Source: Fenollaria timonensis
Lineage (GTDB): Bacteria > Bacillota > Clostridia > Tissierellales > Peptoniphilaceae
Direction of reading: 5' to 3'
Assembly (NCBI RefSeq): GCF_001457835.1
Contig: NZ_LN898229.1
Coordinates: 2,293 to 66,292, forward strand
DNA: 64,000 nucleotides
Positions 1 to 64,000 of the stretch are shown here, one piece after another. Numbering within the stretch: the first letter of the stretch is position 1; every line of letters begins with the position of its first letter. A model generated the notes under the pieces. That model ran no database searches. It was not told the origin of the DNA and was given only the letters and a program-made list of their open reading frames with translations. A program made the position numbers and the translations under genes.

Positions 1-838
<838 letters not shown>

Positions 839-973
839 ATGGTTATTTAATCCCAAGTTATCCTTGGCTCTTAAATTCGAAATTATTTATCAATAAAAAT
901 TGATTGGTTTAAATCGTTCTTTTCACTTTTATTCAGTTTTGCTTGTCATATGGTTTTTCCAGATGACTTATCC

Positions 974-1002
974 ATTCTACCATTTATTTTCTTACTTGTC
1001 AA
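974..1002 (-). promoter_or_regulatory. rRNA operon promoter (sigma-A type)
   Basis: On the minus strand a perfect -35 TTGACA (997-1002) is followed by a 17-base spacer and a -10 TAGAAT (974-979). It lies about 130 bases before the mature 16S 5' end. A- and T-runs at 1003-1020 just upstream of the -35 resemble an UP element. The IS30 copy begins 45 bases upstream of the -35, so the core promoter and proximal UP region are intact. Any more distal tandem rRNA promoter would have been moved about 1.3 kb away. Confidence 0.85.
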
Positions 1003-1033
1003 GGGTTTTTTTGAAAAAAGTTAAACAATTTAA

Positions 1034-1046
1034 AAAATTTTTAAAA
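1034..1046. repeat. 13-bp target-site duplication, left side of IS copy 1
   Basis: The sequence AAAATTTTTAAAA abuts the left end of the element and is repeated exactly at 2312-2324 after the right end. Comparison with the second IS copy fixes the element ends, so this is a duplicated target and not part of the IS. Confidence 0.9.
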
Positions 1047-1131
1047 TATAAATTGCAACAATAAGTTAGCCACCCAGACATCATATAGACTAAATGTATA
1101 GTATAGCTTAAAAGTATTTATTTTTATTAAA

Positions 1132-2211
1132 CTAGATACTTTTAAGCTGTTTTATTTCCTTTATGAACTCTTCTTTTGCAGTTTTGTAATTAAAGATTTT
1201 TCTTGGCAAATTATTCATCCACTCGTTTATTCTGTATATTTTTTCTTTTGATACTTCTTCTATTGATGTGCCTTTTTGTATAAATCTTCGTATTAATTTA
1301 TGTTGACATTCACTAGTTCCTCTTTCCCATGATGTATATGGATGACAAAAATATATATCTACATATTCTGCTAATTCTGATAAGCTTGAAAATTCTGAAC
1401 CATTATCTGATGTTATACTTTTAAATATTTCTTTGTTTAACTGCGCATTATCTTTTAAGAATTTAAGTCCAATGTCTACTGCATCGGGTGTTTTTCCATG
1501 TATTTTTATCAGCTTTTCATATCTTGTTTTTCTTTCTACTAATGTAAGTAGTACTGGATCTGTCTTTTTCTTTTTACCTATAACTGTATCTATTTCCCAG
1601 TGGCCGAATTCTTCTCTTGTTTGTATTTTATCTGGTCTTTCTTCTATGGATATGCCAAGCTTTTTCTTGTTTTGTCTTGTTCTTCTTGTGCTATTTTTGT
1701 TTTTTCTCTTTACTTTTTCTAGTAGATCTATATTTTTTGTTTTCATTAGTGACTTATTTATCCAGTTGTAGAGGCTTTTTGTTGATGGTATTTCTGATGA
1801 TGGAAAGAGTCTATTTGCTTTTGCGTATCCAACACATACATCTGGAGACCATTTATCTTTTAACATTTTATTGTCTGCCCATTTAAGAAATTCGACTATA
1901 TCTATATATTTTGGTCTTCTTCCGCAAGAAGATCTATTGTTTATATATACCTCATAATTAGTTAAGGCAAAGTATTTTTCATCGTAGTAAGTATATGTTT
2001 TGTTATTACTTTTTATTATTCTCTTTTGCTTTACTGTGCCTTTCTTTATTGCGTTGTTTATTGTCTGCGGGGCTCTATTTAGCCTTCTTGCTATCTCTCT
2101 GTTGCTATGTCCATCTATTTTCCATGCCTGTATTAATGACATTTCATGTAGTGATAGATGTGAATTTTTCTTGCGTTCTGTAAATTCTATGGTATAATTT
2201 ATATGAGTCAT
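1132..2211 (-). CDS. IS30-family transposase (copy 1)
   Basis: DDE transposase of 359 residues. The N-terminal part has a helix-turn-helix of the IS30 kind (HSNREIARRLNRAPQTINNAI). The C-terminal rve-type core shows the catalytic residues in HWEIDTVIG, TSDNGSEF and HPYTSWERGTSE. The frame stays open upstream to 2268, but the start at 2211 is preferred because GGAGG lies five bases before that ATG. Upstream codons overlap the likely promoter. The protein is identical to that of the second copy. The start codon sits inside the 3' arm of an inverted repeat, described separately. Confidence 0.95.
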   Translation of the reverse strand: MTHINYTIEFTERKKNSHLSLHEMSLIQAWKIDGHSNREIARRLNRAPQTINNAIKKGTVKQKRIIKSNNKTYTYYDEKYFALTNYEVYINNRSSCGRRPKYIDIVEFLKWADNKMLKDKWSPDVCVGYAKANRLFPSSEIPSTKSLYNWINKSLMKTKNIDLLEKVKRKNKNSTRRTRQNKKKLGISIEERPDKIQTREEFGHWEIDTVIGKKKKTDPVLLTLVERKTRYEKLIKIHGKTPDAVDIGLKFLKDNAQLNKEIFKSITSDNGSEFSSLSELAEYVDIYFCHPYTSWERGTSECQHKLIRRFIQKGTSIEEVSKEKIYRINEWMNNLPRKIFNYKTAKEEFIKEIKQLKSI

Positions 2212-2272
2212 GTGTACCTCCGTATAGTTGTTTTTTTGTTTGTTACTAATACTATACCATATGTACACATGA
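2208..2272 (-). promoter_or_regulatory. IS transposase promoter and start-codon-sequestering inverted repeat (copy 1)
   Basis: On the minus strand an extended -10 (TGG then TATAGT, 2251-2256) precedes the transposase. A perfect 10-bp inverted repeat has one arm, TCATGTGTAC, at 2263-2272, upstream of the expected transcription start. The other arm, GTACACATGA, at 2208-2217 contains the ATG and abuts the GGAGG ribosome site. Transcripts from the IS promoter lack the first arm, whereas read-through transcripts carry both and could hide the start codon. The sequence layout is seen; the function is inferred by analogy with other insertion sequences. Confidence 0.6.
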
Positions 2273-2311
2273 TTTTTTTATTTGGTGGCTAAGTTAATTA
2301 TACAATCTTCC

Positions 2312-2324
2312 AAAATTTTTAAAA
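2312..2324. repeat. 13-bp target-site duplication, right side of IS copy 1
   Basis: Exact copy of the 13 bases at 1034-1046, immediately outside the right IS end. The remaining sequence up to 2482 is an AT-rich spacer in which no convincing promoter was found. Confidence 0.9.
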
Positions 2325-2482
2325 ATATTTTTACATTAATATACAAGTCCTTTCTTTGCTACTATACATTGTTGTCAAGCAAATCAATTTACACTATTGT
2401 ATCAATCGTCTCACACGAAGTACGTATCATAAATCATCCGCTCATCATCACCCGTCACACCCTTCTCCCAAATAAAAAAATA

Positions 2483-2510
2483 CCCTCACTGACTCGCTCG
2501 TCAATGAGGG
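2483..2510 (-). terminator. Intrinsic terminator of the pheS-to-TPR operon
   Basis: On the minus strand CCCTCATTGAC and GTCAGTGAGGG form an 11-bp stem (one wobble pair) with loop GAGCGA, followed by a T-run complementary to 2471-2482. It lies about 12 bases after the stop codon of the TPR gene and separates this operon from the rRNA operon. Confidence 0.9.
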
Positions 2511-2521
2511 TTCATCTATTA

Positions 2522-3481
2522 TTATTTATTCATCATATCTCTTTGTTCTTTCATCTTATCTAAGTACTCTTTCGTGCTCGGCGTGTAGTCTTCTTTCTTT
2601 ATCTGCTTTTCAAGTATTGCGATGGCGCTATCAAGGTTGCCGCTGTTGTAGTTTGATATCGCAAGCTGATCCATGTACTGAGCGCTCTGCCTGTCCTTGC
2701 TCGCCTCTATCGCGTAGTCAAGCGCCTCTGTGAAGTTACCTGTCATGGTCATAACAACGCTTAAGTAGTAAAAGACTCTGTCATCTTTAGCATTGTCAAT
2801 GTTTTGTATCAATACATCATATGCTTCCTTAAATTTTTTCACGCCTATATAGTACTCGGCTAGTTCAATTTTGTACTCTTCATAGTCAAGGCTCAAAACG
2901 CCCTGAACCTCTTCCTTTTTCTCAAGCTCGTCCTCAAGCTTAAGATATTTTTCGAAGTAGGCCTTGCTCCTGATGTAGTCCTTCTTATATCTATAGTAAT
3001 ATCCTAGCTTGTATAAAGCGTACTTCGCATTCTTATTATCAAGGTAAATCTTTTCAAAGATTTCTATAGCTTCGTCAATGGCCTTTTCTTTATACTTTTC
3101 TTCTAGAAGTGAAACATATAAATATACATAATTTACATCGTCGTAATTTTCTTTTAGATAATAGGCGTAGACTAACCTTATATCTATGTCATTGCCTTCG
3201 TTTAAACTTTCATGCAATAAGAATTTATCAAAGTCCTTCACAGTTTTGATTGCATCTTCATAAGCAGCTTTGTGCGTAAAATTATTATCGAGTGACAAAA
3301 CTATGGGCATAGCTCTTAAAAATAGCTTTGCATCTATATCTTCTTTATTCTCTTTTACTATATTTCTCATGTCCTTGATAAGTACAGGATATTCAACGTT
3401 CTTTTTGAAGGCGCCATGCTCTTCTTTTAAGTCTATGAAAAATATTTCACTAAGTAAATATTTAAAACTATCGATATTCAT
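2522..3481 (-). CDS. Tetratricopeptide-repeat protein of unknown role
   Basis: 319 residues, acidic and lysine-rich, predicted soluble with no signal peptide. From about residue 115 onward it shows repeated helical pairs typical of TPR units, for example the segments containing YALYKLGYYYRYKKDYIRSK and YYLSVVMTMTGNFTEALDYA. TPR proteins usually act as protein-binding scaffolds; nothing here identifies the partner. Its ATG overlaps the stop codon of the upstream membrane protein gene by one base (TAATG), suggesting translational coupling and a shared job. It is the last gene of the operon. Confidence 0.8.
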   Translation of the reverse strand: MNIDSFKYLLSEIFFIDLKEEHGAFKKNVEYPVLIKDMRNIVKENKEDIDAKLFLRAMPIVLSLDNNFTHKAAYEDAIKTVKDFDKFLLHESLNEGNDIDIRLVYAYYLKENYDDVNYVYLYVSLLEEKYKEKAIDEAIEIFEKIYLDNKNAKYALYKLGYYYRYKKDYIRSKAYFEKYLKLEDELEKKEEVQGVLSLDYEEYKIELAEYYIGVKKFKEAYDVLIQNIDNAKDDRVFYYLSVVMTMTGNFTEALDYAIEASKDRQSAQYMDQLAISNYNSGNLDSAIAILEKQIKKEDYTPSTKEYLDKMKEQRDMMNK

Positions 3482-4224
3482 TAGTCCATTCTCCTTCTAA
3501 ATTCTCTCATTCTCATGGATGAATTGTCAAGTATTTTAAATAGGTGGCCTCTATATATAAAGATGATTGGCATTAAGACGTAGCTAACTAGGTCTTTCAA
3601 AATGATACCACTTGCAAATATATCACTGTTAAGCGCAAGGACTAATAGTATTGCTGCGAATAGCCATTGAAGGAAGTTATTAAAAAAGAATTTTGCTCCA
3701 TATGTGAAGATGGCTATGCTATTATTGCCTGTTTGATAAAGTGTTTCAAACGATGCATTAAAAATGAAAACAACGATGAAGTTCACTAGCATTTTGGCAT
3801 ATAATAGGCTGTGGTCCACTTGATATGGATTTGTGAATGAGCCTGAGCTAAATACCATATCCAAAACTAAGCCAAATAAATAAGTAATGAAGACATAGTT
3901 AACTAGCTTTGTTAAGTAATACTTATAGCCCATAAATATGCTGTTTAAGCTAATCTTCTCGCCTTCAACTGCTCTTGATAATAGGCTTGCCACTAGTGAA
4001 AATTTCAAAAGCATAAGTATATACATAAAGAGACTTATAAGCATTGTGGTAAAGCCGCCTCCAAGCGTAATTACAAGTGCTCCAGCTATCAAGTTTGTCA
4101 CATAATCAAAGGCAAATAGACCTAGCATCATGACTATAAGCACTAAAAAGTTCTCTTTTATTGTTGTGCCAAGCCTTTTAAACGCTTCTGTGTTTGTATA
4201 AATTATATCTTTGAACATAGTCAT
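3481..4224 (-). CDS. Multi-pass membrane protein, unknown function
   Basis: About 247 residues with five to six hydrophobic segments (near residues 28-50, 52-80, 112-130, 150-172, 188-205 and 210-228). No catalytic motif was recognised; it resembles uncharacterised polytopic proteins of Firmicutes. The preferred start is the ATG at 4224, because AGAAAGGA lies six bases upstream. A GTG at 4227 and an ATG at 4218 are alternatives. The start lies inside the 3' end of the radical SAM gene (about 47 bases of overlap in another frame). Confidence 0.75.
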   Translation of the reverse strand: MTMFKDIIYTNTEAFKRLGTTIKENFLVLIVMMLGLFAFDYVTNLIAGALVITLGGGFTTMLISLFMYILMLLKFSLVASLLSRAVEGEKISLNSIFMGYKYYLTKLVNYVFITYLFGLVLDMVFSSGSFTNPYQVDHSLLYAKMLVNFIVVFIFNASFETLYQTGNNSIAIFTYGAKFFFNNFLQWLFAAILLVLALNSDIFASGIILKDLVSYVLMPIIFIYRGHLFKILDNSSMRMREFRRRMD

Positions 4225-5872
4225 CACTAATCCTTTCTACGTCCTCGTCAACAAGGTAGGCCGCCCCATCCATAAGTATAATGGCGACTTTATTGACGAT
4301 GTCTTTATTCTTCTCTTCTATATATTGCCATAAATAAGTTTTTCTAAACTCTTCATCTCGCAAAATGCTGTGTAGCTTGTCACCTCTAAGCTTTGTAAAT
4401 GGCATAAAGTCAAGCGGTGCCTGTGATTTGACGTTCACCGCATAGTCAAGGCTCAGTGCTTTGACCAGTTCGTCTGATAGAATATTTTTAGCTTTTAAAA
4501 ACTCATAGACAAGTCTATATAATTTTTCTTTTTTAATGGTCTTATCTACTCCAAAGTTTTCATCGATAAAATTTGCCAGGTCTTCAAACATTGCAAATGG
4601 GCTTGTGTACACTCTTTCAAGTATCTCGAGTGTCCTTTTAAAGCTTCCTTCATTATAAATTTTATCAACGACGTAATCAATTTTCTTTAGCTCAATAATT
4701 TCATCAGTTGATAAGAATTCATTTTTTAAAACCTCATAAGGTGCATAATCAGTGTACTCATAGACAAAAGTTTCCTCTTGAGAGCGCACTAATGAGCCCT
4801 TAAGCATCTTCAAAAAGCCGAGCTGAATTTTTTCTATCTTAAAATCATAAAGATAGTTAAAAGACTTTTTAAAACTATCAAAGTCTTCATAAGGAAGTCC
4901 TGCGATAAGGTCTATGTGCTGATGAATAGTCCCCAGCTCCTTAATCATTTTCGAGTGCTCTTTTATTTTATCAAGATCATTGTGCCTTTGAATCGCTTTG
5001 AGCGTTTGTTGGTTGATTGATTGAAGTCCTATCTCAAACTGCACCATATCCTTAGGAAGTTTCTTTAAAGTCTCGTAAAATCTGTCACTCATCCTATCAA
5101 GAGTGATTTCGAAGTGAAATTTTGTATTCGTTTTATTGTTTTCTAATATATGTTCGATTATATTGATGGCAAAGTCTTCGTTTGAGTTAAACGTTCTATC
5201 TATAAACTTAACTATAGACGGCTTCATAGCTATAAGCCTATCTAAATCCATTTTCACTAAGTCACTGGGCTTGTATCTAAGACCCTTTATTGCTGAAGAT
5301 AAACAAAAAGAACACCTATATGGACAGCCTCTTTGTGCTTCATAATAGAGTGTTCTATGCTCCAAAGCCTCTTCATCTTCATAAGGAAAGCTAAGATCCT
5401 TCATGTCGATAAGGGGTGCTTCTTCAGTTTTAATGTATCTATTATCATTAATATAGGCTAGATTGTGAACCTCGTCAATACTTAGCTCGCCTTGCTTGTA
5501 AAGAATAAATTCCTTCATGGCCCTCTCGCCCTCGCCATAAATTATGTAGTCGCAAGCAGGGTTAGTCCTAAGAAAACTTTCTTTTTCAAAGCTCACCTCA
5601 GGTCCGCCTAGGACTATGGTATAGCTTGGCTTGATCTTTTTAAGCGATGTAATAACTTTTCTGACGTAATCGATATTCCAAATGTAAGTAGAAAACATAA
5701 GGACATCGGCGTCTTTCTTATGAAGTTCGTAGACAATCTTCTCCAAAGGCTCGTTTATGGTAAATTCCTCAAACGAAGAATCTACCATATCTTTAAGCTC
5801 ATTGTTTAAATATCTTATAGCAATATTTGTATGTGAAAACTTTGCGTTAATACCTACAAATATGACTTTCAT
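4178..5872 (-). CDS. B12-binding-domain radical SAM protein
   Basis: 564 residues. The N-terminal part (MKVIFVGINAKFSHTNIAIR) fits a cobalamin-binding domain, and the centre has the radical SAM cluster motif CPYRCSFC near residue 185, the CxxxCxxC that binds the [4Fe-4S] cluster. The C-terminal part resembles the DUF4080 extension found in Firmicutes members. The reaction is not known; such enzymes usually do methyl transfers or rearrangements. Its ATG overlaps the argS stop by one base (TAATG). Confidence 0.85.
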   Translation of the reverse strand: MKVIFVGINAKFSHTNIAIRYLNNELKDMVDSSFEEFTINEPLEKIVYELHKKDADVLMFSTYIWNIDYVRKVITSLKKIKPSYTIVLGGPEVSFEKESFLRTNPACDYIIYGEGERAMKEFILYKQGELSIDEVHNLAYINDNRYIKTEEAPLIDMKDLSFPYEDEEALEHRTLYYEAQRGCPYRCSFCLSSAIKGLRYKPSDLVKMDLDRLIAMKPSIVKFIDRTFNSNEDFAINIIEHILENNKTNTKFHFEITLDRMSDRFYETLKKLPKDMVQFEIGLQSINQQTLKAIQRHNDLDKIKEHSKMIKELGTIHQHIDLIAGLPYEDFDSFKKSFNYLYDFKIEKIQLGFLKMLKGSLVRSQEETFVYEYTDYAPYEVLKNEFLSTDEIIELKKIDYVVDKIYNEGSFKRTLEILERVYTSPFAMFEDLANFIDENFGVDKTIKKEKLYRLVYEFLKAKNILSDELVKALSLDYAVNVKSQAPLDFMPFTKLRGDKLHSILRDEEFRKTYLWQYIEEKNKDIVNKVAIILMDGAAYLVDEDVERISDDYVQRYNLYKHRSV

Positions 5873-7569
5873 TACATTCTATCTGGAGTTTGTACTCCTA
5901 TTAGGTTCATGCCTACTTTGATTGCTTTTTGAGTTATGTCAACTATAGCAAGTCTTGAATTTGTAAGCTTTTCGTCGTCTGTAATTATTTGATTTGCAGC
6001 GTAGTACTTGTTGAATGCCTTTGCTATGTCGATGATGTTTCTTGTTATATAAAAGGCTTCGTACTTTTCCATTGCCATAACTATAGTTCTTGGTAGGTCA
6101 TAAACATATTTTAATATTTCATATGCTTCGTCTTTAACTAGATCAAAATCAACTTTCTCTGGATCAAAGCCGCCGTTCTTGTCGATTAGTGACTTACATC
6201 TAGCGTATGTGTATTGAGCGTAAGGACCTGTTTCTCCTTCGAAGGAAAGTGTCTTGTCCCAATCAAAGACATAGTCTTTGATTCTTTGATTGAATAGCTC
6301 TTGGAAAACTATAGCTCCAGTACCAACCATCTTAGCTACTTCGTCTTTATTTTCAAGATTAGGGTTTCTCTTTTCAATGATATCTCTAGTCTTTTCTATT
6401 GCCTTGTTTAAAACGTCTTCAAGTTTTAAAACTCTTCCTTGTCTAGTTGATAAAGCTCCGTCCTTAAGTGAGATTAAACCGAAGTTTACGTGGATACAGT
6501 CATCTGCCCACTCATCTCCCATTAGCTTAAGAACTTGCTTCCATTGTTGGAAGTGAAGGTTTTGTTCACTGGCAACTACGTAGATGTTTTTGTAGAAGTC
6601 ATAAGTTTTCTTTCTATATCTAGCAGCAGCGATGTCTCTTGTTGCATAAGTTGTTGTTCCGTTGGACTTAACTATGATTAAAGGTGTTAAGTTATATGGC
6701 TTTAAGTCAACGATGTATGCGCCGTCGTCCATCTTACCGATATTCTTTTCTTTTATCTCTTCGATAACTGCTGGCATCTTGTCTGAGTAGAATGCCTCGC
6801 CCTTGTATGAGTCATATTTAATTCCAAGCATGTCATATACTTTTTCGAACTCAACTATTGACAATTGTTTCATCCAAGTCCAAATTTCAGTAGCCTCTTC
6901 ATCGCCTTGTTCAAGCTTTTTAAACCAGTCTCTAGCAGTGTCTCTTGCAGCTGGGTCTAGCTCTTGAAGTTTATTGTATCTTACATATAAATCAAGAAGC
7001 TCGTCTATAGGATTCTTTTCGATAGCTTCTCTGTCGCCCCAAAGCTTGTAAGCAGCTATAAGCATACCGAATTGAGTACCATAGTCACCTAAGTGATTGA
7101 TGGCAATTGTATTGTAGCCAAGGTGCTTAAAGATATGATAAAGAGCGTTACCAATAACTGTTGATCTTATATGACCTATGTGCATTGGTTTTGCAATGTT
7201 AGGAGATGAGAACTCAACTATAACGTTTTTGCCCTTACCCATATCTGATGAACCATACATTTCACCTTTTTCTTCTATCTCTTTATAAACTGTTTCAAGA
7301 AGTTTTTCTTTGTTAATAAAGAAGTTTACATATGGTCCTGCATTTTCTATCTTTTCAAAATATTCGTTATCCCCTAGTTTTTCTTTTATGTCTTCAGCTA
7401 TAAGATTAGGTGCTTTCTTGTATGTCTTTGCAAGTCTAAATACTGGGAACGCGTAGTCACCCATATCAAACGATGGCGGTGTTTCTACTAGATTATCTAT
7501 CTCTTCTTTAGATAGTTCTTCAATAACTGCGCTTAAAGCGTCGCTTACTTTTTCCTTAAAATTTATCAT
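5872..7569 (-). CDS. argS: Arginyl-tRNA synthetase
   Basis: Class I aminoacyl-tRNA synthetase of 565 residues that charges tRNA-Arg in the cytoplasm. The HIGH signature is at residues 130-133 within AKPMHIGHIRSTVIG. A KMSK-loop equivalent is at STRQGRVLKLEDVL. The N-terminal additional domain and the C-terminal DALR-type anticodon domain (FEGETGPYAQYTYAR and beyond) are in place and the length is normal. It sits between mutS2 and the radical SAM gene. No T-box leader is visible. Confidence 0.97.
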   Translation of the reverse strand: MINFKEKVSDALSAVIEELSKEEIDNLVETPPSFDMGDYAFPVFRLAKTYKKAPNLIAEDIKEKLGDNEYFEKIENAGPYVNFFINKEKLLETVYKEIEEKGEMYGSSDMGKGKNVIVEFSSPNIAKPMHIGHIRSTVIGNALYHIFKHLGYNTIAINHLGDYGTQFGMLIAAYKLWGDREAIEKNPIDELLDLYVRYNKLQELDPAARDTARDWFKKLEQGDEEATEIWTWMKQLSIVEFEKVYDMLGIKYDSYKGEAFYSDKMPAVIEEIKEKNIGKMDDGAYIVDLKPYNLTPLIIVKSNGTTTYATRDIAAARYRKKTYDFYKNIYVVASEQNLHFQQWKQVLKLMGDEWADDCIHVNFGLISLKDGALSTRQGRVLKLEDVLNKAIEKTRDIIEKRNPNLENKDEVAKMVGTGAIVFQELFNQRIKDYVFDWDKTLSFEGETGPYAQYTYARCKSLIDKNGGFDPEKVDFDLVKDEAYEILKYVYDLPRTIVMAMEKYEAFYITRNIIDIAKAFNKYYAANQIITDDEKLTNSRLAIVDITQKAIKVGMNLIGVQTPDRM

Positions 7570-7578
7570 AATTACCTC

Positions 7579-9948
7579 CTACTTAATAACAGCTACGGTA
7601 GCTCCTGAACCGCCCTCCGTATAGTCTGCCTCTCTATATTCTATAACATGTTTGCTATTTTGTAAATACTTTCTTACTGCATCCCTAAGTGTGCCCGTGC
7701 CTTTACCGTGAATTATCCTGACCTCTTTAAGCCTTGCGAGGTAGGCATCATCAAGGTATTTGTCAAGTAAAAGTATCCCTTCATCAACCGTTCTTCCGAT
7801 TAAATTAATTTCTGAACTTATATTTTTTGACTTAGCCTTGTTAATGGATTTAGTTTTCTTCTCTACCTTTACTTCCTCTTTTGATTCACTTCGCTCGATA
7901 TCATTAATATTGCTTCTAACGCTCATGATGCCAACTTGAATATTTAAGTCGCCCTTATCATCAGGAAGCGTCTCTACTTCGCCAAACTTATCAATGCTAA
8001 TGATTCTAACGCTTTCACCAAGCTTGATGTCCTTAGGAATTTCTTTTGTTCGCTTCTTATTGTCTTTTATCTTTAATCTATTTTCATCTTCAAGCTCCCT
8101 TAGATAGTCCTTTGCCTCTTGAAGCCTTCGTCTGTCCTCTTTTTTAGATAAGGATGAGATGTCTTTTAATTCGTCTATTATAAATGCGCTCTCGCTCTTC
8201 GCCTTCTTAACTATCTCTCTCGCTTCTTCCTTCGCCTTGTTAATGATGGCTTCTTGCCTATCTTCAAGCTTTTTGTTTTTATTCTCAAGCTTTTCTCTAA
8301 GCCTTTCTATCTCTTCGTTCTCTTCATTTATCTTAATTCTTTTGTTTTCAATCTCAGTTCTATCTTCTTCTATGGCCTTAAGAACATCTTCAAAGCGAGT
8401 GTCGTTCTCATTAAGGAGTTCTTTTGCGCTATCAATAATCTTTTGATCAAGGCCAAGCCGCTTCGATATTTCAAAAGCGTTTGACTTGCCAGGTATGCCT
8501 ATGATGAGACTGTATGTTGGTGACAGTGTATCGACGTTAAACTCCATCGACGCATTCTTCACGCCCTCGCTCGTAAGCGCATAAAACTTGATTTGTGAGT
8601 AATGTGTCGTCGCCATGGTCCTAATTCTTCTCTCTCTAAAGAGCTTCAGTATGGATATGGCAAGAGCCGCGCCCTCAGTTGGATCAGTACCAGCTCCTAG
8701 TTCATCAAATAAAACTAAGTCGTTATACTCAGCGTTTTCAACTATATGAACAATATTTTTCATGTGCGAGGAAAATGTTGATAGTGACTGCTCTATCGAT
8801 TGTTCGTCGCCTATATCAGCATAAACTTTATCAAATACTGCCACTGATGAATTGTTATCGCATGGTATATTTAAACCAGACTTTGCCATCAGCGTAATAA
8901 GTCCAACTGTCTTTAAGCTAACTGTCTTGCCGCCTGTGTTTGGTCCAGTGATTATAAGCGATGTGTACTCATCACCGAGCTCAACTGTTGTTGGCACTAC
9001 CTTGTCTTTAGCTATTAATGGGTGCCTTGCGTTTTTTAGATTGACATAGCCTTTATCGTTTAAAACTGGCTCTGTCGCCCTCATCTCTCTAGCTAGCCTT
9101 GCTCTTGCAAATATAAATGAGATGCTTTTTAAAGCTTCTTCATTCGTTTCAAGATAGGCCTTGTACTCAGATACTTCGCTTGATAGCTCGTAAAGTATTC
9201 TCTCAAGCTCTTTTTTCTCTTCGTTTTCAAGTTCCCTTAGCTCGTTATTTAGTTTAACGACTGCCATGGGCTCGATAAAAACTGTTGACCCCTTTTGAGA
9301 TATATCGTGTATCATGCCCTCAACGCTTGATCGGTACTCGTTTTTAACGGGTATTACATACCTTCCTTCACGCATAGTAACTATGGCATCTTGTAAATAT
9401 TTTTTAGTTTTATCACTAGTTATATATGAATTTAATTTATCTTCTATTGCTTGATTCTTAAGTTTTTTGCTTCGCCTTATGCTCCTTAAAGTGCTCGAAG
9501 CATTGTCCGCTATCTCGTCTCTCGCTACTATAGTCATGCTAAGTTTTTTCTTTAGATCATCAAGTGAGGCTAGACTTTCATATAGCCCTCTTAAGTGCTT
9601 TAGCTTTAAGTTTTCATCTTCTATAGATGTTTTTAAATATCTCTTAATTGAGCTCACTAAGAAGATGTTTTGCATTATATCATATAAATCTTCTATAAAG
9701 AGCATGGACCCAAGGCTTGCCTTTGACACAAGATGCTTTATGTGCGTTGCGGATGAGTAATCAATGTCGCCGTACCTCACCAAAACCCTGTAGGCTTCTG
9801 ATGTTTCCTCTTGCATGCGCCTTATCTCATCTATATCATTTGACGGCTCAAGCTTTTCTACCAAGTCTCTTGCAAGCTCGCCTTGAGTCAAGTCTAGTAG
9901 CATATCTATTATTTTGTCATATTCTAAAACTTTGAGTGCTTTGTCCAT
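7579..9948 (-). CDS. mutS2: MutS2 (Smr-domain MutS homologue)
   Basis: 789 residues. A MutS core lacking the mismatch-reading domain is followed by an ATPase with Walker A GPNTGGKT near residues 335-342 and the Walker B region VLFDELGAGTDPTEG. A long charged coiled-coil spans about residues 500-640. A C-terminal Smr domain contains HGKGTGTLRDAVRKYL. Family members suppress recombination or act on stalled and collided ribosomes. The gene is nine bases from argS and follows the U32 gene, a common Firmicutes arrangement. Confidence 0.96.
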   Translation of the reverse strand: MDKALKVLEYDKIIDMLLDLTQGELARDLVEKLEPSNDIDEIRRMQEETSEAYRVLVRYGDIDYSSATHIKHLVSKASLGSMLFIEDLYDIMQNIFLVSSIKRYLKTSIEDENLKLKHLRGLYESLASLDDLKKKLSMTIVARDEIADNASSTLRSIRRSKKLKNQAIEDKLNSYITSDKTKKYLQDAIVTMREGRYVIPVKNEYRSSVEGMIHDISQKGSTVFIEPMAVVKLNNELRELENEEKKELERILYELSSEVSEYKAYLETNEEALKSISFIFARARLAREMRATEPVLNDKGYVNLKNARHPLIAKDKVVPTTVELGDEYTSLIITGPNTGGKTVSLKTVGLITLMAKSGLNIPCDNNSSVAVFDKVYADIGDEQSIEQSLSTFSSHMKNIVHIVENAEYNDLVLFDELGAGTDPTEGAALAISILKLFRERRIRTMATTHYSQIKFYALTSEGVKNASMEFNVDTLSPTYSLIIGIPGKSNAFEISKRLGLDQKIIDSAKELLNENDTRFEDVLKAIEEDRTEIENKRIKINEENEEIERLREKLENKNKKLEDRQEAIINKAKEEAREIVKKAKSESAFIIDELKDISSLSKKEDRRRLQEAKDYLRELEDENRLKIKDNKKRTKEIPKDIKLGESVRIISIDKFGEVETLPDDKGDLNIQVGIMSVRSNINDIERSESKEEVKVEKKTKSINKAKSKNISSEINLIGRTVDEGILLLDKYLDDAYLARLKEVRIIHGKGTGTLRDAVRKYLQNSKHVIEYREADYTEGGSGATVAVIK

Positions 9949-9956
9949 TTATTCAC

Positions 9957-12032
9957 CTATAAAACTTTTTTGTAGTAATGCGCTCTAGTAAAACTTTCTA
10001 TCGCGTCTATTCCATCTCCATTATTAATTCTTTCTATATATTCATTAATTTTTTTCTTATCGCTTTCATTATCAAGGTCTATGATAATGCTTGTAGCTCC
10101 TAATTTTTTGATTTCATCCATCTTATCAAGCATGAAAATTTTTTGCGAATTATAAATCTTTGTATAATTATTTTCGCGAGTAAAGATAAAACGCTCCTTA
10201 TCCTCATAAACCAGCTCATTTGCCTTGTTTATAGGGCAGGCCTCACATCGTTGGTCACAGTCATCTCTAATATTTGCTAATGGGCAGGCCTTGCTCATCA
10301 TTACGACTGGGTAACCATAAACCCATAGCCTTGTTTCGAGACCGCAGTTTATGATTTTTTCCATCTGTGCTAAAGTCATCTCAAGTGAGTAGGTAAAGCC
10401 TGAAAAATGGCTTTCGCTCATGTATTTAGCAGCTTCTGAGTTAAAGACGTTCATCATGTATGAAGCATAAATCTTTTTATTAAAGCTCTTTAGCCTTTGA
10501 TAAGCACCTAGCTCACTTATTTCAATTGAGTCAATAGCTTCACCATATTCATTAAGTAAGTCATAGTACTCATCCAGGTCTTCATCAGTCGCCGCATTTG
10601 ATGTGTAAACTTCTTTATTTATATTAATTTTACTTAAGTAAGTAAGATTGTCTTTGTTTAGATATAGGCTAAGTGTGTCAGCCCTATCTATATCAATGCC
10701 TTCAAGGTCTTTATATGAGGAGGCTCTCAGAATAATTATTGGCTGTAAAGCTTTTTTGTTTTCATAAGGAGTCAAGATATCTTTTTTCTTTCTATCTATG
10801 TTAACGCCCTTAAAATCTTTTTTAAGAAGCTCATCTATAAGCTCTCTTCTTAATGTTTTAAGCTCTTTAACTGGTATAAAGGCATCTTCATCAAGATCGA
10901 GTCTCACGTCTTTTACATTTAAAAAGTCTTTTCCAGTCTTGATGATTGGATCAATAATTTTTTCTCTATCAAGTGAAGCTGTCTTTGCTTTTTGCACTAT
11001 GTATTCAGACTCCCCAGTATATTCTTCATTCATATAATGAAGAGTTAAAATTATTTTTTCGCCAATTTTTGCTTTTAAATCAAAACTTATATCTTTTTTT
11101 GCAAATGAAAAATCATTAAGCTCAAAACCGCCTTCGAAGCGCTTTTTCTCTCTGACAACCATCTTGTCCATACCATCTTTTAAGATATGACCTTTAGTAA
11201 AGCCTCTGTTAAATACTTCATCAGGTCTATGAGTATTCTCTATGCCTAAAACTTTATCCTTATATAGCTTAGTTATTAAGTATACATAAGAAGGATTTTT
11301 CATGCGGCCCTCTATCTTTAAGCTATCAACAGATCCCACAAGTTTATCAATTGAGTCCAAAGTGTTTAAATCGTACTCAGATATAGCATAAATTTTTTCG
11401 CTTAATAATTTTCCTTCGCTATAAACATCATAGATCTTACGGCATGGCTGTGCGCATGTGCCGCGGTTGCCAGACCTTTCGCCTATAAGTGAGCTCATTA
11501 GGCATTGACCAGAAACTGCATAGCAAAGCGCTCCATGAACAAAGGCTTCGAGCTCTATATCCTTTTCAGATGCTTTTTCTAAAAATCTGTAGTCCTTTTC
11601 GCGCGCTATGACCGCTCTTTGAAAACCATTTTCAATAGCCCAGTCAAGGCTAGATAGATTCGCGATGTTTAGCTGTGTTGACGCATGTACCTCAACGCCT
11701 GACAAATATTTTTTGACAAGCGATATTAAACCCAAATCAGTAATAATAAAGGCGTCGATACCCATATTTCTATACTGCTCCATCAAAAAAAGTGCGTCGA
11801 CTACTTCTTTATCATCTAAAATGATGTTTACCGTCATACAAAGTTTGATACCATATAGCTTTGCTAGCTCTATCATCGATTTTATCTCATCATCTGTAAT
11901 GCCCTTTGCAAAGCGCCTTGCATTGAATTTTTCACTGCCAAAATAAACCTCGTCAGCACCTGCTTTAAGCGCTGCAATGAACGCTTCGTAGGTGCCGACA
12001 GGGCTTAGCACTTTTGTCTTTTTATTTAACAT
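9957..12032 (-). CDS. U32-family peptidase / RlhA-like protein
   Basis: 691 residues. The N-terminal U32 domain has the family pattern EAFVHGALCYAVSGQCLMSS and CAQPCRKIYDVY, with conserved cysteines likely to hold an Fe-S cluster. A DUF3656-like middle section and a second cysteine cluster (CPLANIRDDCDQRCEACPI) follow. U32 proteins are annotated as collagenase-like peptidases, but E. coli RlhA hydroxylates 23S rRNA. A role in RNA modification is therefore at least as likely. The start lies inside the repetitive 3' end of zapA with no Shine-Dalgarno sequence, so translation probably depends on coupling. Confidence 0.88.
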   Translation of the reverse strand: MLNKKTKVLSPVGTYEAFIAALKAGADEVYFGSEKFNARRFAKGITDDEIKSMIELAKLYGIKLCMTVNIILDDKEVVDALFLMEQYRNMGIDAFIITDLGLISLVKKYLSGVEVHASTQLNIANLSSLDWAIENGFQRAVIAREKDYRFLEKASEKDIELEAFVHGALCYAVSGQCLMSSLIGERSGNRGTCAQPCRKIYDVYSEGKLLSEKIYAISEYDLNTLDSIDKLVGSVDSLKIEGRMKNPSYVYLITKLYKDKVLGIENTHRPDEVFNRGFTKGHILKDGMDKMVVREKKRFEGGFELNDFSFAKKDISFDLKAKIGEKIILTLHYMNEEYTGESEYIVQKAKTASLDREKIIDPIIKTGKDFLNVKDVRLDLDEDAFIPVKELKTLRRELIDELLKKDFKGVNIDRKKKDILTPYENKKALQPIIILRASSYKDLEGIDIDRADTLSLYLNKDNLTYLSKININKEVYTSNAATDEDLDEYYDLLNEYGEAIDSIEISELGAYQRLKSFNKKIYASYMMNVFNSEAAKYMSESHFSGFTYSLEMTLAQMEKIINCGLETRLWVYGYPVVMMSKACPLANIRDDCDQRCEACPINKANELVYEDKERFIFTRENNYTKIYNSQKIFMLDKMDEIKKLGATSIIIDLDNESDKKKINEYIERINNGDGIDAIESFTRAHYYKKVL

Positions 12033-12516
12033 TATTATTGTGATTATTATTGTGATTTTTATTGTGATTGTTTTTTATATTGCTCTTATTTGTAGTTTTT
12101 GCTTCACTGTCTTGACTTGTTCCCTCTTTGATACGGCTAAGCTGTTGATAAAGATCCTCTGTATTTAGCTTAGTCTTAACAAGTTCGTCCGCCTTGTTAT
12201 TAAGCTCTTCTTGAAGCTTTTCTATCTTTTTAAGAGCTTCTTGATAAGCTTCATTGAGATCCATGTACTCCTCTGACTTGTTTATAGGAGTGTTCTCATA
12301 CTCACTAAGCTTCTTTTGTGCTTTAAATAATTCATCGGTAACGTTGACAGTCGCAAGGGTTGTTGCCATAAGCGAGTCAAGTCTTGGATTATTAGCTAAA
12401 AGATCCTTTATTAACTTATTAACATAGTATGCTATATCTGAAACATACTTTTCATCATACTCCGAACGAATATTGAAATCTCTGCCGTTGATATGAACGG
12501 TTACTCTCTCTGGCAT
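12022..12516 (-). CDS. zapA: Cell division protein ZapA with a low-complexity tail
   Basis: 164 residues. Residues 1-75 match ZapA (VTVHINGRDFNIRS, then a helix containing DSLMATTLATVNVTDEL), followed by a coiled coil at about 75-130. ZapA bundles FtsZ filaments at the division ring. The last 25 residues are almost only N, H and K, coded by a degenerate 12-bp repeat (AATCACAATAAT type). That tail is not part of the family and varies in length by nature. GGAGG before the ATG supports the start. It lies between pheT and the U32 gene, as in many Firmicutes. Confidence 0.9.
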   Translation of the reverse strand: MPERVTVHINGRDFNIRSEYDEKYVSDIAYYVNKLIKDLLANNPRLDSLMATTLATVNVTDELFKAQKKLSEYENTPINKSEEYMDLNEAYQEALKKIEKLQEELNNKADELVKTKLNTEDLYQQLSRIKEGTSQDSEAKTTNKSNIKNNHNKNHNNNHNNNVK

Positions 12517-12527
12517 GTCCTACCTCC

Positions 12528-14903
12528 TTACTTCCTTAAGATGGCAGCGAATTTTTCTTCAAGTGAAGCCAAAATTTCGCTCTCAACTTTTTGTATATCT
12601 TTATCTTTAAGAGTCTTTTCGCCTTGATACTTAATCTTGAAGGCTAGTGACTTCTTGTCAGCTCCAAGCTTATCTGACTTATACACGTCAAAGATTTGTA
12701 CGTCTTTAACGATATCAAAGCCATGCGATAAAATTTCTTTCTTCACATCGCCAAATGGAACAGCATCGTCTATAACTATGGCGTAGTCCCTCTTAACAGC
12801 TGGGAATTTATTTATCTTTACATATTTTCTCTCTAGATTAACTAGTGGATATATCTTTTCTAAGTCAAGCTCCATTACATAAACATCTGTTTTTATGGAG
12901 AAATTATCGCAAACAGCGTAGTCAATTTGACCAAGGCTTGCAAATTTTTCGCCACCCACGTAAAAGTCAGCACTTCTACCCTTATGGAATATGCTTGTCT
13001 CAGTACTTCTCTTCACTTCGTATCCTTCTATAGCAAGTCCCTCTAGTATTTTAACTAAGATGTCCTTAATCATATAGAAGTCACCATAGCCGTAGAAACC
13101 TACGGACATAGTCTTGTTCTCGATATACTTACTGCCTTCTTTTTCAAATGTGTTTCCAAATTCAAAGAAAGCGCCTTTTTCGTTCATATTATTGATGTTT
13201 AGTGATAAAACTTTAAGCATATTCGCGATAAGTGTTGTTCTCATCGCTCTAAAGTCTTCGCCAAGTGGATTGATTAATTCGATATATTTTCTAAACTCAT
13301 GATCTTCTTTTAAATTTAGTGCATCATAGTTCTTTGGACTGACGAAGGAATAAGTTAGTATCTCATCCATGCCTTGTCCTATAAGTAAAGTCTTGATGTG
13401 CTTATCAATTTGTCTCTTGTAATCAAGCATACCAACTGATGTCTCTGACTTGATAGGTTTTGCTTCAATATTGTGGAAGCCATAGATACGACCAACTTCT
13501 TCAGCAATATCTTCTTCGATAGCAAGGTCAGTTCTGTAATATGGTGACTTTGAAATTAAAAGACCGTCTTCATATTTTGTTTCTATACAAAGTCTTGCTA
13601 AATTATCAAGCATTGTATCAGCGCTTAAATCGCTACCAAGTAAAGTATTTATTCTAGCTGGATCAGACTTAATCACTTCGTCCTTTTCTTCGTAGTTAAC
13701 TATGTCGTAGTAACCATCAACTACTGTTCCTACGCCTAATAGCTCGATTAGATAAGCAGCCCTATCAACTGCTTTCTTTGACATTAGTGGTGAAATGCCT
13801 TTTTCAAATCTATTTGAGGCTTCTGTTCTTAGGCCAAGTCTCTTCGATGTGTATCTGATTTGAGATCTGTTAAAGCTAGCTCCTTCAAGCATGATAGTCT
13901 CAGTACTATCTGTAATAGATGAGTCAAGTCCACCCATGATGCCACCTAGAGCAAGATTGTCACTTCCGTCTGTTATAACAATGTCTTCAGGCTTTAAATC
14001 TCTTTCGATTTCATCAAGCGTAGTGAATTTTTCTTCCTTAGCATTTTTTATATGAATTTCTTTTGTTTTGATTGTATTTACGTCAAACGCATGTAGCGGT
14101 TCGCCTAGTTCTAGCATAACATAATTTGTTATATCGACTATATTGTTAATAGGTCTAACACCTGACTCCATAAGTCTTTGTTGCATCCAAAGTGGAGAAA
14201 GACCTACTTTTACATCTTTTACGACTCTTGCGTAATATCTTAAGCAGTCCTTTGTATCGATGGAGATGTCTTTGATATAATTTTTTATATCATCAGAATC
14301 TTTTGCCTCTTTATACTCAGGTTCTTTTAGTTCTTTATCAAACGTTGCCTTTGCTTCCCTTGCCATACCTAAAACGCTTAAGCAGTCAGGTCTGTTTGGT
14401 GTAATCTCTATATCTAAAACTTTTTCATCTAAAGCTAGAACTTCTCTTATGTCTTTGCCTATAGGAGTATCTTCGTCAAGAACTAAAACTCCTTCAGCTA
14501 CTTTTTTATTGATTACGTTTGTGTCGTAGCCAAGCTCAGCTAGTGAGCAGAACATACCATATGAAACCACTCCTCTAAAGTCATGCTCTTCGATTTTATT
14601 TCCGCCAGCAATTATTGCTCCAACTGTAGCAAGTGGCACTATGTCGCCTTCTTCTACATTTGGTGCAGCAGTTACTATGACAATCTCATTCTTGCCATCG
14701 TCCACATAGCATACTCTTAATCTATCAGCATCTGGATGCTTTTCTATGCGTTTAATCTTAACAGTGATAACTCCCTCAAGTCCTTTAAACGAGTCAACTA
14801 TACCATCTACATGAGAACCTGTTAAAGTGATGTCTTCAGCTAATTTTTTATTGTCGCAATCAATATTTACATAATCTTTTAGCCATCTAATTGGTAATAA
14901 CAT
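12528..14903 (-). CDS. pheT: Phenylalanyl-tRNA synthetase beta subunit
   Basis: 791 residues, the full family length. In order it has an EMAP/OB-fold tRNA-binding domain (GVITVKIKRIEKHPDADRLRVC, about residues 43-150), B3/B4 editing domain, B5 domain, a catalytic-like core and a C-terminal ferredoxin-fold anticodon-binding domain (KFPAVKRDYAIVID onward). It forms the alpha2-beta2 enzyme with PheS. Ten bases separate it from pheS, and AGGAGG lies before the ATG. Confidence 0.98.
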   Translation of the reverse strand: MLLPIRWLKDYVNIDCDNKKLAEDITLTGSHVDGIVDSFKGLEGVITVKIKRIEKHPDADRLRVCYVDDGKNEIVIVTAAPNVEEGDIVPLATVGAIIAGGNKIEEHDFRGVVSYGMFCSLAELGYDTNVINKKVAEGVLVLDEDTPIGKDIREVLALDEKVLDIEITPNRPDCLSVLGMAREAKATFDKELKEPEYKEAKDSDDIKNYIKDISIDTKDCLRYYARVVKDVKVGLSPLWMQQRLMESGVRPINNIVDITNYVMLELGEPLHAFDVNTIKTKEIHIKNAKEEKFTTLDEIERDLKPEDIVITDGSDNLALGGIMGGLDSSITDSTETIMLEGASFNRSQIRYTSKRLGLRTEASNRFEKGISPLMSKKAVDRAAYLIELLGVGTVVDGYYDIVNYEEKDEVIKSDPARINTLLGSDLSADTMLDNLARLCIETKYEDGLLISKSPYYRTDLAIEEDIAEEVGRIYGFHNIEAKPIKSETSVGMLDYKRQIDKHIKTLLIGQGMDEILTYSFVSPKNYDALNLKEDHEFRKYIELINPLGEDFRAMRTTLIANMLKVLSLNINNMNEKGAFFEFGNTFEKEGSKYIENKTMSVGFYGYGDFYMIKDILVKILEGLAIEGYEVKRSTETSIFHKGRSADFYVGGEKFASLGQIDYAVCDNFSIKTDVYVMELDLEKIYPLVNLERKYVKINKFPAVKRDYAIVIDDAVPFGDVKKEILSHGFDIVKDVQIFDVYKSDKLGADKKSLAFKIKYQGEKTLKDKDIQKVESEILASLEEKFAAILRK

Positions 14904-14912
14904 ATCGTCCTC

Positions 14913-15935
14913 CTAAAACTCATCTAAAAATCTTTGATCGTTTTCGTAAAGCAATCTTATATCGTTGATACCGTACGAAACCATAGTGATTCTGTCAACG
15001 CCGAAACCGAAGGCAAATCCAGAGTACTTCTTTGGATCTATGCCGCAGTTCCTAAGTACATTCGGATGTACCATGCCGCAGCCAAGTAATTCCATGGACC
15101 AGCCAGTTCCTCCGCAAAATTCGCAGCCTTCGCCGCCGCACTTGTGACAAGTTACGTCAACCTCCATGCTTGGCTCTGTGAATGGGAAGTGATGCGGTCT
15201 ATATCTTGTTTGTATTTTTTCACCTAAAAGCTCTCTAACAAATTGATCTATGGTAAATTTTAAATTTGCTAGAGAAATATTTTCGCCTACTACAAGTCCT
15301 TCCATTTGATAAAACATCGGTGAGTGAGTGTTATCAACGTCATCAAACCTAAATGTTCTTCCGCATGAAACCATCTTTAGTGGTGCTCCGTACTTCTTCA
15401 TAGCTCTGATTTGTACTGGCGATGTTTGTGTTCTAAGTAAATTTTCTTTATCAATATAAAAAGTATCAGACATATCTCTTGATGGGTGGTCTTGTGGCGC
15501 ATTAAGTAAGTCAAAGTTATTTTCTACAGTTTCTATCTCAGGTCCTTCTATAACCTTAAAGCCCATCCTCATAAATAAATCTTCAAGTTTTTCCTTAACC
15601 TTTATTAGTGGATGCTCATGTCCTAATGAAACTAGATCTTTGTCAATACTTATGTCCAAAGTCTCTTCATCTAATCTTTTTTCTCTTTCAAGAGCGTTTA
15701 AGTCGTCAAATTTATTCTTTAGAAGAGCCTCAATGTCTTCTCTTACTTCGTTTGCAAGTTGGCCCATAACAGGTCTTTCTTCAGGCGATAAGGAGCCCAT
15801 CATCTTAAGTATAGCTGTTAAGTCACCTTTCTTGCCTAAAAATTTAACTCTTAAATCTTCTAAACTCTTTAAGTCCTCAGCCTTTTCAATCAAAGCTTTG
15901 GCTTCGTCTTTAATTTTTAATAGTTCTTCTTTCAT
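14913..15935 (-). CDS. pheS: Phenylalanyl-tRNA synthetase alpha subunit
   Basis: 340 residues of class II synthetase. An N-terminal coiled coil is followed by the catalytic core with motif 2 (FRFDDVDNTHSPMFYQMEG) and motif 3 (FAFGFGVDRITM). A cysteine-containing insert CHKCGGEGCEFCGGTGW around residues 260-280 is a zinc-binding-like loop seen in many bacterial PheS proteins. GGAGGAAG precedes the ATG. It opens the nine-gene operon that ends at the terminator near 2483. Confidence 0.98.
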   Translation of the reverse strand: MKEELLKIKDEAKALIEKAEDLKSLEDLRVKFLGKKGDLTAILKMMGSLSPEERPVMGQLANEVREDIEALLKNKFDDLNALEREKRLDEETLDISIDKDLVSLGHEHPLIKVKEKLEDLFMRMGFKVIEGPEIETVENNFDLLNAPQDHPSRDMSDTFYIDKENLLRTQTSPVQIRAMKKYGAPLKMVSCGRTFRFDDVDNTHSPMFYQMEGLVVGENISLANLKFTIDQFVRELLGEKIQTRYRPHHFPFTEPSMEVDVTCHKCGGEGCEFCGGTGWSMELLGCGMVHPNVLRNCGIDPKKYSGFAFGFGVDRITMVSYGINDIRLLYENDQRFLDEF

Positions 15936-15955
15936 ATGCTTCCTCCGATACCTAT

Positions 15956-15964
15956 ATTATACCA
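15956..15964 (-). promoter_or_regulatory. Extended -10 promoter for the pheS operon
   Basis: TGGTATAAT on the minus strand, 21 bases before the pheS ATG and overlapping the end of the upstream gene's spacer. No good -35 is seen at 17 bases, which fits extended -10 promoters. There is no room for a T-box or other long leader. Confidence 0.6.
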
Positions 15965-15974
15965 TATATTCTTA

Positions 15975-16727
15975 CTATTGCATTAAATATCTTTCATATA
16001 TAATAATCGAGCTCGCTACAGCTAGGTTAAGCGATTCAAGTTTGCCAGTATTGGCTATGGTGATGGTCTCATCACTCATCTTAAATGCTTCCTCTGTTGA
16101 GCCATTGCCTTCATTGCCCATGAGTATGAAGGCCTTTTCATCTGTATAGCGCGTGGTCTTGCCTCGTGGCGATGTCGAGTAAACTTTGTATCCCTGCTCT
16201 TTGAATGTATTTATTATACTTAGATCTTCATAATGAACGTCAACTAGAAATATGGCTCCCATCGACGCGCGTAAAACCTTTTCGTTGTACACATCGCAGG
16301 AGTTTTTTGATAAGATAAGGGTCTTTACTCCAAATGATGCCGCACTTCTAATTATCGTACCTAAATTGCCTGGGTCCTGAATATCTTCTAAGTATAAAAC
16401 TGTTTTTTCATCAAAGTCATAAGCTTCATTTAAACTCTCTTTGCAAACGGCGATTATGCCTTGAGATGTAACAGTATCTTGTAAATTTTTAAATAAATTA
16501 TTTTCGATTTTAATAATTTCATAAGACTTATCAGATATATATTCATCATCAAAGTCTTCGTTAATAACTATGTACACTATAGACGCAGAGCGTTCTATAG
16601 CCTCATAAACTAATCTTTTGCCTTCAAGAATAAACATAGAATTTTTCTTTCTATACTTTGGCTTCTTTAAGGAATTGATTAGCTTATAAATTTTGTTGTC
16701 CTTGGATGTAATTAGACTACTGCTCAT
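15975..16727 (-). CDS. TrmH/SpoU-family RNA 2'-O-methyltransferase
   Basis: 250 residues from the chosen start. A substrate-binding N-terminal domain (LKKPKYRKKNSMFILEGKRLVYEAIE) is followed by the SpoU methyltransferase knot with motifs EDIQDPGNLGTIIRSAASFG, ILMGNEGNGST and SLNLAVASSIIIYE. It likely methylates a ribose in rRNA. The frame is open to 16751, but ATG 16727 begins at the expected place and overlaps the ktrA stop by 11 bases. It ends the ktrB-ktrA operon. Confidence 0.92.
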   Translation of the reverse strand: MSSSLITSKDNKIYKLINSLKKPKYRKKNSMFILEGKRLVYEAIERSASIVYIVINEDFDDEYISDKSYEIIKIENNLFKNLQDTVTSQGIIAVCKESLNEAYDFDEKTVLYLEDIQDPGNLGTIIRSAASFGVKTLILSKNSCDVYNEKVLRASMGAIFLVDVHYEDLSIINTFKEQGYKVYSTSPRGKTTRYTDEKAFILMGNEGNGSTEEAFKMSDETITIANTGKLESLNLAVASSIIIYERYLMQ

Positions 16728-17379
16728 TTTGAGAGTCCTTTTCCAAGGCACTTATATCATCAACTTGACCAAGAAGTACCAAAACGTCTCCTTGCTCAAG
16801 ACCCTTATCTGGTTTTGGTGACACATCAATCTTGTCATCGTTCTTAATAGCAATAACGTTAACGCCGTAAATGTTTCTTAACTTAAGATCAAGCAAGGAC
16901 TTGCCTACCCATGACTTAAGTATCTTTACTTCGGCAATAGAATATTCGCTAGAAAGCTCGATGTAATCAATGATGTTTTTGAATGTTAAGTTGTGTGCAA
17001 GCCTTGTACCCATATCTCTTTCTGGGAAGATAATTTTGTTTGCGCCTATCTTTGATAGTACTTTACCGTGTGACTCACTAGTAGCCTTGGCAATTATAGT
17101 CTTAATGCCAAGCTCTTTACAAGTAAGTGTAGCTATGATGCTTGCTTCAAGGTCAGAGCCTATGCTTATAACGGCAACATCAAAGTTAGATAAACCTATC
17201 TCCTTAAGTGCCATTTCATTTTTTGCGTCAGCTTCAACAGCGTGAGTAACATAGTCAGCCACTTCACTTATTAAGGCTGGGTCATAGTCTATCGCTAAGA
17301 CCTCGTGGCCTATCCTTGAAAGCTCCTTTGAAAGTGCCATACCAAATCTTCCAAGTCCAATAATTACAAATGATTTCAT
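16717..17379 (-). CDS. ktrA: Potassium uptake regulator KtrA (TrkA_N + RCK_C)
   Basis: 220 residues. The Rossmann nucleotide-binding domain starts with GLGRFGMALSKEL (GxGxxG), and the C-terminal RCK_C domain covers about residues 135-215. It forms the cytosolic gating ring of the Ktr potassium channel with the adjacent KtrB. In Firmicutes RCK_C domains of KtrA bind c-di-AMP, which fits the cdaA, cdaR and gdpP genes in this window. AGGAGG lies before the ATG, and eight bases separate it from ktrB. Confidence 0.94.
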   Translation of the reverse strand: MKSFVIIGLGRFGMALSKELSRIGHEVLAIDYDPALISEVADYVTHAVEADAKNEMALKEIGLSNFDVAVISIGSDLEASIIATLTCKELGIKTIIAKATSESHGKVLSKIGANKIIFPERDMGTRLAHNLTFKNIIDYIELSSEYSIAEVKILKSWVGKSLLDLKLRNIYGVNVIAIKNDDKIDVSPKPDKGLEQGDVLVLLGQVDDISALEKDSQNEQ

Positions 17380-17387
17380 ATATCCTC

Positions 17388-18731
17388 CTATCCAACCATT
17401 AGGTTGCCTGGTGCGTTTCTAAAGTCTCTCTTCTTGTTTCTCTTAGCAAAAGCGTATGCCATAGTAAGTGGTCCAACCCTACCTATATACATAGTTAGAG
17501 TGATGACAAGCCTGCCAAGAGTGCTAAGCTTATCAGTTATGCCTGTACTTAAGCCAACTGTGCCAAAGGCCGATGTTGACTCAAAAAGCAGATTGATAAA
17601 CTTGAAAGAGCTATCAGTAATAGTTAGTATGATTGCTGTTGAAAAAACTATAGCTAAGCCAATTAAAAATATAGATACAGCTCTCTTTATCGTTTCGAAC
17701 GGTAGTCTTCTCTTTAAGCAGTTAACATCTTCCTCGCCCTTTACTACGGATATGGTAGTCAGTACTAGACAAGCAAATGTTGTTGTCTTAACTCCGCCGG
17801 CTGTTGATCCTGGCGATCCACCTATAAACATAAGCATAATCATTGAGAATATAGTAGTCTCCCTGATACTAGACATATCTACTGAGTAGAAGCCTGCTGT
17901 TCTTGGCGAAACGCTTTGGAAAATTGAGTTTGCTAGCTTCCTTGGGAAATTCATTGTACCTAAGGTGCCTGGATTTGTTCTTTCAAATAGAAAAAAGCTA
18001 AGTGTGCCTATAGCTAAAAGTGATCCAGTCATGATAAGCACTACCTTAGAGTGAAGCGTTAGCTTTCTTAGCTTATCCTTTGCTAGTAAATCCGCATATA
18101 CAGTGAAGCCTAGTCCGCCTAATATAATTAATAGCGATAGTATTAATAAAACGTAGTAATCATTTTGAAAGATAATTAATGAATCTCCAAATATATCGAA
18201 GCCTGCGTTACAATAAGCGCTTATCGAGTGAAATATGCTAAATGCCAAGCCCTTTTCTAGTCCAAACATTGGTACAAAGCGAAGCGCTAATAGCAAGGAG
18301 CCCATAAGCTCAAGAAACAATGTATAGCCAATAACTTTCTTCATTAGTTTTACTATACCTTGTATTGATTCAGTATTTAGTTGCTCCTTAATCATAAGTC
18401 TTTCCTTAAAAGATATCTTCTTGCCCATGATTATGTAGCCGACTGTTGCTAGTGTCATTATGCCAAGGCCGCCAAATTGTATAAGTGTAATGATAACTAC
18501 TTGGCCAAATGGCGTAAAGTCCTTTGCAGTATTAAGTACTGTAAGGCCAGTTACGCACACAGCAGATGCTGATGTGAACAAGCTGTTTACGTAGCCAATA
18601 GGGCTACCGCTAGTCGAGGCTATAGGCAAGTTTAAAAGTACGCTACCTATAAGTATTAAGGATAAAAAACCAAGCGCCAAAACTTGTGGCGGGTTCATTT
18701 TGTCTTTAAATAGTTTTTTTCTTATTTCCAT
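17388..18731 (-). CDS. ktrB: Potassium channel subunit KtrB (Trk/Ktr family)
   Basis: 447 residues, membrane protein with four M1-P-M2 repeats. The four selectivity-filter loops are visible: SASAVCVTGL, SAYCNAGF, SPRTAGFY and STSAFGTVGL, each with its conserved glycine. It imports K+ with KtrA. No Shine-Dalgarno sequence precedes the ATG, and a -10-like TAAAAT ends only six bases before it, so the mRNA may be leaderless. An internal ATG at residue 12 is an alternative but also lacks a clear ribosome site. Confidence 0.94.
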   Translation of the reverse strand: MEIRKKLFKDKMNPPQVLALGFLSLILIGSVLLNLPIASTSGSPIGYVNSLFTSASAVCVTGLTVLNTAKDFTPFGQVVIITLIQFGGLGIMTLATVGYIIMGKKISFKERLMIKEQLNTESIQGIVKLMKKVIGYTLFLELMGSLLLALRFVPMFGLEKGLAFSIFHSISAYCNAGFDIFGDSLIIFQNDYYVLLILSLLIILGGLGFTVYADLLAKDKLRKLTLHSKVVLIMTGSLLAIGTLSFFLFERTNPGTLGTMNFPRKLANSIFQSVSPRTAGFYSVDMSSIRETTIFSMIMLMFIGGSPGSTAGGVKTTTFACLVLTTISVVKGEEDVNCLKRRLPFETIKRAVSIFLIGLAIVFSTAIILTITDSSFKFINLLFESTSAFGTVGLSTGITDKLSTLGRLVITLTMYIGRVGPLTMAYAFAKRNKKRDFRNAPGNLMVG

Positions 18732-18736
18732 ATATC

Positions 18737-18765
18737 TATTTTACTACAAATCAAGAATTTTTGCC
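18737..18765 (-). promoter_or_regulatory. Putative ktrB promoter element shared with the FHA operon
   Basis: The minus-strand 29-base block contains GCAAAAA, TTGATTTGT and TAAAATA in fixed spacing. The same blocks with the same spacing occur at 28752-28780, upstream of the FHA operon. The TAAAAT at 18738-18743 is six bases from the ktrB ATG. Function is inferred only from position and from the match between the two sites. Confidence 0.4.
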
Positions 18766-18780
18766 ATATAGAAAAGAAAA

Positions 18781-18800
18781 AGTTCCCAAAATTGAGAACT
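18781..18800 (-). terminator. Terminator of infC-rpmI-rplT
   Basis: On the minus strand AGTTCTC and GGGAACT pair (seven bp with one wobble) around loop AATTTT and are followed by TTTTTCTTTTC. The hairpin starts directly at the rplT stop. Confidence 0.8.
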
Positions 18801-19151
18801 TTAAGCATTCTTTGCCATATCAACTAAATTCTTAAAGCTTTCTTTATCATGAATAGCCATTTCGGAAAGCATTTTTCTGTTTATGTCAATATTTAATTTC
18901 TTTAAACCACCGATAAATTTGCTATAGCTCATATCGTTTACTCTGCATTCAGCGTTGATTCTAGCTATCCAAAGTTTTCTGAAGTCTCTCTTTCTGTTCT
19001 TTCTACCAATATATGCATAGCTTAATGACTTCATAACTGCTTCGTTAGCAGTTCTATATAGCTTGCTCTTTGCGCCAAAATATCCTTTAGCTTGTTTTAA
19101 AACTTTTTTATGATTCTTTTTAGAATTTACTGCTCTTTTTACTCTAGCCAT
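18801..19151 (-). CDS. rplT: Ribosomal protein bL20
   Basis: 116 residues, very basic, full length. It begins [24 protein letters not shown] as in the family and has the conserved [12 protein letters not shown] stretch near residue 78. It binds 23S rRNA early in 50S assembly. In Firmicutes it also represses its own operon through the infC leader, for which a matching structure is present here. It is third in the operon. Confidence 0.98.
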
Positions 19152-19163
19152 TTTGTCCTCCTA

Positions 19164-19355
19164 CTACATTACCATAGAGTCGATTCTCTTTTGATCGCCC
19201 TTTGATACTAATGATCCTTTTCTTAAGTTTCTTACTCTCTTAGCAGATTTCTTACCTGTTAAGTGTCCTTTGTATGCTTTGAATCTTTTTAATTTACCAG
19301 AAGCTGTTCTTTTAAATCTCTTTGCAGACGCTCTGTGTGTTTTCATCTTTGCCAT
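19164..19355 (-). CDS. rpmI: Ribosomal protein bL35
   Basis: 63 residues, basic, with the family start [21 protein letters not shown]. It is a 50S subunit protein. It lies 11 bases downstream of infC and 12 bases upstream of rplT, the standard order of this operon. Confidence 0.97.
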
Positions 19356-19366
19356 TTCTATTCCTC

Positions 19367-19879
19367 CTAATTTTTATTATTTTGAATAACAGTCATCGAC
19401 ATGTTTCTACCTTCTAACTTTGGTGCTTTTTCAACCATAGCCTCAGGACCTAATAGTTCTAGAAATTGATCAAGAACTTCTCTTCCAAGCTCAGTGTGTC
19501 CCATCTCTCTACCTCTAAAGCGAACGGATACCTTAACCTTGTCTCCATTTTGAATAAATTTTTTTGTAGTTTTAACTTTAACGTTTAAGTCATGTTCTTC
19601 AATGTTTGGAGTCATTCTGATCTCTTTGATATTGATAACTTTTTGCTTCTTCTTAGCTTCCTTGTTCTTCTTTTGTTGCTCATATCTGTACTTACCGTAG
19701 TCCATAACTTTACAAACAACAGGGTCAGCGTTTGGAGAAACCATTACAAGGTCTAGTTTAGCAGCTTCTGCTATCTCTAAAGCCTTATTGTTATCGACGA
19801 TACCATATTGTGTTCCATCTTCTCCTATAAGTCTTATCTTTTGATTTCTAATCTCTTCGTTGATTAGTAGCTCTTTAAT
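19367..19879 (-). CDS. infC: Translation initiation factor IF-3, ATT start codon
   Basis: 170 residues when started at the ATT codon at 19877-19879. An internal ATG at 19744 would cut off the N-terminal domain. The upstream codons encode [17 protein letters not shown], the typical IF-3 beginning, and GGAGGTG (19886-19892) lies six bases before ATT with no ATG or GTG in frame. ATT starts are characteristic of infC because IF-3 itself rejects them, giving feedback control. IF-3 checks the start codon and keeps 30S free of 50S. The C-terminal domain has [14 protein letters not shown]. Confidence 0.95.
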
Positions 19880-19903
19880 TGTTTACACCTCCATTAAAAA
19901 AAA

Positions 19904-19980
19904 CGGGCATGAAAAAATGCCCGTACAATTACAATTAATTAACCTTATGAACAACCGGTTATAAGGTGAGAAAGCATTTT
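19904..19980 (-). promoter_or_regulatory. L20-type leader with transcription attenuator
   Basis: The leader RNA of infC ends with a hairpin of CGGGCAT and ATGCCCG (19904-19923), loop TTTTTC, followed by eight T residues just before the infC ribosome site. Upstream is a second hairpin, ACCTTAT with ATAAGGT (about 19942-19967). The first leader bases AAAATGC (19974-19980) can pair with GCATTTT in the terminator stem, giving a possible antiterminator. In Bacillus L20 binding to such a leader promotes termination. The pairing is seen; regulation by L20 is inferred from the family. Confidence 0.75.
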
Positions 19981-20008
19981 CTTCTTGATAATTATTCTTT
20001 ACTCATAT

Positions 20009-20037
20009 AGTATATACTCATGCAGAGCATTTGTCAA
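20009..20037 (-). promoter_or_regulatory. infC operon promoter
   Basis: Perfect -35 TTGACA (20032-20037), 17-base spacer and -10 TATACT (20009-20014) on the minus strand. The expected start near 20002 gives a leader of about 120 bases that contains the attenuator. No other feature is seen between 20038 and 20096 except a weak hairpin (TATGAC/GTCATA near 20070-20092) that may end the ABC gene transcript. Confidence 0.85.
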
Positions 20038-20096
20038 GTACTTTTTTTGATTTTGCAAAAATATTTTACTATGACAATGGTACTAGAGTCATACTA

Positions 20097-21635
20097 CTAA
20101 TTTATATTAACATTAATTAGGCCACTTGTCAAGTCGTCGTGACTAATGATGAAACATATCCTTTCCTCTCTAGTCTTGTCTAGGTAGTCATATATCTCTT
20201 TCGTCGATTCCTTATCAATGTTTGAGCATATCTCATCCAAAACGAGTACGTCAGGATTTTTTAGTAAGGACCTTGCAAATGATATCTTTTGCTTTTCGCC
20301 TCCAGATAGATTTGAGCCGCCCATAAGTATCTCGTCGTCAAGGGACTTCTTCTCAAGTATGGATCTGATGAATTGATTTTCTTCTAAGTCAATATGGCTG
20401 CCATCATCAAAGTCAAGTAGAAGGTTCTTTCTTAGTGAGCCATTGACTATAGGTGCGTTTTGTACGACATATTCAATACGATCTCTTATGTCTTCGTTTT
20501 TACACTTCTCTATGTCTATGCCATTGACTTTAATTATCTTAACGTCTCTAAACTTTACTAGACCTTTGGCAAATGTACTCTTGCCACTACCATTGGCTCC
20601 GTTGATTCTGACTATGTCGCCCTTCTTAAGCTTTGCCTTTGCATTAAAGTCAAGCTTCATGTCTTTAATATTTATGCCATTGACATCAAGTTCTATATCA
20701 TTAATCACGTCAATGTCTTCACTGCCATCGGCTTCTTTATTAGCTATGAGTTCTTTTTCAAAATCTTTTGCTATATCAAAATTTCTCTTCTCGATATTTG
20801 AATTAGTTATGGTCGATACATTGGCAAAGTAAAGTGGGAAGATTAAAGTAACAAGTATGATTGAGTAAATGCTGCTACTATGTGCCATGTAGTCATAAAC
20901 AACTATTAGTAGTAGAAGCGTTTTTATAATCTCGTTAACGCCTTCTAAGACTACCGTCATCGATTGAGCGTACTCGTTGACGCTCGCCATGCTACCATAA
21001 ACCTTTTCAGTCGCTGGCTCTAGCTTATTGTAAATCACAGACTTATCAGAAAGCTGCTTTACATAGTCGACCTCTTGTATATAAGAAAGTATTTCTTGAA
21101 AGCCCATGCCAGTCATCTTTTGCATCTCTTCGGACTTTTTCTTTAGCATTTTATTTAATAATTTATATCCAAAATAGTTTATAGGCAATGCTAAAAACAT
21201 TATCAAGGCCAAATACAAATTTACATTTGCAATTAGAATCAAGCATACTAAGGCAACTAAAAGTGAGGAGAATATCTGTATGTAGCCACTCATCATGAAG
21301 GAGTAGATGCTGTTAACCGAGATTGATGCCCTCTCTAGTAAGTTCATAGCACCCTTTTCGATTATATGATCGTAATTCATATTGAAAATGTTTTTTATGT
21401 AAGAAATGAAATTGCCTTTGTTATACTCCTTCGCAAACTTTTCTCTAAATATTGTGAATAGTATCGTAAGCAGTTTTGAAGCAAGTATAAGTAAGACTAT
21501 GAATACTATCTTCTTCGTATCAAGCGGCGTGCCATTTGCCTTCCACAGCTGAATGAATATCGGTGCAAGTAGTGCTGATATTGATGAACACAGTATCAAG
21601 ATAAACATGATTATAAAAAATTTTTTGTACTTCAT
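20097..21635 (-). CDS. ABC exporter (fused membrane and ATPase domains), unknown substrate
   Basis: 512 residues. The N-terminal half has about six membrane helices (first near 5-27, then 44-62, 118-140, 142-162, 232-250 and 255-275). The C-terminal ATPase has Walker A NGANGSGKST, signature LSGGEKQK and Walker B VLVLDEICSN, with the H-loop in ISHDD. The nucleotide domain is shorter than usual and the membrane part is rich in isoleucine. It is a half-transporter that would dimerise. It stands alone with its own promoter, whose spacer holds a G9 tract. The substrate cannot be told; surface-active or antimicrobial peptides are one possibility. Confidence 0.85.
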   Translation of the reverse strand: MKYKKFFIIMFILILCSSISALLAPIFIQLWKANGTPLDTKKIVFIVLLILASKLLTILFTIFREKFAKEYNKGNFISYIKNIFNMNYDHIIEKGAMNLLERASISVNSIYSFMMSGYIQIFSSLLVALVCLILIANVNLYLALIMFLALPINYFGYKLLNKMLKKKSEEMQKMTGMGFQEILSYIQEVDYVKQLSDKSVIYNKLEPATEKVYGSMASVNEYAQSMTVVLEGVNEIIKTLLLLIVVYDYMAHSSSIYSIILVTLIFPLYFANVSTITNSNIEKRNFDIAKDFEKELIANKEADGSEDIDVINDIELDVNGINIKDMKLDFNAKAKLKKGDIVRINGANGSGKSTFAKGLVKFRDVKIIKVNGIDIEKCKNEDIRDRIEYVVQNAPIVNGSLRKNLLLDFDDGSHIDLEENQFIRSILEKKSLDDEILMGGSNLSGGEKQKISFARSLLKNPDVLVLDEICSNIDKESTKEIYDYLDKTREERICFIISHDDLTSGLINVNIN

Positions 21636-21683
21636 AAGATCCTCCCTTGTAATGATTTAGCAAAATAAATTCCTCTTAACTAT

Positions 21684-21714
21684 ATTATACCACCCCCCCC
21701 CTAAAAATTTGCAA
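21684..21714 (-). promoter_or_regulatory. ABC exporter promoter with a G9 tract in the spacer
   Basis: On the minus strand -35 TTGCAA (21709-21714) and -10 TATAAT (21684-21689) are separated by 19 bases. That spacer contains nine consecutive G residues (21693-21701). Loss of two G residues would give the optimal 17-base spacing. An upstream TATAAT at 21755-21760 has only a poor -35. The sequence is seen; phase-variable expression is an inference. Confidence 0.7.
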
Positions 21715-21789
21715 GCATTATTATATATTAGTAAATCTTATACTTCCTTCATTAATTATAAGTCTTTCTTATATATGGGCAAAAGAAAA

Positions 21790-21809
21790 CTGAGTAATCT
21801 CTTACTCAG
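21790..21809 (-). terminator. Terminator of the FHA-to-cdaR operon
   Basis: Perfect 8-bp stem CTGAGTAA/TTACTCAG with loop GAGA, followed on the minus strand by TTTTCTTTTG. It lies 11 bases after the cdaR stop. Confidence 0.9.
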
Positions 21810-21819
21810 CTCCCTCATA

Positions 21820-23067
21820 TTAATTATTCTTCATTACAAAGTCTAAACTTATCGCGTTATTAAGTATCTCTATATACTCTTTATCGCTTACTAGCTCAAG
21901 TCTTAATTGCTGTTTGCCTTCAGTCGTTACATTTGTTGCATCCGCTGTAAGCTTAAATGTTTCTTCGTCTATCTTGTCTAAAATCGACTTATATCCTTTC
22001 AATGTCAAAGTGATATATTCTTCATTTGCATCGCTTAGCTCCAAATCATCTTTTAGATTATTAAGCTCTATATTAGCTAGAGGCACTTTAATTTCTCTTT
22101 CAGCTTCTTCCTCTATCTCATAAGTTACGGATATATTTACGTTCTCATCAAGAAGTGAAACTCCTTGTGGAAGTATTGGCTTAACAATAATTTCGCCTTC
22201 CTTCGGCTCGACCGCATCGTTAACCTCTATCTTCTCTGTCTTAATTGAGCTGATGGTGTCTAGACCATCTTGTCCTTTAATAACTATCTTTTGTGGACTA
22301 GTCTTGATATTAACTATCTTGTAATTGCTTGGCAGATGGCTTACGAAGTCTGTCTCTATATTAACTGACTTTGTCTTATCTATCTGTGCATTGATATTAA
22401 CAACTTGTGGATATAGGCTCACTTGGTCTATCTGATTATCCTTGATGTCTACTGCATATAATTTACTTGATATTGTAAATGGCCTATCCTTATTTGTTAA
22501 ATCGATTTCGGCTATGACTTTATCAACTTTTGCTAAATAGCTTTCTGGTCCAGTTAGCTTAACGTTTTCAACATCCATCGATAGCTCTGACAAAGCGTGA
22601 TTTTCTTTTATCTCGCCTTTTTGCCTTATCTCTATAGGCTTCTTATATGATTCAACGCTGTCAAGGTTAAATAATACCTCATTTGGTCCTACCGATGTTA
22701 CTTGCAAAGTATTGTATTGACCGATGATTTCGGCTTTGACTGGTATCCTAACTTGGCCTGCATCGTAGCCTCTAAAGTCAATAGCTGCCTTGATATTGTT
22801 TTCGTTAATATTATCAAGTTCACTCTTCTTACCCTTTACTTGAACTGTAACTTTTGCCTCATTTGGTCCGAGGTTGACAAGCTTAGTGTTATTAAGGTAC
22901 TCAACATTTTTAAATGCTACGTTTATATTTCTATATGTTCTTGTTTCTTCTGGATTGACAAGTCCCATAACGTAGTACCAAAGGAAGATGGCAACGATGA
23001 CTGAGACTATCTTAGCAATGATATTATTCTTGTTCTTGATCTTGAACTTCTTCATCTTGATCTTCAT
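21820..23067 (-). CDS. cdaR: CdaA regulatory protein CdaR (YbbR domains)
   Basis: 415 residues. One N-terminal membrane helix (IIAKIVSVIVAIFLWYYVMGL) is followed by about four extracellular YbbR repeats of roughly 80-90 residues. CdaR binds and modulates the diadenylate cyclase CdaA. GGAGGG six bases before ATG 23067 fixes the start. The first 44 bases overlap the cdaA end in another frame, so an acidic CdaA tail and a basic CdaR head share the same DNA. The usual downstream partner glmM is not here; a terminator follows. Confidence 0.9.
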   Translation of the reverse strand: MKIKMKKFKIKNKNNIIAKIVSVIVAIFLWYYVMGLVNPEETRTYRNINVAFKNVEYLNNTKLVNLGPNEAKVTVQVKGKKSELDNINENNIKAAIDFRGYDAGQVRIPVKAEIIGQYNTLQVTSVGPNEVLFNLDSVESYKKPIEIRQKGEIKENHALSELSMDVENVKLTGPESYLAKVDKVIAEIDLTNKDRPFTISSKLYAVDIKDNQIDQVSLYPQVVNINAQIDKTKSVNIETDFVSHLPSNYKIVNIKTSPQKIVIKGQDGLDTISSIKTEKIEVNDAVEPKEGEIIVKPILPQGVSLLDENVNISVTYEIEEEAEREIKVPLANIELNNLKDDLELSDANEEYITLTLKGYKSILDKIDEETFKLTADATNVTTEGKQQLRLELVSDKEYIEILNNAISLDFVMKNN

Positions 23068-23884
23068 CTTTTGCCCTCCATTTAAATAATGCTTTATCCT
23101 CGCTACTTTCTGGTAAATAAACGCTAAGTAGTTTCTCTCTAAGTGTGTTCTCGTCTAGGTATCTTGAGATAACGCCTTCTTCCGCGGTAGATATAGCTCC
23201 TGTTTCTTCTGATACTATAACTGCAAGCGCGTCACTCATCTCAGTTACGCCAAGCGCCGCTCTATGTCTTGTGCCTAATTCTCTTGGAACGTTTTGATTG
23301 TCTGTTAGTGGCAAGAAGCATGCAGCGGCTCTTACCTTATCGCTCTTAATAACGACCGCCCCGTCATGAAGAGGTGTGTTCGGTATAAAGATATTGATAA
23401 GTAAGTCGCTTGATACAAGACCATCTATATCAGTTCCTGTATCAACTATCTCGTTAAGACCAGTTTTTCTCTCGATAACGATAAGCGCTCCTATCTTTTG
23501 TCTCGATAGTGATAGGCATGCGTCAACTATCTCATTAACTGTTCTTGAAAAGTTTTCCTTTTTAAAATCGGAAATGGATTTAGAAAAGAACTTCATCCTT
23601 CCTATATACTCAAGTCCACGCCTCAACTCTGGCTGAAATACAACAACTAAAGCGATTAAACCTACATTGAATAGGTTTTCGATAAGCCACCTAAGTGTAT
23701 ATAGGTGGAGTACTTCACTTAGCTTGGTAACTATAAGCAAGGCCAAGAAGCCTTTGGTTAGCTGCTCGGCTCTTGTTTGCTTAACAAGCTTGTATAGTTG
23801 ATATATTATTAGCGCGATTATTGTGATGTCGACAAGGTAGCTTAGTTTAAAATTCGCAAATAGATCGCTAAATTGCTCGAACAT
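23024..23884 (-). CDS. cdaA: Diadenylate cyclase CdaA
   Basis: 286 residues. Three membrane helices occupy about residues 10-90, and the DAC domain contains the catalytic DGAVVI and GTRHRAALG motifs. It makes c-di-AMP from two ATP at the membrane. The C-terminal tail is rich in D, E and Q and lies in the overlap with cdaR. It is eight bases downstream of pepF and co-directional with cell-wall genes. The c-di-AMP phosphodiesterase gdpP lies at about 61 kb. Confidence 0.97.
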   Translation of the reverse strand: MFEQFSDLFANFKLSYLVDITIIALIIYQLYKLVKQTRAEQLTKGFLALLIVTKLSEVLHLYTLRWLIENLFNVGLIALVVVFQPELRRGLEYIGRMKFFSKSISDFKKENFSRTVNEIVDACLSLSRQKIGALIVIERKTGLNEIVDTGTDIDGLVSSDLLINIFIPNTPLHDGAVVIKSDKVRAAACFLPLTDNQNVPRELGTRHRAALGVTEMSDALAVIVSEETGAISTAEEGVISRYLDENTLREKLLSVYLPESSEDKALFKWRAKDEDQDEEVQDQEQE

Positions 23885-23892
23885 AGCTCCTC

Positions 23893-25686
23893 CTACATAA
23901 GTTCTTCAAACTTATCCATGAACTCGTTAAATGTATCTAAACTGTTTAGTATTGGGTCCTTAGTAGTCATATCCACGCCAGCTTCTTTAAGTATATCGAT
24001 TGGGTACTCGCTTGAGCCCTTTGACAAGAAGCCAAGATATTTTTCAACTGCTCCTTCTTCTTTAGAAAGCACTTTTCTTGCAAATTCAGTTGCGCAGCTA
24101 ATACCTGTTGAGTATTGGAATACGTAGAAGTTGTAGTAGAAGTGAGGTATTCTAGCCCATTCGTACTTGATTTTCTCGTCAACAACTACATCGTCACCAT
24201 AGTAGAACTTATTTAAATCATAGTAAGTCTTGTTTAAGAAATCCGCGTTTATAGTACCGCCTTCTTGAGCATATTTGTGAATTATATTTTCAAATTCAGC
24301 AAACATCGCTTGTCTATACAATGTAGTTCTGAATGTTTCAAGATAATTGTCTATGAAATATAATTTTTCTTCCTTAGTCTTAGCATTATCAATCATGTAG
24401 TGAGTTAATAGCGTTTCATTCATAGTTGAAGCTATTTCTGCTAAGAATATGCTGTAGTTAGCGTATTGAATCGGTTGAGTAGTGTTTGTTAAGTATGAGT
24501 GCATTGAGTGACCCATTTCGTGACAGCATGTGAATAGTGAGTCAACTGATTTATTATGGTTTAATAAGATGTATGGGTAAGTGCCCTTAACACCTGATGA
24601 GAAGGCTCCGCCTCTCTTGCCCTTTGTTTCATATACGTCAACCCATCTTGAATGATATCCCTTGTATGCAATGTCTTGATATTCTTTGCCAAGTGGAGCG
24701 ATTGCTTCTTTGATAATTTCTGTTGCTTCTGGATAATCAATTTCAAATTTTAAGCTGCTAAGCATTGGCATATAGATATCATACATGTGTTGCTCTTTAA
24801 GGCCCATGTATTTCTTTCTAAGCTTCATATATCTATGAAGGTAATGAATCTTGTCATGAACTGACTCGATAAGATTGTCATAGATCTTTTCATCAACAGC
24901 ATTGGCAAATAATGCAGCTTCTCTAGCGCTCTTGAAGTTTCTTACTTCAGCTCTGAAGATGTTTTTCTTAACAGCTGCCTTTAATGTAGCCGCAAGCATA
25001 TTTATATGGTCAGCGTAATTGTCATAGTATGTGTTGAATGTATTTTTTCTTAATACTTCATCATCTGAAGCCAATAGCTTAGTGAACACGCCAGGGCTTA
25101 GTGGATGCATCTTGCCATCTTTATCTGCTACTGAATCAAATTTTAAATCAGCATATGAAAACATTTGGTAGATGTCATCTGGTGCGCTATATAGGTCGCC
25201 TGCTTTAGATAGAAGTGCTTCTTCTTTTTCGCTTAGTGTGTGAGCTTCGTATCTAAGTATGTCTTCGAAAGTCTTTCTATACTCTTCAAGACCTTTTTCT
25301 TCAGCTATAAAGTCTTCAATCTTCTTTCTTCCTAGCTTTAATATTTCAGGTGATTCAAAGGCTAAGCTTGTTGAAAACTTAATTTCAGCAGTTTGTGCCT
25401 TGCCTATAAGCTCTTGACTCTTAGTATCTGTAGTGTCTTGTGAAAATTTTAAGCTTGCATAAACATAAATTAATTCAAGTCTGTGAATTAAATCATATTT
25501 TAACTTAGTGAATTCATATAAAGTCTTTGCGCTTTCACCAAGTCTTCCTTCATAATCACTTAGCTTTGTAAAGTCTTTGCAGAAGCTGTCATACTCTTCA
25601 GCCCACTTTTCATCGCTTTCAAAGATTTTTGTCAAATCCCACTTAAATTGTTCGTCAATTTGATCTCTTGTTTTTAATTCGTCCAT
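23893..25686 (-). CDS. pepF: Oligoendopeptidase F
   Basis: 597 residues, M3-family metallopeptidase. The zinc motif HEMGHSMHSYL (HExxH) is near residue 384 and the third ligand region is in IFLAEIASTMNE. It degrades peptides of about 7-17 residues in the cytoplasm. The length is normal. It sits between the PBP gene (14-base gap) and cdaA (8-base gap), so it is probably co-transcribed with them, though its role has no evident link to the wall genes. Confidence 0.95.
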   Translation of the reverse strand: MDELKTRDQIDEQFKWDLTKIFESDEKWAEEYDSFCKDFTKLSDYEGRLGESAKTLYEFTKLKYDLIHRLELIYVYASLKFSQDTTDTKSQELIGKAQTAEIKFSTSLAFESPEILKLGRKKIEDFIAEEKGLEEYRKTFEDILRYEAHTLSEKEEALLSKAGDLYSAPDDIYQMFSYADLKFDSVADKDGKMHPLSPGVFTKLLASDDEVLRKNTFNTYYDNYADHINMLAATLKAAVKKNIFRAEVRNFKSAREAALFANAVDEKIYDNLIESVHDKIHYLHRYMKLRKKYMGLKEQHMYDIYMPMLSSLKFEIDYPEATEIIKEAIAPLGKEYQDIAYKGYHSRWVDVYETKGKRGGAFSSGVKGTYPYILLNHNKSVDSLFTCCHEMGHSMHSYLTNTTQPIQYANYSIFLAEIASTMNETLLTHYMIDNAKTKEEKLYFIDNYLETFRTTLYRQAMFAEFENIIHKYAQEGGTINADFLNKTYYDLNKFYYGDDVVVDEKIKYEWARIPHFYYNFYVFQYSTGISCATEFARKVLSKEEGAVEKYLGFLSKGSSEYPIDILKEAGVDMTTKDPILNSLDTFNEFMDKFEELM

Positions 25687-25700
25687 ATTAACATCCCTTT

Positions 25701-27092
25701 CTATTTATTATAATTTTTTATTAGATAATCATTTATCATCTTAGTAATGCCTTGCATTTGATAGCCCATCTTCCTTTGGTCTTCACTCACAACGCAGATG
25801 CTGTAGTCAAGCTTATCAGACTGTATAAAGCTTACGAGCCAAGCGTTATACTTACCCTTTCCAAGCTCAGCCGTACCAGTTTTGGCACCTATTGTAAAGC
25901 CTTTTCTTTGTAAGGAGCTTGCTGTTCCAGTCCTTGCAGTCTCTATCATCGCCTCTTTAACCTTGTCGGCGTCCTCTTTCTTGCCTATGGTCTTGTATAC
26001 TTCACTCTTAGTTGATTCAAGCAAAGTGCCCTTATTGTCCTTGACCATCTTGACTAAATAAGGCTTCATCATAACCCCTTCCTTGGCAATGGCACTCGTA
26101 GCCATAAGCATGTTGAGTGGACTAACGAGTATCGAGCCTTGGCCAATGGCGTCAGATGCAATCTCAGTTTTGCCGGCGTCTCTATTTAGCTTTGACTTAG
26201 CAAAAACTAAATCAAAATCAAAGTTCTTATCGATGTAAAACTCTTCAATCGTATCAAAAAATTCATCCTTATCCATATTCATAACTTTATTTATAAAATA
26301 TGTGTTTATGGATTTGCTCATGGCAGTGTTTAGATTGACCTCGCCATATTTATTGCCGCCAGAATTTTTGAATATATATGAGTCGACGGTCTCCTTACCT
26401 GTATCTGTGTAGCTTAGGTCCTGCTTTGACTTAAGTATCGCCATAGCGCTAACAAGTTTAAATGTCGATCCCGGCTGATATAGGCCTTGTGTTGCTCTAT
26501 TTAAGAGCTCGCCGTTATTTGAGTTAACAAAGTCGTCCCAGTTTTGATCTATGCTTGATGGATTAAAACCAGGATTTGAGTGCATTGCAAGTATCTCTCC
26601 AGTCCTATTGTCCATGACGATGACGGCGCCTTTTTCCCTAGCAAAGTTTTTCTCAATAAGCGCTTCTAAATTGTTATCTATAGATAAAACTAGTGACTTA
26701 CCAGCTCTGTCGTTAAATATCTTTCTGATGTCCTTGAAGTAATCGTCCTTGTCAGTACCTGTCAAGACATCATTGAAGGTGCTTTCAAGACCTTGCTTGC
26801 CATACTTTTTGCTTGTGTAACCAATTACGTGCGAGTACCTTTGTCCAAATGGATATACCCTAGTCTTTTCTTCGCCCTTTACCTTTGTTTCGGCAAGAAC
26901 CACGCCATTCCTATCGTAAATATTTCCTCTAATAACATTCTCTTCGTCGACCCTATTCCTTCTATTGTAAGGATTGTTTTTAATGTCCTTAGCTAAGAAT
27001 AATTGGAAATATGTCAAGTAGACTATAATCCCAAAGAAGGCCGTTAAGAATATTAGTAGTGAAATAATAATTCTCTTATTCGTCCTATCCAT
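25701..27092 (-). CDS. Class B penicillin-binding protein (transpeptidase)
   Basis: About 463 residues. One N-terminal membrane anchor (IIISLLIFLTAFFGIIVYLTYF) is followed by a short dimerisation region and the transpeptidase domain. The active-site motifs are PGSTFK (serine near residue 209), KSIN and GAKTGTAE. It cross-links peptidoglycan and works with the SEDS protein encoded just upstream. It is shorter than typical class B PBPs and resembles the PbpA type. ATG 27092 is preferred over GTG 27101 because AAGGTG lies six bases before it. Confidence 0.93.
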   Translation of the reverse strand: MDRTNKRIIISLLIFLTAFFGIIVYLTYFQLFLAKDIKNNPYNRRNRVDEENVIRGNIYDRNGVVLAETKVKGEEKTRVYPFGQRYSHVIGYTSKKYGKQGLESTFNDVLTGTDKDDYFKDIRKIFNDRAGKSLVLSIDNNLEALIEKNFAREKGAVIVMDNRTGEILAMHSNPGFNPSSIDQNWDDFVNSNNGELLNRATQGLYQPGSTFKLVSAMAILKSKQDLSYTDTGKETVDSYIFKNSGGNKYGEVNLNTAMSKSINTYFINKVMNMDKDEFFDTIEEFYIDKNFDFDLVFAKSKLNRDAGKTEIASDAIGQGSILVSPLNMLMATSAIAKEGVMMKPYLVKMVKDNKGTLLESTKSEVYKTIGKKEDADKVKEAMIETARTGTASSLQRKGFTIGAKTGTAELGKGKYNAWLVSFIQSDKLDYSICVVSEDQRKMGYQMQGITKMINDYLIKNYNK

Positions 27093-28314
27093 CGACTTCA
27101 CCTTCTATGCTCGAAAGCTGCACCATGGCTAGTACTATGAAGGACGCGAGGATCGACGTGCCTCCATAGGCAACGAAGGGCAAGGTAACCCCTGTCAGTG
27201 GTATTAGCTTAAGTACGCCGCCTAAAATCAGTAGCGACTGAATTGAAAATAATACCGCGCAGTTGAAGCTCAGCGCCTTGTAGAATGTGTCGTTCGACTT
27301 TAGTGATATCTTAAACATCCTCGATATTAGCATGATGAATAGCATTATGATTGCGATGCCAACTAGTGTACCCATCTCCTCGCATATAGCTGCGAAGATA
27401 AAGTCGCTTGTCGCAACGGGTATAGTCTTTGGCAGCCCTAGGCCAATGCCTGTTCCGACGAAGCCGCCTGAACTGATGGCGAAGAGCGATTGTGTTATCT
27501 GTAGACCTATGCCGTCCATGTAGTCCCATGGATTGATAAAGCTCAAGACCCTTATTCTTACGTGGCTAAATAGCTTGTAGCTCACAACACTCATCACGAC
27601 TGCTAAAGCTAGGTTCACATACTTTATATACTTTTTCTTCTCAAAGACAAACTCGCTAAACATCATCATACCGTAGATGATAACTGCAGAGCCAAGGTCC
27701 TTTTGCAAGAAGAAAAACATTATGAAGCTATATGAGATAAGCGTGAATATCTCTGGTCCAAACTTGATTGAGGCGTACCTCTTATAATTTTTGTAGTAAA
27801 TCGCCTGCAAGAATATATAGAGTATTTTGATGAACTCTCCCGGTTGAAACCTGATCTTGCCTATCCTAATCCAGTTTCTCGCCCCATACTTCGTCTTGCC
27901 AAAGACAAGCGTTATTATAAAAAGTATGTAGATGAGTGCCAAGACTAGGAAAAACATCTTATCAAATTTATTTTTCATTGCCGTCATTATGAAGATGGCT
28001 AGATAAAAAACAACTATACCTAAACTTATCCATATAATTTGTCTAAAGCCACTCGCCTCATCAAGCCTTAGTATTTCGAATGTACCTATTGAAAATAGCA
28101 TTGAGACTATAAGGTTTAAGTAGCGATCCGCCTTTGGCGATATCTTTATAAGCAAAATATTAAGTAAATAGATAAGTACAAGTACGCCAGTCGTATAATA
28201 TATAAAATTTTTCGTCGGCTTCATGTCCTTGTAAAAGAAGAATAAACTTAGTTCAAGTATTACAAACATGAAGACCAATAGTAAAGGCCTTGATATGTTT
28301 ACTTTCTTTTTCAT
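27085..28314 (-). CDS. SEDS-family peptidoglycan polymerase (FtsW/RodA type)
   Basis: 409 residues with about ten membrane helices. The SEDS signatures are present: KTKYGARNWIRIG and FQPGEFIK in the middle, then FIFAAICEEMG and GVTLPFVAYGGTS near the end. It polymerises glycan strands from lipid II and pairs with the class B PBP encoded immediately downstream. Whether it serves elongation (RodA) or division (FtsW) cannot be decided from sequence alone. It starts directly after the FHA gene stop, with GGGAGA before the ATG. Confidence 0.94.
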   Translation of the reverse strand: MKKKVNISRPLLLVFMFVILELSLFFFYKDMKPTKNFIYYTTGVLVLIYLLNILLIKISPKADRYLNLIVSMLFSIGTFEILRLDEASGFRQIIWISLGIVVFYLAIFIMTAMKNKFDKMFFLVLALIYILFIITLVFGKTKYGARNWIRIGKIRFQPGEFIKILYIFLQAIYYKNYKRYASIKFGPEIFTLISYSFIMFFFLQKDLGSAVIIYGMMMFSEFVFEKKKYIKYVNLALAVVMSVVSYKLFSHVRIRVLSFINPWDYMDGIGLQITQSLFAISSGGFVGTGIGLGLPKTIPVATSDFIFAAICEEMGTLVGIAIIMLFIMLISRMFKISLKSNDTFYKALSFNCAVLFSIQSLLILGGVLKLIPLTGVTLPFVAYGGTSILASFIVLAMVQLSSIEGEVDG

Positions 28315-28743
28315 TTATATCTCCCTATTAACAAAAACAAATTTAATGTCATTAAGCTCAATGATGTCGCCGTCCTCTAAGATGACTTCGTCCTCGATCT
28401 TAGTGCCATTGACATAAGTACCGTTCTTACTATCAAGATCCGTTAAGTAATACTCTCCCTCGTCCTCTTCGATTATGAAGTGATTCTTCGACACAAACTT
28501 GTAGTCAAGCCTTATGTCCGAGTACCTATCACGGCCAACGCTTAAGCTCTCTCTGATTGGATATATCTTGTCCTTCTCCTCGTCATCGATGAGCATCAAG
28601 TAAGCGCCCTTCCTCGAGACTTGAGTAGACTTAATGTCTTGAAATATCATCTTCGCTATTTGAAAGACGAAGGCATATATAATTATGATGAATATATATT
28701 TTAATATCATAGACAGTATTGAAAAAAAGTCCACAGCTTTCAC
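28315..28743 (-). CDS. FHA-domain membrane-anchored protein
   Basis: Up to 142 residues. One N-terminal membrane helix (residues about 12-32) is followed by a forkhead-associated domain with the conserved SVGRDRYSDIRL, SKNHFII and DLDSKNGTYVNG. FHA domains bind phosphothreonine, so a Ser/Thr kinase may control the SEDS-PBP pair downstream, as in actinobacterial fhaB-ftsW-pbpA clusters. No kinase gene is in the window. GTG 28743 or GTG 28734 could be the start; GAGGTG six bases before the latter favours it slightly. Confidence 0.88.
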   Translation of the reverse strand: MKAVDFFSILSMILKYIFIIIIYAFVFQIAKMIFQDIKSTQVSRKGAYLMLIDDEEKDKIYPIRESLSVGRDRYSDIRLDYKFVSKNHFIIEEDEGEYYLTDLDSKNGTYVNGTKIEDEVILEDGDIIELNDIKFVFVNREI

Positions 28744-28751
28744 CTCACCTT

Positions 28752-28780
28752 TATTTTATCACAAATCAATAGTTTTTGCT
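28752..28780 (-). promoter_or_regulatory. Putative promoter element of the FHA operon, shared with ktrB
   Basis: Contains GCAAAAA, TTGATTTGT and TAAAATA at the same spacing as 18737-18765 upstream of ktrB (about 24 of 28 bases equal). The TAAAAT at 28753-28758 is in -10 position for the FHA gene. It may be a promoter with a weak -35 or a site for a shared regulator. Confidence 0.4.
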
Positions 28781-28787
28781 ATGGATA

Positions 28788-28816
28788 TTGAAAAATATTT
28801 ACTAATCTGTTAGAAT
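28788..28816 (+). promoter_or_regulatory. recX promoter
   Basis: TTGAAA (28788-28793), a 17-base spacer and TAGAAT (28811-28816), followed by the ribosome site GAGGTG five bases before the recX ATG. It is divergent from the FHA operon promoter. Confidence 0.8.
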
Positions 28817-28834
28817 TAATTATAGAGGTGTATC

Positions 28835-29275
28835 ATGAACGAGAAAGCTTATAACTATGCAATTAAATATTTGAAGAACATTAAGACGAAGAAGGATGTC
28901 TACGATTACTTGATCAGAAAAGGATTCAATGATGAAGAAACGAGTGAGGTCTGTGACTACATAGAAGAAGTAGGCCTTGTCGATGACGATTTATATGTAA
29001 AGTTTTTTGTGGAAGATAGTTTTCGCATCAAGAACAAAGGCGCGAGAAAGATAGTCTATGAACTAAAACAAAGAGGCATCGATGACGATAAGATTGAAGA
29101 AGCAATAGAAGAAGCAAGTGATATGGAGTATGAGGCGCTTAAAGAGGCTTACGAGAGAAAGCTCGAGGCGACTAAGAGCGAGACTGACCCATACAAGAGA
29201 AAGAACAAGATTATTCGCTTTTTAATAAGCAGAGGCTTTGACTACTCCGACATCAAGGACATAGTCGATTTATAA
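28835..29275 (+). CDS. recX: Regulatory protein RecX
   Basis: 146 residues, charged and helical, made of three-helix repeats as in RecX (motifs DYLIRKGFNDEE, VGLVDDDLYVKFFVED and the closing FLISRGFDYSDIKDIV). RecX limits RecA filament growth. RecA is not in the window. Its stop overlaps the next ATG by one base (TAATG). It is one of the few plus-strand genes here. Confidence 0.85.
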   Translation: MNEKAYNYAIKYLKNIKTKKDVYDYLIRKGFNDEETSEVCDYIEEVGLVDDDLYVKFFVEDSFRIKNKGARKIVYELKQRGIDDDKIEEAIEEASDMEYEALKEAYERKLEATKSETDPYKRKNKIIRFLISRGFDYSDIKDIVDL

Positions 29276-29538
29276 TGAATAAGCTTTATTATATCTACAT
29301 GCTTAGGTGCAAGGACGGCTCCATCTACACTGGCTACACTGATAATATTTATAAGCGCATAGAAAAACATAGGAGCGGTAAGGGCGCTAAGTACACAAGA
29401 GGCCGCGGTCCTTTTGAGCTAGTTCACTACGAGAGCTTCCTTACTAAGGAAGAAGCGATGCAAAGAGAGGCAGCTATAAAGAAGCTTACGAAAGAAGCTA
29501 AATTAAAGTTAATAGAGGAAGACGCAAAAAAAGAGTAG
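29275..29538 (+). CDS. GIY-YIG nuclease-fold protein (YhbQ/UPF0213 type)
   Basis: 87 residues. The GIY-YIG core is visible as YYIYMLRCKDGSIYTGYT with the conserved R (KRIEKHRSGKGAKYT) and E (AMQREAAIKKL). Stand-alone members are small putative nucleases whose substrate is not well established. It is translationally coupled to recX. Confidence 0.9.
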   Translation: MNKLYYIYMLRCKDGSIYTGYTDNIYKRIEKHRSGKGAKYTRGRGPFELVHYESFLTKEEAMQREAAIKKLTKEAKLKLIEEDAKKE

Positions 29539-29556
29539 GCAAATCTGTCTACTCTT
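29531..29556. terminator. Bidirectional terminator between GIY-YIG and the convergent operon
   Basis: AAGAGTAG and CTACTCTT form an 8-bp stem with a ten-base loop. On the plus strand it is followed by TGTATTTTTA; on the minus strand it is preceded and followed by A/T runs. It overlaps the GIY-YIG stop codon. Confidence 0.75.
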
Positions 29557-29576
29557 GTATTTTTATATGATCTACT

Positions 29577-29957
29577 CTATTTACTTGTTTCTTCACTCTT
29601 AGCTCTTGTACTTACTCTGGTCTTCCTTGACTTTCTCCTCTTAGCCATCGACCCCATCGCTATAGCTACAAAGAGTGATGTAAATGCCGCCGTTAAGGAA
29701 ATGATGGCAAGTTTCATATCAACGATTGACGCTTGCAATATACTTCTCTTATTGCCCTTTAATAAAACTACTGCAGCAAATATTATTAAGCCTATAGTCG
29801 GTATATACTTAACAAACTTATACTTCATAAAGGCTATGTGCAAAAATAAAACTAAAACAGCAAAGACAAGTGCAACTATAAATAGAAGCGATGTCTCTGT
29901 CATATACGGTTTTACTTCTGTAAGTATTTTTTCTAAAATTGATTTTATAGTACCCAT
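29577..29957 (-). CDS. Small membrane protein, unknown function
   Basis: 126 residues from the ATG at 29957, chosen because GAAGGTGA lies five bases upstream; the frame is open to 30011. Three hydrophobic segments are visible (about 20-42, 48-66 and 80-105), followed by a very basic, serine- and threonine-rich tail (KRRKSRKTRVSTRAK). It was not recognised as a known family. It closes the operon that includes a two-component system and a lipoprotein. Confidence 0.65.
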   Translation of the reverse strand: MGTIKSILEKILTEVKPYMTETSLLFIVALVFAVLVLFLHIAFMKYKFVKYIPTIGLIIFAAVVLLKGNKRSILQASIVDMKLAIISLTAAFTSLFVAIAMGSMAKRRKSRKTRVSTRAKSEETSK

Positions 29958-30017
29958 TACTTCACCTTCGCTATGATTACTAATTATACTACATATGAGC
30001 CCTATTTGCAAGCTTAA

Positions 30018-31394
30018 TTATTTTATCTTCTTCACACCAAGCGAGATAAATTTTTCTTTCCACATATCGCCGTATTGGCCGAGTGCCCACTCATTCATTA
30101 TTATCTTTGAGTTTAAGTCAATGGAGAAGATCTCGTCCATAATCTCATCTCTATATACACTGTAAGCAGCGAGCGTCTTGTCCTTATATATCATGACCAT
30201 GGACTTGTTTGGCGCACTAAAGGCGTCTTTAAGCTTAGGAAACTTCTCTTTCAATGTCTCGTAATTGAAGTAGAGCTCGTCGAAGCGCACAAGATTTTTA
30301 TTTGGCTTCTTCATGACGTAGCTGTCCTTATATAGACCCGGATACTTCGTGTCATAGTCCCTCTGCTTAAGTATCCAGTAGCCGTTGTTCCTTACTACTG
30401 TTAAGTTTCTCGCATCGTTTAAGCTGTTTTTAAACTCATCCATGCTATAAGTCTTTGTATTATCTGTTTCACCCTCATCTATTAGTTCACGAAGCGCGGC
30501 TTTATTGTTTTGGCTGTAATTATCTAAGAAATATATACCTATGTCGCCATTGTCCCTAAGCTTTGACTCTATCTCATATGAGAAATAGTCGTTGCCAACG
30601 AAGAGTATCTTTCTCATCCTATCAAGCTCTTTTTCGTTTTGCGCGTCATAAAGTACAAGCGATTCAAAAGTATTGACATGGTCATTAATAACTAAGAAGT
30701 CTTCTTGATAGATACCGTCCTTTTCAATTTTGGCGCACTCAATCCTCGCAAAGCCATCACGCCTTGGCACTAGTAGGTAATCAAGCTCATAAGCTTCGCC
30801 CTTGTAAGGCTGCATGTATATAGTCTTATATGTCGATGCACCGTCCTTGTCCTCTCTAAGACCTAGTAAAAAGCCAATATTTTCATCTATGGCTTCGCTA
30901 GCACCTGCTTCAGTGCTATCAACAAGAGCAACTAGCTCCTTCATGTGCACTTCATCAAGCGCCTTGTCTGTCTTAGTAAGCGTGTAGAGGTACTTACCTA
31001 GCTTAATCATCATCTTGTCCTCACTTATGATGAGGTCATATCTAAAGCTATCATCTTCGTAGATGGAGTAAACATCTGCATCAAGGCCACCCGTATCATT
31101 AAGCTCTATCTTGTAATTAAAGAATAGATAGTCCTTCAAAGATACTTTTCTATATTTAGTCTTCGCGTCTTTGATGACGTCGTTACCTATAATGTAGTCA
31201 TCGTCACTGATGTAGATGTAGTCATCTACCCTAAGTGCAGCGTCGACTTCTTTTTGCTTTTCCTCTACGTCCTTTATCTCTTTCACTTGCCAAACGCCAT
31301 ATAGGTCTGGGTTTGATATTGTATTTTTTGGCGCGCATGAAGCGAGTAAGAATGATACTATCACCAGGCTTATCAAGCTAAGAATCTTTTTCAT
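30018..31394 (-). CDS. Putative lipoprotein, unknown function
   Basis: 458 residues. The start is a lipoprotein signal peptide ending in the lipobox LLASC (cysteine near residue 20), so the mature protein should be anchored outside the membrane. The rest is a mixed beta-rich sequence with many D and Y residues and no motif recognised. The ATG overlaps the histidine kinase end by 17 bases, with AAGGAG at the right distance. Its position right after a two-component pair suggests a sensor accessory or a target, but this is inference. Confidence 0.75.
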   Translation of the reverse strand: MKKILSLISLVIVSFLLASCAPKNTISNPDLYGVWQVKEIKDVEEKQKEVDAALRVDDYIYISDDDYIIGNDVIKDAKTKYRKVSLKDYLFFNYKIELNDTGGLDADVYSIYEDDSFRYDLIISEDKMMIKLGKYLYTLTKTDKALDEVHMKELVALVDSTEAGASEAIDENIGFLLGLREDKDGASTYKTIYMQPYKGEAYELDYLLVPRRDGFARIECAKIEKDGIYQEDFLVINDHVNTFESLVLYDAQNEKELDRMRKILFVGNDYFSYEIESKLRDNGDIGIYFLDNYSQNNKAALRELIDEGETDNTKTYSMDEFKNSLNDARNLTVVRNNGYWILKQRDYDTKYPGLYKDSYVMKKPNKNLVRFDELYFNYETLKEKFPKLKDAFSAPNKSMVMIYKDKTLAAYSVYRDEIMDEIFSIDLNSKIIMNEWALGQYGDMWKEKFISLGVKKIK

Positions 31395-32790
31395 CTTTAA
31401 TCTCCTTCGCTAGCCTTAGAATAAACTTAGTGCCTTCGCCCGGCTTTGACTCAACGCCCACGCTTCCCTTATGAAGCTCGACTATCTCCTTGACTATGGC
31501 AAGGCCAACGCCCGTATGTGATTTAGATTTTTTGCCTGCATAAAATTTTTCGAAGATGTATTTGATTTCGTCTTCATCTATGCCGACGCCTTCATCTATG
31601 ACTTCTATAAAGAAATTATCCTTATCTTGATATAGATTTATGGTGATAAGACCATGCTCTTTATTGAACTTAACTGCATTATCAAGAAGATTAATCATGA
31701 CCTGCTTGATCCTATTCTCATCGCCATAATAAATGTAGGAGGCGTCAGATACATTAAGTTCGATTCTCTCCTTGTTCTTCTCAAGCTTTGGAAATACTTG
31801 CTTAGTAATATTTTCGACACAGATCTTTAAATCGAAATAATCTTTATTAAGTGAAATCTTTCCTGAGATAAGTCTTGAAAAATCAAGTAACTCTTCTAGT
31901 AATGAGCTAAGTCTTTCACTCTCGCTAATCAAAATGTCATGAGCAAGCTCTGTCGTCTCTTCATCGAGGTCACCGTCTTTAAGCGTATATGCCCAGCCAG
32001 TTAATGATGTAAGCGGCGTTCTTAGCTCGTGAGAGATGTTTGCGATAAATTCGTTCTTAAGCTCGTCATGCTTGATAATCTCGTCTGATAGTGTGTTCAT
32101 CGCGTTTGATAGCTCACCTATTTCATTTTTTAGATCAAGCTTGGACTTCTCCTTGTAGTTGCCCTTTGACATGCGATTTGCTATCCTTGTTAAGTACTTA
32201 ATTGGATTTACAATGGAATCACTTATAAAATTAGAAATAATAATACATAAAAACAAGACTAAAAGGCTTATTGCCGCTATGATGATAGATAGTTTACTAG
32301 TAAAATCATCAACTTGCCCTAAGCCGAAAAACAATCTTAAATAATATATAGGCTCCTCATTATGCTTGACAGCCGTACTAACAGTTAGGACCCTATCGCC
32401 GCTAGCTGAGTCACGTCCTATCCATGTCGCACTGCCATTATTAATAAGAGAATCAATCTCTGGAACGGCAGTGTACTTATATCCTTCCGAGTCAAATAGT
32501 ACTGTGCCGTCAATGTCCAAGATCTCAAGCCTTTGATCGATGTTGTTGTAGAAGAGGTTTGGATGCTGGTTAATCGCTTCCTTTATCTTGTCATTGCTTG
32601 TAAAGCCATAAAACTTCTTGTCATAGTCCACATACATATCCAAAGTGTCCTTCGCGTTCTTTATGGTTTGCTTATAGTAAAAGCGCTTGAACATATATGA
32701 ACTGAATATATTTATCAGCACAAGCGAGATAAAGACAAGTAAGATGAAGTTTTGCATCAAGCTCTTCTTCAAGCTATTCTTTGTACTCAA
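31378..32790 (-). CDS. Membrane sensor histidine kinase (PhoR-like)
   Basis: 470 residues. An N-terminal membrane helix, an extracellular domain of about 130 residues and a second helix near residues 165-190 are followed by HAMP, HisKA with the phosphorylated histidine in ISHELRTPLTSLTG, and the ATPase with N box (QVMINLLDNAVKF), G1 (DEGVGID) and G2 (GVGLAIV). The start appears to be TTG at 32790, overlapping the regulator gene by 17 bases with GAGAGGGA upstream. Its partner is the adjacent response regulator. The signal is unknown. Confidence 0.94.
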   Translation of the reverse strand: MSTKNSLKKSLMQNFILLVFISLVLINIFSSYMFKRFYYKQTIKNAKDTLDMYVDYDKKFYGFTSNDKIKEAINQHPNLFYNNIDQRLEILDIDGTVLFDSEGYKYTAVPEIDSLINNGSATWIGRDSASGDRVLTVSTAVKHNEEPIYYLRLFFGLGQVDDFTSKLSIIIAAISLLVLFLCIIISNFISDSIVNPIKYLTRIANRMSKGNYKEKSKLDLKNEIGELSNAMNTLSDEIIKHDELKNEFIANISHELRTPLTSLTGWAYTLKDGDLDEETTELAHDILISESERLSSLLEELLDFSRLISGKISLNKDYFDLKICVENITKQVFPKLEKNKERIELNVSDASYIYYGDENRIKQVMINLLDNAVKFNKEHGLITINLYQDKDNFFIEVIDEGVGIDEDEIKYIFEKFYAGKKSKSHTGVGLAIVKEIVELHKGSVGVESKPGEGTKFILRLAKEIKDEKDS

Positions 32791-33466
32791 ACGTAAATCC
32801 CTCTCCCCAAATAGTTTTTAAATGTTCAGGATTTGATGGATCCTTCTCTATCTTCTTTCTAAGTCTAGATATATTGACGTCGACAAGCTTAGTATCCATT
32901 AGGTAGTCGTAGCCCCAAACTGTTTTGACTATGTCCTTTCTCTTTACAAGCGTATTTGCATTTTCAATTAGATACTTAATTATGCCAAACTCAGTCGGTG
33001 TTAGCTCAATTAAATTGCCATCGACATAAAAATCTTTTAAGTTAAGATCAATTCTAAACTTGCCAAGAACAATTTCGTTCTCTTCCCTCTTGTTGTCTGT
33101 GATAAGCCTTCTGCTGATGGACTTGATCCTCAAGATAAGCTCCTTCGGGTTGAATGGCTTTGACAAGTAATCGTCGGCTCCTGATTCAAAGGCGTTTATC
33201 TTGTCAATGTCCTCGCTCTTTGCAGTCAGCATGATGATAGCCATGTGTGGATAAACTTCCCTAAGTATCTTTAGTAGCGTAACTCCATCCATCTTCTCAA
33301 GCATTATATCAAGGACTGCTATCTCAAAGCTTTGTGTCTTGCACGCCTCAAGTGCCTCCTCAGCGCTCGGAAAGTCGCTGACAAGGTAGCCTTCCTTCTC
33401 TAAATTTATCTTAACAAACTTTCTTATAGCCGCTTCGTCTTCGACTAAAAGTACTCTGTAACTCAT
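32774..33466 (-). CDS. OmpR/PhoB-family response regulator
   Basis: 230 residues. The receiver domain has the acidic pocket VEDE, the phosphoacceptor aspartate at residue 53 (AVLDIMLEKMDG), and conserved T and K in MLTAKSED and SKPFNP. The C-terminal winged helix has LTPTEFGIIKYLIENA and LVDVNISRLRKKIE. It controls transcription after phosphorylation by the downstream kinase. It lies five bases after addA, an unusual neighbour. Confidence 0.96.
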   Translation of the reverse strand: MSYRVLLVEDEAAIRKFVKINLEKEGYLVSDFPSAEEALEACKTQSFEIAVLDIMLEKMDGVTLLKILREVYPHMAIIMLTAKSEDIDKINAFESGADDYLSKPFNPKELILRIKSISRRLITDNKREENEIVLGKFRIDLNLKDFYVDGNLIELTPTEFGIIKYLIENANTLVKRKDIVKTVWGYDYLMDTKLVDVNISRLRKKIEKDPSNPEHLKTIWGEGFTFEYKE

Positions 33467-33471
33467 ATAAT

Positions 33472-36399
33472 CTACTCCATATCGATTAATTTATCTCTTG
33501 ATAGAAGGAATAATTTTGCCCTTGCCTCTTTTTTGAATATCGTCCTCGCAGCCTCCATATACATGGCCATTTGTGTAGCGTAAATGCTCTTTGCGCTTCT
33601 TTCGTCAAGGCTAGTGAGCTTGTAGTCGATTATTAGGGCGTGGTCATCGTATACATCCACTCTATCAATAACTCCTGTGTATATTATATCATCTTTAGTA
33701 TAATAATACTCGAATTCTTTATATGTTTTGGCATTTGTAACTGTTTTGTAAAACTTTTCATAGTTTTTCGCGCATATCATTAGGACTTCTCTTTGCTTTT
33801 CGCTAAGCTTATAGCAATCTGCCGTCTCTCTTAAGACCTCGTCAAAGTCCTTGCCCTCATATGCCTCGCAAAATCTGTGAGCCGCTGAGCCAAGATTTTT
33901 ATTATCATTACTAGCTCCTTCGATAATGTCGCGCTCATCGTCATATACCTTGAATGTGTTTGCACCGAAGTCATATGCGTAGGCAGCACTCGATGGCAGC
34001 GGCGCATATGGGCTCTTCCACTTGATCTCTTCCCTCGTTATAAGGTCCTCATCGCTCATAGAAATTTCTTCTTCATCTATATCTAATTCTCTTTCATTAA
34101 AGTCAGGCTCTTCACTTATCGCATCGAGCTTATCTATATATGGAATAAAACCGCTCTTGCCACCAGTCTTATAAACGATGAGCTGCTCCTTCGCTCTCGT
34201 TAGCATTACATATAGGTTTCTTATCTTTTCTTCTTCATATATGTCCTTGTCATCAGCTTGTGCTTCTTTAAAATTAGAGTAAAGCTCTTTAAATCTTAAA
34301 AAGATTTTATCATCAGCAAGTCTTGCAAAACTAAAATCACCAGATCTTTTAAAAGCCATTTGCGCGCAGATAACTACCTTCGCTTCAAGGCCCTTTGCCT
34401 TGTGTATGGTCATGATCCTTACTATATCATCTCTTTCGCTGATGTATGACGGCTCTGCTGCGCCTTTCTCGCGTAGTAGAAGAAGCTTATCTGCTAAGGC
34501 ATCAAAATTCGTTTCGCCCACCTCATAGTAAGCGCTTATATTATCCAAAAAGCTGCGGACATTAGTGTAGCTTTGCGCGCCTCTCTTCCTTATAAGTAGC
34601 TTCTCAATATAATGAGTCTCGTCAAAGAAGGCTTTTAAAACCTCATCAAGCCTTTGCTCGTCCCTCATCTTAATATATTTATCTAGCTCTTCCTTGTAAT
34701 ATTTAAAGCCATCCCTATCCTTCGCTAAAAATATTTCGTCGTCATCGATGGTATAAAAGTTTGATCTAAGCAGTGCAATTAATGAAAGTTCGTCCTCATA
34801 TCTAAGATAATGAATAAAGTTATATATGTCTTCCATTTCATCGCGCTCGTTCAGCGCCTTATTCGCCGTGTTATATACAGGCACTTTGGACCTCTTTAGC
34901 GCCTTTTCTATGGCAGCCGAGTCTCTATTGGCACGCACCAAGATAACGATGTCGCCAAAGTTAGTTCCTTGCGCATGCAAATCCATAATCTTGTTAGCAA
35001 TGGCAGTCGCCTCAAGCTCTCTATCGTTTTTCTCGATGTATTTGATGACCCTTACTTCACTATTATTAATATCGCCCTTAAAAATTAAATCTTCGTACTC
35101 ATGTATCTCCTCCGCAAAAAGTTTATTCACGCTTGAAATAATTTTTTCGCCAGTCCTATAATTTTCGTTCATGCTTATGGCTGTGGACCTAGTATCATTT
35201 AAAAAGTCTTCCTTAACTGACTGATAAAGACTTACGTCCGCGCCTCTAAATGCGTAGATTGACTGCTTAAAGTCACCAACGACGAAGAGCCTGTCTCCGC
35301 CAAGTGCCTCGTTAAGCAGATAATAAATTTCCTTTTGTATAGGCGATGTGTCTTGAAACTCATCGACCATGATGTAGCTAAGCTTAGTTTGAAGCGCCTC
35401 GCGTACTTCATCACGCTTAAGAAGGTCTCTAAAAAGAATCTCTAAATCGTTAAAGTCAAGTGCCGCCTCTTTCTCTTTAAAGCTCTTGTACTTATTGTGA
35501 GCGCTTTCTAATAGAGTAAAGAAATCTTCGTAGCGGCTAAGCATACCCGCTTCAAGCGCTTTAAGTACATAAGAAGCACTTTCTATGATGGCATCGTAAT
35601 AATCTTTCTTTTTTGCGTTTACACCGATATTATAAGCAAAATCATTAAGCAGATTTAAATCAAGCTGCTCTATCGGCATCTCGCTTAAAGCGTCTATTTC
35701 GTCTTTATGTTTATCGATAACGCCATATAGCTTTGAATTTTCTTTTAAATCGTCCCTCACTTCATTAATGGCATCACACATCTTACTAAGAGCAGTTCTT
35801 ATACTATCTTCATCATATATAGAGCCTACATAATTCAAAGTGTTTTCGCGCAGCTCAGCAAGGTCCATGCCCCTAGTCTTATTAATTATGCTCTTAAAGC
35901 TATTAAGAAAATTATCGTCGTAGTTCTTATCAAGTGCCTTAAATAAGTCTTCGTAATTTTTCTCATCAAGCGCCTCTCTCACTGCTCTATCAAGCAGCTC
36001 ATCCGCTTCATCCTCTTCAATGACATTCGCTCGCGGGTCGATATTTGCAAGTAAAGGAAAGGTCTTTAGCATCTTGAAGGCAAATTGATGAACGGTCGAA
36101 ACGTTTGCTGAGGGTATATTATTGTAGTAGCTCTTGAAGCTCTCATCAGTCTTTGCCTTCTCGTAGATTAGCTTTGCTACCCTCTCTTTAAGCTCGTTAC
36201 TTGCCTTCTTTGTAAATGTGATGGCAACTATCGACGAAAGTACTTCGTCAGGCCTTATGCGTGAAAAGTCACCCTTGTCCAAGATATTTACAAATCTATT
36301 GACAAGGACAGTGGTCTTACCAGTGCCGGCCGAGGCGTCGAGCAAAACGTTTTTATCTATTGTATCTACAGCTAATTGCTGCTTTTCATTTAAGTTCAT
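33472..36399 (-). CDS. addA: AddA, helicase-nuclease subunit
   Basis: 975 residues from ATG 36399, which overlaps the addB stop by one base (TGATG). It has a UvrD/Rep helicase with Walker A ASAGTGKTT near residue 25, the DEFQDTSPIQ motif II, VVGDFKQSIYAFRGAD, and motif VI YVMLTRAKEQL. A C-terminal RecB-type nuclease follows (GVIDRVDVYDDHALIIDYK). With AddB it resects double-strand ends and responds to Chi for RecA loading. It is shorter than the Bacillus protein (about 1230 residues). Confidence 0.93.
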   Translation of the reverse strand: MNLNEKQQLAVDTIDKNVLLDASAGTGKTTVLVNRFVNILDKGDFSRIRPDEVLSSIVAITFTKKASNELKERVAKLIYEKAKTDESFKSYYNNIPSANVSTVHQFAFKMLKTFPLLANIDPRANVIEEDEADELLDRAVREALDEKNYEDLFKALDKNYDDNFLNSFKSIINKTRGMDLAELRENTLNYVGSIYDEDSIRTALSKMCDAINEVRDDLKENSKLYGVIDKHKDEIDALSEMPIEQLDLNLLNDFAYNIGVNAKKKDYYDAIIESASYVLKALEAGMLSRYEDFFTLLESAHNKYKSFKEKEAALDFNDLEILFRDLLKRDEVREALQTKLSYIMVDEFQDTSPIQKEIYYLLNEALGGDRLFVVGDFKQSIYAFRGADVSLYQSVKEDFLNDTRSTAISMNENYRTGEKIISSVNKLFAEEIHEYEDLIFKGDINNSEVRVIKYIEKNDRELEATAIANKIMDLHAQGTNFGDIVILVRANRDSAAIEKALKRSKVPVYNTANKALNERDEMEDIYNFIHYLRYEDELSLIALLRSNFYTIDDDEIFLAKDRDGFKYYKEELDKYIKMRDEQRLDEVLKAFFDETHYIEKLLIRKRGAQSYTNVRSFLDNISAYYEVGETNFDALADKLLLLREKGAAEPSYISERDDIVRIMTIHKAKGLEAKVVICAQMAFKRSGDFSFARLADDKIFLRFKELYSNFKEAQADDKDIYEEEKIRNLYVMLTRAKEQLIVYKTGGKSGFIPYIDKLDAISEEPDFNERELDIDEEEISMSDEDLITREEIKWKSPYAPLPSSAAYAYDFGANTFKVYDDERDIIEGASNDNKNLGSAAHRFCEAYEGKDFDEVLRETADCYKLSEKQREVLMICAKNYEKFYKTVTNAKTYKEFEYYYTKDDIIYTGVIDRVDVYDDHALIIDYKLTSLDERSAKSIYATQMAMYMEAARTIFKKEARAKLFLLSRDKLIDME

Positions 36400-38858
36400 C
36401 ACTCTCTCCCCTTCTTGCACATGCATCTATAATCACAAAAGACTAGGCATTTTTCGTCACTCGCCTCGTCAATGATATTAAAGCTATAAGTCTTAAGCTT
36501 TTCCAGTAAAGACCTTATCTCCTCTTCACAAGCATCGGCATCAGCCTTTTTAATATCAAGCTTGCCATTAAGCTTAGTCATAGTAATGAAAGCGGCATCA
36601 ATATCTACGCCACTATGTTTATAGTAGAGGGCATAGGCCGATAGCTGAAGACTATCTTTATTGATATAATTGCTCTTTTTGTAGTCAAGGACAAGGAGCT
36701 TGCCAGACAAAGTATCCTCGTCGACCCTATCGATCTTGCCCTTAATCTTATAACCATCTACGTCTATAGTGATCATTTTTTCTACTTCTTTAACGATGTA
36801 ATTCGAATTTTTCATTCGCTCTTCATCAAAGACGATAAAGTCCTTGATATAGCTCTCGATATTTTCAAGTTCAAAGCCATAGACATCGGCGTATTCATTA
36901 GTTTTTTTAATCATGCTCATGGTCCTATCTAAAAGAGCCTCATCATAGATGACTTTTTCCCCGATAAAGTTTCTGTAATAAAGCTCCAAAACTTTATGCA
37001 TGTAAGTCCCGATGTTTCTCGCCTTCATATCGACTTCAGCAGGCTCTATGCCATAGATATAGCCAAGTAGCGCCGCATATGGACAGGTCTTGAAAGTCTC
37101 TAAAAACGATACAGTTAATTTATTTTTCACAAAATCATCCACCACGCTCATGGCTGAGTAGCTCTCGAGCTTGCCGTTATACTTCGAGATGACGCCCTCT
37201 GCCCTAAGCTTATTGATTTCGTCGTAGTTAATGAACTTCGCTGGGCCAATATTTTTGTAAGCATTAATGAATTTCTTTTGCTCATCGCTCGTAGCATGTG
37301 AGGCGCTCTTCTCGATAGCTCCAAGGCTCTTCACGCTTATCCACTCATCGATATGAAACTCATTAAAGAAAGATGAGGCACCTTGATCCGCGTCCGCACT
37401 CGTTCTTGCCGAGTAAGTCATGGTAATCTTTTCATCAGCTGCTTTAAAAAGTTTTTTCATGAGGTTCTTAGATAGCCTCGACATTTTTTCTTTCTTGTCA
37501 AAGCCAGTCTCTGCGTATATATTGTCAAGCAAAAAGTTTTCACTCATGCTCTTAGGAAAGCTATCCATATTCATGCCGATTATGTAGATTAGTTTATAGT
37601 GCCTTAGCGTATCAAAGTCAGCTGAGTATATGGATATGCCAAAAGGAAGTCTGTCCTTTTCTCTGTAAACTTCATATTTAAAAGCTAATTTGAGTAGCTC
37701 GATCCACTTCTCTTTGCTAATGGCCTTGCCATAGATATCTTCGATTGCGGCGATTATTTTTTTAAATTTATCTAAGAGCATTTCATCAGCTGTGTAAGTA
37801 TTAATACGTTCAAAAATCGATTCGCCCGTCATATGGTATTCGCTCGGCATATGGCATTCGCCCGACATAAGGCTTCCGCTCGTCATAGGGCTTTCGCTCG
37901 CAGCAATATCGGCAAATAATTTATCTTGCCAAACTAGGTCCCTTAAGTGAAATACACTGTTCTTATTCACGGGCATCTCATAGGCGCCTAGCATATCCAT
38001 TAAAGCTCTTTCCTCTGATTTATCCATTATGTAGATAAGGGCATCGCCATAAGCATAGCCGTCCTTCAATACCTTTTCCTTTATATCGGTCAAGGCATAG
38101 TCAAGCTCGGCCTCGATTGAGTCCGCGCGCACAAAATTTATTCCAGCTGTGTGGGTAATCTCTTTATTAAATAAATTTTTCGATATTTTTTCAAAATGAC
38201 TGTCGCCTTCATCATCAAGATAAAATTCATTTGCTTTTTCTTTTAAGTAAGTGACTAGCTCATCTGAAGCAAAATCCTCTTCGATGAAAAATTTTACATT
38301 TTTGTCAAATTTTTTTGCCATATCAATCAAGTGCATTAGCTTTTTACTCATCTCGTTAAAGCCAATAAAGTATATGGCCTTTGCTTCTTTTATCTTTAAG
38401 TCATCAAGCTCAACGCTTTCATTCATGCCAAGGTAGCCGCCCTTCTTAAGAAATGCCTCGTAGTCCTCGTAAATCTTCTTGTACTCGCCGCCCTTTTCTA
38501 ATAAGTCAATATCATTAGCGCTTGCATCCTTAATTGCTTCAAAGATCAAATCCATATACGATGGATAATTTAAAAATGGCATCTCGCCTTTGTTCATCTC
38601 AATCACTTGCTTAATGATTAGGCGCATACTAAGCTCAGATAGAAATTTGTAATTGCCCTTTGCTTCTCTTAAATAAAAGTCATCTACACTCAAAACACTT
38701 GTGTTTACAAGCGCGCCAAGCCTCTTTAGTCCCTCTTGCACTATGAAGTCTTTGTACTCAGTATTTTTAGTTATAATAATAGTTTTGCCGCCCTCATCCA
38801 TTTGCATCGTGCTAAATAAATTTTTTACGTCTTTCTTCGTTTCATATACGGTCATCAT
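36399..38858 (-). CDS. addB: AddB, helicase-nuclease subunit
   Basis: 819 residues, shorter than the roughly 1160 of Bacillus. The C-terminal nuclease has the expected GKIDRVDEDTLSGKLLVLDYK. Four cysteines of an Fe-S staple are visible: one in TFKTCPYAALLGYIYGIE and three in CLVFCDYRCMC at the end. The N-terminal region (DEGGKTIIITKN) has no clear Walker A, so ATP binding may be lost, as is true for some relatives. A run of six-residue repeats near residues 320-346 is coded by an 18-bp tandem repeat at 37821-37900. The start is not certain; an ATG three bases downstream is possible. Confidence 0.9.
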   Translation of the reverse strand: MMTVYETKKDVKNLFSTMQMDEGGKTIIITKNTEYKDFIVQEGLKRLGALVNTSVLSVDDFYLREAKGNYKFLSELSMRLIIKQVIEMNKGEMPFLNYPSYMDLIFEAIKDASANDIDLLEKGGEYKKIYEDYEAFLKKGGYLGMNESVELDDLKIKEAKAIYFIGFNEMSKKLMHLIDMAKKFDKNVKFFIEEDFASDELVTYLKEKANEFYLDDEGDSHFEKISKNLFNKEITHTAGINFVRADSIEAELDYALTDIKEKVLKDGYAYGDALIYIMDKSEERALMDMLGAYEMPVNKNSVFHLRDLVWQDKLFADIAASESPMTSGSLMSGECHMPSEYHMTGESIFERINTYTADEMLLDKFKKIIAAIEDIYGKAISKEKWIELLKLAFKYEVYREKDRLPFGISIYSADFDTLRHYKLIYIIGMNMDSFPKSMSENFLLDNIYAETGFDKKEKMSRLSKNLMKKLFKAADEKITMTYSARTSADADQGASSFFNEFHIDEWISVKSLGAIEKSASHATSDEQKKFINAYKNIGPAKFINYDEINKLRAEGVISKYNGKLESYSAMSVVDDFVKNKLTVSFLETFKTCPYAALLGYIYGIEPAEVDMKARNIGTYMHKVLELYYRNFIGEKVIYDEALLDRTMSMIKKTNEYADVYGFELENIESYIKDFIVFDEERMKNSNYIVKEVEKMITIDVDGYKIKGKIDRVDEDTLSGKLLVLDYKKSNYINKDSLQLSAYALYYKHSGVDIDAAFITMTKLNGKLDIKKADADACEEEIRSLLEKLKTYSFNIIDEASDEKCLVFCDYRCMCKKGRE
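37821..37900. repeat. 18-bp minisatellite inside addB
   Basis: About 4.4 imperfect copies of an 18-base unit of the type TTCGCCCGTCATATGGTA. Because 18 is a multiple of three, changes in copy number keep the addB frame. On the coding strand the units read as six-residue blocks such as SEYHMT, GECHMP and SGSLMS. Confidence 0.85.
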
Positions 38859-39811
38859 TTGAACAAAACCTCCTTCACCTTATCATAAGCACTCCAGCTA
38901 TTAGCATAGAAATCTTTATTCGATAAATAGCTAAAGAAACCATCTAGCTCTGGAAAAGCGATTTTGTATGAGTACAAAAGCTGATTGTTAATTATATGCG
39001 CAAGCCTTGCATTAAGCGCCGCATCGCCATACTTCCTGTCACCTACAATCGGGTGCTTAAGCGTTTTTAGATGGAAACGTATTTGATGAGTCTTGCCAGT
39101 TAATAAAAGTACCTCAAGCTCAGTAAAATTGTTTTTCATCGCTATGGTCTTAAAGTGCGTGATCATCTCAGCACCATCATCAGAGAGCTTCATCATATTC
39201 TTATTCTCGTTCTTTTCGTAGCCCACTTCAAATGTTTCGTCTACATCAAAATTACCTTTGACTATGGTTTTGTAATATTTATTAATCTTTCTATCTTTGA
39301 TAAGCTTAGTCATCTCTTTAAGTGCTTCGTAGTTTTTGCAGCCAATCAAAAGACCCTTAGTGTTCCTGTCAAGCCTATTGGCAAGGGCGGGTCTAAAAGT
39401 ATTTTCATTACGAGGAGAGAATTCTTTTTTGTCGATGAGATACTTTATAAAGCTATCGACAACGTTTTTCTCAAAGCCATCCTTAGTCGCGTGACTTAAT
39501 ACACCCTCATCCTTATCGATGATGGCTATGTTTTCATCCTCATAAACTATATTTAAATCAATGATATTTGTGTTGAACTTCTTTGGCGCCTCGCTAAATT
39601 TCTCGAAAGTCTCGTCCGAGAAAAATACTTTTATCACGTCACCTGTCATGACCCTCTTGTCACCACTCGCCTTTTTGCCGTTCAAAACTATATTTTTCTT
39701 CCTAAGCATCTTCATGAGGAAGGACTTCGTCGCGTTCGGAAAAAACTTCACAAGGAAGCGATCTAGTCTTTGATCATTATCATTTTCATTAATTTTTATC
39801 TCTTTCATCAT
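38855..39811 (-). CDS. RluA-family pseudouridine synthase
   Basis: About 318 residues. An N-terminal S4 RNA-binding domain (DQRLDRFLVKFFPNATKSFLMKML) is followed by the catalytic domain with NRLDRNTKGLLIGCKN, which holds the active-site aspartate, and LLTGKTHQIRFHLK. It isomerises uridines in rRNA; the closest named types are RluC and RluD. ATG 39811 or 39808 is the start, because AAGGTG precedes them and the upstream GTG is part of that site. It heads the operon running to 29577. Confidence 0.9.
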   Translation of the reverse strand: MMKEIKINENDNDQRLDRFLVKFFPNATKSFLMKMLRKKNIVLNGKKASGDKRVMTGDVIKVFFSDETFEKFSEAPKKFNTNIIDLNIVYEDENIAIIDKDEGVLSHATKDGFEKNVVDSFIKYLIDKKEFSPRNENTFRPALANRLDRNTKGLLIGCKNYEALKEMTKLIKDRKINKYYKTIVKGNFDVDETFEVGYEKNENKNMMKLSDDGAEMITHFKTIAMKNNFTELEVLLLTGKTHQIRFHLKTLKHPIVGDRKYGDAALNARLAHIINNQLLYSYKIAFPELDGFFSYLSNKDFYANSWSAYDKVKEVLFK

Positions 39812-39825
39812 TTTCACCTTTTATT

Positions 39826-39853
39826 TTGCTATAATATATGATATAATTATAAT
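39826..39853 (+). promoter_or_regulatory. Promoter for the MltG-like gene
   Basis: TTGCTA (39826-39831), a 16-base spacer and TATAAT (39848-39853). The ribosome site AGAGGTG lies five bases before the ATG at 39898. The opposite strand must hold the rlu-add operon promoter within the same 80 AT-rich bases, but no single best candidate stands out. Confidence 0.55.
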
Positions 39854-39897
39854 ACAAAGTATAAAAAAAAGAAAGTTTCAAAATAAGAGGTGTAATA

Positions 39898-40524
39898 ATG
39901 AATTTTTGGGAAAAATTTAAAGACTTTTTGTATAACTCGATTGATTACATAATTATGCTCATAGTAATCATAGCTGTTGTATGTATAATCAGCTGGAGAC
40001 TTGACATCTTGTTTGTGAACAACGGTGCTAACTCTACTCTAACAAAAAACATTGAGAATAATAATGACGACAAAAAGGTCGTTGAAAATATAGACGGTAA
40101 TCAAAACACTGAAGCTAATAGCGAAGATAATGGCGAAAAGCTTCCAGAAACTGCAGGAAACGCTGATGGATCAGATGAAGAAGCGCCTGTAGAAACAGCA
40201 GGGGACGAAAAGCCAGCTGATGAAGAAGCGCCTACAGAGACTGCAGGAGACACAAACGAAGAAAAACCAGCCGAGGAAAAACCTCAAGAAGAAAAACCAG
40301 CTGAAACAGGTGGAACTATCGAAGTTAATATACCTGCTAAGTCCTTGCCAGGCGAGATAGGTAAGATACTTGAACAACAAGGCGTTGTATCGAGTGCAAC
40401 AGACTTCGTTAACAAGTGCGTTGAGCTAAAGCTTGACACAAAACTTAAATCAGGTAAATTCACTTTTAATAAGGGAGCAAGCCTTGACGATGTCGTTAAG
40501 ATTATCGCACAAGTTAAGAAATAA
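39898..40524 (+). CDS. MltG/YceG-like membrane protein without the catalytic domain
   Basis: 208 residues. A membrane helix at about 18-35 is followed by a linker of about 100 residues rich in E, A, P, T, G and repeating blocks like ETAGDEKPADEEAP. The last 65 residues resemble the LysM-like subdomain of endolytic transglycosylase MltG (IPAKSLPGEIGKILEQQGVV and LKSGKFTFNKGASLDDVVKII). The catalytic domain with its glutamate is absent. It may be a cell-wall binding or regulatory protein; the match is by pattern only. Confidence 0.7.
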   Translation: MNFWEKFKDFLYNSIDYIIMLIVIIAVVCIISWRLDILFVNNGANSTLTKNIENNNDDKKVVENIDGNQNTEANSEDNGEKLPETAGNADGSDEEAPVETAGDEKPADEEAPTETAGDTNEEKPAEEKPQEEKPAETGGTIEVNIPAKSLPGEIGKILEQQGVVSSATDFVNKCVELKLDTKLKSGKFTFNKGASLDDVVKIIAQVKK

Positions 40525-40528
40525 GATA

Positions 40529-40554
40529 AAAGCCAGAGTTTAGTCTCTGGCTTT
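40529..40554. terminator. Bidirectional terminator
   Basis: A perfect 10-bp stem AAAGCCAGAG/CTCTGGCTTT with loop TTTAGT lies between two convergent genes. It has T-runs on the plus side and A-runs before it, so it can serve both. Confidence 0.85.
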
Positions 40555-40563
40555 CTTAGTATA

Positions 40564-41214
40564 TTACTTTTTGAGTGACTCGCGTATCTTTTGCCGAGTC
40601 ATCTTTTTTATCTCCATGCTAATGGACTCGCTTGATAAAAACTCATCTACTTTAGCTTTGTCGGTGAAGTATAGCTCACAAAGTAGCCACGCCGCCGCCA
40701 TATTGACATAGTAAGCGTCTAGGCTTATGCTCTTAAGCGCATCAAGAATTTTTTCTATGTGAGCTGAGTCATTATATTTTTTATTCATTATAACTAGGCC
40801 AAGGCGAATAGTGTATTCATCAGAGCTATGCACATAGCTTAGAGCCTTTTGAAAAGCTTTGTTAATATGTGCTTCATCAATAATTATTTCGCCTGCAATT
40901 AAGTCCGTCACTTCCCAGTTATCAATGTATGGCAGGAATGCATCGAGCGCGTCCATAGCTTTATCAAAGCTATCGCTCATCTTAAAAAGACATAAAGCAT
41001 ATAAAAGTTTTTCCTCTCTATAATAAAATTTCGCTTCATTAAATATATCAAGATTTTCTTCTTTCCTTATTTCACGAGCTAAGCGTCTTAAGTCCCCCAT
41101 ACGCACGCCGATGATAGTATCTTTCTCGATAGTCGGAACAAGTTTAGCTATAAAGTCCCTATACTTATCATCTGCATTTGCATTTAGCTCACGAACTACG
41201 TCTTTATAAGTCAT
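40564..41214 (-). CDS. AlkD-like DNA alkylation repair protein
   Basis: 216 residues, all helical with HEAT-like repeats. The family pattern GVRMGDLRRLAREI and FLPYIDNWEVTDLIAGEII is present. Relatives are DNA glycosylases for bulky or alkylated bases, although some lack activity. It is four bases downstream of the flavin-protein gene. Confidence 0.85.
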   Translation of the reverse strand: MTYKDVVRELNANADDKYRDFIAKLVPTIEKDTIIGVRMGDLRRLAREIRKEENLDIFNEAKFYYREEKLLYALCLFKMSDSFDKAMDALDAFLPYIDNWEVTDLIAGEIIIDEAHINKAFQKALSYVHSSDEYTIRLGLVIMNKKYNDSAHIEKILDALKSISLDAYYVNMAAAWLLCELYFTDKAKVDEFLSSESISMEIKKMTRQKIRESLKK

Positions 41215-41218
41215 CGTT

Positions 41219-41692
41219 TTACGCCTTCGCCTTGCAAGTTAAGTCTTTCACGCAAATTTTAAAAACGCGCGTCCTAGGTATAGCGGCTCTTGCATAAACA
41301 AATTTTTCACTCGGCATATGATACTTTTGCACTAAAATTTCAAGTGCCGCCTCTTTCTCATCATAATCATGAAGCTCATACACCTCGCCCCTACCTATGA
41401 TGGACTCATAATTCATAGTGCAGTAGCCACGCTCCTTGTCCATGATAAGCTTGTGATTAGTACTCATTTGGAAGCTCACAGCCGCCCCGTCCTTAAGATA
41501 ATCATACTTTTTTCCTTCAGTCGCACCGTGAATGTATAAAGTGATTTCGCCACTATTTTCACTCACGCCAAAGTTCACAGCTAAGATGTATGGAGCTACC
41601 TCATCATTAAAGGCAAGAACTACATCGTCACAGTCTTTCATTATTCTAAGTATTTCATTTATATCCGTAACTTCTCTATCTGCTCTTCTCAT
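41219..41692 (-). CDS. Pyridoxamine 5'-phosphate oxidase-fold flavoprotein (NimA-like)
   Basis: 157 residues, split-barrel FMN-binding fold. It begins MRRADREVTDINEILRIMKDCDDVVLAF and ends with the R-Y-type pattern of 5-nitroimidazole reductase relatives. NimA-type proteins can reduce nitroimidazoles, but most members of this group have no known substrate, so drug resistance should not be assumed. It lies between the nitrilase-like and AlkD-like genes. Confidence 0.83.
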   Translation of the reverse strand: MRRADREVTDINEILRIMKDCDDVVLAFNDEVAPYILAVNFGVSENSGEITLYIHGATEGKKYDYLKDGAAVSFQMSTNHKLIMDKERGYCTMNYESIIGRGEVYELHDYDEKEAALEILVQKYHMPSEKFVYARAAIPRTRVFKICVKDLTCKAKA

Positions 41693-41703
41693 ATTGTAAC
41701 TCC

Positions 41704-42441
41704 TTAATTAATTTCAATTTTAAGTACCGCTTCAGCGCCCGATGTAACCTCTTTAATAATTTTGCCACCATCAAAATAACAAGCGCCGCCCTTAGATATA
41801 TATGGCTCATCAAAATCGTAGCAAACAGAATTTACATATAGTACAGGCGATTTTAATTTCTCGGCTTGCACTGCGTACTCAAATTTATCTTCTTCGTTCC
41901 AAACGCGCGGCTCGAAGTCCGTATAAACCGGCCAAAGCACTAGATCCTTCTCAATGGCTCCCGCCTTTTCTATGAGCTCTTCGTGCCAAAAGTCACCGCA
42001 TATACCGACAAGAACTCTTTTGCCACCAAAATTAAATGTGTGAAAGCCATCACCCTCCTTGTAGTGAGCGTCCGCTATTGGCTCCTTCCAGCCATCAGAT
42101 ACGCGTCTAAAGACATCAATTACATCACCAGCCTTGCCAATGGTGATCTGCGATGAGTAAAGAGCTTCATCCGATTTTTCTATCATACCAAAGCTCACCG
42201 CAATAGAATTTTCCCTCGCAGCAAATTTTATTTCCTTAATAATATCATCGTCTAGACCTATGGCAATGGTCTTGTCCTTTTCATAGTCCCAAGACAGAGC
42301 CTCAAAACCATGTAAGAACGACTCGCCAAAGACAAGTAGGTCCGCCTTGTGAGCGTATTCACGCATTGCTTTTATAATTATGAGTTTGTTATGTTCAAGG
42401 TCTTTAGTTTTAAACGCTAAAGACATTAGACTAATCTTCAT
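41704..42441 (-). CDS. Carbon-nitrogen hydrolase (nitrilase superfamily)
   Basis: 245 residues. The expected Glu-Lys-Cys triad can be placed: glutamate in LVFGESFLHG, lysine in DGWKEPIADAHYKEGDG, and cysteine in VGICGDFWHEE. It hydrolyses an amide of unknown identity in the cytoplasm. AAAGGGGGTC lies before the ATG. It starts a three-gene operon with its own extended -10 promoter. Confidence 0.85.
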   Translation of the reverse strand: MKISLMSLAFKTKDLEHNKLIIIKAMREYAHKADLLVFGESFLHGFEALSWDYEKDKTIAIGLDDDIIKEIKFAARENSIAVSFGMIEKSDEALYSSQITIGKAGDVIDVFRRVSDGWKEPIADAHYKEGDGFHTFNFGGKRVLVGICGDFWHEELIEKAGAIEKDLVLWPVYTDFEPRVWNEEDKFEYAVQAEKLKSPVLYVNSVCYDFDEPYISKGGACYFDGGKIIKEVTSGAEAVLKIEIN

Positions 42442-42461
42442 ACTATGACCCCCTTTTATTA

Positions 42462-42470
42462 ATTATATCA
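42462..42470 (-). promoter_or_regulatory. Extended -10 promoter of the nitrilase-like operon
   Basis: TGATATAAT on the minus strand, about 21 bases before the ATG, without a clear -35. Confidence 0.55.
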
Positions 42471-42485
42471 TAAATGGCATAAAAA

Positions 42486-42508
42486 ATTCGTGAGACTTGC
42501 CCACGAAT
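42486..42508 (-). terminator. Terminator of the type I restriction-modification operon
   Basis: ATTCGTG/CACGAAT 7-bp stem with a nine-base loop, followed by TTTTTT on the minus strand. It lies about 10 bases after the hsdR stop and marks one edge of the hsd locus. Confidence 0.8.
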
Positions 42509-42518
42509 CTTTTTTACA

Positions 42519-45500
42519 TTAAATTCCTACGAATATATTAACTATAGCATCAATCTTAGCAAGCACTTCGCCCTTTTTCTTCTCTCTTAGTCCGCCGCGT
42601 CTTGATGTTGGAGGAAGTATACTGTCAAGCTCATCGCCTGCGTAATCAACATATCCCTTGGCGATGGACTTTTCTATAAAACGTTTTGCGTCATTATTAA
42701 GCTTTTCATTGCTTATTAGCTCATCAACATTTTTTTCTTTTTCTTTTCTAGCAAATTCGTAAAAGCTTTCGACTATATCGTCATTAGTCTTTAGCTCAGA
42801 AAGCCTAGTCGAATTGATATAACTCATGATAAGTTCTTCCTTAGCTCTAGTACCAAGACTTGATCTAATAGCTCTTTTAACCTCGGCTTTAAGGACTTCT
42901 ATGTCATCATGTTCCTTGTACTTTTCAAGTATAAGCTTAAGAATGTAATCGAGATTGATCTCATCAGTCTTAAGTAAATCGATTTGAAACTCAACGTCAG
43001 AGAAATCAATATCGGTTTTTTGTGCATCATCATAATTTCTTCTCTTAGTAATATTCTCTCTAATATCAACATAGACGCTCTTCATGTCCTGCATAAGTCT
43101 TTCGGATATAATCTTGTCAACATTTTGAAACTCATCGAAGTTTCTCAAGATGTTCTCAGACTTAAGCAGCTCTCCAAACAATTGAACAAATTCTTTTTTA
43201 TCTGCGTCAAGCTCTATCTCAGTTGGTTCAGGGAATTTTTGAACAAGCTCATTAGATATTTCGATGTAGCCTTTAATCACCTTACCACTATCTTTATCTT
43301 TAAATCCATTCATATAGTCCTCAAAACTATTTTCTAAGATAATGTTTACGCTGTTCTCATCGCCAAAAGTTTTGATGGCGTCCTCAGTCGCTTTCTCTAA
43401 ATCCCTAAAGCAAACAATGTTGCCAAAGGCTTTTACCTTATTTAATATACGATTAGTCCTTGAAAACGCTTGAATAAGTCCGTGATACCTAAGATTTTTA
43501 TCAACAAAAAGTGTATTAAGTGTAGGTGCGTCAAAACCTGTTAAGAACATGCCGACAACGATAAGCAAATCGACCTCTTTCTCCTTAACCCTTCTTGATA
43601 AGTCTTTATAATAGTTTTGGAACTCGCCCGCTTCAGTTGAGTAATTAGTTCCGAAACTTTTGTTATAGTCAGCAATTATCCTGTCCAAAAACTCTTTTGC
43701 ACTCGAGTTCATTGCACTTGGATTGAAATTTTCATCAGCTATTTCTCCGATGGATGCTTGCTCTTCATTAGCTTGAAAGCTAAATATACTAGCGACCTTT
43801 AATTTTTTATCCTCAGGCAAATCCATTTGCTGCTTTTCAAACTCTTCGTAATATAATTTCGCTGCTTCAACGCTTTGTACCGCAAACATCGCATTAAAAC
43901 CAAAATACCTTTTTTCTTTTTTCTCGTAACAAACATTCCTGTGAGTTTTTATGTCATATACATCCAAAATATATTTACTAATCTCAGAAATTCTTTCAGG
44001 ATGAAGAAGCATTTTGCTTTCGTATTTTTTAAGCTCTTTCTCATCGCTTTCTTTTTCAGCCTCTTTGAACTTGCTCTTAATATTGTTGTAGTCAACCTTA
44101 AATTTTAGAACTTTTCCATCACGAATCGCGTCAGTAATTACATACGAGTGCAGCTGAGCACCAAATATAGACGAAGTCGTTTCACCCGTTAAAGAGTTTT
44201 CTGCAAATATTGGCGTACCAGTAAATCCGAATTGGTAGTACTTTTTAAAACTTCTTCTAATATTTTTTTGTGCATCGCCAAATTGTGATCTGTGGCACTC
44301 ATCATATATAAGTACACACTCTTTTTCATAAATCTCATGTTCTGGATATTTTTTAACAAATTCATTAAGCTTTTGAATGGTTGTCACCACTATCCTGTTA
44401 TCATCCTTTTCAATGGATTTCTTTAGCTCTTTAGTATCCTTGCTGCCATTGACAGAGTCCTCTTGAAATTTTTTATACTCATTCATAGTTTGATAGTCCA
44501 AATCTTTTCTGTCAACGACAAAGAAAACTTTATCGATGAAGTCCAAGTCAGTCGCAAGCCTAGCTGTTTTAAATGAAGTTAGCGTTTTACCAGAACCAGT
44601 TGTATGCCAGATAAATCCGCCAGCCGCAGCTGAGCCATAGCTTTTATTTTCATGAGACGATTTAATCTTCCAAAGAATCCTCTCAGTCGCCGCGATTTGA
44701 TATGGCCTCATAATCATAAGAACGTTTTGCGAGTTAAATACACAGTACTTAGTTAAAACCTCTAAGATGACCCTCTTCTCAAAGAAAGTCTTAGTAAAGT
44801 CGACTAAATCGTGTATAGACTTGTTCTTGGCGTCAGCCCACTCACAAGTGAACTCGTAATTATTTTTGTTTCTCTCAAGAGTGTTCGCAAAGTACCTTGT
44901 TAATGTGCCGTTGGATATAACAAAAATTTGTACAAACTTATATAAAGAGCTGTCAGCGTTAAAACTTTCTTTAGAATATCTGTGAATTTCATTAAATGCT
45001 TCCCTTATGTTGACGCCACGCTTTTTAAGCTCGATATGAACTAAAGGTAAGCCATTGACTAGTATAGTCACATCATATCTAGTCTTCTTTTTACCTTCTT
45101 GAGCAAATTGATTCATCACTTGCATATAATTATTATGAATATTTTTCTTATCAATGATTTTAATATTTTTCAAATCACCGTTATCAAATTTAAAGTCGTA
45201 GATGTAGTTCTCTTGAATTTTTCTAGTTTTTTCGACAATACCATCATTAGGCGCATCAAGATACTCACGAAGAAAACGTCTCCACTCGTCGTCAGTAAAT
45301 GAAACCTTATTAAGCTTTTCAATCTTGTCCCTTAAATTCCTGTAAAGGTCCTCATTCGAGCTCGCCTTAAACCTTTCGTAGCCTTGAGAAATTAAATTTT
45401 CAATCAGTTCCCTCTCAAGATCCGCCTCGCTTTGGTATGCCTTGTCATGAGCCGAACTTTCTTTTTCATACTTAGCTAGTATGATGCCGCCCGTCATCTC

Positions 45501-45542
45501 GGCAATGGCAGACGAGCCATAGTTTTTTAATTCTTCGCTCAT
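42519..45542 (-). CDS. hsdR: Type I restriction enzyme R subunit (HsdR)
   Basis: 1007 residues. The N-terminal nuclease has the PD-(D/E)xK pattern DVTILVNGLPLVHIELKKRG. The SF2 motor has Walker A WHTTGSGKT, DECH in IYDECHRSQFG, and motif VI in LIQAFSRTNR. A helical C-terminal domain for complex assembly ends the protein. It translocates and cuts DNA when bound to the HsdM-HsdS complex. No frame break is seen, so R should be functional if S is made. It is 13 bases downstream of hsdS. Confidence 0.96.
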   Translation of the reverse strand: MSEELKNYGSSAIAEMTGGIILAKYEKESSAHDKAYQSEADLERELIENLISQGYERFKASSNEDLYRNLRDKIEKLNKVSFTDDEWRRFLREYLDAPNDGIVEKTRKIQENYIYDFKFDNGDLKNIKIIDKKNIHNNYMQVMNQFAQEGKKKTRYDVTILVNGLPLVHIELKKRGVNIREAFNEIHRYSKESFNADSSLYKFVQIFVISNGTLTRYFANTLERNKNNYEFTCEWADAKNKSIHDLVDFTKTFFEKRVILEVLTKYCVFNSQNVLMIMRPYQIAATERILWKIKSSHENKSYGSAAAGGFIWHTTGSGKTLTSFKTARLATDLDFIDKVFFVVDRKDLDYQTMNEYKKFQEDSVNGSKDTKELKKSIEKDDNRIVVTTIQKLNEFVKKYPEHEIYEKECVLIYDECHRSQFGDAQKNIRRSFKKYYQFGFTGTPIFAENSLTGETTSSIFGAQLHSYVITDAIRDGKVLKFKVDYNNIKSKFKEAEKESDEKELKKYESKMLLHPERISEISKYILDVYDIKTHRNVCYEKKEKRYFGFNAMFAVQSVEAAKLYYEEFEKQQMDLPEDKKLKVASIFSFQANEEQASIGEIADENFNPSAMNSSAKEFLDRIIADYNKSFGTNYSTEAGEFQNYYKDLSRRVKEKEVDLLIVVGMFLTGFDAPTLNTLFVDKNLRYHGLIQAFSRTNRILNKVKAFGNIVCFRDLEKATEDAIKTFGDENSVNIILENSFEDYMNGFKDKDSGKVIKGYIEISNELVQKFPEPTEIELDADKKEFVQLFGELLKSENILRNFDEFQNVDKIISERLMQDMKSVYVDIRENITKRRNYDDAQKTDIDFSDVEFQIDLLKTDEINLDYILKLILEKYKEHDDIEVLKAEVKRAIRSSLGTRAKEELIMSYINSTRLSELKTNDDIVESFYEFARKEKEKNVDELISNEKLNNDAKRFIEKSIAKGYVDYAGDELDSILPPTSRRGGLREKKKGEVLAKIDAIVNIFVGI

Positions 45543-45555
45543 AAAATCACCTCAT

Positions 45556-47061
45556 TTATTTTTCAAATGTCAATAGTTTTTCCCTGTAGTACTCATATTG
45601 TTTTTCACGTAATTCAATCTCGCGCCTTAAGCCCTCAGTAGTTGATTGGCTTAGCGCCTCAAATTTATCAAGAATTGATACAATATATTCTTGAATTGGC
45701 AATGGTGGAATTAATATTTTAATTTTTTCCATATCCTTAGTTGATAGTTCAATAACTTTAACACCTCTTGCCAACATATTCTTTTGTCTTATGAAATAAT
45801 TTGCTCCATTAAATACATGTGACAAATACTTTGGATTTTCATTATGTCTAAATATAGCTGCATGTCCACCAGTTACAACACTTTCATTACCTAAATATGC
45901 CACAGTTTTCATTACATCTTCAATATTTTCAGATGTTTTTGCAATTACTAAATCGCCAGTATAAACTTTTTTAAGCTTCTCTGCATTTTGCACAGTTACT
46001 TTCACAATTGGGTTTCTTACACACAAATTATATCTAGTATATATATGTCCATAATGGATTGCTCCAACACTTCCTTTTTCGTTAAATATACTCTTAGGCA
46101 TTCCCTTTCCATTTTCAAACGTGCCTATCTTACCTAATGATTTATATCTAAGTTCAAAAACTTTTGCTCCAACTAATTTGCCTGCTTGGGTCAATAGTCT
46201 TATGTAGTCACTACTTAATACTTGGTACCCCCCCCTAGTACGTTCAGTGTCGAATGTTAAGAGCTTTTCGCGGTAGTGTTCATATTGTTTTTGCCTTTTT
46301 TCAATCTCATCTGGAAGTAGTCCACTTACATTTTGAGTAAGCTCTTGAAATTTATCAAGAATTTCAACAACTTGATCTTGTATATAGATGTTTGGCAATG
46401 GAATTTTATAATTATCTGTAACCCCAGTTGCAATTTGTGGTAATTTTCCACTTATTGCATTATCCCTAAAATATTTTAAATTATTTTTTAAAATATAATA
46501 TAAATATTTAATATTTAGCTTGCTCTCATCTAAACTTGAATAAGACCACATTTCATTCTTATGCGTAAATTCTTTATCATAATATTCAAAGTCAATATTA
46601 CCTCTAGACTTAACAATGACGCTTGGCTTATTAATAACATTTTCTTCACCAACTTCATCTTTATTAAGCATAGCGCTTGTATTGCCCCCAGCAAATACTT
46701 TTACGCTTGAAAAATTATTATTTAGCTCATTCATTTCTTTAGCAGTTATCTTAATTCCTCTTTGTCTTAGACATATGTCAGTAATTTTTTCATAAGATAA
46801 ATACCTTGTGTTATCAGATTTATAATAGTTAATTATTGCTTTATTTAAGTACTCTTCACTCAATAATTTGTCTCTATAAAACTCATACTGTTTATTTCTT
46901 AAATTAACTTCTTTTTGTAATTCTTGTTTAATATTTTCTTTATAATTAGTAAATTTATCAAGATAATTTACAATTTTTTCTTGTGTTTTTAATGATGGAA
47001 TTGGAATTAAAATATTTTTTATAATACTTAAGTTTAAACTAGTAAGCGCACCTTGACCCAT
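45556..47061 (-). pseudogene. hsdS: hsdS, 3' fragment: specificity modules 2 and 3
   Basis: Open frame of 501 codons left after IS30 insertion. It begins with the tail of recognition module 1 and its conserved helix (ending RNKQYEFYRDKLL), then a full module 2 (about residues 85-270, ending RQKQYEHYREKLLTF) and a full module 3 (about 290-499, ending REKQYEYYREKLLTF). A G8 tract at 46228-46235 lies between modules 2 and 3 and keeps them in frame. No ribosome site precedes the first ATG, so expression is uncertain, but two complete modules could in principle form a working S subunit. Confidence 0.85.
46228..46235 (-). repeat. G8 homopolymer inside hsdS
   Basis: Eight consecutive G residues on the coding strand encode part of Arg-Gly-Gly at the border between module 2 and module 3. 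With seven G the frame meets TAA after GGTKY; with nine it meets TAG after GGVPSIK. Only eight keep module 3 fused. Confidence 0.9.
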
Positions 47062-47086
47062 TTTTTTTATTTTTTCATAATTACTA

Positions 47087-47099
47087 GATATATAATAAT
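47087..47099. repeat. 13-bp target-site duplication, left side of IS copy 2
   Basis: GATATATAATAAT abuts the left IS end and is repeated exactly at 48365-48377. Removing the IS and one repeat restores a continuous hsdS frame. Confidence 0.92.
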
Positions 47100-47184
47100 T
47101 ATAAATTGCAACAATAAGTTAGCCACCCAGACATCATATAGACTAAATGTATAGTATAGCTTAAAAGTATTTATTTTTATTAAA

Positions 47185-48264
47185 CTAGATACTTTTAAGC
47201 TGTTTTATTTCCTTTATGAACTCTTCTTTTGCAGTTTTGTAATTAAAGATTTTTCTTGGCAAATTATTCATCCACTCGTTTATTCTGTATATTTTTTCTT
47301 TTGATACTTCTTCTATTGATGTGCCTTTTTGTATAAATCTTCGTATTAATTTATGTTGACATTCACTAGTTCCTCTTTCCCATGATGTATATGGATGACA
47401 AAAATATATATCTACATATTCTGCTAATTCTGATAAGCTTGAAAATTCTGAACCATTATCTGATGTTATACTTTTAAATATTTCTTTGTTTAACTGCGCA
47501 TTATCTTTTAAGAATTTAAGTCCAATGTCTACTGCATCGGGTGTTTTTCCATGTATTTTTATCAGCTTTTCATATCTTGTTTTTCTTTCTACTAATGTAA
47601 GTAGTACTGGATCTGTCTTTTTCTTTTTACCTATAACTGTATCTATTTCCCAGTGGCCGAATTCTTCTCTTGTTTGTATTTTATCTGGTCTTTCTTCTAT
47701 GGATATGCCAAGCTTTTTCTTGTTTTGTCTTGTTCTTCTTGTGCTATTTTTGTTTTTTCTCTTTACTTTTTCTAGTAGATCTATATTTTTTGTTTTCATT
47801 AGTGACTTATTTATCCAGTTGTAGAGGCTTTTTGTTGATGGTATTTCTGATGATGGAAAGAGTCTATTTGCTTTTGCGTATCCAACACATACATCTGGAG
47901 ACCATTTATCTTTTAACATTTTATTGTCTGCCCATTTAAGAAATTCGACTATATCTATATATTTTGGTCTTCTTCCGCAAGAAGATCTATTGTTTATATA
48001 TACCTCATAATTAGTTAAGGCAAAGTATTTTTCATCGTAGTAAGTATATGTTTTGTTATTACTTTTTATTATTCTCTTTTGCTTTACTGTGCCTTTCTTT
48101 ATTGCGTTGTTTATTGTCTGCGGGGCTCTATTTAGCCTTCTTGCTATCTCTCTGTTGCTATGTCCATCTATTTTCCATGCCTGTATTAATGACATTTCAT
48201 GTAGTGATAGATGTGAATTTTTCTTGCGTTCTGTAAATTCTATGGTATAATTTATATGAGTCAT
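47185..48264 (-). CDS. IS30-family transposase (copy 2)
   Basis: 359 residues, identical to the first copy, with helix-turn-helix and DDE core intact. The start at 48264 has GGAGG five bases before it. Being co-directional with the hsd operon, it is exposed to read-through transcription from the hsdM promoter, where the start-hiding inverted repeat would matter. Confidence 0.95.
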   Translation of the reverse strand: MTHINYTIEFTERKKNSHLSLHEMSLIQAWKIDGHSNREIARRLNRAPQTINNAIKKGTVKQKRIIKSNNKTYTYYDEKYFALTNYEVYINNRSSCGRRPKYIDIVEFLKWADNKMLKDKWSPDVCVGYAKANRLFPSSEIPSTKSLYNWINKSLMKTKNIDLLEKVKRKNKNSTRRTRQNKKKLGISIEERPDKIQTREEFGHWEIDTVIGKKKKTDPVLLTLVERKTRYEKLIKIHGKTPDAVDIGLKFLKDNAQLNKEIFKSITSDNGSEFSSLSELAEYVDIYFCHPYTSWERGTSECQHKLIRRFIQKGTSIEEVSKEKIYRINEWMNNLPRKIFNYKTAKEEFIKEIKQLKSI

Positions 48265-48325
48265 GTGTACCTCCGTATAGTTGTTTTTTTGTTTGTTACT
48301 AATACTATACCATATGTACACATGA
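48261..48325 (-). promoter_or_regulatory. IS transposase promoter and inverted repeat (copy 2)
   Basis: Same arrangement as in copy 1: a 10-bp inverted repeat with arms at 48316-48325 and 48261-48270 flanks the TATAGT -10, and the downstream arm covers the start codon. Confidence 0.6.
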
Positions 48326-48364
48326 TTTTTTTATTTGGTGGCTAAGTTAATTATACAATCTTCC

Positions 48365-48377
48365 GATATATAATAAT
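48365..48377. repeat. 13-bp target-site duplication, right side of IS copy 2
   Basis: Exact repeat of 47087-47099; part of the original hsdS coding sequence. Confidence 0.92.
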
Positions 48378-48738
48378 ATAAATATTTATAATTTAATATT
48401 TTTTCATCATTTTCAATCGCTGCTACTGATTGATTACAAGAAGTGTGAAATTCAACAACTGCACTTCTTCCTACTGTAGCTCCAGTCATTGCTAAAACAA
48501 CACTGTTAGGTCTAATCATTTTGGCTGAAGATTTATTTAAACCTTCTTCAGTAATATTTCTTTCAGAAGATTTAATTACATTAAAATTTATTTCCCCTGA
48601 TCTTATCCATGGAATGTCCCCATCATAGTATGAGCTAACAGAAGTTTTTGGTGTTCCACCTGCAAAACAATTAGCAACATCCCCAAGCTTTTTCCATTCA
48701 ACTTTTTCATTTTTTAGCATTTCATCTATTTTACTCAT
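48365..48738 (-). pseudogene. hsdS: hsdS, 5' fragment: first part of specificity module 1
   Basis: About 125 codons of hsdS before the insertion, covering most of recognition module 1 (WKKLGDVANCFAGGTPKT, IPWIRSGEINF, VVLAMTGATVGRSAVV). The frame runs a short way into the IS and stops at about 48331. ATG 48738 is chosen because AAAGGG lies eight bases upstream; the open frame reaches 48759 only through a TTG. Joined to the 3' fragment with one target repeat removed, the gene gives an uninterrupted 634-residue protein. Confidence 0.9.
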
Positions 48739-49741
48739 CTTTACAACCCTTTTCTGCAATTTGATTTATATTTTTTATCTCATCTAAATAATCCTTCTCA
48801 ACTTGTGTTAATGTTTTGTTTTTATACTTAATATATTCTGCTTTAACTTTCTTCTCCATTTGACTTCTTGATATCTTTCCCTTATCTGGAAGTAAATCTT
48901 CGCCATTTACTTTCAATATATCATAAGTATAGTCAATCCAATCATTCATAGTCATAGGAATCTCTTTCTTTGCTCTTACCTCAGCAAAATCTAAATAACC
49001 CGACACTAAAAGGTTCAACTTGCTTAGCTCATCTTCTTTTAAATAGTTTTTTGCAATCTTTGCTTCACTTAGAGTTGGTAGTTCTCCTTTAAAGTTAGTA
49101 AGACCCATAAAAACTTTTTCTGAATCTACTCTTTCAACAATCATCTCACTTGCTGTACTTTGATGTACCGCATAGTGCATCATATTTTGAATAGTAGCAA
49201 AAAACCACTTTGCCTCATCTTTATGTGCATCATAATCTATGCTTGTTGCGAATATATCAAGAATTTGTCTATAGAAAACTTTTTCAGATGATCTAATATC
49301 TCTAATTCTTTCAAGAAGCTCTTTAAAATATTTCCCACCACCAAAGTTTTTTAGCTTATCATCATCCATTGCAAATCCCTTGATAATATATTCTTTTAAT
49401 ACTGTTGTCGCATATTGTCTAAATTGTACACCACGAACAGACCTTACTCTATAGCCAATTGCTAAAATCATATCTAAAGAATAATAAGCTACGTTATGTT
49501 CTTGGGTTTTTTCAGTCATAGCGCCATGTTGAGTGGTTGTCAACTTATAGTTGACAACCACTTTTTCATCTAATTCACCATCATTGAAGATATTATTTAT
49601 ATGCTTACTAATATTTTGTTTAGTAGTTTGAAAAAGTTCAGCGATTTCATTTTGATTTAACCAAACTGTTCCGTCATCATATTTTAAATTAATTTTTGAC
49701 TTACCATCTTCAGTATTATATATTATAATTTGATTATTCAT
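48731..49741 (-). CDS. RhuM-family protein inside the hsd operon
   Basis: 336 residues. The N-terminal part has a winged-helix-like segment ([23 protein letters not shown]), followed by the family signature [27 protein letters not shown]. RhuM proteins were named from a Salmonella gene and often sit in type I restriction-modification loci; their activity is unknown. The start overlaps the hsdM end and the stop overlaps the hsdS start, so it is co-expressed with them. A perfect 13-bp inverted repeat lies inside the gene. A regulatory or antirestriction-guard role is speculation. Confidence 0.88.
49532..49562. repeat. Perfect inverted repeat inside the rhuM gene
   Basis: Arms AGTGGTTGTCAAC (49532-49544) and GTTGACAACCACT (49550-49562) are perfectly complementary around loop TTATA. 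On the plus strand a run of five T follows, giving a terminator-like shape antisense to the gene. It encodes the [10 protein letters not shown] part of the protein, so protein constraint may not fully explain the symmetry. Confidence 0.85.
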
Positions 49742-51311
49742 CTTCAAGCTCCTTAACTATCGCATCTATCGAAGCTCTTAGCTCATCTATCTTTTTAACG
49801 GTCTCTTCTAGCTCTTTATTAAGTACTTTTATATTGATTTTCTCTCTAGTGTCTTCTTTTTCAACGTAAGTCGAAACTGACAGGTTATAGTCGTTCTCTT
49901 CCACTTCCTTAACATCGACGTATCTAGAGAAGTGTTTTACTTCTTTTCTATCGACAAACTCGTTTAAAATATTGTCAATATTTTTATCTTCTAAAATATT
50001 GTTATTTGTTTCTTTTTTAAATTCTTTTGAAGCATCTATAAATAAAATTTTGTTCTCCGTCTTATTCTTCGCCATAACTAAAACGCATGTGGCGATGGAT
50101 GTTCCGAAGAACAGGTTTTCTGGTAGCTGTATAACGCAGTCGATGAAGTTATTGTCAACTAAATACTTACGGATTGTTTTTTCGGCACCTTTACGATAAA
50201 AAATGCCTGGGAAGCAAACTATGGCTGCTCTACCCTTACTTGAAAGGTAGCTAAGCGCGTGCATGATGAAGGCGTAGTCAGCGTATGACTTAGGCGCAAG
50301 CTTGCCTGCTGGTGCAAAACGCACATCATTAATAAGTGTCGGATCCTTGTCACCTACCCACTTAATTGAGTATGGCGGATTTGAGACTATGGCATCGAAT
50401 GGCTTCTCATCGTTATGAAGCGGATTTAATAAAGTATCTCCTCTTTTGATGGAAAAGTTATTGTAATTAACATTGTGCAAAAACATATTCATACGGCAAA
50501 GGTTAAAGTTTGTCATGTTTATCTCTTGACCAAAGAATCCCTCGTCTATTATATGTGCATTAAACTGCTTTTTCATTTGAAGTAATAGACTCCCACTGCC
50601 ACATGTAGGATCATACACCTTGTTAATGGCTGTCTTGCCTTGCATAACAAGTCTTGCGAGTAATTTTGAAACTGTTTGTGGCGTAAAAAATTCTCCGCCT
50701 GATTTTCCTGCGTTACTTGCATAATTAGAGATTAAATAAAGGTAGGCATCACCAAAGGCGTCTATATCGTTATCTTCGAAGCGGCCAAAATTTATGCTGT
50801 TTATACCATTCAAAATATCTCTAAGCCTTTTATTTTTTTCGGCAACTGTCGCACCAAGTTTATTGCTTGTAGTGTCAACGTCTTCGAATAGTCCTTTTAT
50901 GTCATCTTCTGACCTAAAACCTATGGCACTTGCTTCTATGGCTTTAAAAATATTAGCAAGGTCTGTGTTAAGGTCTTCATTAGTGCCCGCATCTTTAACG
51001 ACATTTTCAAATAATTGGCTTGGCAATATAAAGAAGCCTTTGTCTTCAACTGTATTTGGTCTAAAATACTTTTCTGCCTCTTCGTCACTTATCTGTGCAT
51101 AATCAAAGTCTGGGTCGCCTGCTTCGTGCTCAGCATTGTTAAAAAATTCTGTGATATTCTCTGATATAAAGCGATAAAAAAGTATGCCTAGTATGTATTG
51201 TTTAAAGTCCCAGCCATCGACAGCACCACGCACATTGTCTGCGATGGACCAGATCTTCCTGTATAGCTCTGCTCTTTGAGATGTCTCGTTATTCTCTCTA
51301 ATCTCTGCCAT
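49734..51311 (-). CDS. hsdM: Type I DNA methyltransferase subunit (HsdM)
   Basis: 525 residues from ATG 51311, which has AGGAGAG four bases upstream; the frame is open to 51470 but the added part crosses the promoter and terminator. The HsdM N-terminal helical domain ([25 protein letters not shown]) is followed by the N6-adenine methylase core with the SAM motif [13 protein letters not shown] and catalytic NPPYSIKW. A coiled C-terminus binds HsdS. It forms the methyltransferase with HsdS and appears intact. Confidence 0.96.
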
Positions 51312-51351
51312 AATTCTCTCCTTATAATTTAATAAAGTTCTACACAAATCA

Positions 51352-51360
51352 ATTATATCA
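51352..51360 (-). promoter_or_regulatory. Extended -10 promoter of the hsd operon
   Basis: TGATATAAT on the minus strand about 40 bases before the hsdM ATG, just downstream of the folA terminator. The following TTGATTTGTGTAGAA partly resembles the element shared by ktrB and FHA. Confidence 0.55.
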
Positions 51361-51387
51361 CATATAGCTAAGTTTTTACATAAAAAA

Positions 51388-51418
51388 AACGAACCGTGGA
51401 ATATTTCCTTGGTTCGTT
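51388..51418 (-). terminator. Terminator of the chr-pta-folA operon
   Basis: AACGAACC/GGTTCGTT outer stem with an inner GGAA/TTCC pairing, followed by a run of eight T on the minus strand. It marks the upstream edge of the hsd locus. Confidence 0.88.
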
Positions 51419-51441
51419 TAATATATAAGATTTTAGTATTA

Positions 51442-51924
51442 TTATTTTCTTTTGTATCTTCTATACTCAAATTTCATATCTTGATAAGAGTATTCTTCGC
51501 TTGTTTGAACTAGCTCAAATGCTTCGTCCTTATCGAGGTTTCTCATCACAGTATCATAAGGCTCGAAGTCTTTCTTTATAAATGTAATCTCTGCCTCGTC
51601 CACCTTATCTATGAGCTGGTCTATAAGGCTTGCGCCGCCAACTAAGAAAATTTTCTTATCTGAAAATTTTTCTTTTATCATCTCTCTTAAATCGTCAAGG
51701 CTATGAGCAATGTGAGCTCCCTCCATCTCCTTAAGTGAGCGTGATACGATGATCGTTTCTCTGCCAGGAAGTGCGCCTGTCGCGTCAAAGGTTTTTCGTC
51801 CCATGACTAAGACGCCGCCCATGGTCATCTCTTTAAAGTGTTTGAGGTCCTCGGGTATCCTTGTTAGCATGTCTCCTTTGTAGCCAATCGCCCATTTGGC
51901 GTCGACTGCCATTACGAGTATCAT
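51442..51924 (-). CDS. folA: Dihydrofolate reductase
   Basis: 160 residues. Family motifs are [31 protein letters not shown] at the start, [11 protein letters not shown] and [14 protein letters not shown]. It reduces dihydrofolate with NADPH. Its ATG overlaps the pta stop by one base (TAATG). It ends its operon; no thyA or other folate gene is next to it. Confidence 0.95.
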
Positions 51925-52895
51925 TATAAAGCTTGTTTTGCTGTGATTAAAGCAAGTTTGTAAACGTCGTCTGAGTTACATCCTCTTGATAAATCGTTAA
52001 CTGGGCTATTAAGTCCTTGAAGTATAGGTCCTATAGCGTCGTAGCCGCCAAGTCTTTGCGCAATTTTGTATCCGATGTTACCTGCTTCTAGTGATGGGAA
52101 TATGAATACGTTCGCATGACCTGCGATGTCTGAGCCCTTTGCCTTCTTTTCAGCAACTGTTGGTACGAAGGCTGCGTCGAATTGAAGCTCACCATCTACG
52201 GGGATGGATGCGTCTTTTTCCTTAACTATTTCAAGTGCCTTGATAACTTTTTCTGTTTCGTCTGACTTAGCGCTGCCCTTTGTAGAGAAGCTTAATAGAG
52301 CGATCTTTGGATCAACGCCGAAGCTCTTTGCTGTTATATTTGATAGTATAGCTGTTTCTGCGATGTCATTTGAGTCAGGTGCGATGTTGATGGCGCAGTC
52401 AGCGAAGATATATCTTTCGTCGCCCTTAACCATAACGAAAACGCCTGAAGTTTTTTTGTATCCTTCCTTCATCTTAATGATTTGAAGTGCTGGTCTAACT
52501 GTATCGCTTGTTGCATGTGCAGCTCCTGATACAAGGCCATCAGCCTTATTCATATATACTAAGATAGTTCCGAAGTAGTTAACGTCCTTAAGAAGTAGCG
52601 CCTTAGCGTCTTCTAGAGTTATCTTGCCCTTTCTTCTTTCAAAGAACTTTTGAGCCATATCATCTATATCCTTAGCTTCAGCTGGATCGATGAAATTGAT
52701 ATTAGCAAGGTCCTTGCCTATAGCCTTAGCAGTTTCCTCTACCTCGCTTCTCTTGCCTAGAACTATTGGTTCTAAGATATTTTCTTCTTTTAATCTGAAA
52801 GCAGCCTTTAAAACTCTTTCATCTTCACCTTCTGGAAAAACAATCGATGGATGTTTTTCTTTTACTTCAACTTTTAATTCTTCAAATAAATCCAT
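51924..52895 (-). CDS. pta: Phosphate acetyltransferase
   Basis: 323 residues, the short catalytic form. Motifs include VFPEGEDERVLKAA, DGLVSGAAHATSDTVRPALQIIK and FIFPSLEAGNIGYKIAQRLGG. It interconverts acetyl-CoA and acetyl phosphate, giving ATP with acetate kinase in fermenters. No ackA lies next to it. Phosphate butyryltransferase is a relative, but the motifs fit Pta better. Confidence 0.95.
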   Translation of the reverse strand: MDLFEELKVEVKEKHPSIVFPEGEDERVLKAAFRLKEENILEPIVLGKRSEVEETAKAIGKDLANINFIDPAEAKDIDDMAQKFFERRKGKITLEDAKALLLKDVNYFGTILVYMNKADGLVSGAAHATSDTVRPALQIIKMKEGYKKTSGVFVMVKGDERYIFADCAINIAPDSNDIAETAILSNITAKSFGVDPKIALLSFSTKGSAKSDETEKVIKALEIVKEKDASIPVDGELQFDAAFVPTVAEKKAKGSDIAGHANVFIFPSLEAGNIGYKIAQRLGGYDAIGPILQGLNSPVNDLSRGCNSDDVYKLALITAKQAL

Positions 52896-52910
52896 AATAA
52901 CCTCCTATTT

Positions 52911-53444
52911 CTATTTATTAATAAATTTATCTTTGCTTAAGGCAATCACAACGCCGCCAATGATGACGAAGATGGGATTGACATCTAAAAACACTACTAT
53001 TAAAAAAGCTAATATGCTTATTGCGTACTCGAACTTGTTTAGGTGAGCCTTTTCAACTAAGCCTACGAGCGCTGCAAATACTAGTGCGCACACAACTGGT
53101 CTAACGCCTTTGAAGGCTGCTTGCACATATGGACTATCTTGCACACCCATAAAGAAGTGCGATATGACTAGTATGATCATAAAGCTTGGCAGTACCGCAC
53201 CAAAAAAGGCAGCGATCGCACCCCAAAAGCCATATATTCTGTAGCCAACTAGTATCGAGATATTTGCTGCGATAGGTCCTGGTGCTGTTTGCGCAAGGCT
53301 TATCGAGTCTATGTACTCTTCGTCTGACATCAGCTTTTTCTTTGTAACTATCTCACGCTCAATGATTGGCAGCATGGGAAAGCCGCCTCCTAAAGTGAAG
53401 GCACCTATTTTAAAAAACGTTATAAATAAATCAAGTATCTTCAT
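52911..53444 (-). CDS. Chromate transporter family protein, half 2
   Basis: 177 residues with about five membrane segments. The ChrA half signature is FFKIGAFTLGGGFPMLPIIEREIV and SLAQTAPGPIAANIS. It forms a pair with the next gene; short ChrA proteins work as heterodimers. True substrates in anaerobes may be other oxyanions. Confidence 0.92.
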   Translation of the reverse strand: MKILDLFITFFKIGAFTLGGGFPMLPIIEREIVTKKKLMSDEEYIDSISLAQTAPGPIAANISILVGYRIYGFWGAIAAFFGAVLPSFMIILVISHFFMGVQDSPYVQAAFKGVRPVVCALVFAALVGLVEKAHLNKFEYAISILAFLIVVFLDVNPIFVIIGGVVIALSKDKFINK

Positions 53445-53448
53445 CTCA

Positions 53449-53973
53449 TCACCTGTAAATCACTATGCCGACTAAAAAGCCTACAGCCATAAGAAGTATG
53501 GGGTTAAGCTTTTTGACTCTAACTAATACAAAGGCAACGATGGCTATGATTATAGACTTGTAATCGATGATGGCGCCCTTGCCAATGGTAACGACTGCGG
53601 CTAGGACAAGCGCTAAGACGACTGGTCTTATGCCTCTAATCGATACTTTGATTGCATTTGAGTCTCTAAATTTGTTTATCGTCAAAAATATTATGCTCAT
53701 GATGATAAAGCTCGGTAGTGTTACTCCAAGTGTTGCGACAACGCTGCCCCAAAAGCCTGCTAGCTTGTTACCGATGAAGGTAGCCGAGTTAACTGCGAAG
53801 GGTCCTGGCGTTGTTTGTGCTATGGCAACTATGTCGATGAAGTCAGAGTAGCTTATCCAATGAAGTCCATTGATGATCTCCTTTTCAAAAAGTGGCATCA
53901 TAGCATAGCCCCCGCCGAAGCTAAAGAGGCCTATCTTGAAAAACACTAAAAATATTTCGACTAATAAATTCAT
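53449..53973 (-). CDS. Chromate transporter family protein, half 1
   Basis: 174 residues, membrane protein. Signature FFKIGLFSFGGGYAMMPLFEKEII and AIAQTTPGPFAVNSATFIG. Paralogue of and partner to the downstream gene, four bases away. It is first in the chr-chr-pta-folA operon. Confidence 0.92.
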   Translation of the reverse strand: MNLLVEIFLVFFKIGLFSFGGGYAMMPLFEKEIINGLHWISYSDFIDIVAIAQTTPGPFAVNSATFIGNKLAGFWGSVVATLGVTLPSFIIMSIIFLTINKFRDSNAIKVSIRGIRPVVLALVLAAVVTIGKGAIIDYKSIIIAIVAFVLVRVKKLNPILLMAVGFLVGIVIYR

Positions 53974-53990
53974 ATACTCACCAAAGATTA

Positions 53991-53999
53991 TTATAACAC
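53991..53999 (-). promoter_or_regulatory. Extended -10 promoter of the chr operon
   Basis: TGTTATAAT on the minus strand, about 17 bases before the ATG. It faces away from the flavin reductase promoter at 54061-54069. Confidence 0.55.
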
Positions 54000-54060
54000 A
54001 AAGAAAAATATTTTTCTAGACTAGCAATGTAAATTTTAAGTAATATATTCATGCTCTTTG

Positions 54061-54069
54061 TGATATAAT
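54061..54069 (+). promoter_or_regulatory. Extended -10 promoter of the flavin reductase gene
   Basis: TGATATAAT on the plus strand without a clear -35; AAGGGGTG follows at about 54076-54083. Confidence 0.5.
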
Positions 54070-54109
54070 TTATATAAGGGGTGATGGCATAAGCTTAAAA
54101 GCTATTGAT

Positions 54110-54604
54110 ATGAAGGAGTTGAAATTTAATCCGATGACGCTGATCGGCAAAGAATGGATGCTTGTTAGCGCTGGTAATGAGAAGTCGTTTAACACGATGA
54201 CTGCGCAATGGGGCCACTTGGGCGCTATATGGAACGGCGATATGCCTACGGCGGTCATCTACTTAAGACCGCAAAGGTACACGAGGGTCTTTGTTGACAA
54301 GGAAAACTACTACACGCTAAGCTTTTTTGATGAAGCGTACAAAAAGGACTTAATGTACCTTGGCACTCACAGCGGACGCGATGAAGATAAGCTTGCAAAG
54401 ACATCTTTGACGCCTGTCTTTAGTGACGAGAGCGTTTACTTTAAGGAAGCAAAGATGGTTTTGGTCTGCAGAAAAGTTTATAAAGGCGTTTTGCACGAGG
54501 AAAGCTTTATCGATCAAGACATACTTAAGAAGAATTATCCAGAGCATGACTTTCACCACGTTTACTTTGGTGAGATAGTGAAGGCTTATGTCAATGAAGA
54601 CTAG
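54110..54604 (+). CDS. Flavin reductase-like protein (FMN-binding split barrel)
   Basis: 164 residues with the flavin reductase pattern NTMTAQWGHLGAIWNGDMPTAVIYLRPQRYT and a later FHHVYFGEIVKAYV. It binds FMN and probably reduces flavins or acts as a small electron carrier. The ATG at 54110 lacks a well-placed ribosome site, and the frame remains open upstream past AAGGGGTG, so the true start may be an unusual codon near 54090. Confidence 0.85.
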   Translation: MKELKFNPMTLIGKEWMLVSAGNEKSFNTMTAQWGHLGAIWNGDMPTAVIYLRPQRYTRVFVDKENYYTLSFFDEAYKKDLMYLGTHSGRDEDKLAKTSLTPVFSDESVYFKEAKMVLVCRKVYKGVLHEESFIDQDILKKNYPEHDFHHVYFGEIVKAYVNED

Positions 54605-54626
54605 ATTCTAATCAATGTAAATTAAA

Positions 54627-54660
54627 AGAGCTATGCGTATCAAGTGATATACATAGCTCT
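54627..54660. terminator. Bidirectional terminator after flavin reductase and serS repeats
   Basis: AGAGCTATG/CATAGCTCT 9-bp stem with an inner TAT/ATA pairing. T-rich sequence follows on both strands, so it can end the plus-strand gene and the minus-strand serS transcript. Confidence 0.8.
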
Positions 54661-54941
54661 AATTTGTTTTTTCTCTGTTTAGTTTTTAGCTTTCTTTGCT
54701 TATTTTACTTTCTTTACTTATTTTACTTTCTTTACTTATTTTGCCTTCTTTACTTATTTTGCCTTCTTTACTTATTTTGCCTTCTTTATCTTTTTTACCA
54801 AGTTTGCATTTTTACTTTGTTTAGCATTTTTGCTTTGTTTAGCATTTTTACTTTGTTTACTTATTTTACTTTCTCTATTTGTTTTGCCTATTTTAATTTT
54901 TTTGCTTAACTAATAGTTTTTACTTAGCTTACTCTTTTAAG
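54661..54941. repeat. 18-bp tandem repeats in a gene-free stretch
   Basis: Six near-perfect copies of an 18-base unit (minus-strand type GGCAAAATAAGTAAAGAA) lie at about 54685-54795. They are followed by three 18-base units of a related type up to about 54860. On the minus strand they would read as KISKEG/KISKES and KQSKNA blocks, but in two different frames, without a start codon and with stops between serS and the array. It looks like the remains of a lysine-rich repeat tail or gene. It lies in the 3' untranslated part of the serS operon. Confidence 0.75.
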
Positions 54942-56219
54942 CTATTTTTCTTTTTTAACTATGCGGTCCTTGCCAAAGTACTTTTGTAGTGCCTTTGGTA
55001 TAGTGATCGAACCATCTTTATTTTGATAGTTTTCTACAAGTGCCGCAAATGTTCTTCCTACTGCAAGGCCTGAGCCGTTAAGTGTGTGAACGAAGTTTAA
55101 TTTGCCATCTTCATTTCTATATCTAATGTTGGCTCTTCTTGCTTGGAAGTCCTCAAAGTTCGAGCAGCTTGATATTTCAACGTATCTGCCATAGCTTGGC
55201 ATCCAAACTTCGATGTCATATGTCATTGCAGATGAAAACCCAAGGTCCCCTGTCGATAGTTGAACGACTCTGTAAGGTATTTCAAGCTTTTGAAGTACTG
55301 CTTCCGCATCGCCTAATAGCTTTTGTAATTCGTCGTAGCTTGTTTGTGGCTCTACGAACTTAACAAGTTCAACCTTATCGAATTGGTGGTTACGAATAAG
55401 GCCTCTGTTGTCTCTACCTGCAGCGCCCGCTTCTTGTCTGAAGCATGGTGTGTACTCAGTTATGTTTATAGGTAAGTCACTCACGTCAACTATTTCGTCT
55501 CTAAGCATATTTGTTAGAGGTACTTCAGCTGTTGGCACAAGGAAAAAGTCCTTTGATGGTAAGTAGAACATATCGTCTTCAAACTTTGGCAATTGTCCTG
55601 TACCTAGCATCGATGCTCTATTGACCATAAACGGTGTACTCATCTCAGTGTAATCTTGTTCAAGCGTATGAAGATCAAGCATGAATTGTATTAAGCTTCT
55701 TTCAAGTCTTGCTCCATCGCCTTTGAATATAGAAAATCTTGATCCAGATATCTTTCCAGCTCTATCAAAGTCAAGTATATCAAGATCTGTTCCTAAGTCC
55801 CAGTGAGCTTTTGGCTCGAAGTCAAACTCAGTTGGCGTACCATACTTCTTTACTTCGACGTTATCGCTATCATCCTTACCAAAGACAACCTCCTTGTTAG
55901 GAACGTTTGGTATGCTTAGTAGATAGTCAGCTATCTTCTCGTCGATTTCCTTAACTTTTGCATCATAATCTTTGATTTCATTTGATAGCTCTTTCATCTC
56001 TTCAAAGATTTGTGTGACATCTTCGCCAGCCTTCTTAAGCTTAGGCACTTCCTTCGAAATCGAATTTTGCTTTTGCTTCATAGTCTCAACAACTGTTAAA
56101 AGCTCTCTTCTCTTCTTATCTTCTTCAAGAAGCTCTTCGATTGGGAAGCATCCGTGTCTCTTTTTTAAAGCTTCTAAAACTTCTTCAGGATTTTTTCTGA
56201 TTCTTTTTATATCTAGCAT
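54942..56219 (-). CDS. serS: Seryl-tRNA synthetase
   Basis: 425 residues, class II. The N-terminal coiled-coil arm (about residues 25-100) is followed by the core with motif 2 ([27 protein letters not shown]) and motif 3 ([19 protein letters not shown]). It charges tRNA-Ser. It is the last gene of the pyrE-to-serS operon. Confidence 0.98.
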
Positions 56220-56230
56220 AAAATCACTCC

Positions 56231-57145
56231 TTATCTTAATCTTAAATCGCGTCCTTTAAAGCGATATATATAGTAATTTGACAGTATCCTCGACGATAGT
56301 CTCTCACCGTACTTTTCTTTTATAGCGTCAACATTTAAGTTACTTGTGATAAGCGTCTTTAGGTTTTTACTAAGTCTATAGTTAATCAAATCGAGTATAG
56401 ACTTCGAGCTAATCTGTGTGTCTATCTCGGTTCCAAGGTCATCAATGATTAAAAAGTCCGTTTTGTAAAAGAGAACTCTCTTCGTTATTGCATCGCCATC
56501 TGCCTTAAATATAGCCTCATTTATGGTTTGGCACATCTCATAAGAACCGATGTATGTAACATTGACAAGCTTCTCTATAAGCCTCTTGGCTAGTGAAACT
56601 GCCATAAAGGATTTGCCCGTACCAACATCACCGAAAAAGAAGATGGATTTGTGTTCATAATGGAAATTATCTGCATAATCCTCAAGACTCTTCTTTATCT
56701 CAAGCATTTCATCTCTAATATCGTCTGTAAATATATTGGCATCGAAATTTTCAAAGCTCTTCTCCCTCATCTCAGTATTGAGTTCATTCGTCTCAAGCAT
56801 TTTTTCTCTTAGCATCTCGTCAATGCAAGAGCATCTCTTCGACTGATATATGCCAGTGTCCTCACATTTTTCGCAGTCGTAGTGCACCTTGAAAGCATCT
56901 TCAAGCCCATAATCTTTGATTAGCTTTTGCTTTTTAGCTTCTATATTTAGTATCTTTTTATTAATATCTTCATAATTCGTAAAATTCATAGACGCAAAAT
57001 CATTAAGCACTTCGTTCTTTTCATTTTCAAGGCTTAAAAGCTCTGGGTAGTTCTTGTATATAGCTTGGGCCCTTTCGCTTCTTTCTCTCTCTCTAATGTT
57101 CTTAATATTTGCTTTTTGTCTATAAACATCATCTAACAAAGTCAT
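56231..57145 (-). CDS. dnaI: Helicase loader DnaI/DnaC-like ATPase
   Basis: 304 residues from ATG 57145, which has AGGAAG upstream. An N-terminal zinc-binding part ([17 protein letters not shown]) is followed by an AAA+ domain with Walker [12 protein letters not shown] and Walker [11 protein letters not shown]. It loads the replicative helicase DnaB, encoded in the same operon, at the origin. It follows the dnaD-like gene directly. Confidence 0.93.
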
Positions 57146-57146
57146 G

Positions 57147-58217
57147 CTACTTCCTCCAATTGCCTTCATAGGTATCGCTTAGGTAGTCGTCTGGGTATTC
57201 TCTCTCGTCAAAGTCCTTTGCCCTCGCCTTTGGCTTCTTAGTATTATTAGTTTTTCTGTCTGATCTATATAGCTCATTCGTTCTCTCAGCGTCTTCAACA
57301 GTCTTTATGCCTTCCTTGTGCCACGCCTCAAGTATTGCATCGAGGTAGGCTATAGAAGGTTTTGATGTATATATAAAGTTCTCGGCAGCCTTTAAGATGA
57401 TGTCATTACCATAATCAAAGTCATCGTACCACTTGTCTATGATCTTCTTTTCAAAATCAGATACATTTTTAAATGGCATTGCTAGTGACTGCATAAGCTT
57501 ATTGTAATTTCTCTGACTGTCATTCATCACGTTAAAATCGCTCATCACTTGAGAAAGGTTTGTGTAGCCCTTGTCGTACCAGTTCATGATGATGGTCTCA
57601 ACATAAGCTGGCGACTTCTTCTTAAGTATATCATAAGCGTATGAGTAAGCGTGTGATATCATCTCGCAGCTGATGTTGTAGTCACGAAGCCACTTGATGA
57701 TTTTGATCTTCTCTTGAGTGTTAAGCGGCCTTCTAACGATGTGAGCGACGTCTTGAAACATCTTTTTAACGCCTTCGTCCTTATTTACTTCTATAATTAA
57801 TTTAGTGTCGCTGCTTAAATCATCTTCATCAATATCAATCTCGTCATCAAAAGTATTTTGGCTCACACTGCTTGTGCCCTTATCTGAAGAAGCCCCTCCA
57901 AGGTATAGCGCCTTTAAATCTTTAAAGATGACATCAAAGTTGTAGCTAAGGCCATCGTCCTCGAAGTCAACTATGCCAACCGATTTCCAAAACCTCCATG
58001 CATTGGCGACATCTATAACAGGAATTTTTAAAACTTCGGCTATCTTTTCATTGCTCGCCTCAACATCATCGTCTTGCGCAAATCTTAAAGCAAGGAGATA
58101 TACCTTGACGAAAGTGCCGTCAGCTTGCGGCATAAACTCGCTTATGAAGATGTTATTAACTCTTGTATCTAATAAATTTGAATTAAATTTCTCTAGCGTG
58201 AAGCTCAAAAAACTCAC
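57147..58217 (-). CDS. dnaD: DnaD-domain replication initiation protein
   Basis: Up to 356 residues. An N-terminal winged helix is followed by two DnaD-type helical domains, one with RRPLNTQEKIKIIKWLRDYNI and one with KIIDKWYDDFDYG ending in YLDAILEAWHKEGIKT. Such proteins help load DnaB with DnaI. The first codon may be GTG 58217 or TTG 58208; GAGAGGTG is spaced better for the TTG. It overlaps the GNAT gene end. Confidence 0.9.
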   Translation of the reverse strand: MSFLSFTLEKFNSNLLDTRVNNIFISEFMPQADGTFVKVYLLALRFAQDDDVEASNEKIAEVLKIPVIDVANAWRFWKSVGIVDFEDDGLSYNFDVIFKDLKALYLGGASSDKGTSSVSQNTFDDEIDIDEDDLSSDTKLIIEVNKDEGVKKMFQDVAHIVRRPLNTQEKIKIIKWLRDYNISCEMISHAYSYAYDILKKKSPAYVETIIMNWYDKGYTNLSQVMSDFNVMNDSQRNYNKLMQSLAMPFKNVSDFEKKIIDKWYDDFDYGNDIILKAAENFIYTSKPSIAYLDAILEAWHKEGIKTVEDAERTNELYRSDRKTNNTKKPKARAKDFDEREYPDDYLSDTYEGNWRK

Positions 58218-58773
58218 CTCTCTTTATCTCGTAAGTATAGACAAATGACAAAAGCTCCTTGCCATCTTGTCTAAACTCATCTTGATGTTCTATGTATTCT
58301 TCTCTAGTCTTGTCAATGTCTTGAATGTTGTATGTATCTAAGTAGTAGGCCTTCTTCGTAAAGCCTAGCTTTTTATATAGGTGTATGGCCTTCTCATTAA
58401 AGGCGTTTACGTCAAGCCATATACTTCTCATCTTTAAATCAGTGAAAGCATAAGTCAAAAATTCTTCTAGTATCTTATAACCATGACCATGGTTTTGGTA
58501 GCGGGCATCCATAACTATGGATAGTTCTGCGCTTCTTAATATGTAATTTATCTTTTTTAAGCCGATGTAGGCAATGGCCTTGCCACAATAATAAATGGCG
58601 AAGTAACGTTTAAAGAAGCCCTTCTTCGTCTTGAGCCACGCTTTTACTTCCCAGTCCTCTTCATAGATGAAGTCGTAATCGTTTAAGAGGTAGTAGTTAC
58701 CTCGCTCCCAGCCTCTAAACCTGTAGGCGTCTTCAAGCTCGAGTGGCTTTATCCTATACTCATTATCCTTCAT
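58183..58773 (-). CDS. GNAT-family N-acetyltransferase
   Basis: 196 residues from ATG 58773; the frame is open to 58812 inside dnaB. It has the acetyl-CoA binding pattern MDARYQNHGHGYKILEEFLTYAF and the closing VNAFNEKAIHLYKKLGF, like RimJ/RimL or SpeG relatives. The substrate is unknown. It sits between dnaB and dnaD in a replication operon, an odd place, possibly only for co-expression. Confidence 0.88.
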   Translation of the reverse strand: MKDNEYRIKPLELEDAYRFRGWERGNYYLLNDYDFIYEEDWEVKAWLKTKKGFFKRYFAIYYCGKAIAYIGLKKINYILRSAELSIVMDARYQNHGHGYKILEEFLTYAFTDLKMRSIWLDVNAFNEKAIHLYKKLGFTKKAYYLDTYNIQDIDKTREEYIEHQDEFRQDGKELLSFVYTYEIKRGEFFELHAREI

Positions 58774-60094
58774 AAGCCTTGTTCGAAACGTCAAAGAACC
58801 TTGTGTACTCATCCTTCCAGATTAAGTTAACCACGCCAATAGGACCGTTTCTGTGCTTCGAAACGATCACTTCTGCTAAATTTGGATTTTCTGTCTCTTT
58901 ATTATAAACGTAGTCTCTGTAAAGGAACATAACTATGTCGGCATCTTGCTCTATGGCACCCGACTCTCTTAGGTCAGATAGCTTTGGTCTTTTGTCTGGT
59001 CTTTGTTCCAAGGCTCTCGATAGCTGTGAAAGTGCTAAAACTGGTACATCCAGCTCCTTCGCTATGGCCTTAAGGCCTCTAGATATTTGTGAAATTTCTT
59101 GAACTCTATTCTCAATCCTTTCGCCAGTCGTCATAAGTTGTAAGTAGTCGATAACAACTAGGTCTAGGCCCTCTTCCATCTTAAGTCGTCTTAGTTTTGC
59201 CTTAAGCTCTATTAGGGAAATGGCTGCCGTGTCATCGATATGAAGACTGTACTTTGATAGTTCATTCGATGCAGTAATCAAATTGACAAGATCTTGGCCT
59301 TCAAGCTCGCCTTTGAATAGACTCGATAAATTCATTTGTGCGAATGAGGCTAATATTCTTTGACCGATTTGCGTCTTACTCATTTCAAGTGAAAACATAG
59401 CGACTTTCTTGCCCGCTTTTGCCGCGTTTACAGCAAGGTTAACCGCAAGAGCTGTCTTACCCATAGATGGTCTCGCCGCTAATAGTACTAGGTCTGACTT
59501 TTGGAAGCCACCTAATAAGGAGTTAAGATCAGTAAAGCCTGTAGTTACACCACTTAGCTCGCCTCTGTTTTGAACCCTCTTCATAATTGTTTGAACTGTA
59601 TCGCTCATAATTACATCAAGAGCAGTTAATGAGTTTCTTAGTCCTCCTTGAGAGATTTCAAAAAGTCCTTTCTCTGCCTTTTCAAGAACGTTCTTAGCAG
59701 GCGATTTATCTTCAAGCGACAAAGCCTTGATCTCATCTGAAAATTCTGCAAGGCTCCTAAGTATAGACTTTTCCTTAAGTATATCTATATAAGTATCTTG
59801 GTTCGAGCTAAGTCCTTCGTTGTTTGCATATATGCTAGCAATGTACTTAATCGTCTCAGCATCAACATTCTCACTAGTTTCAAGTGTCTCTGTTACTGTC
59901 AATAGGTCTATGGGCTTGTTTAAAGAGAATAAAGTCCTAATCGCATTGAATATCTTTCTATGAAGATCATTATAAAAATCCCCTTCATTAAGTCCTTCAA
60001 TGGCCTTGACAGCAGCAGTCTTATTTTGCATAGCATTAGCTAAAACTTCCTGCTCAACTATTAAGTTGTTAGGTAATTCTCTTAAAACTTCCAT
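58763..60094 (-). CDS. dnaB: Replicative DNA helicase DnaB
   Basis: 443 residues. The N-terminal helical domain is followed by a RecA-type motor with Walker A AARPSMGKTALAVN, Walker B LVVIDYLQLM and the arginine-containing DIVMFLYRDYVYN region. No intein is seen. It unwinds DNA at the fork. The order gdpP-rplI-dnaB is common in Firmicutes. Confidence 0.97.
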   Translation of the reverse strand: MEVLRELPNNLIVEQEVLANAMQNKTAAVKAIEGLNEGDFYNDLHRKIFNAIRTLFSLNKPIDLLTVTETLETSENVDAETIKYIASIYANNEGLSSNQDTYIDILKEKSILRSLAEFSDEIKALSLEDKSPAKNVLEKAEKGLFEISQGGLRNSLTALDVIMSDTVQTIMKRVQNRGELSGVTTGFTDLNSLLGGFQKSDLVLLAARPSMGKTALAVNLAVNAAKAGKKVAMFSLEMSKTQIGQRILASFAQMNLSSLFKGELEGQDLVNLITASNELSKYSLHIDDTAAISLIELKAKLRRLKMEEGLDLVVIDYLQLMTTGERIENRVQEISQISRGLKAIAKELDVPVLALSQLSRALEQRPDKRPKLSDLRESGAIEQDADIVMFLYRDYVYNKETENPNLAEVIVSKHRNGPIGVVNLIWKDEYTRFFDVSNKAYEG

Positions 60095-60103
60095 AGTACT
60101 CCC

Positions 60104-60547
60104 CTATATACTTATATTTACTCTTAAATTAGCTGTGATTTGTGGATATAGTCTCAAAACGACAGTATATACACCTGCTTGTTTGATATTTTCCTTCATC
60201 TCTATCTTTCTTTTGTCGATGTCTAGGCCAAATTCTTCAAGTAAAGCCTTTTGTATGTCTTGTGAAGTAACTGCGCCAAATAATTTGCCAGTTGCTCCGC
60301 CTTCAGCCTTCATCTTTAAGACTTTCTTTTCTATATCTGCTTTGATTGCATTTGCTTCTTTAGTCTCTTGTTCAATCTTGGCCTTTAGTTCGGCTTGCTC
60401 TTCCTTCCATTGCTTAACGTTCTCATCTGTTGCTTCTAGAGCAAGTTTCTTTGGAAATAAGAAGTTTCTCGCATAACCGTCCTTGCTATTAACCATTTCG
60501 CCTTTTTTGCCAAGGCCCTTAACGTCTTCTATAAGTATAACTTTCAT
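60104..60547 (-). CDS. rplI: Ribosomal protein bL9
   Basis: 147 residues. The N-terminal domain has [30 protein letters not shown] with the conserved glycines, followed by a long helix and a C-terminal domain. It binds 23S rRNA. The start overlaps the gdpP stop by one base. Confidence 0.98.
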
Positions 60548-62556
60548 TATTTAACACCTTCTTCTTTCTTAGATTCATTTTCTTCGTCTTTATATTCTTT
60601 TATTTTTCTCTTTAGTTCTTCAACAGCCAAATCAACTGACAAGTCTATCCTAGTTGCGGCTTGATTCAAGTGTCCACCGCCACCAAGCTTTTCCATAATC
60701 AATTGTACGCTTATCTCACCAAGTGATCTAGCTGACACGTGCGTTTCGTTATTTGAGATTTTAACTGCAACGAAAGATGCCTTCATGCCATTGATGCTTA
60801 GCATCTCATCAGCCGCTTGTGCCGCTATAAGTATAGAGTTATCAACCTTATCTTCAAGTATACCTATGATGGTATCGTCCATAAATATTTCTGACTGTCT
60901 AACTATGTCAGCCCTATTCTTAATAACTAAATAATCTTCCTTAAAGTACTTCTTAACTACTTCTGGGTCAGCTCCGAACCTTCTTAGCATAGATGCCGCC
61001 TCGAATGTCCTTACGCCCGTTTGAACAGTGAAGTTCTTGGTATCAACAGTGATGCCAGCAAGTAGTGCCTCTGCCTCGAATTTACTTAAAACTACATTGT
61101 CAGTCATATATGTGAATAGCTCTGTAACAAGCTCAGACGTACTCGATGCATATGGTTCTAAGAAGACAAGTTCAGTCGATTCAATAAACTCGCCACTTCT
61201 TCTATGGTGGTCAATTACTACTCTGTCCTTTATTTGATCAACTAGGTCTGGTGCCTCGGAGATGGACTTCTTGTGATGATCGACAACTATTAGTAAAGTC
61301 TTTTCATCGATTAAGCCAATAAGTTCTCCCTCAGGCTTTACAACACCCTTTAGGCTTTCTTCCTCATTTATCCTTGCCATGATATTTCTAATACTCATAT
61401 TGACCGAGTTAAGTGCGATATAAGGAGTTTTTCCTCTCATTCTAACAAGCTTCACTACGCCGATGGCTGAGCCGATCGCGTCCATGTCCGCATTTTTATG
61501 AGGCATGATAATTACGTTTGATGCATCATCAATAAGTGATCTAAGCGCGCCACCAACGACTCTTGCCTTAACCTTAGTAGTTTTTTCAACAGCCTTCGAC
61601 TTTCCACCAAAGTACTCATAATTGTGTGCTCTTCTAAGAACAGCTTGGTCACCGCCTCTACCTAAAGCTATGTCCATGGTATTTCTAGCGATTTCGTATT
61701 GCTCAAGAGGCGTCTCTCCATCAGTAGTCGCCGCAATTGAAAGAGTTAGTGGTATTATGCTTTGTACCTTTAAATCACGAACCTTGTCAAGAATGTCAAA
61801 CTTCTTTTGTATAATCTTTTGAAGATTTTCATTATTTGCGATTATTAAATATCTGTCGTCATCATATTTTCTAACAGTCGCATCATAGCCATTGAAGTAG
61901 TTAATAATTTCAGTCTCAACATTACCAGTGATAGTCGCTCTAAGGCTGTCTTCAACACTGCTTTTAACTTCATCGAGGTTATCGATGTAAAGAAGTATAG
62001 TCGCTATCTTTTCCTTGTCAATAGTGTCCTTCGCTTCTTTAAGGTCAGTTCTGTTAATCCAGTAAAGAAGAAGCATCTCTCCATCCTTACTGTCTTTCGA
62101 TTTTACCTTATTCACATAAACTTGATAATAATTATCTCTGTATAATATCTTTAATGGTTCATCGCCTGCACCTAATATCTCATTAAGGTTTAGTGACGAT
62201 ATAGCGTCAAGTATGTTGTTCTCTGGCTCATCTTCAATTTCAAGCATCTTTATAAATTTACTGTTATACCAGTTAATTTCACCGTCTTGCTTAATTATAA
62301 CCATAGGGAACGGCATCTTAAATACCGCTTGCTTTGTTAATGAGTCTATGGTCTCCTCAATATTTTCAAAGTTCTTTTGTCTAAGTGTAGTTTGGTCTTC
62401 AAAGTTTTGTAAAAACCTAACGTGCAGTGAGACAAAGATGACAAGGGCGATAAAGCCGATGATGATGTTTAGTATCATGAGCATTATGACAAGAACTAGC
62501 TCAAAAATTACCTCTATTAAATTTTCTTTAACGTATACTTCGATTTTTTTGAACAT
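60547..62556 (-). CDS. gdpP: c-di-AMP phosphodiesterase GdpP
   Basis: About 669 residues from ATG 62556; the GTG at 62565 overlaps the ribosome site. Two membrane helices are followed by a PAS domain, a degenerate GGDEF domain, then DHH/DHHA1 with [29 protein letters not shown] and the closing [12 protein letters not shown]. It degrades c-di-AMP and so opposes CdaA in this window. Confidence 0.96.
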
Positions 62557-62557
62557 T

Positions 62558-63457
62558 TTACGCACCCCTTATCCTTGTAGTTCCATCAATAAAGCCGAAT
62601 ATAATATTCATGAAAAACATAATTCCTACAAAAAATATTGAAAATGCAAAGTAAAAATTTGCCGCCGTCTTCTTTTTGTAACGTATCTTTAATAAGAACA
62701 TTACAAAAGACAGACCTTGTATAGCAAAACTCATGAATATCATCAAAGATATATTGTCAACTATAAGCTGATTTATACCTAAATTTGTTAGCATAAATAT
62801 CACTAAGATTGCTAGCATTAAGTAAAATGCTGATTTCTTTAGCTTTAAAGCCTCTACGAATGGCTCTGTAATATTGACGTCGCCTCTTTTCCTGATTATA
62901 TAATGAGGCAGTTTTAGAGCTATAAATGACGCAATAAATGCTAGTAAAAAGACAGTGCTAGCTAAGTATTTCTTAAACTCTTGATAAGCCATCACAACCA
63001 TGTCCTTGTCAAAGACAAGGTCGCCCTCGTAAGAGCTCACGAGCTCCATCTGCTTATCGAGTCTTGCGTTGAACGCGTCGATGAGATTTACATCGAAAAA
63101 CTCTCTTAAGGCTATTATATATATTATGCTCGAGACAACCAATGTTAGTGTCATGGCTATAAGTAGCTTGTCGCCCCTCATATTGTTTTTAATCAGCTTA
63201 ACCGCAATTATTAAGAATGGCAGTCCAAGTATGGCCTTTTCAAATATAAAGACCGGCTCTAGAAATATTACCAAGACGCCAAGTGAAGCCATGTAAAGAT
63301 ATATAGAACTGTAGTCCTTATTCGCGATTGAGTTCATTAGGTAAGCGCCAAGCACAAGTGGCATCGCAAACACGCCTAGGTACCTAGTTAATAGCATAGT
63401 CAAAGTTAAAATTACGAATGTTATGGCCGTCTCAAGATTTTTATTCTCTATCTGCAT
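62558..63457 (-). CDS. YybS-like membrane protein (DUF2232)
   Basis: 299 residues with about eight hydrophobic segments. The place directly upstream of gdpP and the overall hydrophobic pattern fit YybS/DUF2232. Function is unknown in the family. Its ATG overlaps the pyrE stop by one base. Confidence 0.8.
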   Translation of the reverse strand: MQIENKNLETAITFVILTLTMLLTRYLGVFAMPLVLGAYLMNSIANKDYSSIYLYMASLGVLVIFLEPVFIFEKAILGLPFLIIAVKLIKNNMRGDKLLIAMTLTLVVSSIIYIIALREFFDVNLIDAFNARLDKQMELVSSYEGDLVFDKDMVVMAYQEFKKYLASTVFLLAFIASFIALKLPHYIIRKRGDVNITEPFVEALKLKKSAFYLMLAILVIFMLTNLGINQLIVDNISLMIFMSFAIQGLSFVMFLLKIRYKKKTAANFYFAFSIFFVGIMFFMNIIFGFIDGTTRIRGA

Positions 63458-64000
63458 TATCTTTCCTTATAAGTATCAAGATGCTTCATGATCTTTGCGT
63501 ACATCTCTTCATCTATATATACTTTGCCATCTATCTCTTTATTTCTTAAGTAATCAGCGATGAACTTTATATCAAGTATCGAATAAACTTTAACACCATA
63601 ATCGTCTTCAAGCTCGTGAATAGCTGACTTGTCGCCAGTACCTCTCTCCATCCTATTAACAGAGATAATCAGAGCCTTAACTTTTGCATCATAGTTTTTA
63701 AGTATATCGATGGATTCTCTAACAGCAGTTCCTGCAGTGATTACGTCCTCGATGATAACTACATCTGAGTCAGCATTTGGAGTCTCTCCAACGAAAATAC
63801 CTTTTTCGCCGTGATCCTTTGCTTCTTTTCTGTTAAATGAATAGCCAATCTCAAGGCCATAGTTCTTGTAAAGACTTACAGCACAAGAAACTACTAGCGG
63901 TATACCCTTATATGCTGGACCAAATAGCAAAGGCTTATCTAATTTAATATTGTCCATATAAGCTTTGGCATAAAAATCGCCAAGCTTTGCTATCTCTTCA
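63457..64000 (-). CDS. pyrE: Orotate phosphoribosyltransferase, 5' end outside the window
   Basis: At least 181 codons reach the edge; the frame continues upstream of the ATG at 63957 with EEIAKLGDFYAKAYMDNI, so the true start is beyond 64000. PLLFGPAYKGIPL and the PRPP-binding VVIIEDVITAGTAVRESI mark OPRT, which makes orotidine monophosphate in pyrimidine synthesis. No other pyr gene is in view. Confidence 0.9.
   Translation of the reverse strand, partial: EEIAKLGDFYAKAYMDNIKLDKPLLFGPAYKGIPLVVSCAVSLYKNYGLEIGYSFNRKEAKDHGEKGIFVGETPNADSDVVIIEDVITAGTAVRESIDILKNYDAKVKALIISVNRMERGTGDKSAIHELEDDYGVKVYSILDIKFIADYLRNKEIDGKVYIDEEMYAKIMKHLDTYKER

Follow-up and report, generated by a model that had tools for sequence, protein, structure and literature searches.

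Simple repeats have been reported in about 7.9% of hsdS genes (PMC7394358). In the NgoAV system of N. gonorrhoeae (hsdS1/hsdS2), a poly-G switch changes the recognition sequence from GCAN8TGC to GCAN7STCA, and the downstream half is inactive alone (PMC9577141). The hsdS gene described here is like NgoAV in that a poly-G tract lies at a module border of a Type I hsdS and one reading frame fuses a further module; the two differ in that NgoAV passes from one module to two, and the intact form of the present gene from two to three. Our survey recovered a relative in L114 (G8, split), and likewise L112 (Haemophilus haemolyticus). In the Hpy99XV system of H. pylori J99 (JHP1422/JHP1423), TRD1+TRD3 and TRD2+TRD3 each give a specificity (PMC3936762). 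Three TRDs in one S chain are common to Hpy99XV and the joined form of the present gene, but in Hpy99XV TRD2 is the same as TRD3 and a border repeat was not reported, whereas the TRD2 and TRD3 of the present gene are unlike each other and a slippage repeat gates the third.

Among the Type IC systems, EcoR124II/EcoDXXI are close to the present one: they include the closest solved S subunit by sequence, and the EcoR124_C domain is found in its HsdR. Their S subunits have two modules, and variation of the TAEL repeat (12 bp) keeps the frame and alters the spacer, not the number of modules. Type IC S subunits of one module, or truncated by Tn5 or by deletion, work as homodimers and recognise palindromic sites (PMC3874165). 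In the H. pylori Type IIG enzymes Hpy99XIV/HpyAXVI, a homopolymer frameshift likewise adds a C-terminal recognition domain and changes the site (PMC3936762); these enzymes are single chains, however, and the added domain is a partial TRD rather than a whole S module. Inverting hsdS genes of the SpnIII type (PMC7394358) also change Type I specificity reversibly within a clone, by recombination between inverted repeats where the present gene would use slippage.

The window (the whole stretch of 64,000 nucleotides that was analysed) carries the following genes in an operon-like row on the minus strand, as identified by profile matches: hsdM, encoding the Type I methyltransferase subunit (49734-51470; TIGR00497), a RhuM-family gene (48731-49747; PF13310), hsdS (PF01420) and hsdR, encoding the restriction subunit (42519-45542; TIGR00348/EcoR124_C). 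Because hsdM, hsdS and hsdR stand together and hsdR has an EcoR124_C domain, the locus was assigned to a Type IC-like system. The RhuM-family gene matches the PADLOC candidate family PDC-S05, and an ORF of similar length occupies the same place in P. lacrimalis (L063) and Bisgaardia (L067).

The hsdS gene is severed by an insertion sequence (IS). The 5' fragment (48331-48759, minus strand; one PF01420 stretch) holds the N-terminal part of module 1, and the ORF 3' of the IS (45556-47061, minus strand; PF01420 in three stretches) is arranged as CR1 - TRD2 - CR2 - G8 - TRD3 - CR3. Module 2 (46252-46803) and module 3 (45565-46155), both on the minus strand, were called with the module HMM, and each consists of a TRD and a conserved helix ending YREKLLTF. 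With G8, this ORF retains modules 2 and 3 and the helix of module 1, and so contains the two complete TRDs and two conserved helices of a Type I S subunit. The nearest solved S subunit by sequence was that of EcoR124 (7bst, E 8e-57), and Foldseek searches with AlphaFold models returned known S subunits. The alternation of TRDs and helices was kept in the AlphaFold models of the window S and of a relative, of which the global arrangement is unreliable (pTM 0.45 and 0.55) and gives no firm pairing of the modules; at the tract, both models have a low-confidence linker (residues 264-303 and 391-402, respectively).

The G8 homopolymer (46228-46235, minus strand; C8 on the plus strand) lies between the second conserved helix, which ends in YREKLLTF, and the third recognition domain, at the module 2/3 border where an earlier note on this DNA, made from the sequence alone, had placed it. 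The ORF 45556-47061 was translated with the tract length altered by script: G8 gave 501 aa, G7 gave 281 aa with the C-terminus GGTKY, and G9 gave 283 aa with the C-terminus GGVPSIK. Both early stops named in the earlier note were reproduced, and G8 was found to read on into the third module as the note had said, module 3 being in frame only with this length. Among the tract lengths G6-G10, G8 alone left the following ~220 codons open. The gene therefore shares with NgoAV a non-triplet simple repeat within the ORF at a module border, other lengths that stop soon past the tract, and one length class that fuses the next module. A role of G8 as a frame switch at the module border is supported. In the 64-kb window, C runs of lengths 1-5 were counted 8764, 1779, 252, 33 and 5 times, runs of 6 or 7 were absent, and there was one run of 8 and one of 9; a chance origin of the G8 run was ruled out by these counts together with the survey of relatives described below.

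Module 1 is interrupted by an IS30-type element of 1265 bp (47100-48364, minus strand; NF033563 transpos_IS30), which encodes an IS30-family transposase of 378 aa (47185-48321, minus strand; NF033563, 239 bits against a cut-off of 80) and has imperfect ends sharing TTAGCCACC. Comparison of the flanks revealed a 13-bp target-site duplication, GATATATAATAAT, with its left copy at 47087-47099 and its right copy at 48365-48377. The genome contains 22 full-length, near-identical copies of this element, each flanked on both sides by a ~13-bp repeat of an AT-rich target. The usual target duplication of the IS30 family is 2-3 bp, and the 13 bp observed here is longer. A further copy (L010 7659-8795) is located directly upstream of another methyltransferase gene, which is accompanied by a two-module S gene (361 aa) at whose border no repeat was noticed.

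What is left upstream of the IS is the beginning of TRD1; its end, the helix, module 2, the tract and module 3 lie downstream. When the flanks were joined with one copy of the duplication, three modules came to lie in a single uninterrupted frame of 643 codons, or 634 counted from its first ATG. The earlier note had expected an S subunit of about 415 residues with G7 or G9: this holds for the joined flanks (634 aa with G8, about 414 with G7) and fails for the gene as assembled, which gives the 281 and 283 aa reported above. Its proposal of a switch between two and three modules likewise stands for the gene family and for the joined flanks, and not for this assembly. With module 1 split by the IS, the ORF that survives encodes two modules when the tract is G8 and one when it is G7 or G9; a one-to-two-module change of the NgoAV kind was found only for this truncated ORF, and the intact allele passes from two to three. 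Three TRDs in one chain, as in Hpy99XV, are missing from the assembled gene and are present with the joined flanks and in eight other fused loci of the survey.

Relatives were collected in two ways: with the S protein as query in a named genome collection and in 130 genomes of the family, which is that of Peptoniphilus, and with a 45-residue segment of the second helix as query in genomes from the class (391) and the phylum (398). Modules were called with an HMM built from 33 modules, and each border was scanned for perfect tandem repeats. The three-module set comprised 23 non-redundant loci, the window locus included; L056 (extra helix), L163 (frame-broken module) and L038 (cut by a contig end) were left out.

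A repeat was present at the module 2/3 border in 23/23 three-module loci and at the sole border in 9/95 two-module loci (Fisher p = 1.6e-17, a value that serves only as a guide because the loci are related). This association was not built into the sampling, since the loci were found by protein similarity and not by their repeats. At the module 1/2 border of the same three-module genes, a repeat was found in 2/23, and the borders of two-module genes were mostly without repeats (median gap 10 nt). The units at the 2/3 border were 1, 2, 4, 5 or 7 nt long, and units of 3, 6 or 9 nt never occurred in the 23 loci. The repeats were G8, AG x5 to x12 and AC x10.5 and x14.5 (1-2-nt units); AGAC/GACA/CAGA x5.8 to x21, AAGC x3.5, GAAC x12.8 and CGAA x14.5 (4-nt units); GAACC x7.8 and CAACG x19.8 (5-nt units); and GCACGCC x3.4 and x6.4 and GCAAGCC x2.6 (7-nt units). 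The place was fixed while the unit turned over, with 13 unit strings as written (rotations counted apart). Nine of the three-module loci were fused and 14 split, near the one third expected of a random frame. The comparison of these sequences supports the two-to-three-module switch as the general architecture of this hsdS gene family.

The three-module arrangement was also found outside Clostridia, in Bisgaardia hudsonensis (Pasteurellaceae), and a border repeat of the same kind (AGCA x8) in two Ureaplasma loci. This S gene was absent from both other genomes of the genus that were searched. The viral contigs searched yielded only two relatives, both distant; 468 plasmid records carried related S genes, and in none of them did a single place cover 80% of the three-module query. 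Among the nine repeats at two-module borders, three are probably due to chance. The other six, judging by their sequences, resemble switches from one module to two: G tracts in L045, L057, L112 (H. haemolyticus) and L114 (N. gonorrhoeae), a C10 tract in L116 and a CGGAA repeat in L130. Border 1/2 repeats (G12, G7, AG x8) with an NgoAV-type look were seen within the same bacterial family in L045 (G100), L057 (G081), L276, L281 and L284. In the S gene of L193 (G362:C40), border 1/2 has an in-frame G9 tract and border 2/3 an out-of-frame AGAC x14.5 repeat; as read from its sequence, this gene could yield one-, two- and three-module forms.

Alleles that are nearly identical around the repeat differed in its copy number: (AG)12 in G101 is in frame and opens a frame of 652 codons, (AG)10 in G099 is out of frame, and the ~50 bp past the repeat are identical in the two. 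The repeats of P. gorbachii and P. vaginalis are three heptamers apart, with the frame kept. For module 3 of L039 and L038, both split, dN was 0.034 and dS 0.494 (ratio 0.07), and dN/dS of module 3 was 0.07-0.19 across all pairs with unsaturated dS. These ratios point to strong purifying selection on module 3, which remains an open frame, even in out-of-frame alleles (dN/dS 0.07-0.18), which counts for a living switch, since a module that was never translated would drift. In the split alleles examined, the first start codon in the frame of module 3 was mostly inside the recognition domain, and Shine-Dalgarno-like matches were rare among the candidate starts; fusion is therefore probably the main route by which module 3 is expressed.

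A second S gene of the same genome, unrelated to the window hsdS, belongs to a BcgI-like Type IIB system (G000:C7 485741-487383; L009 5742-7393). This S gene has two modules (371 aa) and ends in (TA)9, and a third module (186 codons) follows in another frame. Its relatives were fused with (TA)14, (AT)11.5 or (AT)9.5 and split with (AT)9 to 12.5, G9 or G10. G078 and G079 were 100% identical over the 329 aligned positions surrounding the tract, the only difference being G9 versus G10. A repeat-gated third module thus occurs in two families of S genes. When the ten BcgI-like loci were added to the hsdS set, 12/33 three-module loci were fused (p = 0.71 against one third).

Taken in full, the reading we judge very probable is that the hsdS gene of this Type IC-like system is a contingency (slipped-strand) switch in which the repeat between modules 2 and 3 gates module 3. 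Four other explanations were weighed, and the one to be taken most seriously, though we find it doubtful, is that the IS30-type insertion inactivated hsdS, so that the locus gives no functional S subunit and G8 is the relic of an ancestral switch. The position of the IS within module 1, with its 13-bp duplication, and the end of the upstream fragment at 142 aa (the final codons before the stop being IS-derived) speak for such a loss. So does the ATG at 47061, the sole ATG near the start of the ORF, which on inspection of the sequence has no clear Shine-Dalgarno; promoter-like sites in the region were at chance level (15 found, 12.9 expected). The downstream ORF is nevertheless intact and in frame with G8, with two complete recognition domains and three conserved helices, and Type IC S subunits deleted at the N-terminus or truncated by transposons have been reported active (PMC3874165). 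Given the broken module 1 and the poor ribosome-binding site, this strain may carry a silent switch; should any translation of the truncated gene take place, the tract would now select between a product of modules 2 and 3 and a product of module 2 only.

It is unlikely that module 3 serves chiefly as a stored cassette for recombination into the active gene, the repeat being a recombination junction rather than a frame switch. Exchange of modules does occur in sequence comparisons: G108 and G049 share 99.2% identity across the 1200 bp that precede the repeat and have a different module 3, and recognition domains are shuffled between relatives, with one module 3 resembling module 2 of another genome (64%; L067/L194). 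A junction, however, would require neither a repeat nor unit lengths that avoid multiples of three, 9/23 alleles are fused in frame, and inspection of the 64-kb window revealed no further hsdS copy, inverted or otherwise, next to the locus. That the length of G8 is an assembly or sequencing error is very improbable: homopolymers of eight are error-prone, but G8 is the sole length from 6 to 10 that leaves the next ~220 codons open, such tracts occur 15 times in the genome, and relatives have other kinds of repeat at this position. That the tract is merely neutral sequence within a flexible linker is hardly credible, even though AlphaFold places it in a linker of low predicted confidence. A neutral linker repeat should favour units of 3, 6 and 9 nt, which are absent; the association with a third module (23/23 versus 9/95) and the two-module borders, which have a median gap of 10 nt and mostly no repeat, also speak against it.

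Under the slipped-strand reading, only one of the three length classes of the border repeat leaves module 3 in frame. For the intact gene, the in-frame state would give a three-module S subunit (TRD1-TRD2-TRD3) and the other two states an ordinary two-module S subunit (TRD1-TRD2); slippage would add or remove a recognition module and thereby methylation targets. The IS30-type element split module 1 later. In the IS-split gene, translated presumably from the ATG 3' of the IS, G8 would lead to an S subunit with TRD2 and TRD3, and G7 or G9 to a half-S with TRD2 only, which could pair with itself. We infer that slipped-strand mispairing alters the tract, and thus the S protein, in this species, and, by analogy with NgoAV, Hpy99XV and the truncated S subunits of EcoDXXI/EcoR124, that the recognition sequence would change with the tract. 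The two motifs obtained from one S subunit in Hpy99XV suggest how a three-module S subunit might act, and the cut Type IC S subunits suggest that, of the IS-truncated forms, G8 would use TRD2 and TRD3, and G7 or G9 would use TRD2 twice.

Searches of the genome gave 15 poly-G tracts of 8 or more in 1.74 Mb (the G+C content of the window is 37%). Several are in or beside long ORFs that resemble surface or secreted proteins, and others are in intergenic promoter-like spacers; given these positions, the organism seems to use poly-G tracts widely. The tracts of L021 and L027 lie in surface/secreted-like long ORFs that are open, and those of L019 and L022 in similar ORFs that are out of frame. In the window, G9 on the minus strand (21693-21701) is located between TTGCAA and TATAAT (19-bp spacer), upstream of an ABC-transporter-like gene (20097-21635), and its setting suggests that it may be a promoter-strength switch. 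Intergenic G9 tracts are found in similar sequence between TTGATT and TATGAT in L024 and L025, like the tract at 21693.

Switching of S genes by poly-G (NgoAV) and a fixed S subunit with three TRDs (Hpy99XV) are already known. In the open-access literature searched, no paper was found on a slippage repeat that gates a third module (a two-to-three switch). On balance, we lean towards regarding the slippage-gated third module as a general device that arose repeatedly and is shared by at least two S-subunit families, Type IC-like and BcgI-like Type IIB, across several bacterial lineages; the repeat unit has been exchanged many times, and its position between modules 2 and 3 has stayed fixed. A clone could then move back and forth, with no recombination, between a single bipartite specificity and a combined or different set, and selection would keep the silent module intact because it is often switched on. 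The survey supplies named carriers of the arrangement: Peptoniphilus gorbachii (in frame in DSM 21461), P. vaginalis, P. lacrimalis (out of frame in DSM 7455) and Bisgaardia hudsonensis. It also carries a warning for annotation, as an apparent pair of a two-module S gene and an orphan one-module S gene behind it may be a single gene caught in the other phase. The known routes of phase-variable methylation are on/off switching, the one-to-two-module change (NgoAV) and hsdS inversion. Gating of a third module by a repeat would add another route, in which the system need not go off and which, by the precedent of Hpy99XV, may add a second recognition site.
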